DNA from: a virus
Length of the DNA stretch: 41,969 bases
Virus record (IMG/VR): IMGVR_UViG_3300028864_000046
Span: 1-41,969 of that record
Direction: 5' to 3' (one strand)
In this document: one piece after another, positions 1 to 41,969 of the stretch
How positions within the stretch are numbered: position 1 is the first letter of the stretch
Layout: each line of letters begins with the position of its first letter
Made by a program: the position numbers and the translations under genes
The notes under the pieces: model-generated
What the model was told of the DNA's origin: nothing
Database searches by the model: none
The model's input: the letters and a program-made list of their open reading frames with translations, nothing else

Positions 1-65
1 GACACAATGAGCAACACTTTAATACGAGCGCAAAAACAAGGCATTAACCATAGGTGTGTGTTAGC
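1..65 (+). repeat. 3' end of an attC-like recombination site (cut by window edge)
   Basis: Positions 50-65 read ATAGGTGTGTGTTAGC. This matches the right arm of the complete sites at 39560-39692 and 40189-40319 (ATAGGCGTGTGTTAGC) with one substitution. The left arm (GCTAAC...GGCTAT) would lie outside the window. The sequence right after the site, TTAGCAGCATACC, nearly repeats the sequence after the third complete site at 40975 (TTAGCAGTCATACC). Integron attC identity is inferred from the arm structure; no integron integrase is visible. Confidence 0.5.
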
Positions 66-118
66 AGCATACCGCTTGTCTTTCGTATCAAAAAACTTTT
101 TGCGGTTGCTGCTAACAA
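59..118. repeat. Inverted repeat (hairpin) after the attC-like end
   Basis: TGTTAGCAGCA(t)ACCGC at 59-75 is complementary to GCGGTTGCTGCTAACA at 103-118, leaving a loop of about 27 nt. The arms are 16 bp with one bulged base. The order GTTAGC...GCTAAC is opposite to that of the attC-like sites, so this is the junction between the partial site and what follows. It could be a very short empty cassette or a folded regulatory element upstream of the gene at 148. Confidence 0.45.
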
Positions 119-147
119 TATTATATGCGTAGTTCAATTTTTTGACC

Positions 148-393
148 ATGTCTAAACACACTGAAATAAGCGATTTATACTTCAAAGCCTATATAGAAGG
201 TGATATAGAAGACCATGAGATGGTTCAATTTATTGACCAAGCAATGTTGTATTTAGGAGCTAAAACATTGGCTGCTCAGGCTAAATATAAAGGAGTTGAT
301 TATAATGTAATAAAGAAACAAAAGAAGCGACAATTCAATCCATTATACACATTCGTTGTCGGTGGTGTTGAGTTTGTCAAGAATAATGATTAG
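148..393 (+). CDS. Small protein with possible helix-turn-helix
   Basis: An 81-residue protein of unknown function. I chose the ATG at 148 over an in-frame TTG two codons upstream because ATG starts dominate the window. The middle (about residues 37-58, LAAQAKYKGVDYNVIKKQKK) has the spacing of an excisionase/MerR-type helix-turn-helix, in which a short alanine-rich helix is followed by a basic recognition helix. This is pattern resemblance only. The gene stands alone, with an attC-like end upstream and a perfect stem-loop at 421-445 downstream. It could be the last gene of a cassette array or a small phage regulator. Confidence 0.55.
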   Translation: MSKHTEISDLYFKAYIEGDIEDHEMVQFIDQAMLYLGAKTLAAQAKYKGVDYNVIKKQKKRQFNPLYTFVVGGVEFVKNND

Positions 394-420
394 AATAACA
401 GATCCGAAAGTAATTATCAA

Positions 421-445
421 TGAGCTGACACAACGTGTCAGCTCA
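421..445 (+). terminator. Stem-loop after the first gene
   Basis: TGAGCTGACAC at 421-431 pairs perfectly with GTGTCAGCTCA at 435-445 around a 3-nt loop. Only a weak T tract follows (TTCTG), so it may be an imperfect or bidirectional terminator. The same lead-in (ccgaaagtaatt) precedes this hairpin and the one at 514. Confidence 0.55.
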
Positions 446-513
446 TTCTGTAGGTAGACACTCAGAGCCGTTACTAATATTTTTCAATTTACATTCAGTG
501 CCGAAAGTAATTC

Positions 514-545
514 AAGCCCGGGCAAAGCCTGGGCTTTCTTCTCTT
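514..545 (+). terminator. Rho-independent terminator
   Basis: AAGCCCGGGC at 514-523 pairs with GCCTGGGCTT at 527-536 (10 bp, one G-U) over an AAA loop, followed by TCTTCTCTT. It is a second hairpin about 90 nt after the one at 421. The stretch 394-996 otherwise holds no convincing gene. Confidence 0.6.
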
Positions 546-665
546 CAGATAGAGATTTCAGATCCGATACATTTCAATTTGTTTTTGCTCCATTTTCCCC
601 CGCGCCCCCAAGATTTAAATAGAAAGCAATTAATTACAAATTGAAAAATATAAATCGAAATAACC

Positions 666-975
666 GACCTACAGACCTACAGACCTATATATATATTATT
701 TTTCAATAAAAAATTATTATATATAAGTGGTAATCATTGCTTTATGTTCGTGTATAGTTGTAGGACGGTGTAGGTCACAGATATATAATTGTAGGTCGGT
801 GTAGGTCGTATAAAAATATCCTTGTAGGTCGCTTTTCTGTTAAAACCTACAAATATAGGTCGAAAAACATATTTGTAGGTCGTTTTTTTATTGATAAATG
901 TTTGGCTATATTATTTGAATTCAGTAACTTGTATGATAATAAAAAACTCCTGTAGGTCGATAGGTCGGTAGGACG
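666..975. repeat. Iteron-like array of TGTAGGTCG units
   Basis: About 14 copies of a 8-9 bp unit (consensus TGTAGGTCG) lie in very AT-rich DNA. Three GACCTACA/GACCTATA units are in 8-bp tandem at 666-689 on the opposite strand. Forward units start at 759, 769, 790, 800, 823, 855, 874, 951, 961 and 968, with one reverse unit at 845. Pairs at 759/769 and 790/800 are 10 bp apart, about one helical turn. Irregular spacing in both orientations suits a multi-site protein-binding region, such as a replication origin or regulator array, and does not fit CRISPR. Confidence 0.6.
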
Positions 976-1044
976 TAAAATATTGAAAAATATATTTTGA
1001 GTAAAAAAAATGTTTTAAATTTTTCAAAAAATAAAAACCATACA

Positions 1045-1611
1045 ATGAGCAAATTCACCATAAACATTCCTTGCAAACCTTACGTGAAAAGATTTTTAGA
1101 GTTAAATTACGGATCACCGGTTGATTTTACGAAGGATAAGACGCTTTATATAGAATTTAGAAACAAACTTATGCGACCGTCAACTCGCTATAATAACTGC
1201 TACGATAAGTTGAAATTCGACAGGTATAGCGAAACAGTTTCTATAAAAATAACTGAATCAGATTTTTATCAATACGGTTGGGATTTATCGATTACGGATA
1301 TGGTTAACTTCAATGTAATTATTGAATCCCGGGCAAAAACGTTTATGTACATAATTGTCGGTACCCGATTATCTTTTGGTCAATACTTGACCGACTGTAT
1401 TGGTTATTTTCAGCAAAAATATGATTTTCCTGAAACTGTGTGGCCAAAAGAAAGTATGATCAAAGATTGTCAGCGAAATCTGAATATTACAAAAAATGAA
1501 ATTGTTAACAATATTTCTGAAATGATTGATAAAATAACAATAGTGAAATTGTCGGAAAAAAGGACAATTTCACACAAACTTAAAAAAGAACATGAAAGTA
1601 CTAAATTTTGA
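1045..1611 (+). CDS. Hypothetical phage protein
   Basis: A 188-residue protein that I do not recognise. I chose the ATG at 1045 because the only longer reading uses a TTG inside AT-rich leader sequence. It is mixed and soluble-looking, with a basic serine-rich tail, and shows no signal peptide, membrane segment or recognisable catalytic motif. The last 20 bases overlap the next gene, so the two are probably co-transcribed. It lies directly downstream of the iteron-like array, so a role in binding that array is possible, but nothing in the protein shows it. Confidence 0.55.
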   Translation: MSKFTINIPCKPYVKRFLELNYGSPVDFTKDKTLYIEFRNKLMRPSTRYNNCYDKLKFDRYSETVSIKITESDFYQYGWDLSITDMVNFNVIIESRAKTFMYIIVGTRLSFGQYLTDCIGYFQQKYDFPETVWPKESMIKDCQRNLNITKNEIVNNISEMIDKITIVKLSEKRTISHKLKKEHESTKF

Positions 1612-2068
1612 TTTTGATGGTAACCTTGGCGGGTTATCTCGAATGTTCGCAATCCCTGTTTCGAGCTATAAAAGAGTGAGGCGTGATCATACTACTAATT
1701 ATAATTATTTGGAGGTAATCAACCCTGATAATATAATTGATATATACTTTACGGATGATACCGAGAACTTCACGGAGGATTTTGAGAACGGTGCCTATAA
1801 GGTTAATGTGTCGGGAATCAATCCAAAGTCGAATAAGATAAATCAGGAGCAACTCACACGGTTGCAGTCGGAAGTATATTGGTTTATTTTGTTCCAGGAT
1901 AATAACGGATTTGTACGTTTGGCTGGTAATGAAGAAAACCAACCGGCTTTTAGTAGTTCCGAAACAACTGGCCAGATAACCAGTCGTAATCAGATCGCGT
2001 TTTCTTTCTCCGGCGTTCAGTCAGATTCATGTTTGTTTATTGAATTGGAAGAAATGGACAATTTATAA
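1592..2068 (+). CDS. Hypothetical protein, possibly virion-associated
   Basis: A 158-residue acidic protein that overlaps the upstream gene by 20 nt in another frame. It starts MKVLNFDFDGNLGGL and is rich in aromatic and acidic residues with beta-strand-like alternation. There is no signal peptide or membrane helix. Its position just before the head-protease operon and its composition suggest a small structural or assembly protein, which is inference. It ends 25 nt before a terminator whose loop contains the next operon's promoter element. Confidence 0.55.
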   Translation: MKVLNFDFDGNLGGLSRMFAIPVSSYKRVRRDHTTNYNYLEVINPDNIIDIYFTDDTENFTEDFENGAYKVNVSGINPKSNKINQEQLTRLQSEVYWFILFQDNNGFVRLAGNEENQPAFSSSETTGQITSRNQIAFSFSGVQSDSCLFIELEEMDNL

Positions 2069-2093
2069 GGGTTTTAGGTCTTTTTAAATGTTA

Positions 2094-2131
2094 AACAGTA
2101 GGGGGTTTTGTCCTTTCTACTGTTTTTTTTT
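2094..2131 (+). terminator. Terminator with promoter box in its loop
   Basis: AACAGTAG at 2094-2101 pairs with CTACTGTT at 2117-2124, followed by a run of seven further T. The 15-nt loop contains most of the TGTCCTTTC box of the downstream late promoter, so termination of the upstream unit and initiation of the capsid operon share the same bases. Confidence 0.7.
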
Positions 2132-2147
2132 GCGGTTACTTTTGCTT
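2109..2147 (+). promoter_or_regulatory. Phage late promoter 1 (head-protease/capsid operon)
   Basis: The TGTCCTTTC box at 2109-2117 is followed by exactly 17 nt and then GTTACTTTTGCTT, whose TACTTTTG at 2137-2144 fits the Bacteroidota -7 box TAnnTTTG. The same box-17-box layout occurs at six other places before late operons. Transcription should start near 2151, 14 nt before the ATG of the protease gene. Confidence 0.75.
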
Positions 2148-2164
2148 AAAATAATTTAAGAGTT

Positions 2165-3274
2165 ATGGCAAAAGACAAGGTTATTGAAATCATTGGTGGT
2201 ATCAATGATTATAATATTTCTAGAGATTATGTAAAATACATGCTTGATCAGGCTGGTGCCGGTCCTGTATTTATTGATTTTTCATCACTTGGTGGTGATG
2301 TGAATCAGGCGCTTCAGATAAAGAAATTTATTGCAGATCGAGGCGATGTGACACTTCGCTATTTTGGATTCAATGCTTCTTCTTCAACGGTTGTTGGTCA
2401 TGGTGCTGTGAAAACTCAGATTTATGAGGATTCAATGTATTTAGTTCATAAACCATTGGTTGGTACTGATCCTACTTGGGGAAGTATGAACGAAGATCAA
2501 ATTCAAGCAGCTATTGATAGTCTTATTTCAAAGAAAAATGATGCTTCAGCAGCAACACTTATAATTGCGCAGGAATATGTAACTAACCGTAATCTGGAGA
2601 TGAGCAAGGTTATGGAACTTATTACGGCAGGTAATTGGATTACTGCTCAAAAAGCTGTAGAACTTGGTTTGGTAGATGAAGTAATCCCTTCTAGTTCCAA
2701 AAAATCAGCTGTTACAAACGAAGTTATCGCCATGATGACTGCTAATGGTTTTCCTGCAGTACCTGTTGAAAATTCTTCCGAAGAAGAAAAAGAAGAAACT
2801 CTCATTACAAAAATTATCAATAAAATAAATTCATCAACCAAAACAAAACCTCAAATGACTAAAGATTATTCTTTTATCAATTCCGTACTCGGAATTGAAG
2901 GCGTTGAAGTTAAGGATGGAATGGTCTCTGTGACCGTTGAAAACATCCTGAAGCTGAACAACGAGATCAAAGCCAAAGGTGATGCTGTAACAACCTTAAC
3001 TGCTGAAAGAGACACAGCAGTTACCGACAAAGCTACCGCCGAAACTGCTCTGAATGATGCGACAAGTAAAATTGACGCCATTCACCCATCTGTAAAAGCT
3101 GCTACGACGCTAGAAGCTAAAGTGACTGCTATTAATGCAGAATTAGCCAAACGTCCGGCTGCTAAAGTTGAAAAACCTCATGGTAAAGAATCAGAATCAA
3201 ATGTTGAAGATGCAGCTGATTGGGATACTATCGATAACCTTGAGCATAACAAAATTGCTGACAAAGAAATTTAA
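2165..3274 (+). CDS. ClpP-type head maturation protease fused to scaffold-like tail
   Basis: A 369-residue protein. Residues 1-180 have the ClpP/crotonase-like serine protease fold pattern: GGDV at 43-46, nucleophile region NASSSTVVGHG (Ser73 likely), His95 in MYLVHKP, and ITAQKAVELGLVDEV near 160-175. The ERDRF segment that carries the catalytic Asp in housekeeping ClpP reads ITAGNW, so the third residue is not evident. Residues 210-369 are charged and coiled-coil-like, rich in A, T, E and K, as expected of an internal scaffold. The protease would cleave itself and the scaffold during capsid maturation. It is the first gene of the capsid operon, and the capsid gene follows 21 nt later. Confidence 0.85.
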   Translation: MAKDKVIEIIGGINDYNISRDYVKYMLDQAGAGPVFIDFSSLGGDVNQALQIKKFIADRGDVTLRYFGFNASSSTVVGHGAVKTQIYEDSMYLVHKPLVGTDPTWGSMNEDQIQAAIDSLISKKNDASAATLIIAQEYVTNRNLEMSKVMELITAGNWITAQKAVELGLVDEVIPSSSKKSAVTNEVIAMMTANGFPAVPVENSSEEEKEETLITKIINKINSSTKTKPQMTKDYSFINSVLGIEGVEVKDGMVSVTVENILKLNNEIKAKGDAVTTLTAERDTAVTDKATAETALNDATSKIDAIHPSVKAATTLEAKVTAINAELAKRPAAKVEKPHGKESESNVEDAADWDTIDNLEHNKIADKEI

Positions 3275-3294
3275 ACCTTTTTAAACTAATTATT

Positions 3295-4245
3295 ATGGCT
3301 ATCGATAAAACAGCTATTATTACTGAGTACGGTGCTTATTATAAGGCCGGAAGCGAAAACGAAAAACGGTTAAAGAGACTGTTGTTGTTTGGTCGCGAAA
3401 CTACCAAACTTGCTACTGAAATTAAAACAGATGATACTATCTACCAGATGGGTCAATCTGTAATTTCTTCATTGGTACAGAGTTTCCAAAAAGGGTTCAC
3501 TCCTAAAGGAGATGTCAAATTCACTCCAAATGAAATCCGATTATTTCACTTTAAAGTGGATTTGGAAATTTGGCCTGATGATATTTCAGATAGCTGGTTG
3601 GGATTTTTGGAAAGTAATTCACTTACTCGTAAAGAGTGGCCACTTATTCGTTACATCATGGAATCTCACTTCTATCAAAAAGTTGATGATGATATGGAAC
3701 GTAGAGTATATTACAAGGGTGTTTTTGTTGCTCCTACTACCGGAACTGCCGGCTTGACAGAGAACTCAATGAATGGCTTGAAGTATTATTTGCAACATAA
3801 ATCAGTAAACCATGTTACGATGGCTGCTTTAGATGCTTCAACCATTTATGATGATGTTGAAGGATTCTATGAATCAATTTCAGCGGAATACCAAGGTCAA
3901 AAAATGATTGTCGCTATGTCACCATCGTGGAAGCGCAAATTCTTGAAAGACAAACGCGCTTTGGGTTATTACCAAATAAAAGGAGCGAATGAAATTGATG
4001 ATAGCATTGATTTCACGCCTTCAAATGTTATTGGCTTACCTTCTATGGAAGGAACGAATGACATCTGGGCAACTCCAGTCGGAAACTTCTTGCATATTAC
4101 CAAAAAGGGTGAAAATTCTTCAAAAGTAAATATTGAAGAATCTAAACGTTGTTTGGCTATAATGACTGACTGGTACGAAGGCTTAGGCTTTGGTATTAAT
4201 GAAACTGTTTGGACTAACGTTGCCGCTGCAGCTCCTGTGTCATAA
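3295..4245 (+). CDS. Probable major capsid protein
   Basis: A 316-residue protein, called mainly from position: it follows the maturation protease/scaffold and precedes another structural gene. Size, lack of membrane segments and mixed alpha/beta composition fit an HK97-fold capsid subunit. The segment around residues 190-235 (IYDDVEGFYESISAEYQG...VAMSPSWKRKFLKDKR) resembles the spine-helix and P-domain part of capsid proteins, where a helix is followed by a basic loop. I cannot identify a family signature, so the call rests on synteny. Confidence 0.6.
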   Translation: MAIDKTAIITEYGAYYKAGSENEKRLKRLLLFGRETTKLATEIKTDDTIYQMGQSVISSLVQSFQKGFTPKGDVKFTPNEIRLFHFKVDLEIWPDDISDSWLGFLESNSLTRKEWPLIRYIMESHFYQKVDDDMERRVYYKGVFVAPTTGTAGLTENSMNGLKYYLQHKSVNHVTMAALDASTIYDDVEGFYESISAEYQGQKMIVAMSPSWKRKFLKDKRALGYYQIKGANEIDDSIDFTPSNVIGLPSMEGTNDIWATPVGNFLHITKKGENSSKVNIEESKRCLAIMTDWYEGLGFGINETVWTNVAAAAPVS

Positions 4246-4271
4246 GTGTAATCTATTAAAATTCATATATT

Positions 4272-4856
4272 ATGAGTAGAGTAAATTTAGAATCTATCGA
4301 CCATAATTTGGAAGGTGGAAATATGTCAGGAATTGTTCCTCAGCTGATATACGGTTATTTGGAAGATGTGGCTGTATGGCCAACTGAACCGGCACCTACG
4401 GTTGCATTAGGAGTAACAACTCCGTTGACGTTGGCAGCTGCCGGCGCATTGGTTGGTGACGTGGTAATGAAAGCCGGTACCCGTGCTTTCACGTTGGACT
4501 TTACCGAAGATACCGGTTTGTTCAAAATCAATGTTGTAGGCGAAAATGACGGTGGTCATTTTGAATATGACTTGACTATCATTAAGGCTAAGATCCGCAA
4601 AATAATTTTGGGCTTCCAAAATGCTTCTGTTGATCGTAAAATGTTCTTTATCGTTACTGACGAAAATAGCCAAACTTATTTGATGGGTAGCAAAACCCGT
4701 GGTTGTGGTTTACAAACTGGTGGCGATGGAAATACAACCGGTACAACCGGAAGTGATCGTAATCAATCGTCACTGAGCTACAAGTTCAGAACTCGTAGAG
4801 CACTCGTTTACGAGGGAGATACCGAAGATCTGTTGACCTTAGTTCCGGTATCGTAA
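4272..4856 (+). CDS. Virion structural protein, possibly tail tube or head decoration
   Basis: A 194-residue protein, glycine-, threonine- and valine-rich, with beta-strand alternation throughout and a flexible Gly/Thr loop near residues 150-162. No signal peptide or transmembrane helix is seen. It is the third gene of the capsid operon and is followed by a perfect palindromic terminator. Tail-tube proteins and capsid decoration proteins both look like this, and sequence alone does not separate them. Confidence 0.5.
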   Translation: MSRVNLESIDHNLEGGNMSGIVPQLIYGYLEDVAVWPTEPAPTVALGVTTPLTLAAAGALVGDVVMKAGTRAFTLDFTEDTGLFKINVVGENDGGHFEYDLTIIKAKIRKIILGFQNASVDRKMFFIVTDENSQTYLMGSKTRGCGLQTGGDGNTTGTTGSDRNQSSLSYKFRTRRALVYEGDTEDLLTLVPVS

Positions 4857-4875
4857 ATGCCAAATTTAAAATTTG

Positions 4876-4906
4876 AAAGCCTCTCACAATTGTGAGAGGC
4901 TTTTTT
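4876..4906 (+). terminator. Rho-independent terminator of the capsid operon
   Basis: A perfect palindrome at 4876-4903, with arms beginning AAAGCCTCTCACAA, runs into TTTTTT. The next late promoter box, TGTCCTTTT, begins at 4906, so terminator and promoter are fused. Confidence 0.85.
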
Positions 4907-4944
4907 GTCCTTTTATCGCACGGAAAAACGCACGACTTTTGCGT
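4906..4944 (+). promoter_or_regulatory. Phage late promoter 2 (packaging operon)
   Basis: TGTCCTTTT at 4906-4914 is followed by 17 nt and then ACGACTTTTGCGT, with GACTTTTG at 4934-4941 in the -7 position. The predicted start near 4948 rules out the TTG at 4905 as the translation start of the following gene. Confidence 0.75.
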
Positions 4945-4973
4945 ATCATATTTATTCACCTAATTTTAAATGT

Positions 4974-5792
4974 ATGGATGTAAACACCACTGCCGGGGTA
5001 AGAGATGAAGTTATTACCTGGGTAAACAGTAAATCAAAAGATCTTGATACCGGACTCAATCTAATGGAGAAATCCGGTTATAAACCTCATGTGTGTGCTA
5101 ATTTCTTGAAAAACAGAAATAGACAGGATATTCCTAAGAAACTGGAGGCTGAACTTCGCTTGTATCTTCGCTATTATGCCAACCCAACGGCTGACATACA
5201 CAAAGATGAAGAACTTGAAGTTGAAAAGGCTATAGCCGAAAAGATTCTTAGCAATATTGAAATCGAATTGGCTAAGGATTATCCGCCAATTATCAAGCAG
5301 TTGCTTCAGATTTATTCCGACTCGTACAAAGATCGCTCAATTGCTCATACCGATTTGAAAGATGTAGGTGAAGCCAACGACGAAGAATCGATGGATAAAC
5401 GTAAATCTATTCTGTTGGTAATTGGATCAATGAGCTTGCGTCAGGAAGCATTGTGGAAAGCGTTTGAAGCTTACAGGGCTGATGGTACTCTTCCTGAAGA
5501 AGAATTATTGACAGCTGTGTTTGTTGCAGGCGAAGAAATGAATACTACTGAAGCACCTAAGCAAAGTAAATTCAAATTGGCTGAAACATTGGAAGATTTG
5601 AAAAAACAATCTGATGGTTGGAGAATCAAAATTTCAAAAGCCGGTAACCGCTTGAATTTCCAATCGGAAAAGAAAGAGGACAAACCAAATCCAATGCCTG
5701 AAGGTCCGAAGCGCATAACCGTTGAAAAGCACATTGAACGGCTTACGGCTGAGAAACTTTTGATTGACACAGCTATTGCTAACATGAAATAA
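4974..5792 (+). CDS. Hypothetical protein, first gene of the packaging operon
   Basis: A 272-residue protein. A longer reading from TTG 4905 would use the late-promoter box as coding sequence (reading M-S-F-Y), so I set the start at the ATG at 4974, about 26 nt after the predicted transcription start. It is largely helical and acidic, and its last 60 residues are a lysine-rich, coiled-coil-like tail. I do not recognise the family. Its stop overlaps the start of the PLD-like gene by one base, which implies translational coupling. Confidence 0.6.
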   Translation: MDVNTTAGVRDEVITWVNSKSKDLDTGLNLMEKSGYKPHVCANFLKNRNRQDIPKKLEAELRLYLRYYANPTADIHKDEELEVEKAIAEKILSNIEIELAKDYPPIIKQLLQIYSDSYKDRSIAHTDLKDVGEANDEESMDKRKSILLVIGSMSLRQEALWKAFEAYRADGTLPEEELLTAVFVAGEEMNTTEAPKQSKFKLAETLEDLKKQSDGWRIKISKAGNRLNFQSEKKEDKPNPMPEGPKRITVEKHIERLTAEKLLIDTAIANMK

Positions 5793-6373
5793 TGCTGGTT
5801 AAACACGTAAAAATAGAGTTAAACGCAAATCAGAAAACTGATACTGCAAAGCAACCCGAAGCCATTGAAGCTTCGGGTGCTTCTCTTTATTTTTCGAGCG
5901 AAACAAGTTTGGTAACAAAACACCTGGGCACAATTACTCCGGGACAAGATAAGCATTATTGGAGCTTTGGAAACTTCAACATGATGAGGCTTATCTTTTG
6001 GGTATTGGAACAAACGGGACCGGCTGATATTATCCTGAGCACTTATTCAATCAGTCCAAAAACAATTCAGGGAGTCATTAACCGGAGAGAAAAAGGATTA
6101 ATACGAAATATTCGTTTCCTGATCGATAATCGTGTTCGGTCATTATCTCCCAAGCCGTTCGACATGCTTGTAGCTAATTTTGATTATCGCTGCATATCCA
6201 TTCACGCCAAAGTAGCGTGTATATGCAACGATAACTGGAATATAACTATAGTTAGCAGTCAGAACGCTACCGATAACCCGAAAATGGAACGAGGAACGAT
6301 TTATACCGGTATTGATATTTTTAATTTCGACAAAAAAGTATTGGAAAATGCATTTATCAGAGGAACAACTTAG
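5792..6373 (+). CDS. Phospholipase-D-superfamily (HKD) protein
   Basis: A 193-residue protein with one HKD-type motif: His138-x-Lys140 in ISIHAKVAC, followed by NDNWNITIVSSQNATDNPKME, where the Ser-Ser-x-Asn-Ala-Thr segment and Glu166 match the usual continuation of PLD-like nucleases. Single-HKD members (for example Nuc-type endonucleases) work as dimers. It is shorter than two-motif phospholipases. There is no signal peptide, so a cytoplasmic nuclease or a nucleic-acid-processing role in packaging is more likely than lipid hydrolysis. The surrounding genes are translationally coupled. Confidence 0.65.
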   Translation: MLVKHVKIELNANQKTDTAKQPEAIEASGASLYFSSETSLVTKHLGTITPGQDKHYWSFGNFNMMRLIFWVLEQTGPADIILSTYSISPKTIQGVINRREKGLIRNIRFLIDNRVRSLSPKPFDMLVANFDYRCISIHAKVACICNDNWNITIVSSQNATDNPKMERGTIYTGIDIFNFDKKVLENAFIRGTT

Positions 6374-6623
6374 TGGAGTGGAAGAAATGGCTTACCGATG
6401 CTTCAGTCCGGAACTCACAGCCATTAATATAGAGGTTGACGAAATAGAGTTTTGCGAGGCCGTAAGTATTCCAGGTACTGAAGAAAGAAAAGCCTACTAC
6501 AAAGGCTTTATCCGGCAACAGACTGAGCTTTGCGAATCTATTATAAAATCAGCCGGCAATGGAAGCAATCCGGCACAACAACAATTATTATCACTTATTC
6601 AAATTCTAGCCTCAAGCTTATGA
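6348..6623 (+). CDS. Small hypothetical protein
   Basis: A 91-residue acidic protein. I chose the ATG at 6348 because upstream in-frame starts lie deep in the PLD-like gene; even so the two genes overlap by 26 nt. The predicted structure is mainly helical (residues 10-50 and 60-88), with no membrane segment. Its stop overlaps the next ATG as ATGA. The function is unknown; a packaging or head-assembly accessory is suggested only by its place between the PLD-like gene and the terminase block. Confidence 0.6.
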   Translation: MHLSEEQLSGVEEMAYRCFSPELTAINIEVDEIEFCEAVSIPGTEERKAYYKGFIRQQTELCESIIKSAGNGSNPAQQQLLSLIQILASSL

Positions 6624-7360
6624 AATTACCCAAAATAGTAATGGTTATTCCCTGTTGGGAACGTGTTGAAGTATTTAGCCTGGTATGCAAACAGCTCGAT
6701 ATTTTTGCCGAAAAGACGAAAGAAATAATTGATTTCAGAGTAGTGTATGTGTTCAGCGAAAATGATCCTGAATTATTTGAATTGAAATATGCTTACTTGA
6801 CCAGTAACCATCAAAGGCACCATATTTTCTCCGATAACGAATTACTGGGGCAAAAATTGAATGACGGAATTACTTATGCTCAGGTATACGAATATGACTA
6901 CCTGATGAACTTTGGTAGCGATGATTTGATTCACGAAAGTATTATTGATCTATATATGCCATTTATCAATGCTAGGACTGCAATTTTCGGAATCAATAAA
7001 CTTTATTTTCTCCAAAAGAATGAAGATCCTTTGTTTTTCTCAAGCTATAATGTGCCGTATGTAATTGGTGCCGGTAGAATGATTCACCGTTCGGTTGTGC
7101 AATATGTGATTTTCAAACATGGAGCACTTTATTTACCTGAAATAAACAGAGGTATGGACACCATGTCGGCCAAACGAATGGAAGAATGTGGATATAAACA
7201 ACGGGTTATAGATCCCGGAGAATTTCCGATGATTGTCGACATTAAGTCAGAAATCAATATAAATAGCTTTGAATCTATCTCTACGCATAAATCAAGGGTG
7301 AAAACGTGCGATATTTCGATACTTGAAAACGAATTTGAACTACTAAAAACGTACAAATGA
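6620..7360 (+). CDS. Glycosyltransferase-like protein (GT-A fold)
   Basis: A 246-residue protein. It begins with a hydrophobic strand, KIVMVIPCWER, typical of nucleotide-sugar binding in GT2-like enzymes, and carries the acidic metal/sugar-nucleotide motif FGSDDL at residues 98-103. A later segment, YVIGAGRMIHRSV, resembles the acceptor-side region. The start is the ATG at 6620, overlapping the previous stop (ATGA); the next gene overlaps in the same way. A phage-borne transferase could glycosylate virion protein, phage DNA or a host surface sugar. Its place in the packaging operon favours a virion or DNA target. Confidence 0.6.
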   Translation: MKLPKIVMVIPCWERVEVFSLVCKQLDIFAEKTKEIIDFRVVYVFSENDPELFELKYAYLTSNHQRHHIFSDNELLGQKLNDGITYAQVYEYDYLMNFGSDDLIHESIIDLYMPFINARTAIFGINKLYFLQKNEDPLFFSSYNVPYVIGAGRMIHRSVVQYVIFKHGALYLPEINRGMDTMSAKRMEECGYKQRVIDPGEFPMIVDIKSEININSFESISTHKSRVKTCDISILENEFELLKTYK

Positions 7361-7959
7361 AATCGATTGATCAACCAAAGTATCAAACTAAAAAGTCATT
7401 GGCTGAGCAAGAACATGGACTTATTTTGGCTCATATTCTGGATCCGGACGAATCACCGCTTCCGGAAGAATGCAAGGATAAATTCAACCGTGTTATTTCT
7501 GCTGCTAAAATGCTGGATAGTTATCATCCAAGCAATGTTATTCCACGGTTACTTGCAAAGTATAATATAAATTTGAGCACGGCTAAAAAGGATATACAGC
7601 TCGCTCAGGAACTTTTCAAGTCAAAACATACATTCGACTGGGATTACTGGCAACAATGGCAAATAAAGGATTTGGTTGATACAATCCACACTTGTAAATT
7701 GCTTGGAAAACATAAGGAACGTATTGCAGCTCAAAAAGTGCTTCGTGAAGTTATTGGCGAAAAAACTGTTGGAGCGGAAGATCCTAAACGTATGGAGAAA
7801 TCGACATTCAATATACAATTGAATGATAATAAAACGATTGTAAATCTAGATCTTAGTCAACTTAAAGGACTTACTCCAGCCGATATACATGTAATTGTAA
7901 GTGCTATAATTGCACCAAATGAAACAGATGATCAAGTTATAGAAATTTTAAACACATAA
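7357..7959 (+). CDS. Probable terminase small subunit
   Basis: A 200-residue protein, translationally coupled to the glycosyltransferase gene and two genes before the large terminase. Residues 45-90 are helical, with the pattern of a DNA-binding region (VISAAKMLDSYHPSNVIPRLL, then NINLSTAKKDIQLAQ). A central charged helix pair follows, and the C-terminus is acidic and beta-like, as in small terminases that form rings and bind packaging sites. The assignment is by position and domain layout; no diagnostic motif is visible. Confidence 0.55.
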   Translation: MKSIDQPKYQTKKSLAEQEHGLILAHILDPDESPLPEECKDKFNRVISAAKMLDSYHPSNVIPRLLAKYNINLSTAKKDIQLAQELFKSKHTFDWDYWQQWQIKDLVDTIHTCKLLGKHKERIAAQKVLREVIGEKTVGAEDPKRMEKSTFNIQLNDNKTIVNLDLSQLKGLTPADIHVIVSAIIAPNETDDQVIEILNT

Positions 7960-7962
7960 ATT

Positions 7963-8094
7963 ATGGTAACAGAAAAACAAGTAACTAGAATTGTAAAATT
8001 CGCTTTTTTATTAGCTCCTATTGGTTTTGTAATGTCTTTTATATGGATATTTAAAGGAATTGTTTGGTTGATTACTCATGTTCACATTGGATAA
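7963..8094 (+). CDS. Tiny single-span membrane protein
   Basis: A 43-residue ORF just 3 nt after the terminase small subunit. Its TAA overlaps the terminase large-subunit ATG (TAATG at 8092-8096). Residues 13-35 form one hydrophobic segment (KFAFLLAPIGFVMSFIWIF), with charged residues before it. The tight spacing on both sides supports translation in the operon. The function is unknown; it could be a holin-like or membrane-docking peptide. Confidence 0.5.
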   Translation: MVTEKQVTRIVKFAFLLAPIGFVMSFIWIFKGIVWLITHVHIG

Positions 8095-9821
8095 TGGAAA
8101 ATTACTACGAGGAAGATATTTCGCTAAATTCATTTCAGATTACCGCTCAGCTTTTTAAAGCTAAGATAAAATATATGATTGCCGGTCGTGCAACCGGTAA
8201 ATCATTTATAAATGGTGCTGAAGTAGATGAGAATATTCGTCTCATGCCTCGTGGAATCACAACTATTACTCAGGACACATTAGGTCAGGCATTGACCAAA
8301 ACACTTCCGTCCACATTCAAATATCTTGAGATGCTTGGTTACAAGAAGTATGATCCTAAAACAAAATCAGGTGATTACGTTGTTTGTTGCAAGCCTCCTG
8401 ATCATTTTTATACTCCGTATGAAAAAGTAATGAGCTACGAGCACATGATTACGTGTAGCAACGGTCATGCGCTTTATTTGCTTTCTCAAAAGGCTGGCGC
8501 TCGTGGTCCTAATGCTGACTATAATATCACCGATGAGGCTTTGACCATTGACAAAGTAAAGTTTGACCAGGAAGCGGCAGCTACTAATCGTGGGAATGAA
8601 GAGATTTGGGGCTTTAAGCGGAAAGATGGCAAGCCAAAGCTTGATAAACATCACGGTTCAACGTTTACTTCTTCCATGGGCTATCTTCCGGAACACAAAT
8701 GGATGACTAATCCGGCTCAATATTATGAAGATGAAGCTGGGATTCGTATATTTGAAATTTGGAATAAAATCGTAAATATCCAACTGCAGCTAATAAAGGC
8801 TAAAGTTGCCAACGATGAAAAATTAGCCGTTGAATTATGGCATGAAACTGTACGTTTGCGCAAGCAAATGACCCCATTTGTGAGTAAGGATGGCGTTTTA
8901 TTCATGTTATCAAATGCATTTGACAATATTCATAATATCGGGTTCTCTTACATCCTGAAAATGTACCAGGTCATGGACATGGTCACATTTATGATTGAGA
9001 TCCTGAATTACTACATTGACAAAGTAACCGATTGTTACTATGCTATTGACGAACGACATGTTTACTACAAAGCAGATAATGACGACTATATCCGTGGATT
9101 AGCTGATAATAACAACTTTGATTGGAGCGAGCTGCAGAAACGACACTCATTGTATGATGCTGATTGTGATCAAAACAAACCTATCGAAATTACTCCGGAT
9201 TGGGGCTCATCAAAGATTTCTCTCATAGAAGTTGCTCAGGAGCGCAACTTTGATTTTGTTACAGGACTTATTCAACGTACAGATAACAATATCAATGAGT
9301 TCTTTGTAAAGCCGGATGATAATCCTGATACAATGATCAACACATTGATGGATGAGTTCTGTCATTACTATCGCTTTCATAAGAAAAAGATTGTTGTATA
9401 TACTATTGATACTTATGGAGATATTAGATTAGCTAACTCCAAGAAGACATACAATCAACATGCTATATCAAGGCTTGAGCGTAATGGTTGGAAGGTAGAA
9501 ACACGTAAGCATCCGGGCAAAGAGCCTCCACACAATGATAAGTATCTACTTTGGCGTTATCTATTGCATGAGACAGATCCATCACTCCCAAAGAAGCGAT
9601 TCAATGGAGCGAAGTGTAAGTATACGCTCATATCCATGAATAACACATCAGTTATATCGAAGCCTAACGGAACATTTGAAAAGAATAAAAAGAGTGAAGC
9701 ACAAACCTCCGTGCTTCCAGAAGAAGCAACACACTTCGGTGATGCTGTCGATAAGAGGATATGGACTAAGTATGGTAAAAACCTCAAGAAAGGATCTACA
9801 TTCGTAGACCCACGCATATAG
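8094..9821 (+). CDS. terL: Terminase large subunit (packaging ATPase-nuclease)
   Basis: A 575-residue protein. Walker A is IAGRATGKS at residues 29-37, and a Walker-B-like hydrophobic strand ending in Asp-Glu (ADYNITDEA) lies near residue 145. The C-terminal RNase-H-like nuclease shows acidic positions in TPDWGSSKISL, VYTIDTYGD and THFGDAVDKR. It hydrolyses ATP to translocate DNA into the prohead and cuts concatemers. I chose the ATG at 8094, which overlaps the stop of the tiny membrane ORF; ten extra codons upstream would run inside that ORF. The position after the capsid genes rather than before them is unusual for tailed phages. Confidence 0.9.
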   Translation: MENYYEEDISLNSFQITAQLFKAKIKYMIAGRATGKSFINGAEVDENIRLMPRGITTITQDTLGQALTKTLPSTFKYLEMLGYKKYDPKTKSGDYVVCCKPPDHFYTPYEKVMSYEHMITCSNGHALYLLSQKAGARGPNADYNITDEALTIDKVKFDQEAAATNRGNEEIWGFKRKDGKPKLDKHHGSTFTSSMGYLPEHKWMTNPAQYYEDEAGIRIFEIWNKIVNIQLQLIKAKVANDEKLAVELWHETVRLRKQMTPFVSKDGVLFMLSNAFDNIHNIGFSYILKMYQVMDMVTFMIEILNYYIDKVTDCYYAIDERHVYYKADNDDYIRGLADNNNFDWSELQKRHSLYDADCDQNKPIEITPDWGSSKISLIEVAQERNFDFVTGLIQRTDNNINEFFVKPDDNPDTMINTLMDEFCHYYRFHKKKIVVYTIDTYGDIRLANSKKTYNQHAISRLERNGWKVETRKHPGKEPPHNDKYLLWRYLLHETDPSLPKKRFNGAKCKYTLISMNNTSVISKPNGTFEKNKKSEAQTSVLPEEATHFGDAVDKRIWTKYGKNLKKGSTFVDPRI

Positions 9822-9919
9822 TAATCGCACAACCAAATCATTTCGATGTGCTCAAGCACAGTCATTACACATTCACTATCCCTCGGATCCGGGGATAGTG
9901 AAAGAGTAATGTGCGATTA
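9822..9919. repeat. Nested inverted repeat after terL
   Basis: The outer arms TAATCGCACA (9822-9831) and TGTGCGATTA (9910-9919) are perfect 10-bp complements. The inner arms TTCACTATCCC (9872-9882) and GGGATAGTGAA (9892-9902) form an 11-bp perfect hairpin, and a small TGTGCT/AGCACA hairpin lies between. There is no T tract, so this is not a simple terminator. It starts at the first base after the terL stop and may mark the edge of the inserted block or a DNA-level signal. Confidence 0.6.
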
Positions 9920-10451
9920 TCATTCATCATTCGTGCGCTCATGATGAAGAATATATGAATAAGGACTGCTTTCGTGTATAGGACTGCTTTTAATTGTTAA
10001 TAGGCGGTGTTGTATTCATATATCCTGTTAAAAAGTGCGGTTTTGAGTGCCTTTTCGATAGGGCAGGGTGTGCTTTGTTGTCAAAGTTTGCAACATAGTT
10101 GCAGGGATTTGGAGAGTTTAAGACGTTGAATGTTAAATAAATAGTAATTTATTAAGGTTTTTTAGTGTTTAGAAAAATATAGCGATTGCATAGATTCTGT
10201 TTTTTGAATAATAAATGAATTTTCGACTTCGCACAACAAAAAATAATTTGATTTAAACAGCTTCGGTAATTTTATTATTTATGTACAAATTATTGTTAGT
10301 AATGTTGATAAAGAGTATTTAATATATTGATATACAGTATTATAATGTGTTTTATGTTGATATTTTTTTGTATCTTTGTATTGTCAAAAGGTAGTCGAGC
10401 CACCTAATGACATAAATAAACTATTTTATTAACAACAAAAATTTCAAATTT
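9920..10451. other. Gene-free spacer with repeats and a host-type promoter
   Basis: No convincing gene in 530 nt. It contains a direct repeat AGGACTGCTTT at about 9962 and 9981, and an inverted pair ATATATGAATA (about 9952) / TATTCATATAT (about 10013). Very AT-rich DNA leads into the promoter at 10371. Base composition differs from the coding regions on either side, and the block separates the packaging operon from the portal operon, consistent with an insertion. Confidence 0.5.
10371..10378 (+). promoter_or_regulatory. Host-type -7 box TATCTTTG
   Basis: TATCTTTG at 10371-10378 fits the Bacteroidota housekeeping -7 element. It lacks the TGTCCTTT box of the late promoters. It would drive the three-gene insert operon at 10452-11537 with a leader of about 65 nt, and hence independently of late phage control. 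Confidence 0.6.
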
Positions 10452-10802
10452 ATGAAAGCAGAAAAAAATGTTAGTATCACTAACACCGAAGCGGACGAAC
10501 TGACCGCAAAATTAGAAGTACAACTTCAAGAAATTACCCACAAAAAAAGGTTGGCTGATAATAGGTCAATTTTCCTACAGAAAAAAAGCTCTCTAGACGA
10601 GTTTAAACAATTAATTGAAACGGAAATGTCATCGGGGAACTTTGAATCAACAAAGTTTAAACTTTCTTTTTCGACAGGAACGTACAGAGATGACGAAAAA
10701 TTCACGATATCTAATACCGACCTGGTATTGTTTTTTGTGGATGGATTGACAAGCAAAATTGATGAACAGATTACGAAGCTTGAAACCGAACTAATCGGAT
10801 AA
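10452..10802 (+). CDS. Hypothetical coiled-coil protein in insert operon
   Basis: A 116-residue, highly charged protein. Residues 12-60 and 95-116 have coiled-coil heptad character, and the middle (residues 65-85) is beta-like. No known motif is seen. It is the first gene after the host-type promoter, followed by a hairpin-like GTGTGGGA...TCCCACAC inverted repeat at 10812-10842, then the ArdC-N-like gene. It is probably part of a mobile or defence-related insert and not a virion protein. Confidence 0.5.
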   Translation: MKAEKNVSITNTEADELTAKLEVQLQEITHKKRLADNRSIFLQKKSSLDEFKQLIETEMSSGNFESTKFKLSFSTGTYRDDEKFTISNTDLVLFFVDGLTSKIDEQITKLETELIG

Positions 10803-10811
10803 AAAAAAGAA

Positions 10812-10842
10812 TGTGTGGGATAAGTTTCGAGCCTCCCACACA
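10812..10842 (+). terminator. Intergenic hairpin in insert operon
   Basis: GTGTGGGA (10812-10819) and TCCCACAC (about 10834-10841) are complementary arms between the first and second insert genes. The A-rich upstream side and lack of a long T tract leave open whether it terminates or only attenuates or stabilises the transcript. Confidence 0.45.
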
Positions 10843-10893
10843 TTCAAACCATTTTACTAATTAAAATTTTCATTTTAAAAGCACTGCAAATTT

Positions 10894-11298
10894 ATGGAAA
10901 CTACATCAAATACGCAAACAAAACCAAAGCTTTACATTAAACGGAAACCAACCGAAAAGCAATTGGAAGCCATCAGGGCAAAACGTGACGAACTGAAATT
11001 GTTATCAATAGGAATTAAAGCACTTGTAAAAGAGGGTAAATACAATACGATTAACGAGGGATTAATTGAACTATATGCCGAAGCTGGGTACACGAATTTA
11101 AAAACCCTACACCAATGGAATGAAATTAATATGAGCGTAAAGAAAGGCGAACACGCATTGTTATTGTGGGGAAGCCCGAAGAAAGAGGATAAGAAAGAAG
11201 AAACAACCGTTTCGGAAGATGGAGAAAAGAAAGAAACGTTTTACCCGCTTTGTTTTGTGTTCTCAGAAAATCAGGTACAACCAATGGTAGCAAGGTAA
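10894..11298 (+). CDS. ArdC-N-terminal-like (DUF1738-type) short protein
   Basis: A 134-residue protein. Residues 70-105 (TLHQWNEINMSVKKGEHALLLWG) match the pattern of the ArdC N-terminal ssDNA-binding domain, in which a tryptophan-containing helix and a V-x-K-G-E turn lead to a strand ending in W-G. After an acidic low-complexity linker, FYPLCFVFSENQVQ matches the next conserved block. The usual C-terminal metalloprotease-like part is absent, so it is a stand-alone N-domain. ArdC proteins protect incoming DNA against restriction; that role here is inference. Its TAA overlaps the ATG of the next gene (TAATG). Confidence 0.6.
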   Translation: METTSNTQTKPKLYIKRKPTEKQLEAIRAKRDELKLLSIGIKALVKEGKYNTINEGLIELYAEAGYTNLKTLHQWNEINMSVKKGEHALLLWGSPKKEDKKEETTVSEDGEKKETFYPLCFVFSENQVQPMVAR

Positions 11299-11537
11299 TG
11301 GAAAAGTTGTTAACAGTGTGTAGAGCCACACAGGGGAATAAATATACATCTGCTATCAACATAAAAGGAGAGTATTTGAAAAAGTTTGGTTTTGAGTTGG
11401 GCGATTTTGTTAAGGTAGAAATCTGCAAACATAAAATTGTCATACAAAAAAATGTTAATACCGAGCTTTTAAATGCTATGGGAGCAAAGAACCCAGCACT
11501 TTTGACTATGATAGAAAATTTAGGAATGACAGTATAA
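11298..11537 (+). CDS. SymE-like toxin (AbrB-fold)
   Basis: A 79-residue protein. I chose the ATG at 11298 because it overlaps the upstream stop as TAATG, although upstream in-frame starts exist. The N-terminus LLTVCRATQGNKYTSAINIK, then GEYLKKFGFELGDFVKVEI and IVIQK, is the SymE/AbrB-like pattern: a short strand, a Y-x-x-x-I-N-I-K-G strand, a G-F-x-x-G-D turn and a final strand. SymE proteins are toxins or nucleoid-like proteins that can be held in check by antisense RNA. No antitoxin gene is visible beyond the two genes before it. Confidence 0.7.
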   Translation: MEKLLTVCRATQGNKYTSAINIKGEYLKKFGFELGDFVKVEICKHKIVIQKNVNTELLNAMGAKNPALLTMIENLGMTV

Positions 11538-11554
11538 ACGCATTAAACAGCAAT

Positions 11555-11690
11555 TGAATAGGCTTCACCTCTTAATAAAGGGGGTGAATCCTTCGTGTCG
11601 ACTACTTTTTGTCTCTCCAAAAAGTAGCAAAAAGGCGAAAACGCCCATAAAGGGCAGAGTTGAAAAAAATATTTTGTAGTGCTGTTAGCA
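11555..11690. repeat. Host-type interspersed palindromic repeats after the symE-like gene
   Basis: Several hairpins in a row: TTCACCTC/GGGGTGAA (11560-11592), CTACTTTTTG...CCAAAAAGTAG (11603-11628), and GGCG aaaa CGCC (11635-11646). The CTACTTTTTG-TCTCTC-CAAAAAGTAGCAAAAAG pattern resembles a repeat seen widely between genes in Bacteroidota chromosomes. This suggests that the insert was taken from a host chromosome. Confidence 0.5.
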
Positions 11691-11719
11691 TCGGACTGTG
11701 AAGTTCGGTGCTTTTTTTT
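11688..11719 (+). terminator. Terminator with TGTGAA loop
   Basis: GCATCGGAC (11688-11696) and GTTCGGTGC (11703-11711) pair, with two G-U, around the loop TGTGAA, followed by eight T. The late promoter box begins on the last T. It is one of four terminators in the window with the loop TGTGAA or TGTAAA. Confidence 0.75.
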
Positions 11720-11757
11720 GTCCTTTTCCTAGCCTGTATTCCTTTTTAATTTTGTAT
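11719..11757 (+). promoter_or_regulatory. Phage late promoter 3 (portal operon)
   Basis: TGTCCTTTT at 11719-11727 is followed by 17 nt and then TTTAATTTTGTAT, with the -7 box TAATTTTG at 11747-11754. The start is predicted near 11761, 14 nt before the ATG at 11775. Confidence 0.78.
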
Positions 11758-11774
11758 CGTTAAAGTTTCAATTT

Positions 11775-12839
11775 ATGGTAGAAGATCGTTTCCCTGCTTC
11801 CGGATTAAGTGCTGAATATGGTGACATTGTGATTAGCAGTGTTGCCGGTTCTGTTATTGTAGAAATATCATATTCCGGATCAGTAATTTTATATGAAAAT
11901 TATACTGCAGATGCTGATGGAAAAATTTACATCAAGGAAATTGGAGAATTAGCATTAAGTCTTGTTGAGTCAACCGATTTTATGACAGCTAATGGTTATT
12001 CAGGAATTGGAACTATTCAATTATCAATCTCAATTATTGGAGCAACAACCATTACGAAAACTGTAACATTTTACATTTCGAAGATTGATTTTAGAAGTAC
12101 TCTAGATGTAGCATTGCTTTCAAAAATTCCATTGTCAAGATCGACAATTAAAATAACTGGTCCAGGACGTACTGAGTGTGTTTCATTTTACGGAAATTCA
12201 ACAGTAAAAGCTTATGTTGTAAAAAAGGGCACAGAACAGGATGTATCGGTTAGTTTTGATATTGTAAGTTATTCATTGGCCAATAAAATTTATAATACTA
12301 ATGTTTCTCCGGAAATAATTGCTGCTCTGGCTGTATGTGAAGTTTCAGATTTGATTTATTATAACATATATACTTCTACAGATGCTATAGTTCAATTTAA
12401 GATGGATCATAAAAATTATCCTGCAAAATCTACATTTATTTTTATGAACTGTTTTGGTGCTCAGGAAACATTTACCTGTATTGCGGATAATGAAAGTTTG
12501 AAAAAGTGGAATAGGGAATTTGGATCTACAAGTAATAATCAAATTCAGATTAGTGCTGATATGGTTGATTCTGTGAAAATTAATACAGGTAATGTGAATG
12601 CCAAATCTTTAGATATAATAAGTGATTTGCTTCAGTCTGATCAGATTGCATTAATTGATGACTTGGGCTTTTTGCCAATTGTAATTACTGAAGAAAACTA
12701 TAGTAATAATAGTCGGAGAGATCAATTGAAATCTATTGATTTTACATACCGGTTGAAGTCAAATAAACCTGTTTCAAGATATTCAGTATTCAAAAAACCA
12801 AAAGTGTTTAGTACCGAATTCGATAATACATTCAACTAA
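11775..12839 (+). CDS. Virion or tail structural protein, unrecognised
   Basis: A 354-residue beta-rich protein. Its N-terminal 100 residues look like an immunoglobulin-like beta sandwich (alternating V/I strands, EISYSGSVILYENYTADADGKIYI). The central part has strand-loop repeats, and the C-terminus is basic. There is no signal peptide and no membrane helix. It is the first gene of the portal operon, and its stop overlaps the next ATG (TAATG at 12837-12841). Host-surface binding or tail-tip structure is plausible, but no family is recognised. Confidence 0.55.
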   Translation: MVEDRFPASGLSAEYGDIVISSVAGSVIVEISYSGSVILYENYTADADGKIYIKEIGELALSLVESTDFMTANGYSGIGTIQLSISIIGATTITKTVTFYISKIDFRSTLDVALLSKIPLSRSTIKITGPGRTECVSFYGNSTVKAYVVKKGTEQDVSVSFDIVSYSLANKIYNTNVSPEIIAALAVCEVSDLIYYNIYTSTDAIVQFKMDHKNYPAKSTFIFMNCFGAQETFTCIADNESLKKWNREFGSTSNNQIQISADMVDSVKINTGNVNAKSLDIISDLLQSDQIALIDDLGFLPIVITEENYSNNSRRDQLKSIDFTYRLKSNKPVSRYSVFKKPKVFSTEFDNTFN

Positions 12840-13126
12840 TGCATAATAGACCAATTGAAATACGGCGCAATATGGTTCTGAAGGAACTTGATATTAAATG
12901 GGATCCTTACGGAAATCGTAGGGTTTTCTCTATAAAGTTTGTGACTCTTTCCGGAAAGATACACTTTTTCCCAATGGCATGTTGCCGGGGATTACGATAC
13001 GATGTGCATGAAGCTCGTCAGCGTGGAATACAGCCATGTGACGAACGCGGGAACCTTATAGATCATGTTTATCCGGTTGGCATTGATGCCATCACTCAAT
13101 ATAATCAAATGGAAGTAATACTTTAA
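12839..13126 (+). CDS. Small hypothetical protein before portal
   Basis: A 95-residue basic protein that starts on the stop codon of the upstream gene (TAATG). It has an N-terminal basic region, then beta-like sequence (RRVFSIKFVTLSGKIHFF) and a cysteine pair in MACCRG. The portal gene begins 4 nt after its stop. The coupling on both sides suggests a head- or connector-associated accessory; the function is unknown. Confidence 0.55.
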   Translation: MHNRPIEIRRNMVLKELDIKWDPYGNRRVFSIKFVTLSGKIHFFPMACCRGLRYDVHEARQRGIQPCDERGNLIDHVYPVGIDAITQYNQMEVIL

Positions 13127-13130
13127 AACT

Positions 13131-14495
13131 ATGGATATATTATTTAACGACAAAGGAACTCCGCTTATTATGACTTCGAAGCGAGTGTTCGCTTCTACTA
13201 CCGGAGCTCCTAAAGGTATTACTGCCGATGAAAAAAAGGCATTGATTCAGACGGTTGATACTAAATTGGATCAGGATTTTTTGGCGTTGACAGGAATACG
13301 CCTATTGGCTTGGAACTCAAATAATGATTTTCCGCAATGGGCTGACAAGATAATTACTTCTACCAGCGTGTTGAATTCGGGCTTAAAGTTCATTCGTAAC
13401 TTCACCATTGGTCAAGGTGTGTACGCCTGTAGAGTTACCGGCTATGATGCTGACGGTAACGAAATACTTGAAGCATATCCGGATCCAATTCCACAACAGA
13501 TTGTTTCATCTCCTACAACCAGGCGTTATTTTGAATTAGCCGGTCGTGATTATTTTAAATTCGGATGCTCAGGCGTTCAGCTAGTACCTAATGCTGACGG
13601 GTCTCAAATTGTAGGTCTGAACGTACTCAATGCTTATTATCTTCGCCTGAGTGAGCGTGATGCCAATGGGTTGGAAAAATGTGTCGTTTCCGGAAAATTC
13701 CCGGATAATCCTGGTACTGGTGATTTCACCGTATACGATGTGTTATTGGATTACGATCCAATCCTTGACATGGACATTCGCCGTGCGGAAGGTAAAGGCA
13801 AAGAAAGTGCAATATTCATGATTCGCGATAGCTGGAGTAATCGCGACACCTATTCAGAACCTATATGGCTATCAGCTTATTTGGCCGGATGGATTGATAT
13901 TGCAAAGTCAGTACCGAAATATCTAAATAAAGCCTATAAAAATCAGGTAACTAATAAATTACATATTCAAATACCATACTCTTTTTGGGATAAGAAATTT
14001 CCTGAATCTGAATTTGAGGAAAAGGCAGATAGAGAAGCTGCTATTGGCATGTATATGGATGATATTGAAACTAATTTATTAGGCGCTGAGAATGCCGAAA
14101 AACCATTATTCACTCATTATTCTACCAGCGATACTAATGGTAAGATTGAAGATGGTTGGATAATTACAAGGGTTGATGGTGCCGGTAAAGATGCTGACAA
14201 ACTTGTTACCAGTGCAGCTGCTAATTCAGAGATCCTTTTTGCTTTAATGATTAACCCGAACGTACTTGGTGCCGGGATGCCTGGTGGTACTTATGCCGGT
14301 AATCAGGGAGGTAGCAATATCCGTGAAGCCTTTTTAGTAAATATTGCCAACGCGTGGGTAGATCGTCAGAACTTTTTGGATCCGCTTGAAATTCGCCTAC
14401 GATATAACGGTTATACCGATGTTGTACTACGCTACCGCAATACCATACTTACCACGCTCGACAAGGGTAGTGGTACTCAGAAGAATTTAGCTTGA
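13131..14495 (+). CDS. Probable portal protein
   Basis: A 454-residue protein, recognised by overall pattern. The N-terminal helical segment leads to WNSNNDFPQWADKIITSTSVLNSGLKFIRNFTIGQG, typical of the portal clip and wing start. A central domain contains the sequences DYDPILDMDIRRAEGKGKESAIFMIRD and YSEPIWLSAYLAGWIDIAKSVPKYL, and the C-terminal stretch has glycine-rich turns (GAGMPGGTYAGNQGG) followed by a long amphipathic region. The portal forms the dodecameric vertex channel through which terminase pumps DNA. It is separated from terL by the insert at 9822-11720, although the two gene products act together. Confidence 0.65.
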   Translation: MDILFNDKGTPLIMTSKRVFASTTGAPKGITADEKKALIQTVDTKLDQDFLALTGIRLLAWNSNNDFPQWADKIITSTSVLNSGLKFIRNFTIGQGVYACRVTGYDADGNEILEAYPDPIPQQIVSSPTTRRYFELAGRDYFKFGCSGVQLVPNADGSQIVGLNVLNAYYLRLSERDANGLEKCVVSGKFPDNPGTGDFTVYDVLLDYDPILDMDIRRAEGKGKESAIFMIRDSWSNRDTYSEPIWLSAYLAGWIDIAKSVPKYLNKAYKNQVTNKLHIQIPYSFWDKKFPESEFEEKADREAAIGMYMDDIETNLLGAENAEKPLFTHYSTSDTNGKIEDGWIITRVDGAGKDADKLVTSAAANSEILFALMINPNVLGAGMPGGTYAGNQGGSNIREAFLVNIANAWVDRQNFLDPLEIRLRYNGYTDVVLRYRNTILTTLDKGSGTQKNLA

Positions 14496-14532
14496 TTTTT
14501 TTTCATTTTGTATTAGATTTACTCATAGACCA

Positions 14533-14571
14533 GGTACCGCTCAACTGTGAAGTTCAGTGGTATCGTTTTTT
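14533..14571 (+). terminator. Terminator with TGTGAA loop after portal
   Basis: GGTACCGCTCAAC (14533-14545) pairs with GTTCAGTGGTATC (14552-14564), with one mismatch and two G-U, around TGTGAA, followed by GTTTTTT. The loop is the same as at 11688 and 23691. Confidence 0.75.
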
Positions 14572-14583
14572 AAATAAATTACT

Positions 14584-14591
14584 TATCTTTG
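14584..14591 (+). promoter_or_regulatory. Host-type -7 box TATCTTTG
   Basis: TATCTTTG at 14584-14591 without the late-promoter box upstream. The predicted start (about 14598) falls at or just inside the first codons of the ORF at 14596, so either that ORF is read leaderless or the promoter mainly serves the secreted-protein gene at 14709. Confidence 0.55.
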
Positions 14592-14595
14592 CGCT

Positions 14596-14712
14596 ATGCT
14601 TACCGAAAATCAAAAACAACGATTTATTTACCAACCACTAGCCGGGATTGCTATTCTGGCTATAGTTGCTATTATATATTTAGTATCAACATTTTTAAAA
14701 TCTATTTTATGA
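14596..14712 (+). CDS. Tiny membrane peptide (possible)
   Basis: A 38-residue ORF whose stop overlaps the next start (ATGA at 14709-14712). It has a polar N-terminus with several K, Q and R residues, then one hydrophobic span of about 20 residues (GIAILAIVAIIYLVSTFL). The ATG lies at the predicted transcription start, so translation would be leaderless or nearly so. Overlap with the next gene favours it being real, but its size leaves doubt. Confidence 0.4.
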   Translation: MLTENQKQRFIYQPLAGIAILAIVAIIYLVSTFLKSIL

Positions 14713-15221
14713 AGAAAGTTTTATTACTAGCCGTAATGGCTATTTTTTTTGTTTGTGTGAATTCGTTTTCTCAAGTAGACTCAATTTGTGGAGTGCTTCC
14801 TAGCAAAAATGGGATTGTTACATTTGATAATGTCGTGAAAATTGATAGTCTTAGTTCAAATAAGCTTTATAATTATGCAAAGTTATGGATTTCACAGAAT
14901 TTCGTAAGTTCTAAGGCTGTTATTGATTCAGACATTGAAAATTCAATGATTTCAATTTCTGCTATACTTGGAAATAATTCAGTTGAAAATTATTCTTTTA
15001 AAATGAATATACAGTTTAAGGATAATAGATTTAAGTATACGATAACAGACATCATTCTTCATTTAAAATTTACAGGACTTCAACCTATTGATAAACATAT
15101 TGAAGAATTACCTGCAATTATAGAATGTAAAAAATCGAGTCTAATTGAAATAAAAATGAAATTTGATAATTTAGTTAAAGGTTTAATTACTTCAATGAAT
15201 AAAAAAAACGATAATTGGTGA
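14709..15221 (+). CDS. Secreted DUF4468-like protein
   Basis: A 170-residue protein. The start at 14709 gives a classical signal peptide (MKKVLLLAVMAIFFVCVNSFS, cleavage after about residue 21); longer readings destroy it. The mature part, beginning with the G-I-V-T-F-D-N-V-V-K-I-D-S strand and continuing with Y-N-Y-A-K-L-W-I, follows the DUF4468 pattern found in secreted Bacteroidota proteins. It is exported, not a virion part. It sits in an insert with its own promoter, so it is probably a lysogenic-conversion (moron) gene acting in the host envelope. Confidence 0.65.
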   Translation: MKKVLLLAVMAIFFVCVNSFSQVDSICGVLPSKNGIVTFDNVVKIDSLSSNKLYNYAKLWISQNFVSSKAVIDSDIENSMISISAILGNNSVENYSFKMNIQFKDNRFKYTITDIILHLKFTGLQPIDKHIEELPAIIECKKSSLIEIKMKFDNLVKGLITSMNKKNDNW

Positions 15222-15478
15222 AATAATTTCATTTTTTCATTGCTATTTCAAAAAATAGTGTAATCTTTGCAACGCAGAAAACAAAATAGGACATACGGTG
15301 TCCACCAAACGAGGTGGTTTTTTTATGCCCAAAAACTAACTTATTGAAAATATGGCGATGCCATATATCGAACCTGAACCGGTAACGGTCGACAGGTATT
15401 ATGCCCTATGGTGTTTTCTGCAGCGATATATGAGCATCGCTTTTTTGTGCTCTAAAACCAAATGCAGAAAACACCGTT
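15222..15478 (+). promoter_or_regulatory. Promoter and structured leader before small-gene trio
   Basis: A possible -7 box TAATCTTTG is at 15261-15269. After it come GGACA/TGTCC (15289-15303), which overlaps by two bases CCACC/GGTGG plus seven T (15302-15324), a terminator-like hairpin; the two are mutually exclusive. Next are TATGGC/GCCATA (15351-15365) and AGCGAT/ATCGCT plus T6 (15422-15446), the latter enclosed by GGTGTTTTCTGC (15411) / GCAGAAAACACC (15463). GCAGAAAACA also occurs near the start, at 15274. The layout is that of an attenuator or a structured RNA. Confidence 0.5.
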
Positions 15479-15501
15479 ATGAACCAAACAACCACTCGTA
15501 G
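15352..15501 (+). CDS. Possible small cysteine-containing ORF within the leader
   Basis: A 49-codon ORF from ATG 15352 to TAG 15501, overlapping the next gene start by 23 nt. The product has an acidic proline-rich N-terminus, an aromatic middle with two tyrosines and a tryptophan, and a basic C-terminus with three cysteines. It spans the hairpins described for the leader, so coding and structural roles compete. There is no independent support. Confidence 0.25.
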   Translation: MAMPYIEPEPVTVDRYYALWCFLQRYMSIAFLCSKTKCRKHRYEPNNHS

Positions 15502-15733
15502 GCATCGCCCTACAAAGCCGGTAAAACAACTACCGGTAGAACTTACCAAAATAACGAGCGTAGTCAATGCGCTAAGTTGCCTCAATGAATTTGTGAAAGA
15601 AGCCCGGAAAGAAATCCGGAGGCATAAAAATGTAAAGATGAGACTTCGTCAGGACGATTTATGCGGCTCTATGTTATTTGTATTCGATGATTTTAGTTTA
15701 TGTATTGATTTTACGGAAGGGATAACGGTATGA
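15479..15733 (+). CDS. Small hypothetical protein (trio gene 1)
   Basis: An 84-residue protein with a strongly basic N-terminus (RRHRPTKPVKQ), a central amphipathic helix rich in lysine and arginine (residues 40-56), and a beta-like acidic end. The stop overlaps the next ATG (ATGA). A nucleic-acid-binding or connector accessory role is possible; no family is recognised. It is the first gene after the structured leader, so its expression could be attenuated. Confidence 0.55.
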   Translation: MNQTTTRRHRPTKPVKQLPVELTKITSVVNALSCLNEFVKEARKEIRRHKNVKMRLRQDDLCGSMLFVFDDFSLCIDFTEGITV

Positions 15734-16008
15734 CAAAAATAGACGGTTTTACAGTAAGTCCAGAATTGGTACAGTCGCTAAAAATGTGGTGTCCGCGTCG
15801 TGAGTATGACGAAACTTTACTTATGAGTTATATTGATTATATTTCTCGTATACAAGATTTTCTTTGTCGTCATATGGATGAATTGCCTCCAAAATGTATG
15901 CCTGAAATTAGTGAATATCTTGGCGAATTAGTAACTATTAAAGATGATTTAAAGCGACTTGAAAAATTATTACCAATAATTACGAATGAAGAAAGGGAAG
16001 CATCATGA
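15730..16008 (+). CDS. Small hypothetical protein (trio gene 2)
   Basis: A 92-residue, mainly helical protein with several cysteines (CPRR, FLCRHMDE, PKCMPE), translationally coupled on both sides by ATGA overlaps. The C-terminal half (residues 55-90) has a coiled-coil pattern. The cysteines are not arranged in a recognisable zinc-binding motif. The function is unknown. Confidence 0.55.
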   Translation: MTKIDGFTVSPELVQSLKMWCPRREYDETLLMSYIDYISRIQDFLCRHMDELPPKCMPEISEYLGELVTIKDDLKRLEKLLPIITNEEREAS

Positions 16009-16301
16009 AAAAGAAACGAATTGGATTTGACTCCTACGGTGACGAAGATCCAGAAGAAAAAGACAACGTGAATAAATCCGTTGAGCAGATTAAAACCTTT
16101 CTACAGGCAATTTATTCTAATGATGGAACTACGGAGCAAAAGGAGTTCCGAACTACACGAGATCTGATCTATGAGCTACGGGATATGATTACGGCTGGGT
16201 TCAAAGATATGAACGAAGCGCTTTCCGATTTAGGCTATGAACTGGAGTATCTGGAGGGAGTTCCACACTGGATTTTATACGAGAGAACCCCTAACCCCTA
16301 A
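16005..16301 (+). CDS. Small hypothetical protein (trio gene 3)
   Basis: A 98-residue acidic protein that begins on the upstream stop (ATGA). It has a charged N-terminus (DSYGDEDPEEKDN), two predicted helices (residues 28-42 and 52-82) and an aromatic C-terminal strand (GVPHWILYE). It ends just before a CCCCT/AGGGG mini-palindrome and the terminator at 16328. No family is recognised. Confidence 0.55.
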   Translation: MKKKRIGFDSYGDEDPEEKDNVNKSVEQIKTFLQAIYSNDGTTEQKEFRTTRDLIYELRDMITAGFKDMNEALSDLGYELEYLEGVPHWILYERTPNP

Positions 16302-16327
16302 AGGGGAATAAATCACCTCACCCCCTG

Positions 16328-16357
16328 CCCCCTCTCCTTAAGGCGAGGGGGTTTTTT
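16328..16357 (+). terminator. Rho-independent terminator
   Basis: CCCCCTC (16328-16334) and GAGGGGG (16345-16351) form the main stem with an inner CC/GG pair around TTAA, followed by TTTTTT. The next late promoter box starts 2 nt later. Confidence 0.85.
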
Positions 16358-16358
16358 A

Positions 16359-16397
16359 TGTCCTTTTCCTGCCCTCACATAACTTATAAATTTGTAC
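16359..16397 (+). promoter_or_regulatory. Phage late promoter 4 (connector operon)
   Basis: TGTCCTTTT at 16359-16367 is followed by 17 nt and then TATAAATTTGTAC, with the -7 box TAAATTTG at 16387-16394. The start is predicted near 16401, 14 nt before the ATG at 16415. Confidence 0.8.
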
Positions 16398-16414
16398 AAT
16401 CAAAATTATAAGTT

Positions 16415-17365
16415 ATGATATTCTCAGCACAAAAATGGAACAATGCTTCCGAAATTCAGCCGTATATAAGTGTAGCTGCCAGCTTATCGTTTGCCACTAT
16501 GGAAGCGCCTCTCCGCAATGCTTTCGAAATGTTTTTGCGTTCGCTCCTGGGCGATGCGCTGATAACCGATATTGAAACATATTACGCAGATTCGGAGGCT
16601 ACTCCCAAACAAAAGCGATTACTCCAGCTTGCACAGCGTGCCAATGCGTTGTTATCGCTTTGGTATGATTACGACGAGCTTCAGGTTGAAATAAGTGACT
16701 CAGGTGCTAAGCGTCAGGAATCAGACAAGGTTAAAACACCCTATAAGTACCAGGAACAATCACTAAAAAAAGGGTGGAAAGAAAAAGGCTTCAATGCCTT
16801 GGATGATCTCTTATCTTATCTTGAGGCTGAAAAAGCCACTTTTACTCATTATACTTCCAGCTCTAAAAAAACGGAAATAGTGCGTAGTGCTGCCGAAATA
16901 GATCAATTTTACTATATCAACGGTAGCCGGATTATTTTTCTTCGCCTGCAGTCACACTTCCGCAATGTGGTAAATACCATTGTTGCTCCACGGTTGGGAG
17001 ATATCTATGCCAATTATTTGACAGAAATTGTCAAAGATACTCCTGATGCTAAGTATGTGAAACTTCGTGGAGCATTGCTTCCGGTAGTGGTTTTTTATGC
17101 CGTTGCCCGCCTGATCCGCGAAACAGGTAGCCTGACAGATAAAGGTTTGTTTTTCGAAACATTGAAAAATTCCGACGATGCCGTGAACACGTCACCGGTT
17201 ACCGATGAACGTGTAGTTTCTCAAGCGAAACTAGCTGAATCGGATGCAATAGCCTATTGGGCAATCGTTGAAAAATTACTCAAGACAGATTTTGCCTACA
17301 CCGGACCATCGGTTAGTAAAATTCCAAAGCGTGATAATAACGATAAAAAATCTTTTTGGGGATGA
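16415..17365 (+). CDS. DUF6712-like phage protein, possible connector
   Basis: A 316-residue, largely helical protein. It resembles Bacteroidota phage proteins annotated as DUF6712, a resemblance from memory and not a verified match. The N-terminal region (WNNASEIQPYISVAASLSFA) and a second helical block near residues 165-215 (IDQFYYINGSRIIFLRLQSHFRNVVNTIV) suggest an internal duplication of a helical connector-type fold. The stop overlaps the next ATG (ATGA at 17362-17365). A head-tail connector or adaptor role is inferred from its place downstream of portal. Confidence 0.55.
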   Translation: MIFSAQKWNNASEIQPYISVAASLSFATMEAPLRNAFEMFLRSLLGDALITDIETYYADSEATPKQKRLLQLAQRANALLSLWYDYDELQVEISDSGAKRQESDKVKTPYKYQEQSLKKGWKEKGFNALDDLLSYLEAEKATFTHYTSSSKKTEIVRSAAEIDQFYYINGSRIIFLRLQSHFRNVVNTIVAPRLGDIYANYLTEIVKDTPDAKYVKLRGALLPVVVFYAVARLIRETGSLTDKGLFFETLKNSDDAVNTSPVTDERVVSQAKLAESDAIAYWAIVEKLLKTDFAYTGPSVSKIPKRDNNDKKSFWG

Positions 17366-18150
17366 AAACACTGAAAGTTATAGACCACCGGTACTTTTTC
17401 TTTTTCGATAAAACCATCGAACTTCAGGTACCTGAACGATGGGAAGATCTGAACGATAATCAGTTTACCGTATGTGCCGGCATTTATGTGGACCCACTTT
17501 CGGATATTGACTTTATAAGTCAGTATTTTGGTATAGATAAGCGTGTTGTGAAGCAAATTAGCAAGTTTGAACAATACAAACTTACTGAATTGGCCAGTTT
17601 CGTGGTGAAGCCAACCGGTACAGTGAATTTCTTTTACATTGATCAAATACCAGGAACAAAATTACTCTCTCCCGGACAAAAACTCCGTGGAGTTACGTTT
17701 GAGCATTTTGCACTATTCGATACCTATTTTTTCGACTATGTAAATGATCCTACCGAAGCTAATCTTCGCACGTTTGTAGCTGCCGTTTACCTCAAAAAAG
17801 GGGATAGGATAACCGATATCGATTTTGAAAAACATGTCAACTTATTTGCACGAAAAGTGGATAAAATGACATTATATGCCATTTTTCTAAACTACGTATT
17901 TCTTCGCGACTGGCTTTCGAAAGCATTTCCATCCCTATTTCAAAAATCAGACTCAAAAGAGGACGATGAAGATGACAGGAAAATAAAACCACAGAAAAAA
18001 CCGAGTAGACCCGATTGGAACTCAATGCTCGATGGAGTTGTGGGAGAAAACATACTGGAATATGACAGTTACAAGGCTTTGCCTTGCATACAGTTATTCA
18101 AATTAATGAATAAACACATCAAAGAATTCAAACGTAATGGCCGAAAATAA
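17362..18150 (+). CDS. Hypothetical protein, possibly tail-assembly
   Basis: A 262-residue protein. I chose the ATG at 17362 over a TTG two codons upstream because of the ATGA overlap with the previous stop. It has an N-terminal beta-rich region (residues 1-60), a central helical part and a highly charged low-complexity linker (residues 195-215, DSKEDDEDDRKIKPQKK), then a helical C-terminus. It overlaps the next gene by 14 nt. An overlapping gene pair just before tail genes resembles tail-assembly chaperones, but I see no slippery heptamer at the overlap. Confidence 0.5.
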   Translation: MKTLKVIDHRYFFFFDKTIELQVPERWEDLNDNQFTVCAGIYVDPLSDIDFISQYFGIDKRVVKQISKFEQYKLTELASFVVKPTGTVNFFYIDQIPGTKLLSPGQKLRGVTFEHFALFDTYFFDYVNDPTEANLRTFVAAVYLKKGDRITDIDFEKHVNLFARKVDKMTLYAIFLNYVFLRDWLSKAFPSLFQKSDSKEDDEDDRKIKPQKKPSRPDWNSMLDGVVGENILEYDSYKALPCIQLFKLMNKHIKEFKRNGRK

Positions 18151-18667
18151 CGCATTATCAGACTTTACCACTTATATCTGTAACCTATGTAGAGCGCATG
18201 TGGAACTCAAGCATACTTCATCGAGTAAGCACTTTATTGAGCTTAATTCCAACGAACAAATGGAGAATCAGCGACAGGCAGTTTATCCGCTTGTGGCCAT
18301 GGAAAAACTTACGGTAAGTTATACCGGACTCAATGACGCCGTTCGTAAAAGTCGCTACTGCGAAATCATGTTTTTGAATAAGGTAACAAGTAATGGAGAT
18401 TTCGCAGCAGTTCAGGCTGTTAAAGATGCTATGGAAGCAATAGCAGAGGATTTTTTGAAGAAGATGAAGATAGATAAGCGTAGCCGATTATATCCATTCC
18501 TTAAGTGCCTGGAACTATCCAATATCGAATTGAATTTTATCGAAAATGAATCTATAAACCTACATGGCGTTCTATTGTCGTTGAATTTCGATCTTCCATT
18601 TATCGAAACATTGGAAGCTGGACGCTTTGATGATACTGTCCTTTTTCCACCTGTACCAGAAAGCTAA
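18137..18667 (+). CDS. Hypothetical structural or assembly protein
   Basis: A 176-residue alpha/beta protein that overlaps the upstream gene by 14 nt. It contains cysteines near the N-terminus (YICNLCRAHV) in a spacing too loose for a zinc finger call, and hydrophobic strands at the C-terminal end. Its final codons contain the TGTCCTTTTT box of the next late promoter, so the 3' end of the gene is under both coding and promoter constraint. The function is unknown; minor tail or connector protein by position. Confidence 0.5.
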   Translation: MAENNALSDFTTYICNLCRAHVELKHTSSSKHFIELNSNEQMENQRQAVYPLVAMEKLTVSYTGLNDAVRKSRYCEIMFLNKVTSNGDFAAVQAVKDAMEAIAEDFLKKMKIDKRSRLYPFLKCLELSNIELNFIENESINLHGVLLSLNFDLPFIETLEAGRFDDTVLFPPVPES

Positions 18668-18675
18668 TTTTGTAA
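18637..18675 (+). promoter_or_regulatory. Phage late promoter 5 (tail fibre/lysis), inside upstream gene
   Basis: TGTCCTTTT at 18637-18645 lies within the last codons of the preceding gene. After 17 nt comes GCTAATTTTGTAA, with TAATTTTG at 18665-18672. The start is predicted near 18679, 13 nt before the tail-fibre ATG. No terminator separates it from the upstream gene. Confidence 0.75.
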
Positions 18676-18691
18676 CAAAATAATAATTATT

Positions 18692-21394
18692 ATGGCCATA
18701 ATTGATTTATTAAACCGCGCTAAACAGGTAAAAACCGAAACTGTAGAACTAAATAATAGTTCTACACGTATTGGTGGTTTGTTTGAAGATACTCTAAATT
18801 ATGTTGAGACAATCTTGACCGGAATTTATGACGTTTCATATAAAATACCGCTTCCGGCAGGTCAATATTATACTGCTACAACTGCTAGAGCTGCAGTTCC
18901 GGTTTCTTTCCGCAAAAAAGGATTAGTAATATCTTATGATACTTCTTCCACTGTCTATGTTATTGAGGAATTCTATCAAGGCGAAGTTTCAGCATGGACA
19001 ACTTCCGGTAATTGGAAGAATAATACCAGTAAGATTTTAAATGCCATTTCTCTGATTGATGGTAAAGTTACAGATGAAGTTGGGTTAAGGATTGCGGGGG
19101 ATGCTAATTTGCAGGGTCAGATAAATGCAGTTTCTGCCGGATCTTTAGGAGCAATAGCTTATAATGATCCGGCTCCAACACCTGGTAAAAATGGGTATTT
19201 TAAATTTTCAAATGGTGGAAGTTGTACATTTATTACCGGCGGAGCAGTTACAGTAAAAGCACAAGATGAATTATCAGTAGAATTTACAGCACCATCAACT
19301 TATGTTTATAAGGCTATTGTGATTGATAATTCTCAATTTGTAAGCAAATCTGCTCAATCATTTACATCTGCAGAAAAATTGCAAGCTCGCAAAAATACAG
19401 AATCAAAACATGAGTATCAAGATGCTTCAATAGTTGATGCTGAAAAAATACCATTACCAAATATCGGTTGGAGGTCAACGTTAGGCGTATATACGGCACA
19501 ATCAATGTTTTATTCAAGCGATTTGATACCAATTGTTGGCATAATTTATATGTATGCACCAATTCACAGCAATGAAAGTGTTGCTACAGTTTGTTTTTTC
19601 AATTCTTCGGGTGTTTTTATATCGGCTTTTAAAGCAAGAAAAATTGGATTTTATTGCATCGATGAGTTTCCAGCTACAGCAACTCAATATACATTTACAT
19701 CAAATACCGATAGTAGGACTTATTGGTGCAGAAATGGGGTTCAACAGGATTTAAGAAAATATATAAATGTTTCTGTAAATAATTTAAAAGTAGCCGATCC
19801 GAATTTAATTGATTTGCCATTAACATGGGTAGCCGGTAGCTATTATAGTGCAACTACAGGTAATTTAGTTCCTCAAGGAGGATGGAATTACACTGCGCCT
19901 ATTGATTTATCATTAATCTCGTTAGCAATCTCGGGTAGCTACAATGATAATGGAACTGTTGCAAGCGTTTTATATCAGCGTGCCGATGGTACTTTTTTAC
20001 AAAAAGATACGAATCTTATTAACGGTACTCTTTATACAGATAAGATTTTAAACAAACCATACGAAGCTAAATACGCCATATTGTCTTGTCCTGATGCTGC
20101 AAAATTTACAGCAAAAAGCTCTACAAATATAAATATATCAGACCTTCCAGCTGCAATTACACCATTATATTTAGCTAAAGTGAAAAAACCAACTTATAAT
20201 TATTTTATTGATTATAACTTGTTTGTTCCGCTAAATTTGAAGCGTTGGATTGATGGGGATTATAATGGATTAGACAGTGTAGTAACAGCAACTTCGCTAG
20301 GATTATTTTCAGCCTACGGTTTTGGAAAAGAATTAAATATTGTCAATTCTGGAAGTATTGGGAATAAAGCAATTCTGATGATTCAAACTGTCCGTAACGA
20401 GTTGAAGGTTAGTAATAGAATTAATTTTCATTTTTTTGCTGTTGCAACAGTTTCTGGAACATATAGCATTCAATTATATAATTTGAATACATCAGTAAAA
20501 ACAATTCCTTTGATTTTGACAGCAAATGTAATTCAAGAGGTAAGTTTTTATTATGATTTTCCTAATGGATATGATTGGACAACATTTAGCCGACTAGTAC
20601 TTTATAGCATTAATCATCCGTCTACATCGACATTAACAGTTTCACCATTTGAAATATGGGATGGCAAATTACCACAACCGTCATTTACGAATCAAATTTC
20701 ATTAAAAGAATCCAATATATTGATAGATAGAAGTGGATTCGTTGGGAAAAGAGGGTTGTTTATAGGAGACAGTATTTCGGTGACTAATGAACGGTTTTGG
20801 AAAGGTGTTCTTTCTACCCTATATGGATTTGACTATGTTTTACCAATTGCAGGACAATTAGCTCCTGCACAAGGAGGGATGCCACTTTATCCACATGTAA
20901 CAGAAACAACGGGTTCAGAAAGTATATGGTATCGGTGCGGTGGCAATAGAATGAGTATTTATTCATTCGACAAGATAAATTTATTTGGCGGAACGAATGA
21001 TTTAAATGCCGGCTATAACTTAGGTGCTGCTACTGATACAGCCTATAAAGATACGAATAGTCGGCCGGGTACTTTGACATGGTGTGCGGCATTTAAAGGG
21101 TGTATAGAGATGTTACAACGAGATTTCCCCGGCATTGAGATCGTTATTTGTACAGTTTTGGATACAAGTGGTTATGGCAATACAATGTATGATGGAACTT
21201 ATAATACTCGCGAAGCCATGGCCATACGTCAGATGCAAATAGCTGCATTATACAATCTCAAATGTGTTCCATTCTTTTGGATGTCAGGAATAACAGCTCA
21301 TAATACGCCAATGATGACAGCGGATAGCATACATCCAAACTTATTCGGTGCAAATGGAATGGCTGCTTGTTATGCTGCTACTGTAGGTTTATAA
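18692..21394 (+). CDS. Tail fibre/spike with C-terminal SGNH hydrolase domain
   Basis: A 900-residue protein. The N-terminal 70 residues are helical and likely attach to the tail; residues 75-670 are beta-rich with fibre-like repeats of Thr, Ser, Ala and Tyr. Residues 685-900 form an SGNH/GDSL hydrolase: block I LFIGDSIS with Ser694, block III FGGTND at 765-770, block V DSIHPN with Asp878 and His881. Such domains deacetylate or cut ester groups on surface polysaccharides, so this is a likely receptor-binding depolymerase. The gene has its own late promoter and heads the operon that includes lysis. Confidence 0.85.
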   Translation: MAIIDLLNRAKQVKTETVELNNSSTRIGGLFEDTLNYVETILTGIYDVSYKIPLPAGQYYTATTARAAVPVSFRKKGLVISYDTSSTVYVIEEFYQGEVSAWTTSGNWKNNTSKILNAISLIDGKVTDEVGLRIAGDANLQGQINAVSAGSLGAIAYNDPAPTPGKNGYFKFSNGGSCTFITGGAVTVKAQDELSVEFTAPSTYVYKAIVIDNSQFVSKSAQSFTSAEKLQARKNTESKHEYQDASIVDAEKIPLPNIGWRSTLGVYTAQSMFYSSDLIPIVGIIYMYAPIHSNESVATVCFFNSSGVFISAFKARKIGFYCIDEFPATATQYTFTSNTDSRTYWCRNGVQQDLRKYINVSVNNLKVADPNLIDLPLTWVAGSYYSATTGNLVPQGGWNYTAPIDLSLISLAISGSYNDNGTVASVLYQRADGTFLQKDTNLINGTLYTDKILNKPYEAKYAILSCPDAAKFTAKSSTNINISDLPAAITPLYLAKVKKPTYNYFIDYNLFVPLNLKRWIDGDYNGLDSVVTATSLGLFSAYGFGKELNIVNSGSIGNKAILMIQTVRNELKVSNRINFHFFAVATVSGTYSIQLYNLNTSVKTIPLILTANVIQEVSFYYDFPNGYDWTTFSRLVLYSINHPSTSTLTVSPFEIWDGKLPQPSFTNQISLKESNILIDRSGFVGKRGLFIGDSISVTNERFWKGVLSTLYGFDYVLPIAGQLAPAQGGMPLYPHVTETTGSESIWYRCGGNRMSIYSFDKINLFGGTNDLNAGYNLGAATDTAYKDTNSRPGTLTWCAAFKGCIEMLQRDFPGIEIVICTVLDTSGYGNTMYDGTYNTREAMAIRQMQIAALYNLKCVPFFWMSGITAHNTPMMTADSIHPNLFGANGMAACYAATVGL

Positions 21395-21432
21395 AATAAT
21401 TTTATTCAATAAACTATTTATAATAATTCCCC

Positions 21433-21912
21433 ATGAACCCATACATTTATATTAAATCCATTTTTTATACCATTTCAGGTTGGTTTTCGGCGATATTACT
21501 ATATTTTTTGCCTATCAAAGATCTTGTTCATGCATTGGCTATAATGTTTGCTATAAATTTTGTATTGGGAATTTTAGCAGGTATATTAGTTCAGGGCGAA
21601 AAAGTTGATTTTAAAAAAGCATTATTAGCATTTGCCGAAATTGCACTGTACTTGGTAATACTTACCTGTGTATTTAATTTAGGTGAGAAAATGAAAGGAA
21701 GTGACTGGATTTTTGCTATGCTTATTTGGTTGACTTGGGCTTGGCATTATTTCTATGTTTCGAATATTCTCAAAAATATGACTCGTTTACTCCCAAATAG
21801 TAAAGGTTTACGCTTTGCCTATTATATTTTAGGTTTAGAATTTATAAAACGTATTCCCGGATTAAGAGGTTTCGAACGAAAAGAAAAATTATCTAAATCA
21901 CCATGTAAATAA
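21433..21912 (+). CDS. Holin-like membrane protein
   Basis: A 159-residue protein with about four hydrophobic segments (residues 5-27, 31-52, 63-85, 91-108) and a basic C-terminal tail ending in KEKLSKSPCK. This size and topology match phage holin families in Bacteroidota. It would form membrane lesions that release the endolysin encoded downstream. It starts 38 nt after the tail-fibre stop with no new promoter visible, so it is probably read from late promoter 5. Confidence 0.65.
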   Translation: MNPYIYIKSIFYTISGWFSAILLYFLPIKDLVHALAIMFAINFVLGILAGILVQGEKVDFKKALLAFAEIALYLVILTCVFNLGEKMKGSDWIFAMLIWLTWAWHYFYVSNILKNMTRLLPNSKGLRFAYYILGLEFIKRIPGLRGFERKEKLSKSPCK

Positions 21913-21919
21913 TCATAAT

Positions 21920-22159
21920 ATGAAAAAACCAACTCTATTTCAACGCCTAAAAGCAGCATTTAAGGCAGAAACGCCAGTATTTGCTCGTTTCTTTCAAACT
22001 TTATCAGTTGGAGTGGCTGCATTGCCACTGTATTACTCGGGTTTAGATCCCGAAATTAAAGCTGTTATTCCAAAAGATTACCTACTTACTATTGCGGTGG
22101 TAGGTGGAATTTTGATTGTTATTTGTCAGTTTTTTGAAAAGAAAGGAGGCGCAAAATGA
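21920..22159 (+). CDS. Second small membrane protein in lysis cassette
   Basis: A 79-residue protein with a basic amphipathic N-terminus (LFQRLKAAFKAE) followed by two hydrophobic segments (about residues 22-42 and 53-70). It lies 7 nt after the holin-like gene, and its stop overlaps the endolysin start (ATGA). It could be a second holin, an antiholin or a pinholin-like accessory. Confidence 0.55.
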   Translation: MKKPTLFQRLKAAFKAETPVFARFFQTLSVGVAALPLYYSGLDPEIKAVIPKDYLLTIAVVGGILIVICQFFEKKGGAK

Positions 22160-22611
22160 GCAAAATAGACACCCTTCACCCGCTTATTCGCGAAGAAGTA
22201 AGACAATTAGTTGATAAAATCAACACCTCAGTTTTGACAAGTAATGTCAAAATGGTAGTTACATGTGGTCTACGCACGTTTGACGAACAAAATGCCCTGT
22301 ACGCACAAAAACCGAAAGTAACCAACGCTAAAGGCGGTCAGAGCCTGCATAATTACGGCTTTGCATTCGATTTTTGTTTGGCCGTAGGCGGCAAAACTAT
22401 CTGGGATGTGGCCAAAGATTTCGATGGTGACAAAGTTCCGGACTGGATGGAAGTGGTAAAAGTTTTCAAAGCTGCCGGATATACCTGGGGCGGAGATTTC
22501 CGAAGCATTACCGACCGTCCACACTTCGAAAAAACGTTTGGCCATACATGGCAACAACTATTAGTAATTAAACAAGCCGGCAAAACCGAAAACGGTTATG
22601 TCATAATATAA
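22156..22611 (+). CDS. M15-family peptidoglycan endopeptidase (endolysin)
   Basis: A 151-residue protein with the M15/VanY zinc-peptidase signature S63-x-H65-x-x-G68-x-A70-x-D72 in SLHNYGFAFD, plus the third zinc ligand His123 in DRPHFE, after the WGGDF strand. These enzymes cleave L-Ala-D-Glu or D-Ala links in peptidoglycan stems. There is no signal peptide, which fits release through the holin encoded upstream. It is about the size of phage T5-type L-alanyl-D-glutamate peptidases. It overlaps the preceding gene by 4 nt. Confidence 0.9.
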   Translation: MSKIDTLHPLIREEVRQLVDKINTSVLTSNVKMVVTCGLRTFDEQNALYAQKPKVTNAKGGQSLHNYGFAFDFCLAVGGKTIWDVAKDFDGDKVPDWMEVVKVFKAAGYTWGGDFRSITDRPHFEKTFGHTWQQLLVIKQAGKTENGYVII

Positions 22612-22616
22612 TTATC

Positions 22617-23225
22617 ATGAAAATACCAACACATAAATTACTCGCATTGCTCATTTTATTTGTTTTTGTAGCCTGTTCTACAGTTAAGAAAACAACCACT
22701 TCCAACATAAAGGAAGTGGTGAAATCTGATACTGAAGTATCGAAAAATACGGAAGCAAAACAAACTTCAAATTTTACGGACAAATCAAATATTGTGGAGT
22801 CGAAAACGATTGCTCAAGCGGATCTGGATTCTTCGGAATGTGATACAAGGATAATTGACTACGATACCAATAAACCAATTGTAGACGGCACAGGAAAGCC
22901 CCCTGTATTGCGTGAAACGGTTATTAGTAACAGAAAACACGTTAAAAAACTTGCCACAATCACAGATAAGAAGGATGAGCAAAAAAATGTACAATCAAAC
23001 TATACAATGTTGCTCAAAAGCAACATTGATAGTATGCAACACATAAATACTTCACTTATAAGTAAAACTGAAACCAAGGAAACCCCAGTACCTAATAACT
23101 GGTTGAAATGGTTATTATCTGGAATAGTTATTTGTTTGGCGGTTGGTCTATTTTTGAAATTTAAAGGATTGAATTTAGTGTCCTTTATTTGGAAGTTTAT
23201 CAGGAGTATTTTTGTATCGAAATAA
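22617..23225 (+). CDS. Candidate unimolecular spanin (lipoprotein plus C-terminal TM)
   Basis: A 202-residue protein. The N-terminus has a lipoprotein signal (MKIPTHKLLALLILFVFVAC, lipidated Cys20), and the C-terminus has one transmembrane segment at about 163-181 followed by a basic end. Residues 25-155 are a polar, Lys/Thr/Ser-rich linker with coiled-coil character. Outer-membrane lipid anchor plus inner-membrane anchor in one chain is the u-spanin architecture (as in phage T1 gp11), which fuses the two membranes at the end of lysis. It lies 5 nt after the endolysin. Its last codons contain late promoter 6. Confidence 0.65.
   Translation: MKIPTHKLLALLILFVFVACSTVKKTTTSNIKEVVKSDTEVSKNTEAKQTSNFTDKSNIVESKTIAQADLDSSECDTRIIDYDTNKPIVDGTGKPPVLRETVISNRKHVKKLATITDKKDEQKNVQSNYTMLLKSNIDSMQHINTSLISKTETKETPVPNNWLKWLLSGIVICLAVGLFLKFKGLNLVSFIWKFIRSIFVSK
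23179..23217 (+). promoter_or_regulatory. Phage late promoter 6, inside spanin gene end
   Basis: TGTCCTTTA at 23179-23187 is followed by 17 nt and then AGTATTTTTGTAT, with TATTTTTG at 23207-23214. The box is embedded in coding sequence of the preceding gene. The start is predicted near 23221, giving a leader of about 39 nt before the ATG at 23260. Confidence 0.7.
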
Positions 23226-23259
23226 AACAATTATTATTAATAACTAAAATTAAATTCTT

Positions 23260-23664
23260 ATGAAAAGATTGATTTTTCTTTTAATTGCATTCGCCTGCGG
23301 TTTAACTACTGTGATTGCTTCTGATGTAGGTTCTAAGCCTACTCTACAATTACCAACGTCCGTGATTACGCAAATCACAGCCATGCCGGTACTTAATGCT
23401 GTTTGTTTTGAAATGACTCCGGTCATTTATCAAGCTTCAGGAGTAACTCTGGTGAATAAGTATCAAATGGTAGGTAAAACGTTTATGCCGGTTGCAATTC
23501 TGCATTTAGATCCTGGCATATACATACAGGTGTCGGTAAATAAATTTAATCTACAAAACAGAACCTCAAACAATAGTTATACGCCATATTCGATGCTAAA
23601 CAACTATGAACTATTAACTGTCAACTATGAATTGAATTTACCTACTGCTCGACATGTTTCGTAA
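23260..23664 (+). CDS. Secreted hypothetical protein with repeat-derived C-terminus
   Basis: A 134-residue protein with a signal peptide (MKRLIFLLIAFACGLTTVIAS, cleavage after about residue 20). The mature part is beta-rich without a known motif. Residues 113-129 (NNYELLTVNYELNLP) are encoded by a short interspersed repeat (AACTATGAACTATTAACTG type) that occurs between genes in many Bacteroidota chromosomes, so the C-terminus was probably replaced by repeat insertion. It has its own late promoter and is followed by a terminator. A periplasmic or surface protein made late in infection is inferred. Confidence 0.55.
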   Translation: MKRLIFLLIAFACGLTTVIASDVGSKPTLQLPTSVITQITAMPVLNAVCFEMTPVIYQASGVTLVNKYQMVGKTFMPVAILHLDPGIYIQVSVNKFNLQNRTSNNSYTPYSMLNNYELLTVNYELNLPTARHVS

Positions 23665-23690
23665 TTTGTATTTTTAAATGGTTTTTTTCA

Positions 23691-23722
23691 AACGCCCGGT
23701 CTGTGAAGATCGGGCGTTTTTT
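23691..23722 (+). terminator. Terminator with TGTGAA loop
   Basis: AACGCCCGGTC (23691-23701) pairs with GATCGGGCGTT (23708-23718) around TGTGAA, followed by a T run. It is nearly duplicated at 30530-30560, including the flanking ATGGTTTTT...CAAACGC lead-in. Confidence 0.85.
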
Positions 23723-23731
23723 GTAGAAATA

Positions 23732-23770
23732 TGTCCTTTTACTATGCTGCGTTATTGCCGAAATTTGTAC
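23732..23770 (+). promoter_or_regulatory. Phage late promoter 7 (tape-measure operon)
   Basis: TGTCCTTTT at 23732-23740 is followed by 17 nt and then CCGAAATTTGTAC, with GAAATTTG at 23760-23767. The start is predicted near 23774, excluding an ATG at 23731 as the translation start of the next gene. Confidence 0.75.
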
Positions 23771-23787
23771 AATCAAAATCAGATTTT

Positions 23788-24240
23788 ATGCAAAACCAAA
23801 CTCCAAAGCTAATTACCGAAGCCGAATTTAATCTTAAAGTAAGAGGCTGGACAATTAATGTTCGGGGTAGGATATCTTCCAATGCTCCAATTAGTGCCGA
23901 AAAACAGTGGGGAAAAAGAACTTCTAAAAAACTAGCTCAGTCGGTTATGTACCGGCTTAAAATGGAATTTGGCGCTACTTCTCGCATTCGCTATGAATTT
24001 GAACGACATGGTATATTCTATCATTATGGCGTTGGACGTGGATATATACGTGAAGGTAATGCCGTTGTACGAACTGCTAAGTCTGTATCCGCAAAAAATA
24101 GAACTCCAAACGATTGGTTTGATGTGGAAATTCGCCAGGGCTTGAATCAATTGGCTGATATTACTCAGGAGTTTTACGGCGACTTGGCCATGAAGCAAGT
24201 ACTTTCAAAAATTGATAAATTTTTAATCCAAAAAACCTAA
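23788..24240 (+). CDS. Hypothetical tail/neck protein before tape measure
   Basis: A 150-residue basic protein. Reading from ATG 23731 would translate the late-promoter box, as at 4905, so the start is set at ATG 23788, 14 nt after the predicted transcription start. Residues 20-35 are beta-like; the middle has aromatic-basic sequence (RYEFERHGIFYHYGVGRGYIREG) followed by a C-terminal helix. Position immediately before the tape measure fits a tail-completion or tail-terminator protein; no family signature is visible. Confidence 0.5.
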   Translation: MQNQTPKLITEAEFNLKVRGWTINVRGRISSNAPISAEKQWGKRTSKKLAQSVMYRLKMEFGATSRIRYEFERHGIFYHYGVGRGYIREGNAVVRTAKSVSAKNRTPNDWFDVEIRQGLNQLADITQEFYGDLAMKQVLSKIDKFLIQKT

Positions 24241-24244
24241 CCAT

Positions 24245-27200
24245 ATGTCTGATAAAGTTGCAAAAAGAGGTGTGTCGATTTATATCGACGGCAAAGAAGT
24301 GGTTAATTCCGTGAAGAGTATTGCCGGTGAAATGAAAAAGCTCCAGAATGAGCAGGCTAAAATGACTATGGGTGCTGATGATTACATTGCTCATGGGAAA
24401 AAAATAGCTTATTTGGACTCTTTGCTTCAGGAACATAAGCAAACCCAGAAAGAAATTGCGAAAGAGTATGCTAATATGCAGAAAGCCTCTGATTCTTTTT
24501 CGAAAAATGCTGAAAGCGGAATATCCAAAACCGCCAACATGATGAATAAGTACTTTGCGATGTTTACTACTGCGTTGACATTCATAACCGGGCTTACTTT
24601 AGGTCTGAAAAAATTCATGGATGAGCGCAATAAATTGGAAGATTCTAAATTGGATCTGCAAGCATTAACCGGACTTGATGATAAGAGTGTAAATAAATTG
24701 GAAGGTTGGGCAAAACAAATGGCTTCGAGTCCATTAGAAGGCACTACTATCCGAATAAAAGCTTCAGCTTCCGAAATAATGGAAGCTTATAAGTTGGTTG
24801 GATCCGCTAAGCCTGAATTATTGAAAAATGCTGAAGCGCTGAACGAAGTAACCAAACAATCAATGATTTTGGCTCAAGCTGCCGGCATGCCATTGGCCGA
24901 TGCTGTACATGGTACTGTAATTGCTTTAAATCAATATAGTGCCGGTGCTGAAGAAGCTGCAAAATATGTGAATATACTTGCTGCCGGTTCTCAAGCCGGT
25001 GCTCAGGAAGTTCCGTATATTGCCGAAGCTCTTGTGAAGTTTGGAGCTGTGGCCAAATTGGCTAACGTGCCATTTGCGCAATCAGTGGCACTTATCGAGG
25101 CTATTGGCGAAAAAGGTTTTCAGGCTGAAGTAGCCGGTACAGGGATAAAAACATTCTTCACCAAATTACTGCAGGGAGCTGACGAAACTAATCCGGCTGT
25201 TGTTGGAATGAGTACCGCTCTTGATAACCTGAATGCAAAATTCTCAAATAAGGGTGGATTTGCCGAAATGACCAAATTATTCGGTCAAGATAACGTTGTC
25301 ATTGCTCAAACACTCATTGACCAACGTGCTAAATTCAATGACCTTACTACAGCAGTTACCGGAACTAATACGGCTATAGATCAGGCAACCATTACCAGTA
25401 AAGCTATGAATACAAAAATGGCTCAGGCGCAAAATCAATTTATGATATTGGGTATGGAACTGGTTCAGAACCTGAATCCGGCAGTACTTAAAGCTACTAA
25501 CCTTGGTAATGCATTTTTGAAATTCATTGTTACACTTCCCAAATGGTTAAATGAGAATAAAGGATTGATTATCTCGTTAGCCGGTGCGCTTGGAACTTAT
25601 GCCATGTGGCTTGGAGTGATCACATTGGCCGAACGAAAGAATACGATTGAAAAATCAATTTCTCTTGGATTGACCAAAGCAAGAATTATCGCTGATTTAG
25701 CATGGTGCGCTGTTCAGCAGACAATGGCAGGAAATTTTAAAACTGCCGGTAAGGCTATGAAGGCACTCAATGTTGAAATGGGTTTAAACCCTTATGTTGC
25801 TTTAGGTGTTGCCATTGCTGCCGTAACAGTTGCATTGTATAAGTTGGCTACAGCTCAATCTACAGCTCAAAAAGCTTATCGAGAATATAATGTTCAATCG
25901 GCAATTGAAACAACAAATGCGAATCAACTTTTTGAAGCTGCTAAAAAGAATCTCGGGAATAAAGAGGAACATAAAAAGTTAATTGATAAAATAAACTCTG
26001 TTTATGGCGAATACATTGGCTATCAGTTGACTGAAAAATCAAACTTAGACGAAATTTCAAGAGCGCAATTGAATGTCAATTCGGCTCTTCGTGATAAAAT
26101 TGCTATCCAAACTAAAGAACAATTTAAGGGAGATGTGACTAAAAAATATGTTACTCAGCAAGTAGATTTGGCCGATAAGCTTAGGAGTGATATGGCGACA
26201 TTTAAAGGCGATGACGTTGCCGGAGTATTCAAGGAGGAAATTGATAAGATACTTCAAGAGAATGCAGGAAACCTTGAGAAAGGTTATAAATTGGCCAGTG
26301 AAAAATTGAAAAATCAAATGGGTAATGATCTTCGCCCTGGGCAACTAATTACTTTGCGCGAATATGCTGTGTCAGTTTCCAAAATGAATAATGAATTGTC
26401 TGACATTGATAAAAAATTTCAAGGTTTTGAGGCTAAAATAGATTTAGTAATATATGATCCTACTAAAAAATCTATCCAACCGAAAGAAGGTGATGTTTCG
26501 CCCGATGGTACTATGATCTACAAAAGCGGTAAATGGGTAGCGAAAACAAATAACTTTGGTCCTGGTGGTGATGACAAAGCTGCAGCTCAAAAAAAGAAAG
26601 TAGATGAGGCAATGAAAGCACTTGAAATTCAAAATTTAAAGGATATTGCTGCTATCAAAAAACGCTACATAGATGGTGACATTGCATTTGAATATGACTA
26701 CAATGAAACTTTATTGGATCAACAAGATAAGTACGATTCACAGAGAAAGAAAAAGCTTCAGGAGTTATTGAAAACTGTTTCGGATCCCGGCGTAAAATTG
26801 GAGATGAATAACCAGATTGCCGAAATTGATAAGAAAGCGCTCGATAGGCAGATTGAACAAAATAATAAGATAAAAAAGATACTACTCGATGCCGATCCTA
26901 TAAAAGCAGAAAATCAGGCGTATGATAACCGATTGCGTGAACTGGGCTTATTTGGAGTAAAAAAAGAAAACATGACGGCAGATCAGTTGGAAACTTTACG
27001 CGTACTAGAGGAGCAACATAACGCAACTCTGAGTAAATTATCTACAAAACAGGCATTAATTGATTTAAAGCAGCTTGACAAAGATCAGCAAGATGCTGAG
27101 AAATTAGCCGCTGAAGATAGAGCTTCCGGCATATTGAATGAACAGCAGTATAAGGATAAATTATTGGCAATAGAAATTGAATTTTTGAAAAAGAAACTTA

Positions 27201-28333
27201 TAATTCAAGGTTTATCGGCTGATGAGGCTGATAAAATAGCCAAACAATTAACCGGAAAACTACTTACTGAAGCTGATAAATCGGCTCAAGAACTATTATC
27301 TTTCAAAGATAAATACGGACTTGATGAATTAGATCGGTTTAAATCGCAAAAAGAACTTGAATTAAAATTACTTCAAGAATATATTGATAAAGGACTTATT
27401 TCGGAAAAAGAGGCTGTAAAGGTTAGAGCAGTACTTGCATCGGAGGAATTTAGAGCGAAAACTAAAAACTTCTACGATTCTGCTGAGGCAATGAGCCGAA
27501 TTACCGGTGATTTTTCAAATGCATTTCAAGGATTTCAGCAAGCTGAAGAAAAATCTATTGAAACTAAATATCAGAAGCAAATTGATGCTGCCGCCAAAGC
27601 CGGAAAAGATACCACCAAAATAGAGGAGCAAAAAAACAAAGAGTTGGCAGCTCTTAGGGCTAAAAATGCCGATGCTATGTTTGCTGTTCAGGTTGCTGGT
27701 ATCATTGCCTCTACTGCAGCTGCTGCTATAGATTCTTATGCAAATGCTGTGAAAATACCTTATGCGGGTTTAGTTTTAGCTCCAATTGCTGCTGCAGCTG
27801 CAGTGGCTTATGGAGCGTCTCAAATCGTCGTAGCCAATTCAGCTCGCGAATCTGCAAAGGAAGGTTATTACGATGGTGGTTGGCACCGACCTGAAGGTTT
27901 CACCGGTGGAGATAATCCGCGCGAAATCCGAGGTCGTTTCCCTGACGGTCAGCCGTACCATGGTGATGAATTTATTGCAAATCATCATACTACTCGCAAT
28001 CCCAACGTTGTGCCGGTCCTGGATTTATTTGATGAGGCTCAAAAAAATGGAACTGCTTCATCGCTTTCAAAGGCTGACATATCTCGTGCGCTGCGCCTGT
28101 CTCCTAGTGGCTATTACGATGGCGGTTTCAGACCCTCTGGAAGCAATAATGCTCAGTCTGTCGATAAAACTCCTACCGCTGAATACATGATGGCTGTAGT
28201 TGCAGCCGTGAATCGGTTAAATGACCATTTAGATAATGGTATAGAAACTAATTTGAGTATTTCAGGCGAAAAAGGGGTTGCAAATCAATTAAAGAAGTAT
28301 AATTCATTAATTTCAAATTCAAAAAGAGGATGA
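24245..28333 (+). CDS. Tail tape measure protein (TP901-like)
   Basis: A 1362-residue protein, by far the longest in the tail module. Residues 150-400 match the TP901-type core, with alanine/glycine-rich helices including AAGMPLADAVHGTVIALNQY and the TGIKTFFTKLLQG segment. Hydrophobic segments lie near 435-460, 505-530 and 1170-1210. Residues 720-1140 are charged coiled coil. The C-terminus has the glycine- and aromatic-rich motif YYDGGWHRPEGFTGG and a repeat of YYDGGF. It sets tail length and enters the cell with DNA. Its stop overlaps the next start (ATGA). Confidence 0.85.
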   Translation: MSDKVAKRGVSIYIDGKEVVNSVKSIAGEMKKLQNEQAKMTMGADDYIAHGKKIAYLDSLLQEHKQTQKEIAKEYANMQKASDSFSKNAESGISKTANMMNKYFAMFTTALTFITGLTLGLKKFMDERNKLEDSKLDLQALTGLDDKSVNKLEGWAKQMASSPLEGTTIRIKASASEIMEAYKLVGSAKPELLKNAEALNEVTKQSMILAQAAGMPLADAVHGTVIALNQYSAGAEEAAKYVNILAAGSQAGAQEVPYIAEALVKFGAVAKLANVPFAQSVALIEAIGEKGFQAEVAGTGIKTFFTKLLQGADETNPAVVGMSTALDNLNAKFSNKGGFAEMTKLFGQDNVVIAQTLIDQRAKFNDLTTAVTGTNTAIDQATITSKAMNTKMAQAQNQFMILGMELVQNLNPAVLKATNLGNAFLKFIVTLPKWLNENKGLIISLAGALGTYAMWLGVITLAERKNTIEKSISLGLTKARIIADLAWCAVQQTMAGNFKTAGKAMKALNVEMGLNPYVALGVAIAAVTVALYKLATAQSTAQKAYREYNVQSAIETTNANQLFEAAKKNLGNKEEHKKLIDKINSVYGEYIGYQLTEKSNLDEISRAQLNVNSALRDKIAIQTKEQFKGDVTKKYVTQQVDLADKLRSDMATFKGDDVAGVFKEEIDKILQENAGNLEKGYKLASEKLKNQMGNDLRPGQLITLREYAVSVSKMNNELSDIDKKFQGFEAKIDLVIYDPTKKSIQPKEGDVSPDGTMIYKSGKWVAKTNNFGPGGDDKAAAQKKKVDEAMKALEIQNLKDIAAIKKRYIDGDIAFEYDYNETLLDQQDKYDSQRKKKLQELLKTVSDPGVKLEMNNQIAEIDKKALDRQIEQNNKIKKILLDADPIKAENQAYDNRLRELGLFGVKKENMTADQLETLRVLEEQHNATLSKLSTKQALIDLKQLDKDQQDAEKLAAEDRASGILNEQQYKDKLLAIEIEFLKKKLIIQGLSADEADKIAKQLTGKLLTEADKSAQELLSFKDKYGLDELDRFKSQKELELKLLQEYIDKGLISEKEAVKVRAVLASEEFRAKTKNFYDSAEAMSRITGDFSNAFQGFQQAEEKSIETKYQKQIDAAAKAGKDTTKIEEQKNKELAALRAKNADAMFAVQVAGIIASTAAAAIDSYANAVKIPYAGLVLAPIAAAAAVAYGASQIVVANSARESAKEGYYDGGWHRPEGFTGGDNPREIRGRFPDGQPYHGDEFIANHHTTRNPNVVPVLDLFDEAQKNGTASSLSKADISRALRLSPSGYYDGGFRPSGSNNAQSVDKTPTAEYMMAVVAAVNRLNDHLDNGIETNLSISGEKGVANQLKKYNSLISNSKRG

Positions 28334-30516
28334 TAAAATTTTTTGTTCAAAATAAAGAAGTAATACTTCCAGCAGATTTTTCGTTCACAATGGTTGAAAA
28401 TAATCCGGAGATAAATAACGAGGGTGAGTTTACGTTGGATATGAAGGTATCGCTTAAATGTACTCAAAATATAATTGCATTTAAGTTCTTAAATAGAACC
28501 AATAAGCAAGATATTGAGCAAAAGACTGATGCTTATATGTCGGAAGATGGTCAATTGTTTTTGGGCACAATCAGAATTACTGATAATACAAATTCCGAGG
28601 TTACATTTCAATTTTTATCCGGCAATTCAGAACTTAACTATTTAATTAAGAACAAAAAGAAAATATATGAATTAGAAGGCTGGGGCACAGAATCGGCAAT
28701 TGATTTCAATAGAGCTGTGTTGTCGTTACAGCAGACTGGTTATATATGGGAGATAACTGTGGGAGCTAATTTGGTAAGAAATAGTAAATTAATATCTAAT
28801 AATTACCTTCCAACCTGGGACACAATATACCGATCAGTATCACTCGAAAGCGGAAAAACTTACACCCTTTCTATCACCGGACGTTCTACCGAAACCGGAT
28901 TTACCGGTAAATTAGATGTAGGTATAAAAAATAGTAATAATACCGTAACTGTTTTGCCTGTAAATACTTATTCATTTGCTGACGCTGCACATGCAACTAC
29001 GGTTACAGTCACATTTACTTCAAATGTGACAGATGCTAACTGTAATATTTCTTTGGTACGTTATAGTTTAGATCCTGGACATATTTCATTGATTTCAATA
29101 AAAGTAGAAGAAGGAAGTGTTGCTACTGCATGGTGTCACAACGTGCAAGATATATGCACATTTGTTTGTGCTCCCATAAAAGTATCAGATGATATTGTAA
29201 ATGACTTTGAATTCAACATAGCAACTTCGGGAGAATACTTTGATGATGGATTTAGATTTGACCGTATCACCGGAAAAACAATAATGCAGCCCTATTTACT
29301 TTATTATATCAATAGACTTCCTGCATTGTTAGACTATACGTTAAAATATAATGTATTGAACTATGATTTAAGAGCGAAATTAATCTATTTGGTCAATGCT
29401 ACGGAATCGCTTAACTACGCTGATGCATTGCCAAATATGACGGTTTCGGAATTTATAACGGCAATCGAGAATTTTTTCAATGTATCTTTTATTGTCGATT
29501 CTAAAGATAAAAGTATTTCTATCAATAATTTTCAATCTAGTTTTGAATCCAAAAAAACAGTTAATTTAAGTGGTGTTTTAGATGATTACAATCGTGAATT
29601 TACAGAAGATGACACTTCGTTAAAATTTGGATTTACAAAATTAAGTTACGATGTTCCAAGTTCTAAATATTTTGATTATCAAAAATTATCAGATGCAATT
29701 ATTTCTAAATGTGAAGTATTAAATTTTGAGTATTTTGAAAAACTATATACTTATGTGGCTTCACATTTATTGGTTGATAAATATAAAATATATAGGGATT
29801 TAGACAAAAATGAGGATTATATTTCTTGCGCTGAACCTAGTTTTAATTTATTTAATCAAAAAATTGACGATGACCGGCATGTTACATTGGTCAATAAATT
29901 TGCATCCGTTGGCAGTTCTGATGAAAATGAATTAATTTTTAAAATAGTTCCTGCTCAAATAGATGCTATAAATAAAACATTATACTACGGTGATCCTGTA
30001 TATGCTGATTATATTTGCTTTTATCAGATTCCTAAAAGCAGCAATTCATATAGTATCATTGAAGATCTAGGATTGACCTCGTCGATTGAAATTGGTTTAA
30101 AAGAAGCAACCAGATTATCAAATCTTGAAGTTTCGTTATTTATGGGTTTAACTGATATTCTGGCACATTATTTCACAGTACCGTACCCATTTTCATATTC
30201 GGATCTAAATCCTGAATTTGGGAAAGATGCTGCTCTCACTTATACCGAGTTTGAAAGATGGAGATTTGATAAATATATTCCGAATGCACTTACAACGCTG
30301 AAATTAATCGGAGATAAAGGAATTATAGCAGACTATCACCAACAATCAATCATTGACATGAGAAAAGTATATACTTATGATTTAATTGACACACCGGAAG
30401 TTAGTGCAAGAAATGCTTTTATGATTAATGGATTAAAATATATCCCTATATCGCTTGAGCGGGTAAAAAAGAGGGTGAAAGGTACGGTAAAAGGTAAGTT
30501 TTACCGGATGGTTTGA
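28330..30516 (+). CDS. Tail/baseplate protein with inserted CBM-like domain
   Basis: A 728-residue protein, translationally coupled to the tape measure, as expected for distal-tail or baseplate hub proteins. Residues 1-140 and 275-728 form the likely baseplate scaffold. Residues 146-269 look like an inserted beta-sandwich carbohydrate-binding module: NLVRNSKL at the start, LESGKTYTLSITGRS in the middle and the closing strand GHISLISIKVEEGSVATAW. That is the layout of CBM4/9-type jelly rolls. The insert ends where a phage-like strand resumes (ICTFVCAPIKV). It could add sugar binding at the tail tip. Confidence 0.65.
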   Translation: MIKFFVQNKEVILPADFSFTMVENNPEINNEGEFTLDMKVSLKCTQNIIAFKFLNRTNKQDIEQKTDAYMSEDGQLFLGTIRITDNTNSEVTFQFLSGNSELNYLIKNKKKIYELEGWGTESAIDFNRAVLSLQQTGYIWEITVGANLVRNSKLISNNYLPTWDTIYRSVSLESGKTYTLSITGRSTETGFTGKLDVGIKNSNNTVTVLPVNTYSFADAAHATTVTVTFTSNVTDANCNISLVRYSLDPGHISLISIKVEEGSVATAWCHNVQDICTFVCAPIKVSDDIVNDFEFNIATSGEYFDDGFRFDRITGKTIMQPYLLYYINRLPALLDYTLKYNVLNYDLRAKLIYLVNATESLNYADALPNMTVSEFITAIENFFNVSFIVDSKDKSISINNFQSSFESKKTVNLSGVLDDYNREFTEDDTSLKFGFTKLSYDVPSSKYFDYQKLSDAIISKCEVLNFEYFEKLYTYVASHLLVDKYKIYRDLDKNEDYISCAEPSFNLFNQKIDDDRHVTLVNKFASVGSSDENELIFKIVPAQIDAINKTLYYGDPVYADYICFYQIPKSSNSYSIIEDLGLTSSIEIGLKEATRLSNLEVSLFMGLTDILAHYFTVPYPFSYSDLNPEFGKDAALTYTEFERWRFDKYIPNALTTLKLIGDKGIIADYHQQSIIDMRKVYTYDLIDTPEVSARNAFMINGLKYIPISLERVKKRVKGTVKGKFYRMV

Positions 30517-30529
30517 AAATGGTTTTTCA

Positions 30530-30560
30530 AACGCATGGTCTGTAAAGATCAGGCGTTTTT
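30530..30560 (+). terminator. Terminator of the tail operon (TGTAAA loop)
   Basis: AACGCATGGTC (30530-30540) pairs with GATCAGGCGTT (30547-30557), one mismatch and one G-U, around TGTAAA, followed by TTTTT. It is an eroded copy of the hairpin at 23691 and stands between the rightward tail operon and the leftward integrase. Confidence 0.7.
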
Positions 30561-30563
30561 TGT

Positions 30564-30596
30564 AAGTTCAAAAGTTCAAAAGTTCCAAAGTTCGGC
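30564..30596. repeat. AAGTTCAAA tandem repeat
   Basis: Three to four tandem, slightly varied copies of AAGTTCAAA at 30564-30596, between convergent genes. Such short tandem repeats are common between genes in Bacteroidota chromosomes and suggest host-derived sequence at this junction. Confidence 0.55.
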
Positions 30597-30610
30597 TAAA
30601 TTCTACGTTG

Positions 30611-31786
30611 TTATACCTTGAATTTATTGAAGCAATCAATTCCACGCTGTTTTTTGCTCTCAAGAACATGAGCATAAATCAAAGTGTCTTTAATATCCGA
30701 ATGTCCCAAAATATCTTTCAGTGAGTTTAGATCACTATTTTCAGACAGGTGATAAGTAGCAAAAGTGTGACGGCCTGTTTTATGGGTTATTTTCTTGTTT
30801 ATTTCGGCTATAGTGGCTATTTCTTTCAAATACCGATTCATTGTTTGCTCTGCCGGAAGATTTTCGAATATCAGACCTTTCTTTCTATTCCCGACGATGT
30901 TGTGTACCAAGTTACGCAATGGCTTTGATACCGGCACTGTAATTAGTTCAGGTTTGCTATTTCGGGTTTTCATCCGCCAATAACCAAAGGAAGTATCTGT
31001 AAATTGCTCCAGTGTCATTTTTTTTGCATCACCAATGTGTTGCGAACCAAAGCACATAAATAAGAATACCTGTAAGGTTTTATAATACTTCAGTTCTAAA
31101 TCGCCAACACGATATTGCTTGAGTAATGCTTGTAGTTCCGCTTCCTCCAGGTAGGTGTAATTTGGTTTTGTCCGTAAAATATGAAATTCGTCAAATGGAT
31201 TTTCGTCCATATAACCCGCCTTGTATGCTGCTTTCACATACTTTCTAATTATAGATAAGTTCTTATATGCTGTATTGTCATTATTCTTATTGTCTTTCCG
31301 CAAATAGGTATAATATGATGCAATAAAATCGAGGTCAATATCGTCGAAATGTAAATCGGGTGCAAATTCCTTCAGCTTTTTGAAAGTTGAAACATGAGTT
31401 TGCATGGTTGTATCTTCTATCATTCTCGATGCCTTTTTTCTTTGATCTTCATAAAAGGTATAGAAATTTTCAAAATCATCAGGTCTATTATATGATTTTA
31501 AAAAACCTGCTCGCGTGAGAACTTTGTTTTTAAGCCTATACTTAACAAATACGGAATTTATCCGGGATAAAATATTCCCAAGGATAAGATTCTTATCCGA
31601 TGCATCTTTATCCGATACTCTTACCTGTTGGGATTTTTCATTCCAATTTTTTACTTCACACAAAATTTTAGTAGAAAAATTCACCTTCTCTCTATTGACA
31701 TAGAATGAAACCCACACATAGCCGGATTTCTTTTCTTTGTTGTCACACCTTAAATATAGTTTTACGGTAATCATGGCGGTATACAT
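30611..31786 (-). CDS. int: Phage integrase (tyrosine recombinase, Bacteroidota type)
   Basis: A 391-residue protein. It has an N-terminal arm-binding-like beta region (residues 1-50), a SAM-like core-binding domain (about 105-200) and the catalytic domain. Visible catalytic positions are HKTGRHTF (Arg339, His340), LGH (His362) and Tyr371 in IYAHV. The first catalytic Arg, usually in a G-L-R-x-S-D context, is not evident; the segment reads CFGSQHIGDA, as in IntDOT-type enzymes where Arg I is replaced. An alternative start is the ATG four codons in (31774). It integrates and excises the phage; its gene faces the tail operon. Confidence 0.85.
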   Translation of the reverse strand: MYTAMITVKLYLRCDNKEKKSGYVWVSFYVNREKVNFSTKILCEVKNWNEKSQQVRVSDKDASDKNLILGNILSRINSVFVKYRLKNKVLTRAGFLKSYNRPDDFENFYTFYEDQRKKASRMIEDTTMQTHVSTFKKLKEFAPDLHFDDIDLDFIASYYTYLRKDNKNNDNTAYKNLSIIRKYVKAAYKAGYMDENPFDEFHILRTKPNYTYLEEAELQALLKQYRVGDLELKYYKTLQVFLFMCFGSQHIGDAKKMTLEQFTDTSFGYWRMKTRNSKPELITVPVSKPLRNLVHNIVGNRKKGLIFENLPAEQTMNRYLKEIATIAEINKKITHKTGRHTFATYHLSENSDLNSLKDILGHSDIKDTLIYAHVLESKKQRGIDCFNKFKV

Positions 31787-32061
31787 TTGTGTAGAACGGT
31801 CTACAATTTGTTGTTTAGTTCAATTAATTTTTCTATTAGGATTCGGTCGTAACTTGTTGAAATATACCTAAAATGCAAAAGCTCACAGTCTTTGCGACTG
31901 TGAGCTTTTGGGGGTAATGAGGTTCGTGGCGTACCACAACTCTTCCTTATTCATAGTCATTTATAAGTATTTGGTCTGCAATTGGTCTACATTTCAATGT
32001 TTTAAGAATGCTAGTTGAATTATAACTATCATTCTTAAGACAGGATAAAGAATCCACATTC
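31787..32061. promoter_or_regulatory. Integrase-repressor intergenic region with possible Int-binding repeats and terminators
   Basis: A 14-bp perfect hairpin, AAAAGCTCACAGTC/GACTGTGAGCTTTT, is at 31877-31909 and would terminate in both directions. A second hairpin at 32002-32038 (TTAAGAATG-x-TAGTT arms, one mismatch) follows the repressor gene on the minus strand. Three GGTCTRCA units occur at 31801, 31973 and 31984, one within TGTAGA/TCTACA at 31793-31808. Short repeats beside int are typical of recombinase arm sites, so attP may be here; the core is not identified. Confidence 0.5.
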
Positions 32062-32457
32062 TTACCCTGCGAGTGCATCCTTGACGGGTGCACTGACGTT
32101 TTTTAGACGCTCATTCTCTAATTTAGTTTCCATAAGATCTTTCTGACATTCATATAACAATTCCCATGGATTTACGTGTGCATTTGTTAATTCATACGTT
32201 TCGATAGGACTTGAAACTATTGAACTATTATCATTTTTTAACTCGTATACTTCGGGATAAGTGATAATATCAATTTCTCTTACACCTAGCTTTTCTGCAA
32301 TAATCGAAAGTTCGCTTAGCTTCAATTCTCGTTTTCCAGCCTCTAATTTTGAGTATGATCCGTCTGATATTCCTAATGCATCAGCCAAATCTTGCTGAAG
32401 CATTCTTTTTTTATCCCTAAGAATAAAAATGTTTTTGATAATTTGATTTGTGTCCAT
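32062..32457 (-). CDS. XRE-family repressor (CI-like)
   Basis: A 131-residue protein. Residues 8-62 form an XRE helix-turn-helix: LQQDLADALGISDGSYSKLEAG with recognition helix DGSYSKLEA, then KLSELSIIAEKLGV. The C-terminal 60 residues are a short linker plus coiled-coil helix (LLYECQKDLMETKLENERL), likely for dimerisation; there is no LexA-type peptidase. It is transcribed away from the early genes and shares with them the operator region 32458-32601, the standard arrangement of a lysogeny repressor. Confidence 0.8.
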   Translation of the reverse strand: MDTNQIIKNIFILRDKKRMLQQDLADALGISDGSYSKLEAGKRELKLSELSIIAEKLGVREIDIITYPEVYELKNDNSSIVSSPIETYELTNAHVNPWELLYECQKDLMETKLENERLKNVSAPVKDALAG

Positions 32458-32601
32458 TATTTAATTAATTGATTAACAATGCAATAGTTATTTATTTGTA
32501 TTAATCGAAAGATTTAACAGTAAATAATCGAGAAATGACTTGCATAAATCGAAAGTTAGTTCTACATTTGCAGAGTAATTATACAATAAACGTGTAAAGA
32601 T
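32458..32601. promoter_or_regulatory. Divergent operator/promoter region of the lysogeny switch
   Basis: Three direct copies of AATCGA(A/G)A(A/G) start at 32503, 32526 and 32547, spaced 23 and 21 nt, about two helical turns. The rightward promoter has TTG near 32540 and the -7 box TACATTTG at 32563-32570, with the third copy between them. Repressor bound there would block early transcription, which would start near 32577 ahead of the ATG at 32602. No clear leftward promoter was found. Confidence 0.6.
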
Positions 32602-32808
32602 ATGGAAAAGTTTAGAAATTTCATGGATTCGATGCCAAAAGGGCAATTTGATAATATTAAAAAGCAAGTGATAGATACTTGTATTATTACTGAAGATGTA
32701 TATAAAAATTGGTACTATGGTCGAACCAAAGTTCCGCCATTACATCAAAAAGTAATAGAAGAATTAGCTGGCGAAAAAGTTTTTTCAAATGAAATTAACC
32801 TTAAATAA
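32602..32808 (+). CDS. Small Cro-like HTH protein
   Basis: A 68-residue protein, first gene rightward of the operator. Residues 20-55 (IKKQVIDTCIITEDVYKNWYYGRTKVPP) have the layout of a short helix-turn-helix of the kind seen in early phage regulators in Bacteroidota, where an N-W-x-x-G-x-x-x-x-P-P turn follows the recognition helix. A Cro-like or activator role is inferred from position opposite the repressor. Confidence 0.6.
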   Translation: MEKFRNFMDSMPKGQFDNIKKQVIDTCIITEDVYKNWYYGRTKVPPLHQKVIEELAGEKVFSNEINLK

Positions 32809-32817
32809 TAGCTTAAT

Positions 32818-33057
32818 ATGCCAATTACCCGCACTGAGTTTGAAAATACTGTTGTTTTTGCATATAAAGGGAAAAAGCCCTATTTCTTTCTGATAGCAAA
32901 TGGTGAAGTAGTTTTTTTGTGCAACGATTTCAATAAACTGTTTTATAGCAGAGTTTCAGATATTACAAATCTCGGTTTTACTGCTCAACGTGACTTTTTT
33001 GGACAAAAGGTAGAACTGCGAATCAATTTTGCTGATTGCGAAAAAGTTGATCAATAA
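32818..33057 (+). CDS. Small hypothetical early protein
   Basis: A 79-residue protein with alternating aromatic and hydrophobic residues (VVFAYKGKKPYFFLIANGEVVFL), suggesting a small beta barrel or sheet. No cysteines are paired and no membrane span is clear. It starts 9 nt after the Cro-like gene and is followed by the structured non-coding region. The function is unknown. Confidence 0.5.
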   Translation: MPITRTEFENTVVFAYKGKKPYFFLIANGEVVFLCNDFNKLFYSRVSDITNLGFTAQRDFFGQKVELRINFADCEKVDQ

Positions 33058-33065
33058 TTAACCCC

Positions 33066-33360
33066 TTAGCTGAAGCGTCAGCAAGGTGCCGGAAGGCCGG
33101 CAAAAAAAGGAGAGCCAAATCGGACAATAAATACAAAAAAAGGTGATAGTGAATCTTTGTGTAATGGTCCCGGAAGTCTGACGGGAAAACTCTCCTTTTT
33201 TTTTGAAAACCTCTCTACTCAACATAGTTTCTTGCTTTCAGAATATCGAAAGCAAAAAACCACTACCAGTTCCGGTGGCCCCGAAACCTCGGACGAACCA
33301 AGAAACCTCTTGAAGGCAAATTGGGGGAAAGTAACGCAGATGCCGGAACTGGTAGTTTTA
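33066..33360 (+). ncRNA. Candidate structured RNA region
   Basis: Six pairings within 295 nt. GCTGA/TCAGC is at 33069-33082 and TGCCGG/CCGGCA at 33087-33102. A 13-bp long-range stem joins 33102-33114 to 33190-33202 (AAAAAAAGGAGAG with CTCTCCTTTTTTT, then more T). TCCCG/CGGGA is at 33168-33186, TTGCTTTC/GAAAGCAA at 33232-33255, and a perfect 14-bp stem joins ACTACCAGTTCCGG (33262-33275) to CCGGAACTGGTAGT (33343-33356), followed by TTTTATTTT. This is far more structure than the neighbouring spacers hold. The only ORF across it (33157-33366) reads as low-complexity and has no ATG. It may be one or two small RNAs or a regulatory leader; no known family is recognised. Confidence 0.5.
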
Positions 33361-33391
33361 TTTTAATTTTTCATTTAAACGAAAAAATAAA

Positions 33392-33658
33392 ATGAATAGT
33401 AACGCTAGATTAACATATAAATCTAAAAAGTTTAAAGACGGCAGTTTTTCAGAATTAAACATGCTGAAAAAGAACCTGATTCAACAAGGTTACAACGCCG
33501 CTGATCTTCATGTAGGCTATGCTTGCGCCAAAGGCTTTTTCTACTGTAAATCATGCGAAAACAAGGTAATCAATCCTCCTAGTGATTGGTACCAGGGCAC
33601 GGAATTTTGGAAATGTAAAACATGTGGTCAAATTAACTATATAATTATAAAATCATGA
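33392..33658 (+). CDS. Small zinc-ribbon protein
   Basis: An 88-residue protein with two CxxC knuckles: CKSC (about 52-55) and CKTCG (about 75-78), flanked by aromatic residues (FFYCKSCENKV...FWKCKTCGQINY). This is a zinc-ribbon layout. The basic N-terminus (residues 1-35) may bind nucleic acid. Its stop overlaps the next tiny ORF (ATGA). A role in early transcription or DNA metabolism is possible, but no family is recognised. Confidence 0.6.
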   Translation: MNSNARLTYKSKKFKDGSFSELNMLKKNLIQQGYNAADLHVGYACAKGFFYCKSCENKVINPPSDWYQGTEFWKCKTCGQINYIIIKS

Positions 33659-33756
33659 AAACTCTTTTAATTATCCTCGCAGTTTTAGCTTTTATTTATT
33701 TAGTAATGCTAATATCTTTTTGTGTTAACTCATATCAATCTAACTCCTTAAATTAA
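33655..33756 (+). CDS. Tiny membrane protein 1
   Basis: A 33-residue ORF that starts on the stop of the zinc-ribbon gene (ATGA). After M-K-T it is almost entirely one hydrophobic span (LLIILAVLAFIYLVMLISF) with a short polar tail. It is the first of three consecutive tiny ORFs with hydrophobic spans. Confidence 0.5.
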   Translation: MKTLLIILAVLAFIYLVMLISFCVNSYQSNSLN

Positions 33757-33761
33757 TCAAG

Positions 33762-33893
33762 ATGAAAACACCATTGGAACATATATACGAATCGGAGCAA
33801 CGGCGAAAAGCTGATATTAGGGATAATCGACTAGCCGATGCTATTGCCTGGGGAATTATTGCGGTTATTATAATTTGTATGTTAATTAAATAG
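33762..33893 (+). CDS. Tiny membrane protein 2
   Basis: A 43-residue ORF 5 nt after the previous one. It has a charged N-terminal half (residues 1-26, basic and acidic, helical) followed by a C-terminal membrane span (IAWGIIAVIIICMLI): tail-anchored topology. No known family. Confidence 0.5.
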   Translation: MKTPLEHIYESEQRRKADIRDNRLADAIAWGIIAVIIICMLIK

Positions 33894-33900
33894 TTGGGCT

Positions 33901-34044
33901 ATGGAAACAGTTTTAAAAATACTTGTTGTCCTAATTATTCTACCTGCAGCAATTAAGTCAACTCGTAATATCCAACGATTGCTCAAGAAAGAAAAGGATA
34001 TGTATTTAAATCACACAAAATATAAAGATCATGACCATCCTTGA
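33901..34044 (+). CDS. Tiny membrane protein 3
   Basis: A 47-residue ORF 7 nt after the previous one. It has an N-terminal hydrophobic span (VLKILVVLIILPAAI) followed by a basic tail rich in Lys, Arg and His. It overlaps the start of the next gene by 14 nt, which supports translation of both as one unit. Confidence 0.5.
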   Translation: METVLKILVVLIILPAAIKSTRNIQRLLKKEKDMYLNHTKYKDHDHP

Positions 34045-34324
34045 AAGCACTCTTAATTCTGGTGATTCCGAAATGAAACTACAGGTGAATAAAATGTATA
34101 ACACAATCATTTTATTGATAGAAGTCAATTTCAATGTTTACGAACATTTGAATTTTGCCTATAAAAACATTTTATCGCTTGGGGGAATAAGAACATTAAC
34201 CGGTGTACAGGCAAATGGCAGAAATAAAGGTCAATACTCGTTTTTATTGAAAAACGATGTGAACGTAGATCTTTTGAAAACAAATATTCAGGAACAATTT
34301 GAAAATTATTTCATTCAATTTTAA
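34031..34324 (+). CDS. Hypothetical early protein
   Basis: A 97-residue protein that starts inside the preceding tiny ORF. Mixed alpha/beta, with a central predicted helix (residues 20-48) and a C-terminal amphipathic helix; GIRTLTGVQANGRNKGQYSFLL is a beta-hairpin-like stretch. There are no membrane spans and no known motif. The gene is 6 nt upstream of the next one, in an operon leading to the primase-helicase. Confidence 0.5.
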   Translation: MTILESTLNSGDSEMKLQVNKMYNTIILLIEVNFNVYEHLNFAYKNILSLGGIRTLTGVQANGRNKGQYSFLLKNDVNVDLLKTNIQEQFENYFIQF

Positions 34325-34330
34325 CCGATT

Positions 34331-34687
34331 ATGGACTTGTCAATCTACAAACTCAAATCACTTACCGATCCAGCATGGATAGAATTGTCCATTAAACAAA
34401 TGGGAGAATCAAAATTCTGGTCTTTCAAAAATAGAGTTTACGATCTTTTAGACCTATTAAAAGTAGGTGAATCGATGAAAATTGACCCAAACTGGAACAA
34501 ATCAAATATTGAATTTTATATCAAAATTGCTGAATACTATATTTCCGAATCAAATGTATGTTATCGCTTTAATAGTACATATACAGCTATTAATAGACAA
34601 TTTGATAATGAAAAAATAACCGCTTCTCTAAATCTTTTGAAAAAAAATAGAATAAACAATGAAACACTGGTCGAAAGCTCAAACTAG
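34331..34687 (+). CDS. Hypothetical early protein
   Basis: A 118-residue mainly helical protein. The central segment (residues 30-60, charged and hydrophobic, FKNRVYDLLDLLKVGESMKI) and an aromatic stretch near 68-88 suggest a compact helical fold. It overlaps the following HTH gene by 29 nt. The function is unknown; it lies among replication and regulatory genes. Confidence 0.5.
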   Translation: MDLSIYKLKSLTDPAWIELSIKQMGESKFWSFKNRVYDLLDLLKVGESMKIDPNWNKSNIEFYIKIAEYYISESNVCYRFNSTYTAINRQFDNEKITASLNLLKKNRINNETLVESSN

Positions 34688-35048
34688 ATACGTATTTAAG
34701 TACATTAATGAAAAACCGCGTCCGCAAATTGCAAAAGATATTGGACGTTCAGAACTCGCCCTGGATCTTTATCTACACCGGCACAGAAATGATCCTAGAT
34801 TACTTGATAAAAAGAATCTGCTGATTCAATTACTTCAGAAAAAGTTTAAGGATATAACCTGTTTTACTCCCAATCGTTCGTTTTTTGACGAAGTGAAAAT
34901 AGGACAAAAAAGGTACTGGAGCATTTATAAAGGCACAGATCAAATAACCGGAGAAGAATTAAAACGTATTGCTGATTACTTAGATGTGACATTGGAAGGT
35001 GTTTACGAAGCACGACAAACATCTCTTTTTGAAAATATAACCAAATGA
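34659..35048 (+). CDS. Helix-turn-helix DNA-binding protein
   Basis: A 129-residue protein with two possible DNA-binding parts. Residues 1-45 (WSKAQTRYVFKYINEKPRPQIAKDIGRSELALDLYLHRHR) fit a homeodomain/SANT-like helix-turn-helix. Residues 80-120 (VKIGQKRYWSIYKGTDQITGEELKRIADYLDVTLE) resemble the end of an XRE domain. It ends at the start of the primase-helicase gene with a 4-nt overlap (ATGA), so it may help load or regulate replication, which is inference. Confidence 0.6.
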   Translation: MKHWSKAQTRYVFKYINEKPRPQIAKDIGRSELALDLYLHRHRNDPRLLDKKNLLIQLLQKKFKDITCFTPNRSFFDEVKIGQKRYWSIYKGTDQITGEELKRIADYLDVTLEGVYEARQTSLFENITK

Positions 35049-38000
35049 GCCAAATATCCCCAGATATAATTTCCAAAATTAAAGATAAATCCGATATTGT
35101 TCAGGTTATCGGGAAGTCTTTAAAACTCACAAAACACGGTCGTAATTACGTTGGTATATGTCCATTTCACTCGGATAAAGCACCATCGCTGACCGTTTCA
35201 CCACAAAAAAATATTTACACTTGTTTTGCCTGTGGAGCTACAGGTGATGTGATAAACTTTGTAAAAGAGCATGAGCGAGTTTCATTTTTCGAAGCCGTGA
35301 AAAGTCTGGCCAAAGATTGTCATATCGAACTTCCGGAAGTAAGCATGACACCCGAAGACACGGCTAGGCAAAAACAGCGGGAATCGGTTTTTATCGTTCT
35401 GCAGGAAAGTCAAAACCAATTTTCGGAAAATTTGAAATCGTTTGAATTTGCAACGGAATATGTAAAAGTTACCCGCCAACTTACCGACGATACTATTGAA
35501 ACATTCCGGATTGGTTACGCTAATCAGGATAATCAGATTACCCGCGAATTTCCAAAACGCGGATACAACTTCGATAATTTATTAGCGGCAGGAATGACGG
35601 GTATTTCTGAAGAAAAGAAATTTCAATACGATACATTCCGTCAGCGAATCACATTCCCTTATTTGGATATGCATGGTCGCCCGATAGGTTTTACCGGCCG
35701 AATAACAGACAATGAAGCCAAAACTGCTAAATATCTCAATACGCCGGATACACTGGTGTTCAATAAAGGGAATGTGCTGTTTGGTTTATTCCAGGCAAAA
35801 GAATCTATTATCCGCAAAAACAAAGCTTATCTGGTAGAAGGTCAATTTGATGTGGCTTCCATTTACCAACGTGGTGTTCAGAATATAATTGCCGGGTCAG
35901 GTACTGCGCTAACCGATGCACAGGCACGGTTGCTAAAACGATTTACCAATACAGTGGTAGGTATTTATGATCCTGACGCTGCCGGATTAAAAGCCAGTAT
36001 CTCCAATGCAAAAACATTCCTGGCACATGGGTTCGATGTGCGTGCCATTATGTTACCAGAAGGACAGGATCCTGATGATTTTGCCAAAGCTTCAGTAAAT
36101 CAGGATTTATCCGTATTGCTTCAAAATAGAGAACTATCTTTTATTGAATATTTTTTTGAAGCTAAGAAAGTAGCCAAAGTTTCAGACTTTGAAAGTGAAC
36201 AACTGCTCGATCAGATTTGCGAATGCATTTCGGTAGTGCCAAGTAAGAGTCTTCGTGAAAAGTATTTAATAAGTGTATCAAATACATTTAATATCTCGTT
36301 AAATTTAATAAAAGATAAAGCCAAACCAACAAAAGAACTTAAAGTAGAAAATTGGAAACATGGGTTTTACGGATTAGAGGATGCGGCCGAACTAATGGAA
36401 GATGATGAGGAGTCGGATTGTTGGTTGGTTTTTGATCAGAAAAATTTTATTGAATCATTTTCTGAAACTCCAACAATATTAGCCGTTGGAAATCCAACAT
36501 TAACCGATTTGCAGTCATTACGACCAGTTACAAGCAAATTGATTGTAAATTCAATTAAAACTATTGAGCCAACAGAAGCCGGAGAACCTAAACCATTGCT
36601 ATTATTGAAAAATATGCATAAAAACGGATTTGATATTTCCGTTGGTGATGGTGATAAAACAATGAGTTTCTGTGATTTTTATATAGAAAAATATGGAGAG
36701 CTACTTAGTGGGGAAAAATCGGAAGATAAAATTACAGATAGTACAAAAATATCTGAAATTATTGGCAAGTGTGCTGAAGTGATATCTCAGTTAGATGCAA
36801 CCGTAAGAGTAGTTATTCAAGATGTTTATGCTAAAAAGCTGAACATGAAAGCAACTGCTTTCGAAAAAGTAATGAAACCGTTCCTGGCCAAAAAGAAAGA
36901 TAAAGCCATGATCGACAATCAACGTATGGGTGAGCTTGGACAGGCTATTGATACTGAAATTATTCCTGAGTACGTTGAAAAAGATAAAGTGCTTTGGAAT
37001 AACTATCTGAAATGGGGATTTTATCCATTGGCTGACAAAGATGGTCGTTATTTTACCTATATGTTCAAGAATCAAAACGGTGCTAGTAGTCATTCTCCTG
37101 TGTCGGATTTCTTTATCAAACCATTGCTCCATATTTTTGACGAAAGCAACGACGATGCCAATAATAAACGTGTGATCCAACTTTGCCACATGGATAAACG
37201 CCTGGATAAATACGTAGAGTGGAAATCGGGAATATTTGCTGTTCTACCAAAAGTACATGAAAAATTGGTCAATGTAGGTCCTTACAATTATTTCGGGACG
37301 GTAGATCAATACAAGCGCATTTGGATGAACATGAGTTACGGATTTACAAAGTGCTATCCAACCGGAATACTTGGACAACATAACGATGGTTTTTTTGTGT
37401 TTGGTAATGCCATATTTCACAAAGTGCAAGGTAAGTATCAGATTGATTATGTAGATGATTTGGGAGTAGTGACACATGATGACACTAATTATTATCTTCC
37501 GGCATTTTCAAAAATTCATCTGGATAGAAAAAACGACAGTGATAAAAACAAATACAAATTAGCACGAAATTTTATGTATAAAGAAATAAATGAAGATAAA
37601 CAATTGCCTTTCAAACGTTGGGCTGAGTTAATGGACAAAGTTTATACGGTAAATGATAATGGTAAATGGGCTATTTTGTACGCCATAACATGCGGTTTCC
37701 GTGACTTTATTTTCGAAAACCGTGGAGAATTCACGGCGCCGTTTTTTATTGGTCCTACAAGCTCCGGAAAGTCAAAAATTGCGGAATCGATCCGTAACTT
37801 ATACATGGATTATAAATCGGCTGCATTCAATTTGAACACCGGTACTCCGGCAGCTTTTTTTATGTTTATCGAAAGCTTGAGGAATCTTCCTATTGTAATG
37901 GAAGAATACAACGACAATACGATTAACCCTATGATTTTTCAGGCTCTAAAAGCAGCCACTTTAGACGGACAAGGGCGTATAAAAGTGGCTGATGCTGCCA

Positions 38001-38989
38001 GTAAAACGATGGATAGCTCAGAGATAAATGCATCCCTTATATTACTAGGCCAGGAAGCACCGCAAAAGGATGATGGATCGTTGGCCAACCGCTGTATTAT
38101 TTGCGATGTTCCGTCGCGCGACTTTACAGAAGAAGAAAGTGCAATTTTTGAAGAATTGAAAAATTCTGAGAAATCCGGACTTTCAAATATTCTCCTTCAG
38201 GTGCTTGAGCTTCGCGAAATATACGAACGTCACTATCTCACCATTCTAGCCGATGAAACTAAAAAGCTCAAGGAATCGGTAAAAGTAAATGTCTCGAATA
38301 CCGAAGGGCTGATGCGTATCGTCAACGCTTGTGCATTGATGACAGCAACTTGTAAATTATTGGAGGAACATGCTCCACACATGCAACTACCTTTTTCTTA
38401 TTCCGAATTTTTACCCATTGCTCAGCAAAAGGTATTTAGCCAAATAGAACGCATATCCAGCACTAATAAACTATCTACTTACTTCCAAACCATGTCGACG
38501 TTGATTACTCATGAAAAGATAAAAATCGGACGTGAGCTCAAAATTAGCGAAACAACAAGTGTAACACGTTTGCTTTCAGGCAAAAAGAAAGAAGAGGTTT
38601 TATTCAATGTTGGAACTAAAGTTCTTTATATTGATTTTGAGGGAGTTTACTCACTTTATCAGAAAGAAATCGGAAGTAATGAGGCTCTTAGCCGTCAATC
38701 GCTTACGGCTTATTTCAACAGTAATCAGGCATTTATAGGTTTATGCAACGCAACCCGCTTCAAATGGATCGTACCGGAACATGCCGGATCTTCCGTTGAA
38801 GCCGAAGTTGCACTAGATGGCGAATCGGTAGTAACCAATACAAACGCACGTATGAGAATGACTGATAAAACAAAAACAACATCGGCTTATATGTTTAACT
38901 ACAACATATTGAAAGGTCTAGTAGATATAGATTTTGAGCGAATAGAAGAAACAGGAGTAGTACCTGGAGAAAGTGATTTGCCATTTTGA
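35045..38989 (+). CDS. Primase-helicase (CHC2 zinc finger, TOPRIM, ATPase)
   Basis: A 1314-residue fusion. Residues 36-75 hold a CHC2 zinc finger (Cys39, His42, Cys60, Cys63). TOPRIM motifs follow: EGQFD near 265 and DPDAAG near 309. The C-terminal half has Walker A GPTSSGKS at 903-910 and a Walker-B-like IVMEEYND near 950, with an SF3/AAA-like layout. It would make primers and unwind DNA at the phage fork. Standard TOPRIM enzymes have D-x-D in a DGDAAG setting; here it is DPDAAG, which still keeps both aspartates. It is the largest early gene and is followed directly by the ASCH gene. Confidence 0.85.
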   Translation: MSQISPDIISKIKDKSDIVQVIGKSLKLTKHGRNYVGICPFHSDKAPSLTVSPQKNIYTCFACGATGDVINFVKEHERVSFFEAVKSLAKDCHIELPEVSMTPEDTARQKQRESVFIVLQESQNQFSENLKSFEFATEYVKVTRQLTDDTIETFRIGYANQDNQITREFPKRGYNFDNLLAAGMTGISEEKKFQYDTFRQRITFPYLDMHGRPIGFTGRITDNEAKTAKYLNTPDTLVFNKGNVLFGLFQAKESIIRKNKAYLVEGQFDVASIYQRGVQNIIAGSGTALTDAQARLLKRFTNTVVGIYDPDAAGLKASISNAKTFLAHGFDVRAIMLPEGQDPDDFAKASVNQDLSVLLQNRELSFIEYFFEAKKVAKVSDFESEQLLDQICECISVVPSKSLREKYLISVSNTFNISLNLIKDKAKPTKELKVENWKHGFYGLEDAAELMEDDEESDCWLVFDQKNFIESFSETPTILAVGNPTLTDLQSLRPVTSKLIVNSIKTIEPTEAGEPKPLLLLKNMHKNGFDISVGDGDKTMSFCDFYIEKYGELLSGEKSEDKITDSTKISEIIGKCAEVISQLDATVRVVIQDVYAKKLNMKATAFEKVMKPFLAKKKDKAMIDNQRMGELGQAIDTEIIPEYVEKDKVLWNNYLKWGFYPLADKDGRYFTYMFKNQNGASSHSPVSDFFIKPLLHIFDESNDDANNKRVIQLCHMDKRLDKYVEWKSGIFAVLPKVHEKLVNVGPYNYFGTVDQYKRIWMNMSYGFTKCYPTGILGQHNDGFFVFGNAIFHKVQGKYQIDYVDDLGVVTHDDTNYYLPAFSKIHLDRKNDSDKNKYKLARNFMYKEINEDKQLPFKRWAELMDKVYTVNDNGKWAILYAITCGFRDFIFENRGEFTAPFFIGPTSSGKSKIAESIRNLYMDYKSAAFNLNTGTPAAFFMFIESLRNLPIVMEEYNDNTINPMIFQALKAATLDGQGRIKVADAASKTMDSSEINASLILLGQEAPQKDDGSLANRCIICDVPSRDFTEEESAIFEELKNSEKSGLSNILLQVLELREIYERHYLTILADETKKLKESVKVNVSNTEGLMRIVNACALMTATCKLLEEHAPHMQLPFSYSEFLPIAQQKVFSQIERISSTNKLSTYFQTMSTLITHEKIKIGRELKISETTSVTRLLSGKKKEEVLFNVGTKVLYIDFEGVYSLYQKEIGSNEALSRQSLTAYFNSNQAFIGLCNATRFKWIVPEHAGSSVEAEVALDGESVVTNTNARMRMTDKTKTTSAYMFNYNILKGLVDIDFERIEETGVVPGESDLPF

Positions 38990-39007
38990 AAATAACATAT
39001 TCATATT

Positions 39008-39538
39008 ATGAAAGCAATTACAATTAAACAGCCATGGGCTTCACTTATTTGCGAAGGGATTAAAGATATTGAAAATCGTTCGTGGAGAACTAAATTTCGA
39101 GGTCGTATTTTGATTCATGCTTCCGCAAATTCTATTAAATATTTTAGTGCTTTAGATTTTTTCGGTGAAGAAAGACTTAAAGTGATTAAAGAAAAAACTG
39201 GTTATGTTCCTGAACTGCCAATATCATCTATTATCGGATCAGTAGAAATAATTGATTGCGTCAGCAAAACTTATAATAGAAAAGGAGATACAACGTCTAT
39301 TTGGGCGGACGAAGGTCAATGGCACTGGGTGCTAGCAAACCCGATTCTATTTCCTGAACCAATTTCCGTAAAAGGAAAACAATCATTTTGGGACTATCCA
39401 AATATTTTAGCTGAACCCGAAGAAAAAAAAGGCGAACTATTTTGTCATTGTCAATTACCCGTAAAAGAAGAAAATCAAGTTGCTAGATTTATAACACATT
39501 ATCGTTGTAGATACTGCGGTGGTCTTTGGTATAAATAA
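39008..39538 (+). CDS. ASCH-domain protein with C-terminal zinc ribbon
   Basis: A 176-residue protein. Residues 1-130 form an ASCH/PUA-like domain: IKQPWASLICEGIKDIENRSW, then strands RGRILIHAS and IIGSVEIIDC, and WHWVLANP. Residues 144-176 have paired cysteines (CHC at 146-148, CRYC at 167-170), a zinc-ribbon-like extension. ASCH proteins bind RNA or modified nucleotides. It lies 18 nt after the primase gene and just before the first complete attC-like site, so it is either the native phage gene or the first cassette. Confidence 0.7.
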   Translation: MKAITIKQPWASLICEGIKDIENRSWRTKFRGRILIHASANSIKYFSALDFFGEERLKVIKEKTGYVPELPISSIIGSVEIIDCVSKTYNRKGDTTSIWADEGQWHWVLANPILFPEPISVKGKQSFWDYPNILAEPEEKKGELFCHCQLPVKEENQVARFITHYRCRYCGGLWYK

Positions 39539-39559
39539 ACTGCGTTTTTTTAGCGCAGC

Positions 39560-39692
39560 GCCTAACGAACGAGGCTATCCGCTTTTGGCGGTTTGCGGGC
39601 AGTCGACTTGTCGACAAGCAAAATGGTAAATACGGGAGCCGAAACCTGCTAAACGCACGGAATAGCTAATGGCGGATAGGCGTGTGTTAGCT
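39560..39692 (+). repeat. attC-like site A
   Basis: The left arm starts GCCTAACG at 39560, with GGCTATCCGC at 39573-39582. The right arm is GCGGATAGGC at 39672-39681, then GTGTGTTAGC to 39691. CTATCCGC and GCGGATAG pair fully, with one G opposite G at the next base; an inner GTCGAC/GTCGAC hairpin is at 39602-39615. The order RYYYAAC-like...GTTA and the two stems with offset mismatches fit the folded structure of integron attC sites. Length about 133 bp. Confidence 0.6.
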
Positions 39693-39725
39693 TCCAGTGC
39701 TTTCTTAATCTTTTAAATCAACATT

Positions 39726-40181
39726 ATGATTGTAAATAAAGAATTAGCCAATTCAAAAGGCTGTTTGCAAAAAGATAAGTGGGAAACTCCACATAAGATC
39801 TTTAATCAACTTAATCAACTATACAATTTTACTCTTGATCCGGCTTGCGAAATTCATACAGCTAAATGCAATAGGTTTTTTACAGAGCTTGATAACTCAC
39901 TTATAAAAGATTGGTCAAACGAGATCGTTTTTTTAAATCCGCCATACTCGAGAGGAAATATAGATCTTTTCATGCAAAAATGCTATGAAGAAAGTTTAAA
40001 AGGAACTAAGATTGTAGCTTTAATTCCAGTATCAACATCCTCGAAATGGTGGCATAATTTCGTATGGAATAAAGCAAAGATCCATTTTTATAAAGGTCGT
40101 ATTCGTTTTGTTGGCGCACCATTTACCGCACCATTTTCGAGTTGCCTTGCAATTTACAATTTACCGCTTCCGCCTCTTTAG
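39726..40181 (+). CDS. Phage-type DNA N6-adenine methyltransferase
   Basis: A 151-residue protein of the short phage Dam type. It has DKWETP near residues 17-22, the SAM-side strand FTLDPACE near 35-42, catalytic NPPY at 71-74, and GRIRFVGAPFTAPFSS near the end. It would transfer a methyl group from SAM to adenine N6 and protect phage DNA from host restriction. It is the only gene between attC-like sites A and B, forming a cassette of about 628 bp (39687-40314), and the gene ends 7 nt before site B. Confidence 0.8.
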   Translation: MIVNKELANSKGCLQKDKWETPHKIFNQLNQLYNFTLDPACEIHTAKCNRFFTELDNSLIKDWSNEIVFLNPPYSRGNIDLFMQKCYEESLKGTKIVALIPVSTSSKWWHNFVWNKAKIHFYKGRIRFVGAPFTAPFSSCLAIYNLPLPPL

Positions 40182-40188
40182 CATTGAA

Positions 40189-40319
40189 GCTAACGACCGA
40201 GGCTATGGGAATTTGGCGGTATGCGGGAGCATTCGCTGTCGTGAAACGACAAAGTGAATGCGGGAGCAAAACTGCCGGAATGCACGTCAGCCAGCCAATG
40301 AACATAGGCGTGTGTTAGC
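40189..40319 (+). repeat. attC-like site B
   Basis: GCTAACGACCGA at 40189, then GGCTATG (40201-40207). The right arm is CATAGGC (40303-40309), then GTGTGTTAGC to 40319. The stem has the same G-G mismatch position as site A. An inner hairpin CATTC...GAATG encloses GTCGT/ACGAC at 40230-40261. Length 131 bp. Confidence 0.6.
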
Positions 40320-40393
40320 GGGTCGTTATTTATTTTTCGTTTTAATTGTCCAAGTTTTGGACACTATTTTGAACAATTTAATTTCAATTATAT

Positions 40394-40900
40394 ATGAAAA
40401 CTTATGTAATCACAGTTTCAAGAAAATTTCCAACAACTCATAAAAGAACTGGAGAGCCAACATTCTTTATTGAAAAGATTTTTGGTGGCTTTAAACAAAT
40501 AATTCCGTGTCAACTATGCGATTTTGAAAAATTATGTAGTGGGAATTGCACCAAAAACTACGTTAATAAAAATCCTAAAATTCATACTATTCGTCAAAAT
40601 GTCGAATTATGGCAAAAACGAATTTCTGAAATTCAAAAAGGAAATGCGATTCTTTCAATTCGATATTGGTCGGGAAAACCTTATAATTCAAAACAAGTCG
40701 AAATTTGTCAACTTGATAAAAATTCAGGAATTGGACTTGAAGAAGTTATAATTCCATGTATGAATGATATTGACCATATAAAACAACTTGCAATGAATGA
40801 CGGTCTTTCACTCGAAGATTTTGAAGAATGGTTCAAAAAATACGACTTTTCAAAATCGCTTGCAATTATCCATTTCACAAAGTTCCGTTATTTTTTATAA
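40394..40900 (+). CDS. PUA/ASCH-like hypothetical protein (cassette gene)
   Basis: A 168-residue protein. The N-terminus (YVITVSRKFPTTHKRTGEPTFF) is followed by a CQLCDF...CSGNC cluster near 39-52, and then KIHTIRQNVELWQKRISEIQKG, AILSIRYWSGKPYNSKQ and a C-terminal helix plus strand. The KIHTIR...LS-x-R-x-WSGKPY pattern resembles ASCH/PUA-like proteins common in Bacteroidota phages, a resemblance from memory. It is the sole gene between attC-like sites B and C (cassette 40315-40974, about 660 bp). A short GTCCAA/TTGGAC hairpin is at 40347-40360, before its ATG. Confidence 0.55.
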   Translation: MKTYVITVSRKFPTTHKRTGEPTFFIEKIFGGFKQIIPCQLCDFEKLCSGNCTKNYVNKNPKIHTIRQNVELWQKRISEIQKGNAILSIRYWSGKPYNSKQVEICQLDKNSGIGLEEVIIPCMNDIDHIKQLAMNDGLSLEDFEEWFKKYDFSKSLAIIHFTKFRYFL

Positions 40901-40905
40901 TGCCC

Positions 40906-40979
40906 GCTAACATTAAGGCTATTGTTTAGCCTCTTTGAAAATGTCAGCATTTGAGGCTAAATTATAGCCCTGTGTTAGC
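40906..40979 (+). repeat. attC-like site C (short)
   Basis: GCTAAC (40906-40911) and GTTAGC (40974-40979) are the outer cores. GGCTAT (40917-40922) pairs with ATAGCC (40964-40969), and TTTAGCCTC (40925-40933) pairs perfectly with GAGGCTAAA (40953-40961). At 74 bp it is the most compact and cleanest folded site. It shares the outer cores and the GTGTTAGC right end with sites A and B. Confidence 0.65.
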
Positions 40980-41004
40980 AGTCATACCATTTCTTTCTTA
41001 CAAG

Positions 41005-41028
41005 CGTTCTTTGAAATTTTGAGAGTAT
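41005..41028 (+). repeat. Left 24-bp inverted repeat
   Basis: A perfect 24-bp sequence beginning CGTTCTTTGAAATTTT and ending GAGAGTAT. Its exact reverse complement is at 41902-41925, bracketing three genes. It lies 25 nt after attC-like site C. Confidence 0.75.
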
Positions 41029-41047
41029 AAAGTTAAATGATTATCAT

Positions 41048-41103
41048 ATATGAAAACTTTAACTATAAATGTTTTCGTATATGAAAACAAACATCTATAT
41101 TTG
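41048..41103 (+). promoter_or_regulatory. Host-type promoter with possible operator
   Basis: The -7 box TATATTTG is at 41096-41103. Upstream, ATATGAAAAC occurs at 41048 and 41079, the second within the palindrome GTTTTC-gtatat-GAAAAC (41071-41088). A repeat at the -33 position suggests an operator, possibly for the HTH protein encoded at 41715. Transcription would start near 41110. Confidence 0.55.
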
Positions 41104-41127
41104 CATATCATTTAAAACGAAAACGAT

Positions 41128-41475
41128 ATGAAAACTATTAAAGACATTCTTACAGAAAACAGAGACAGCGTTATTAGTTCAATCAAATTTTGTTTTAAAG
41201 TTTATAGAGCTGACGAAATCAGAACTAAAATGATTGAATTTCTTGCTTATGCTGAAAAATACGGAAACGTAGAAAGATTAGAAAATAGCAAAAGAGTAAA
41301 ATCAGACTTGAAAGATATAGTTTGTCACATGGCTATCGAACAAAAACGTGAAGAAAAAAGACTTTTCAATTTGACTACTTACGGAATTGAAAATCCAACA
41401 ATTGCAGATATGCAAGCACACGCACACCAAGACGAAAAATTTAATTTTCTAAAGAAAGAATGGATTAAATATTAA
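41128..41475 (+). CDS. Hypothetical protein (inverted-repeat block gene 1)
   Basis: A 115-residue, highly helical and charged protein (K, E, R rich). Helices are predicted at residues 8-25, 29-44, 50-75 and 88-110. No known motif is present, and there are no membrane spans. It is the first gene after the promoter at 41096. Its role is unknown; its block contains an HTH gene and is bounded by inverted repeats, which suggests an accessory module. Confidence 0.55.
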   Translation: MKTIKDILTENRDSVISSIKFCFKVYRADEIRTKMIEFLAYAEKYGNVERLENSKRVKSDLKDIVCHMAIEQKREEKRLFNLTTYGIENPTIADMQAHAHQDEKFNFLKKEWIKY

Positions 41476-41502
41476 TAGTTATAAATTTTAAAAATTACAA
41501 TT

Positions 41503-41718
41503 ATGGAAGCAACTTATTATGTTATCGCAATCATGTACGGACAAAACACAGAGTATTGGAATAGCTCATTGAAAGCTGACGATTACACAGTTAAAATGAT
41601 TGAAAATGCAGAGGGTTTTGGTTCGGTAGAAGCTGCTGAAAAAGAGCTTGAAAACGCTGTAAAACCTTACGGAATTTCAAAAGGTTGGAATGTTACTTAT
41701 TCAATTGACGAAGCATGA
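41503..41718 (+). CDS. Hypothetical protein (inverted-repeat block gene 2)
   Basis: A 71-residue protein with a short beta strand at the start (YYVIAIMYGQ), an acidic helix in the middle (EAAEKELENAV) and a C-terminal strand (WNVTYSID). Compact alpha/beta fold, no motif recognised. Its stop overlaps the ATG of the HTH gene (ATGA at 41715-41718), so the two are translated together. Confidence 0.55.
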   Translation: MEATYYVIAIMYGQNTEYWNSSLKADDYTVKMIENAEGFGSVEAAEKELENAVKPYGISKGWNVTYSIDEA

Positions 41719-41897
41719 CAATCCGAGAATCAATTATCTATTTTCAGGATTTAGCAAACATATCAAATGCCACAATGTGCAATGCGATAGAAACTACTCC
41801 TGGTAATTATAGCTCATTCCGAGCTGGACGAAGAAACCTGACATGGGAGCAACTTCAAAAAGCTATTGATTTTCTAGAACTGAAAATCACAAAATAA
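41715..41897 (+). CDS. Short XRE-like HTH protein
   Basis: A 60-residue protein with a single helix-turn-helix: residues 10-45 (FQDLANISNATMCNAIETTPGNYSSFRAGRRNLTWEQL) follow the XRE pattern, with recognition helix PGNYSSFRAG and then the L-x-W-x-x-L helix. It is too short for a dimerisation domain, so it may bind alone or as a weak dimer. It is a likely autoregulator of this block through the palindrome at 41071-41088. Confidence 0.65.
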   Translation: MTIRESIIYFQDLANISNATMCNAIETTPGNYSSFRAGRRNLTWEQLQKAIDFLELKITK

Positions 41898-41901
41898 TAA
41901 C

Positions 41902-41925
41902 ATACTCTCAAAATTTCAAAGAACG
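41902..41925 (-). repeat. Right 24-bp inverted repeat
   Basis: Exact reverse complement of 41005-41028 (starts ATACTCTCAAAA, ends AAAGAACG). Its last 4 bases are also the start of the terminator stem at 41922. It begins 5 nt after the HTH gene stop. Confidence 0.75.
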
Positions 41926-41961
41926 ACCGGATTAGCAACCCCGGTCGTTGTTTTTTTTTTT
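41922..41961 (+). terminator. Rho-independent terminator
   Basis: AACGACCGG (41922-41930) pairs with CCGGTCGTT (41941-41949) across a 10-nt loop, followed by G and about eleven T. It ends the three-gene block. Confidence 0.85.
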
Positions 41962-41969
41962 GGTTTGTG

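Follow-up and report, generated by a model that had tools for sequence, protein, structure and literature searches.

Can a phage carry an array of mobile gene cassettes without encoding the enzyme that would move them? The window analysed here, the whole stretch of 41,969 nt of a linear IMG/VR virus record (IMGVR_UViG_3300028864_000046), raises this question near its right end, where folded sites alternate with small genes. Our reading, which we hold with high confidence, is that the window contains an integrase-less array of mobile cassettes from an integron-like system of Bacteroidota, moved by the recombinase of a host or a co-infecting phage, and exchanged by phages with bacteria and among themselves.

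Folded sites and genes in the window

The three folded sites of the original prediction (A, B and C) are all present in the sequence, and each is matched by R1, a covariance model built from 22 diverse sites (Table 1). The scores of A and B hold partly by construction, because both are rows of the R1 training alignment; C is not. The model also picks up a site D at the left edge of the window and many more sites in phages and bacteria. An Rfam scan at a relaxed threshold gave no match at A, B or C, so that no described RNA family covers them, and BLAST against 50,697 phage records returned 0 matches. Among the 22 diverse sites, 91% of the stem cells were paired and 29 cells showed double-sided covariation, against 9.3 in shuffled data; slid or shuffled pairings did not give this covariation. 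Folded as a single strand, C did much better than its shuffles (z of −6.3 and −7.5) and B moderately better (z about −2.5), but A showed no significant gain when folded alone (z of −1.3 and −0.7).

Table 1. Features of the window discussed in the text (crossovers are predicted; a slash marks the cut).
Feature	Position	Strand	Remarks
Site A, attC-like hairpin	39563..39689	-	crossover between 39565 and 39566; R1 match 39561-39692, 103 bits, E=8e-26 (training row)
Site B, attC-like hairpin	40191..40317	-	crossover between 40193 and 40194; R1 match 40189-40320, 128 bits, E=2e-32 (training row)
Site C, short form of hairpin (about 70-75 nt)	40908..40977	-	crossover between 40910 and 40911; R1 match 40906-40980, 23 bits, E=2.5e-4
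Site D, right half	1..63	-	left half past right end of contig
D unit body, 55 nt, without gene	61..115		ends ...TTGCTGCTAA/ where L132 diverges
Cassette 1 (628 bp), hairpin A and Dam gene	39566..40193		ends TTAGCTTC / GAAGCTAA complementary
Cassette 2 (717 bp), hairpin B and 168-aa protein gene	40194..40910		ends TTAGCGGG / CCCGCTAA complementary
Cassette 3, hairpin C, three small ORFs and terminator-like hairpin	40911..41969		runs past contig end
DNA N6-adenine methyltransferase (Dam, PF05869)	39726..40181	+	Pfam E=1.7e-30; phrog_111 DNA methyltransferase
168-aa protein, phrog_8581, function not assigned	40394..40900	+	homologue forms a cassette elsewhere in L134/L135/L140
ASCH-domain protein, left flank of array	39008..39538	+	Pfam ASCH E=2.9e-7
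DnaG-type primase/helicase, phage marker adjoining array	35045..38989	+	Pfam
Small phage ORF, right flank of array	142..393	+	found in L129/L130; L132 has no DNA match at this place
Tyrosine integrase of the phage, Arm-DNA-bind_5/SAM_5 kind	30611..31786	-	Pfam and tree

The fourth right end noticed at position 65 is the right half of site D. Its left half lies just beyond the right end of the window in the near-identical contigs L006 and L008, where the L006 sequence is identical to that of the related phage L130 over 98/98 nt. The whole site can be seen in L130, in which a PAPS-reductase-like gene (phrog_424) lies between the two halves, in the hairpin loop; the equivalent slot of the phage L132 holds a DNA methyltransferase. 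The hairpin loop of D is a site turned into a cargo slot (L130:4972-5968; L132 around 9400-10400), with different cargo in the two phages. Pairing of the D arms had an energy of −30.6 against a shuffled mean of −20.0, and gives modest support by itself because the best of 500 shuffles reached the same energy. With A, B, C and D, the window phage has the make-up of a phage CALIN, with two or more attC-like sites but no integron integrase. The absence of a visible IntI had been noted, and the only tyrosine integrase of the window is of the Arm-DNA-bind_5/SAM_5 kind. It is very distant from the recombinases associated with the arrays described below and hence probably not the cassette enzyme; the window phage encodes no recombinase of that array-associated group.

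The cargo had been described as an adenine methyltransferase and a PUA/ASCH-like protein. The first is a Dam enzyme, for which a putative role in anti-restriction is plausible, but the ASCH domain belongs to the flanking protein and not to the 168-aa protein between B and C, which had 0 Pfam hits. The ASCH gene itself has no site on its left and no matching cassette start. A homologue of the Dam protein in L156 (77%) has no sites beside it and is uninformative. In cassette 3, a perfect inverted repeat of 24 nt (41005-41028 and 41902-41925) flanks the three small ORFs, the last of which (MTIRESII...) resembles an ORF in the array of phage L095 (3695-3877). Elsewhere, the intergenic sequence at 663-970 contains several copies of a TGTAGGTCG-like motif on both strands within about 300 bp, an iteron- or operator-like arrangement.

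The unit, its cut and its hairpin

Units were compared by their ends: the bases that follow GTTA at the unit start were matched with those preceding TAAC at the unit end, the latter taken as their reverse complement. In 95 unique pairs of neighbouring sites, start and end matched over a mean of 4.78 nt, compared with 0.92 nt in shuffled pairs (maximum 1.41 in 1000) and 0.91 nt between the two arms of one site. A chance match was ruled out by the shuffles. The match covers 5 nt past TTA at 92–95% per position, followed by a bulge of 1–3 nt, 3–4 more bases and T-runs. The window's own units are likewise complementary at their ends (Table 1). Since this complementarity holds across the 95 units and in the window, we regard the cassette as a unit cut at the TTA core.

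These results agree with the predicted attC-like logic of single-gene cassettes: as in integrons, the array consists of single-gene cassettes with a folded attC-like site each, and the cut falls between G and TTA as at attC. The predicted cassette lengths were about 628 and 660 bp; the first is correct, while the second becomes 717 bp when measured from crossover to crossover (TAA/C). The core of the family has a fixed GTTA followed by variable bases. It was said to depart from GTTRRRY, which is true of B and C but not of A, which reads GTTAGGC in its true orientation.

Which gene does a hairpin belong to? Where homologous bodies occur in differing contexts, the left hairpin was better conserved than the right one in 13/13 and 36/41 comparisons, which overlap and are therefore not all independent. 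Hence, the hairpin belongs to the gene on its right, giving the cassettes 39566-40193 (Dam) and 40194-40910. Because the left hairpin travels with the body, the site in its functional orientation reads along the window's minus strand, GCTAACACACGCCTAT...ATAGCCTCGGTCG/TTAGC; on the plus strand, site A reads TAAC...GTTA. This is the opposite of the orientation and hairpin-gene assignment originally given. A unit with gene and hairpin on the plus strand and the cut at its right end was ruled out by the ownership test and by the placement of the recombinase. A comparison of the 168-aa gene cassette among phages only adds nothing to the ownership test, because its left and right hairpins diverged about equally (63% and 62%).

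In bacterial arrays, the gene lies upstream of its own hairpin on the same strand in 124/134 cases (124:10), as in integrons. Phage arrays have the gene antisense to its own hairpin in 15/17 cases (15:2). In the IMG/VR contig L090, the array genes, including one for a large secreted-type protein, have the bacterial orientation, and this contig is probably bacterial or prophage-flanking sequence.

A recombinase linked to the arrays

In four genomes (G003, G005, G019 and G023), the contig that bears the sites also encodes a tyrosine recombinase of 560–576 aa. The clearest layout is an element on a 3.16-Mb contig of G050, where the recombinase is followed by a palindrome, by G/TTATGCAC and then by mostly single-gene cassettes, all in the same direction and with a hairpin after each. 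A 1576-aa protein encoded in the first cassette region of this element (L144:2751-7481) looks, by eye, similar to sacsin-type ATPases at its start and is possibly defence cargo. A putative attI was recognised in five genomes as a sequence ending in G/TTA between the recombinase and the first cassette, palindromic in several of them.

Sites and recombinase also tend to occur together. Among 150 genomes of the family of G050, sites were found in 18/19 genomes with the recombinase and in 20/131 without it (p=7e-12), and among 298 genomes from the order of the Myroides genome G021 the numbers were 46/84 and 14/214 (p=7e-19); both p-values are optimistic because the genomes are related. The genomes with sites but without the recombinase (20/131 and 14/214) may be incomplete MAGs, may have lost the recombinase or may use another enzyme. 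The genome G027 (L141 and L142), which forms one long contig, has a large cluster with long hairpins of up to about 217 nt and had no recombinase at the threshold used; its sites may outlive their enzyme or use another one. In all 30 of the 30 linked pairs (same contig, within about 15 kb; counted by hand), the recombinase was on the attI side of the array. A C-terminal fragment of the recombinase (G018:C95), located on the other side of a site, was left out of this count.

The long forms of the recombinase carry three N-terminal repeats with the order beta-beta-alpha-beta-beta-alpha, for which we found no Pfam family and no firm fold match. A W...WxxP motif suggested that these repeats are HARP-like; Pfam gave nothing in this respect, and Foldseek gave weak hits to archaeal XPB helicases (E=0.04).

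Is this enzyme an integron integrase? According to PMC9668308, which refers to Messier and Roy, integron integrases are marked by an additional IntI-specific domain in the region of patch III. An insertion of 31+10 residues was present in four IntI proteins and absent from the array-type and candidate recombinases, and the array recombinase does not have the IntI-specific domain. It scored about 210 bits with TIGR02249, below the cut-off of 265, and its best NCBIfam model was XerA_Arch (218 and 236 bits, cut-off 220). In a tree with only 4 IntI rows, the new group, IntI and Xer each occupied one side of a branch (support 91/82, 100/100 and 100/98, respectively), which places the array recombinase outside the IntI clade and apart from XerC/XerD, whose rows form their own group.

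An alternative explanation is that the sites are ordinary attC sites on which a true IntI somewhere in the hosts acts, and that the phage array is a plain CALIN. An ordinary integron would have the same anatomy and the same cut, the C-terminal SPLD motif that the array recombinase has in common with IntI points to kinship, as does IntI4 (2a3v, E=6e-48) as its best solved relative together with XerA, and IntI1 is able to recombine phage attC sites, including those of a Polaribacter phage with methyltransferase cassettes (PMC9892861). However, an IntI above the cut-off occurred in only one of the 26 site-bearing genomes, a Sulfuricella-labelled bin, and the array enzyme lacks the IntI-specific insertion and sits on a separate branch. 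We therefore consider this alternative improbable. A host integrase had been suggested as the inserting enzyme; the recombinase that is linked to the sites is Xer/IntI-like and not IntI. Units, exact boundaries, changes of context, linkage and co-occurrence of the recombinase, and the missing domain can all be read at the sequence level, where it is strongly supported that the array system works like an integron. If the integron family is defined by IntI, the array system lies outside it.

Exchange of cassettes and comparison with known systems

A wider scan with exact and gapped site patterns found the sites on 12 IMG/VR contigs; GTDB genomes gave 77 stretches, most of them from Paludibacter MAGs in which the copies lie in tandem. 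In all, the family is present in dozens of Bacteroidota genomes and in resistance regions of Empedobacter and Myroides, and site B has a DNA match of 80% in Empedobacter plasmids, beside catB. The same sites occur with different cargo in Bacteroidota genomes, in line with the suggested origin of the phage cassettes in a Bacteroidota host pool; the host assignment is based on sites and cassettes in common with MAG contigs, some of which are probably mis-binned.

Natural comparisons break precisely at the cut, in agreement with the predicted boundary at the G/TTA core. The bacterial array L051 and the phage L134 have a common hairpin and a body of about 130–150 nt with ~97% identity, which begins exactly at TAAC, and the sequence to the left of it is unrelated. 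Likewise, the end of the D unit (window 6-115) is 97% identical in L132, whose primase is 91% identical to that of the window, and the two diverge right after TTGCTGCTAA (after TAA). L130 equals the window from position 1 rightward and carries another array and module upstream of D: right of D the phages are identical, left of D their modules are wholly different (L130:1-5853 versus window 35000-41969). For this reason, arrays may serve as module-exchange points. In L134, L135 and L140, a homologue of the 168-aa gene is part of an array of four sites that lies on the opposite side of the primase and adjoins a recombinase. This recombinase belongs to the array-associated group, and its coding sequence is broken into two reading frames (L134:6450-7289; also in L135 and L140). 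Genes that always stay together with intact flanks, which would have spoken against mobility, were not what we saw: relatives carry other genes or have the same gene relocated.

Could homologous recombination between hairpins of similar sequence account for most cassette movement, with no dedicated enzyme involved? Many hairpins are >90% alike, RecA could shuffle arrays, and a whole module adjoining an array distinguishes L130 from the window. Yet unrelated flanks are joined exactly at TAA/C, with the left end of the hairpin as a sharp edge, and integration in Riemerella proceeds without flanking homology (PMC13148043), which makes this explanation very unlikely. Least likely of all is a role of the hairpins as non-recombining bidirectional terminators or REP-like repeats that separate phage genes: they are intergenic with T-runs on both sides, and short forms such as C look terminator-like, but this idea, under which a hairpin with a T-run would stand alone without boundary variation, leaves no room for start-end complementarity over a whole unit, contexts that change exactly at the cut, a recombinase placed consistently on one side or attI-like junctions.

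We therefore return to cassettes moved by a dedicated recombinase, for which we propose the following mechanism. A cassette consists of one gene and an imperfect hairpin of about 130 nt, whose site, in minus-strand orientation, ends in ...G/TTAN5, and the cut separates G from TTA, as it does at attC. In the excised circle, the complementary ends would be joined into a longer cruciform, and a host tyrosine recombinase, or one from a co-infecting phage, would recombine this cruciform with another hairpin or, alternatively, with a palindromic attI-like site beside the recombinase gene. The candidate recombinase is Xer/IntI-like, without the IntI-specific domain and, in many hosts, with as many as three additional repeats at its N-terminus. 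Presumably the array recombinase performs the reaction, and one folded strand is its probable substrate. Phages would acquire cassettes and retain mainly those with the gene along phage transcription, such that transcription direction may select for the reversed phage genes, and cassettes would be traded between phages and bacteria and among phages. Traffic between bacteria and phages is seen here at near-identical sequence and with exact boundaries.

Several resistance genes have the same kind of ends. In Myroides and Empedobacter (L120 and L010), tet(X2) starts with TTATGTGCCATTTTTGAATGACAATGCG and ends with GGCACATAA/C and a hairpin; the region L120:1037-2351 shows tet(X2) with cassette ends of the site family. 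In Myroides, the tet(X) start TTATGTGCC comes directly after ...CCCG/, and in Acinetobacter (L157) it follows TpnF and a palindrome, after ...CCACTTG/. In the latter, tet(X3) begins at the predicted cut beside TpnF (L157:5001-7073). TpnF belongs to the new recombinase group: its catalytic part shares 68% identity with that of a Paludibacter recombinase, and in the tree it falls among the Paludibacter enzymes; TpnF DNA had no match in E. coli genomes. The genes lnu(H), found in L010, and arr also adjoin hairpins of the family.

The tpnF-tet(X3)-ISCR2 arrangement of Acinetobacter plasmids has been published as an ISCR2 transposition unit (PMC7722449). It resembles our system in having a catalytic relative, TpnF, and tet(X3) at the predicted cut, whereas the paper does not read it as a recombinase plus its first cassette. 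Such a reading would account for the way tpnF and tet(X) lie together on clinical plasmids. A 2026 paper on Riemerella shows homology-free integration of aph(3')-IVb along with 27 bp upstream and 140 bp downstream, which have an attC-like fold, by a mechanism that it describes as not yet elucidated (PMC13148043). Its aph(3')-IVb, lnu(H) and blaRATA share with our family an attC-like 3' region of about 140 bp and site-specific integration, although the paper names neither a recombinase nor a site family. The system described here is a candidate mechanism for this open question of homology-free insertion of resistance genes in Riemerella and relatives.

Integrons have been reported from Bacteroidota (PMC9668308). 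In open-licence PMC texts, we did not find the array recombinase or the site family named. We lean towards the view that Bacteroidota have their own lineage of integron-like platforms, with a recombinase that lacks the IntI domain and in many cases carries N-terminal repeats that may help to read folded DNA. This lineage would be missed by standard finders, would be the source of mobilised tet(X), lnu(H) and other resistance genes, and would be used by phages with reversed cassettes and even with genes in hairpin loops. Such a parallel platform would be overlooked by current surveys, because integron finders look for IntI.

Phage CALINs are known as attC-like arrays in virulent and temperate phages, several with DNA methyltransferase cassettes, such as Polaribacter phage P12002L; these sites were found with IntI/attC tools, and 5/6 of those tested worked with IntI1 (PMC9892861). 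The window family is similar in being phage-borne and attC-like with DNA methyltransferase cargo, but differs in going with a different recombinase, in phage genes that are reversed relative to their hairpins and in one gene placed in a hairpin loop. With XerA, XerC and XerD, the array recombinase shares its catalytic domain, the absence of the IntI insertion and XerA_Arch as best model; unlike them, it has an SPLD motif as in IntI, N-terminal repeats and a linkage to cassette arrays.

Another close parallel is the integron itself, in its sedentary chromosomal type, where the recombinase gene likewise stands upstream of the array next to an att site (a putative one in our system), and where single-gene cassettes follow in tandem, each closed by a folded site, with a cut at G/TT and complementary cassette ends. 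In contrast to integrons, the recombinase has no IntI-specific insertion, carries up to three N-terminal repeats, forms its own branch and is often co-directional with the cassettes; the core is GTTA plus variable bases and not always GTTRRRY, and the end complementarity extends past the 7-bp box through the bulge. The system offers a natural test of whether recombination of folded sites needs the IntI-specific domain.
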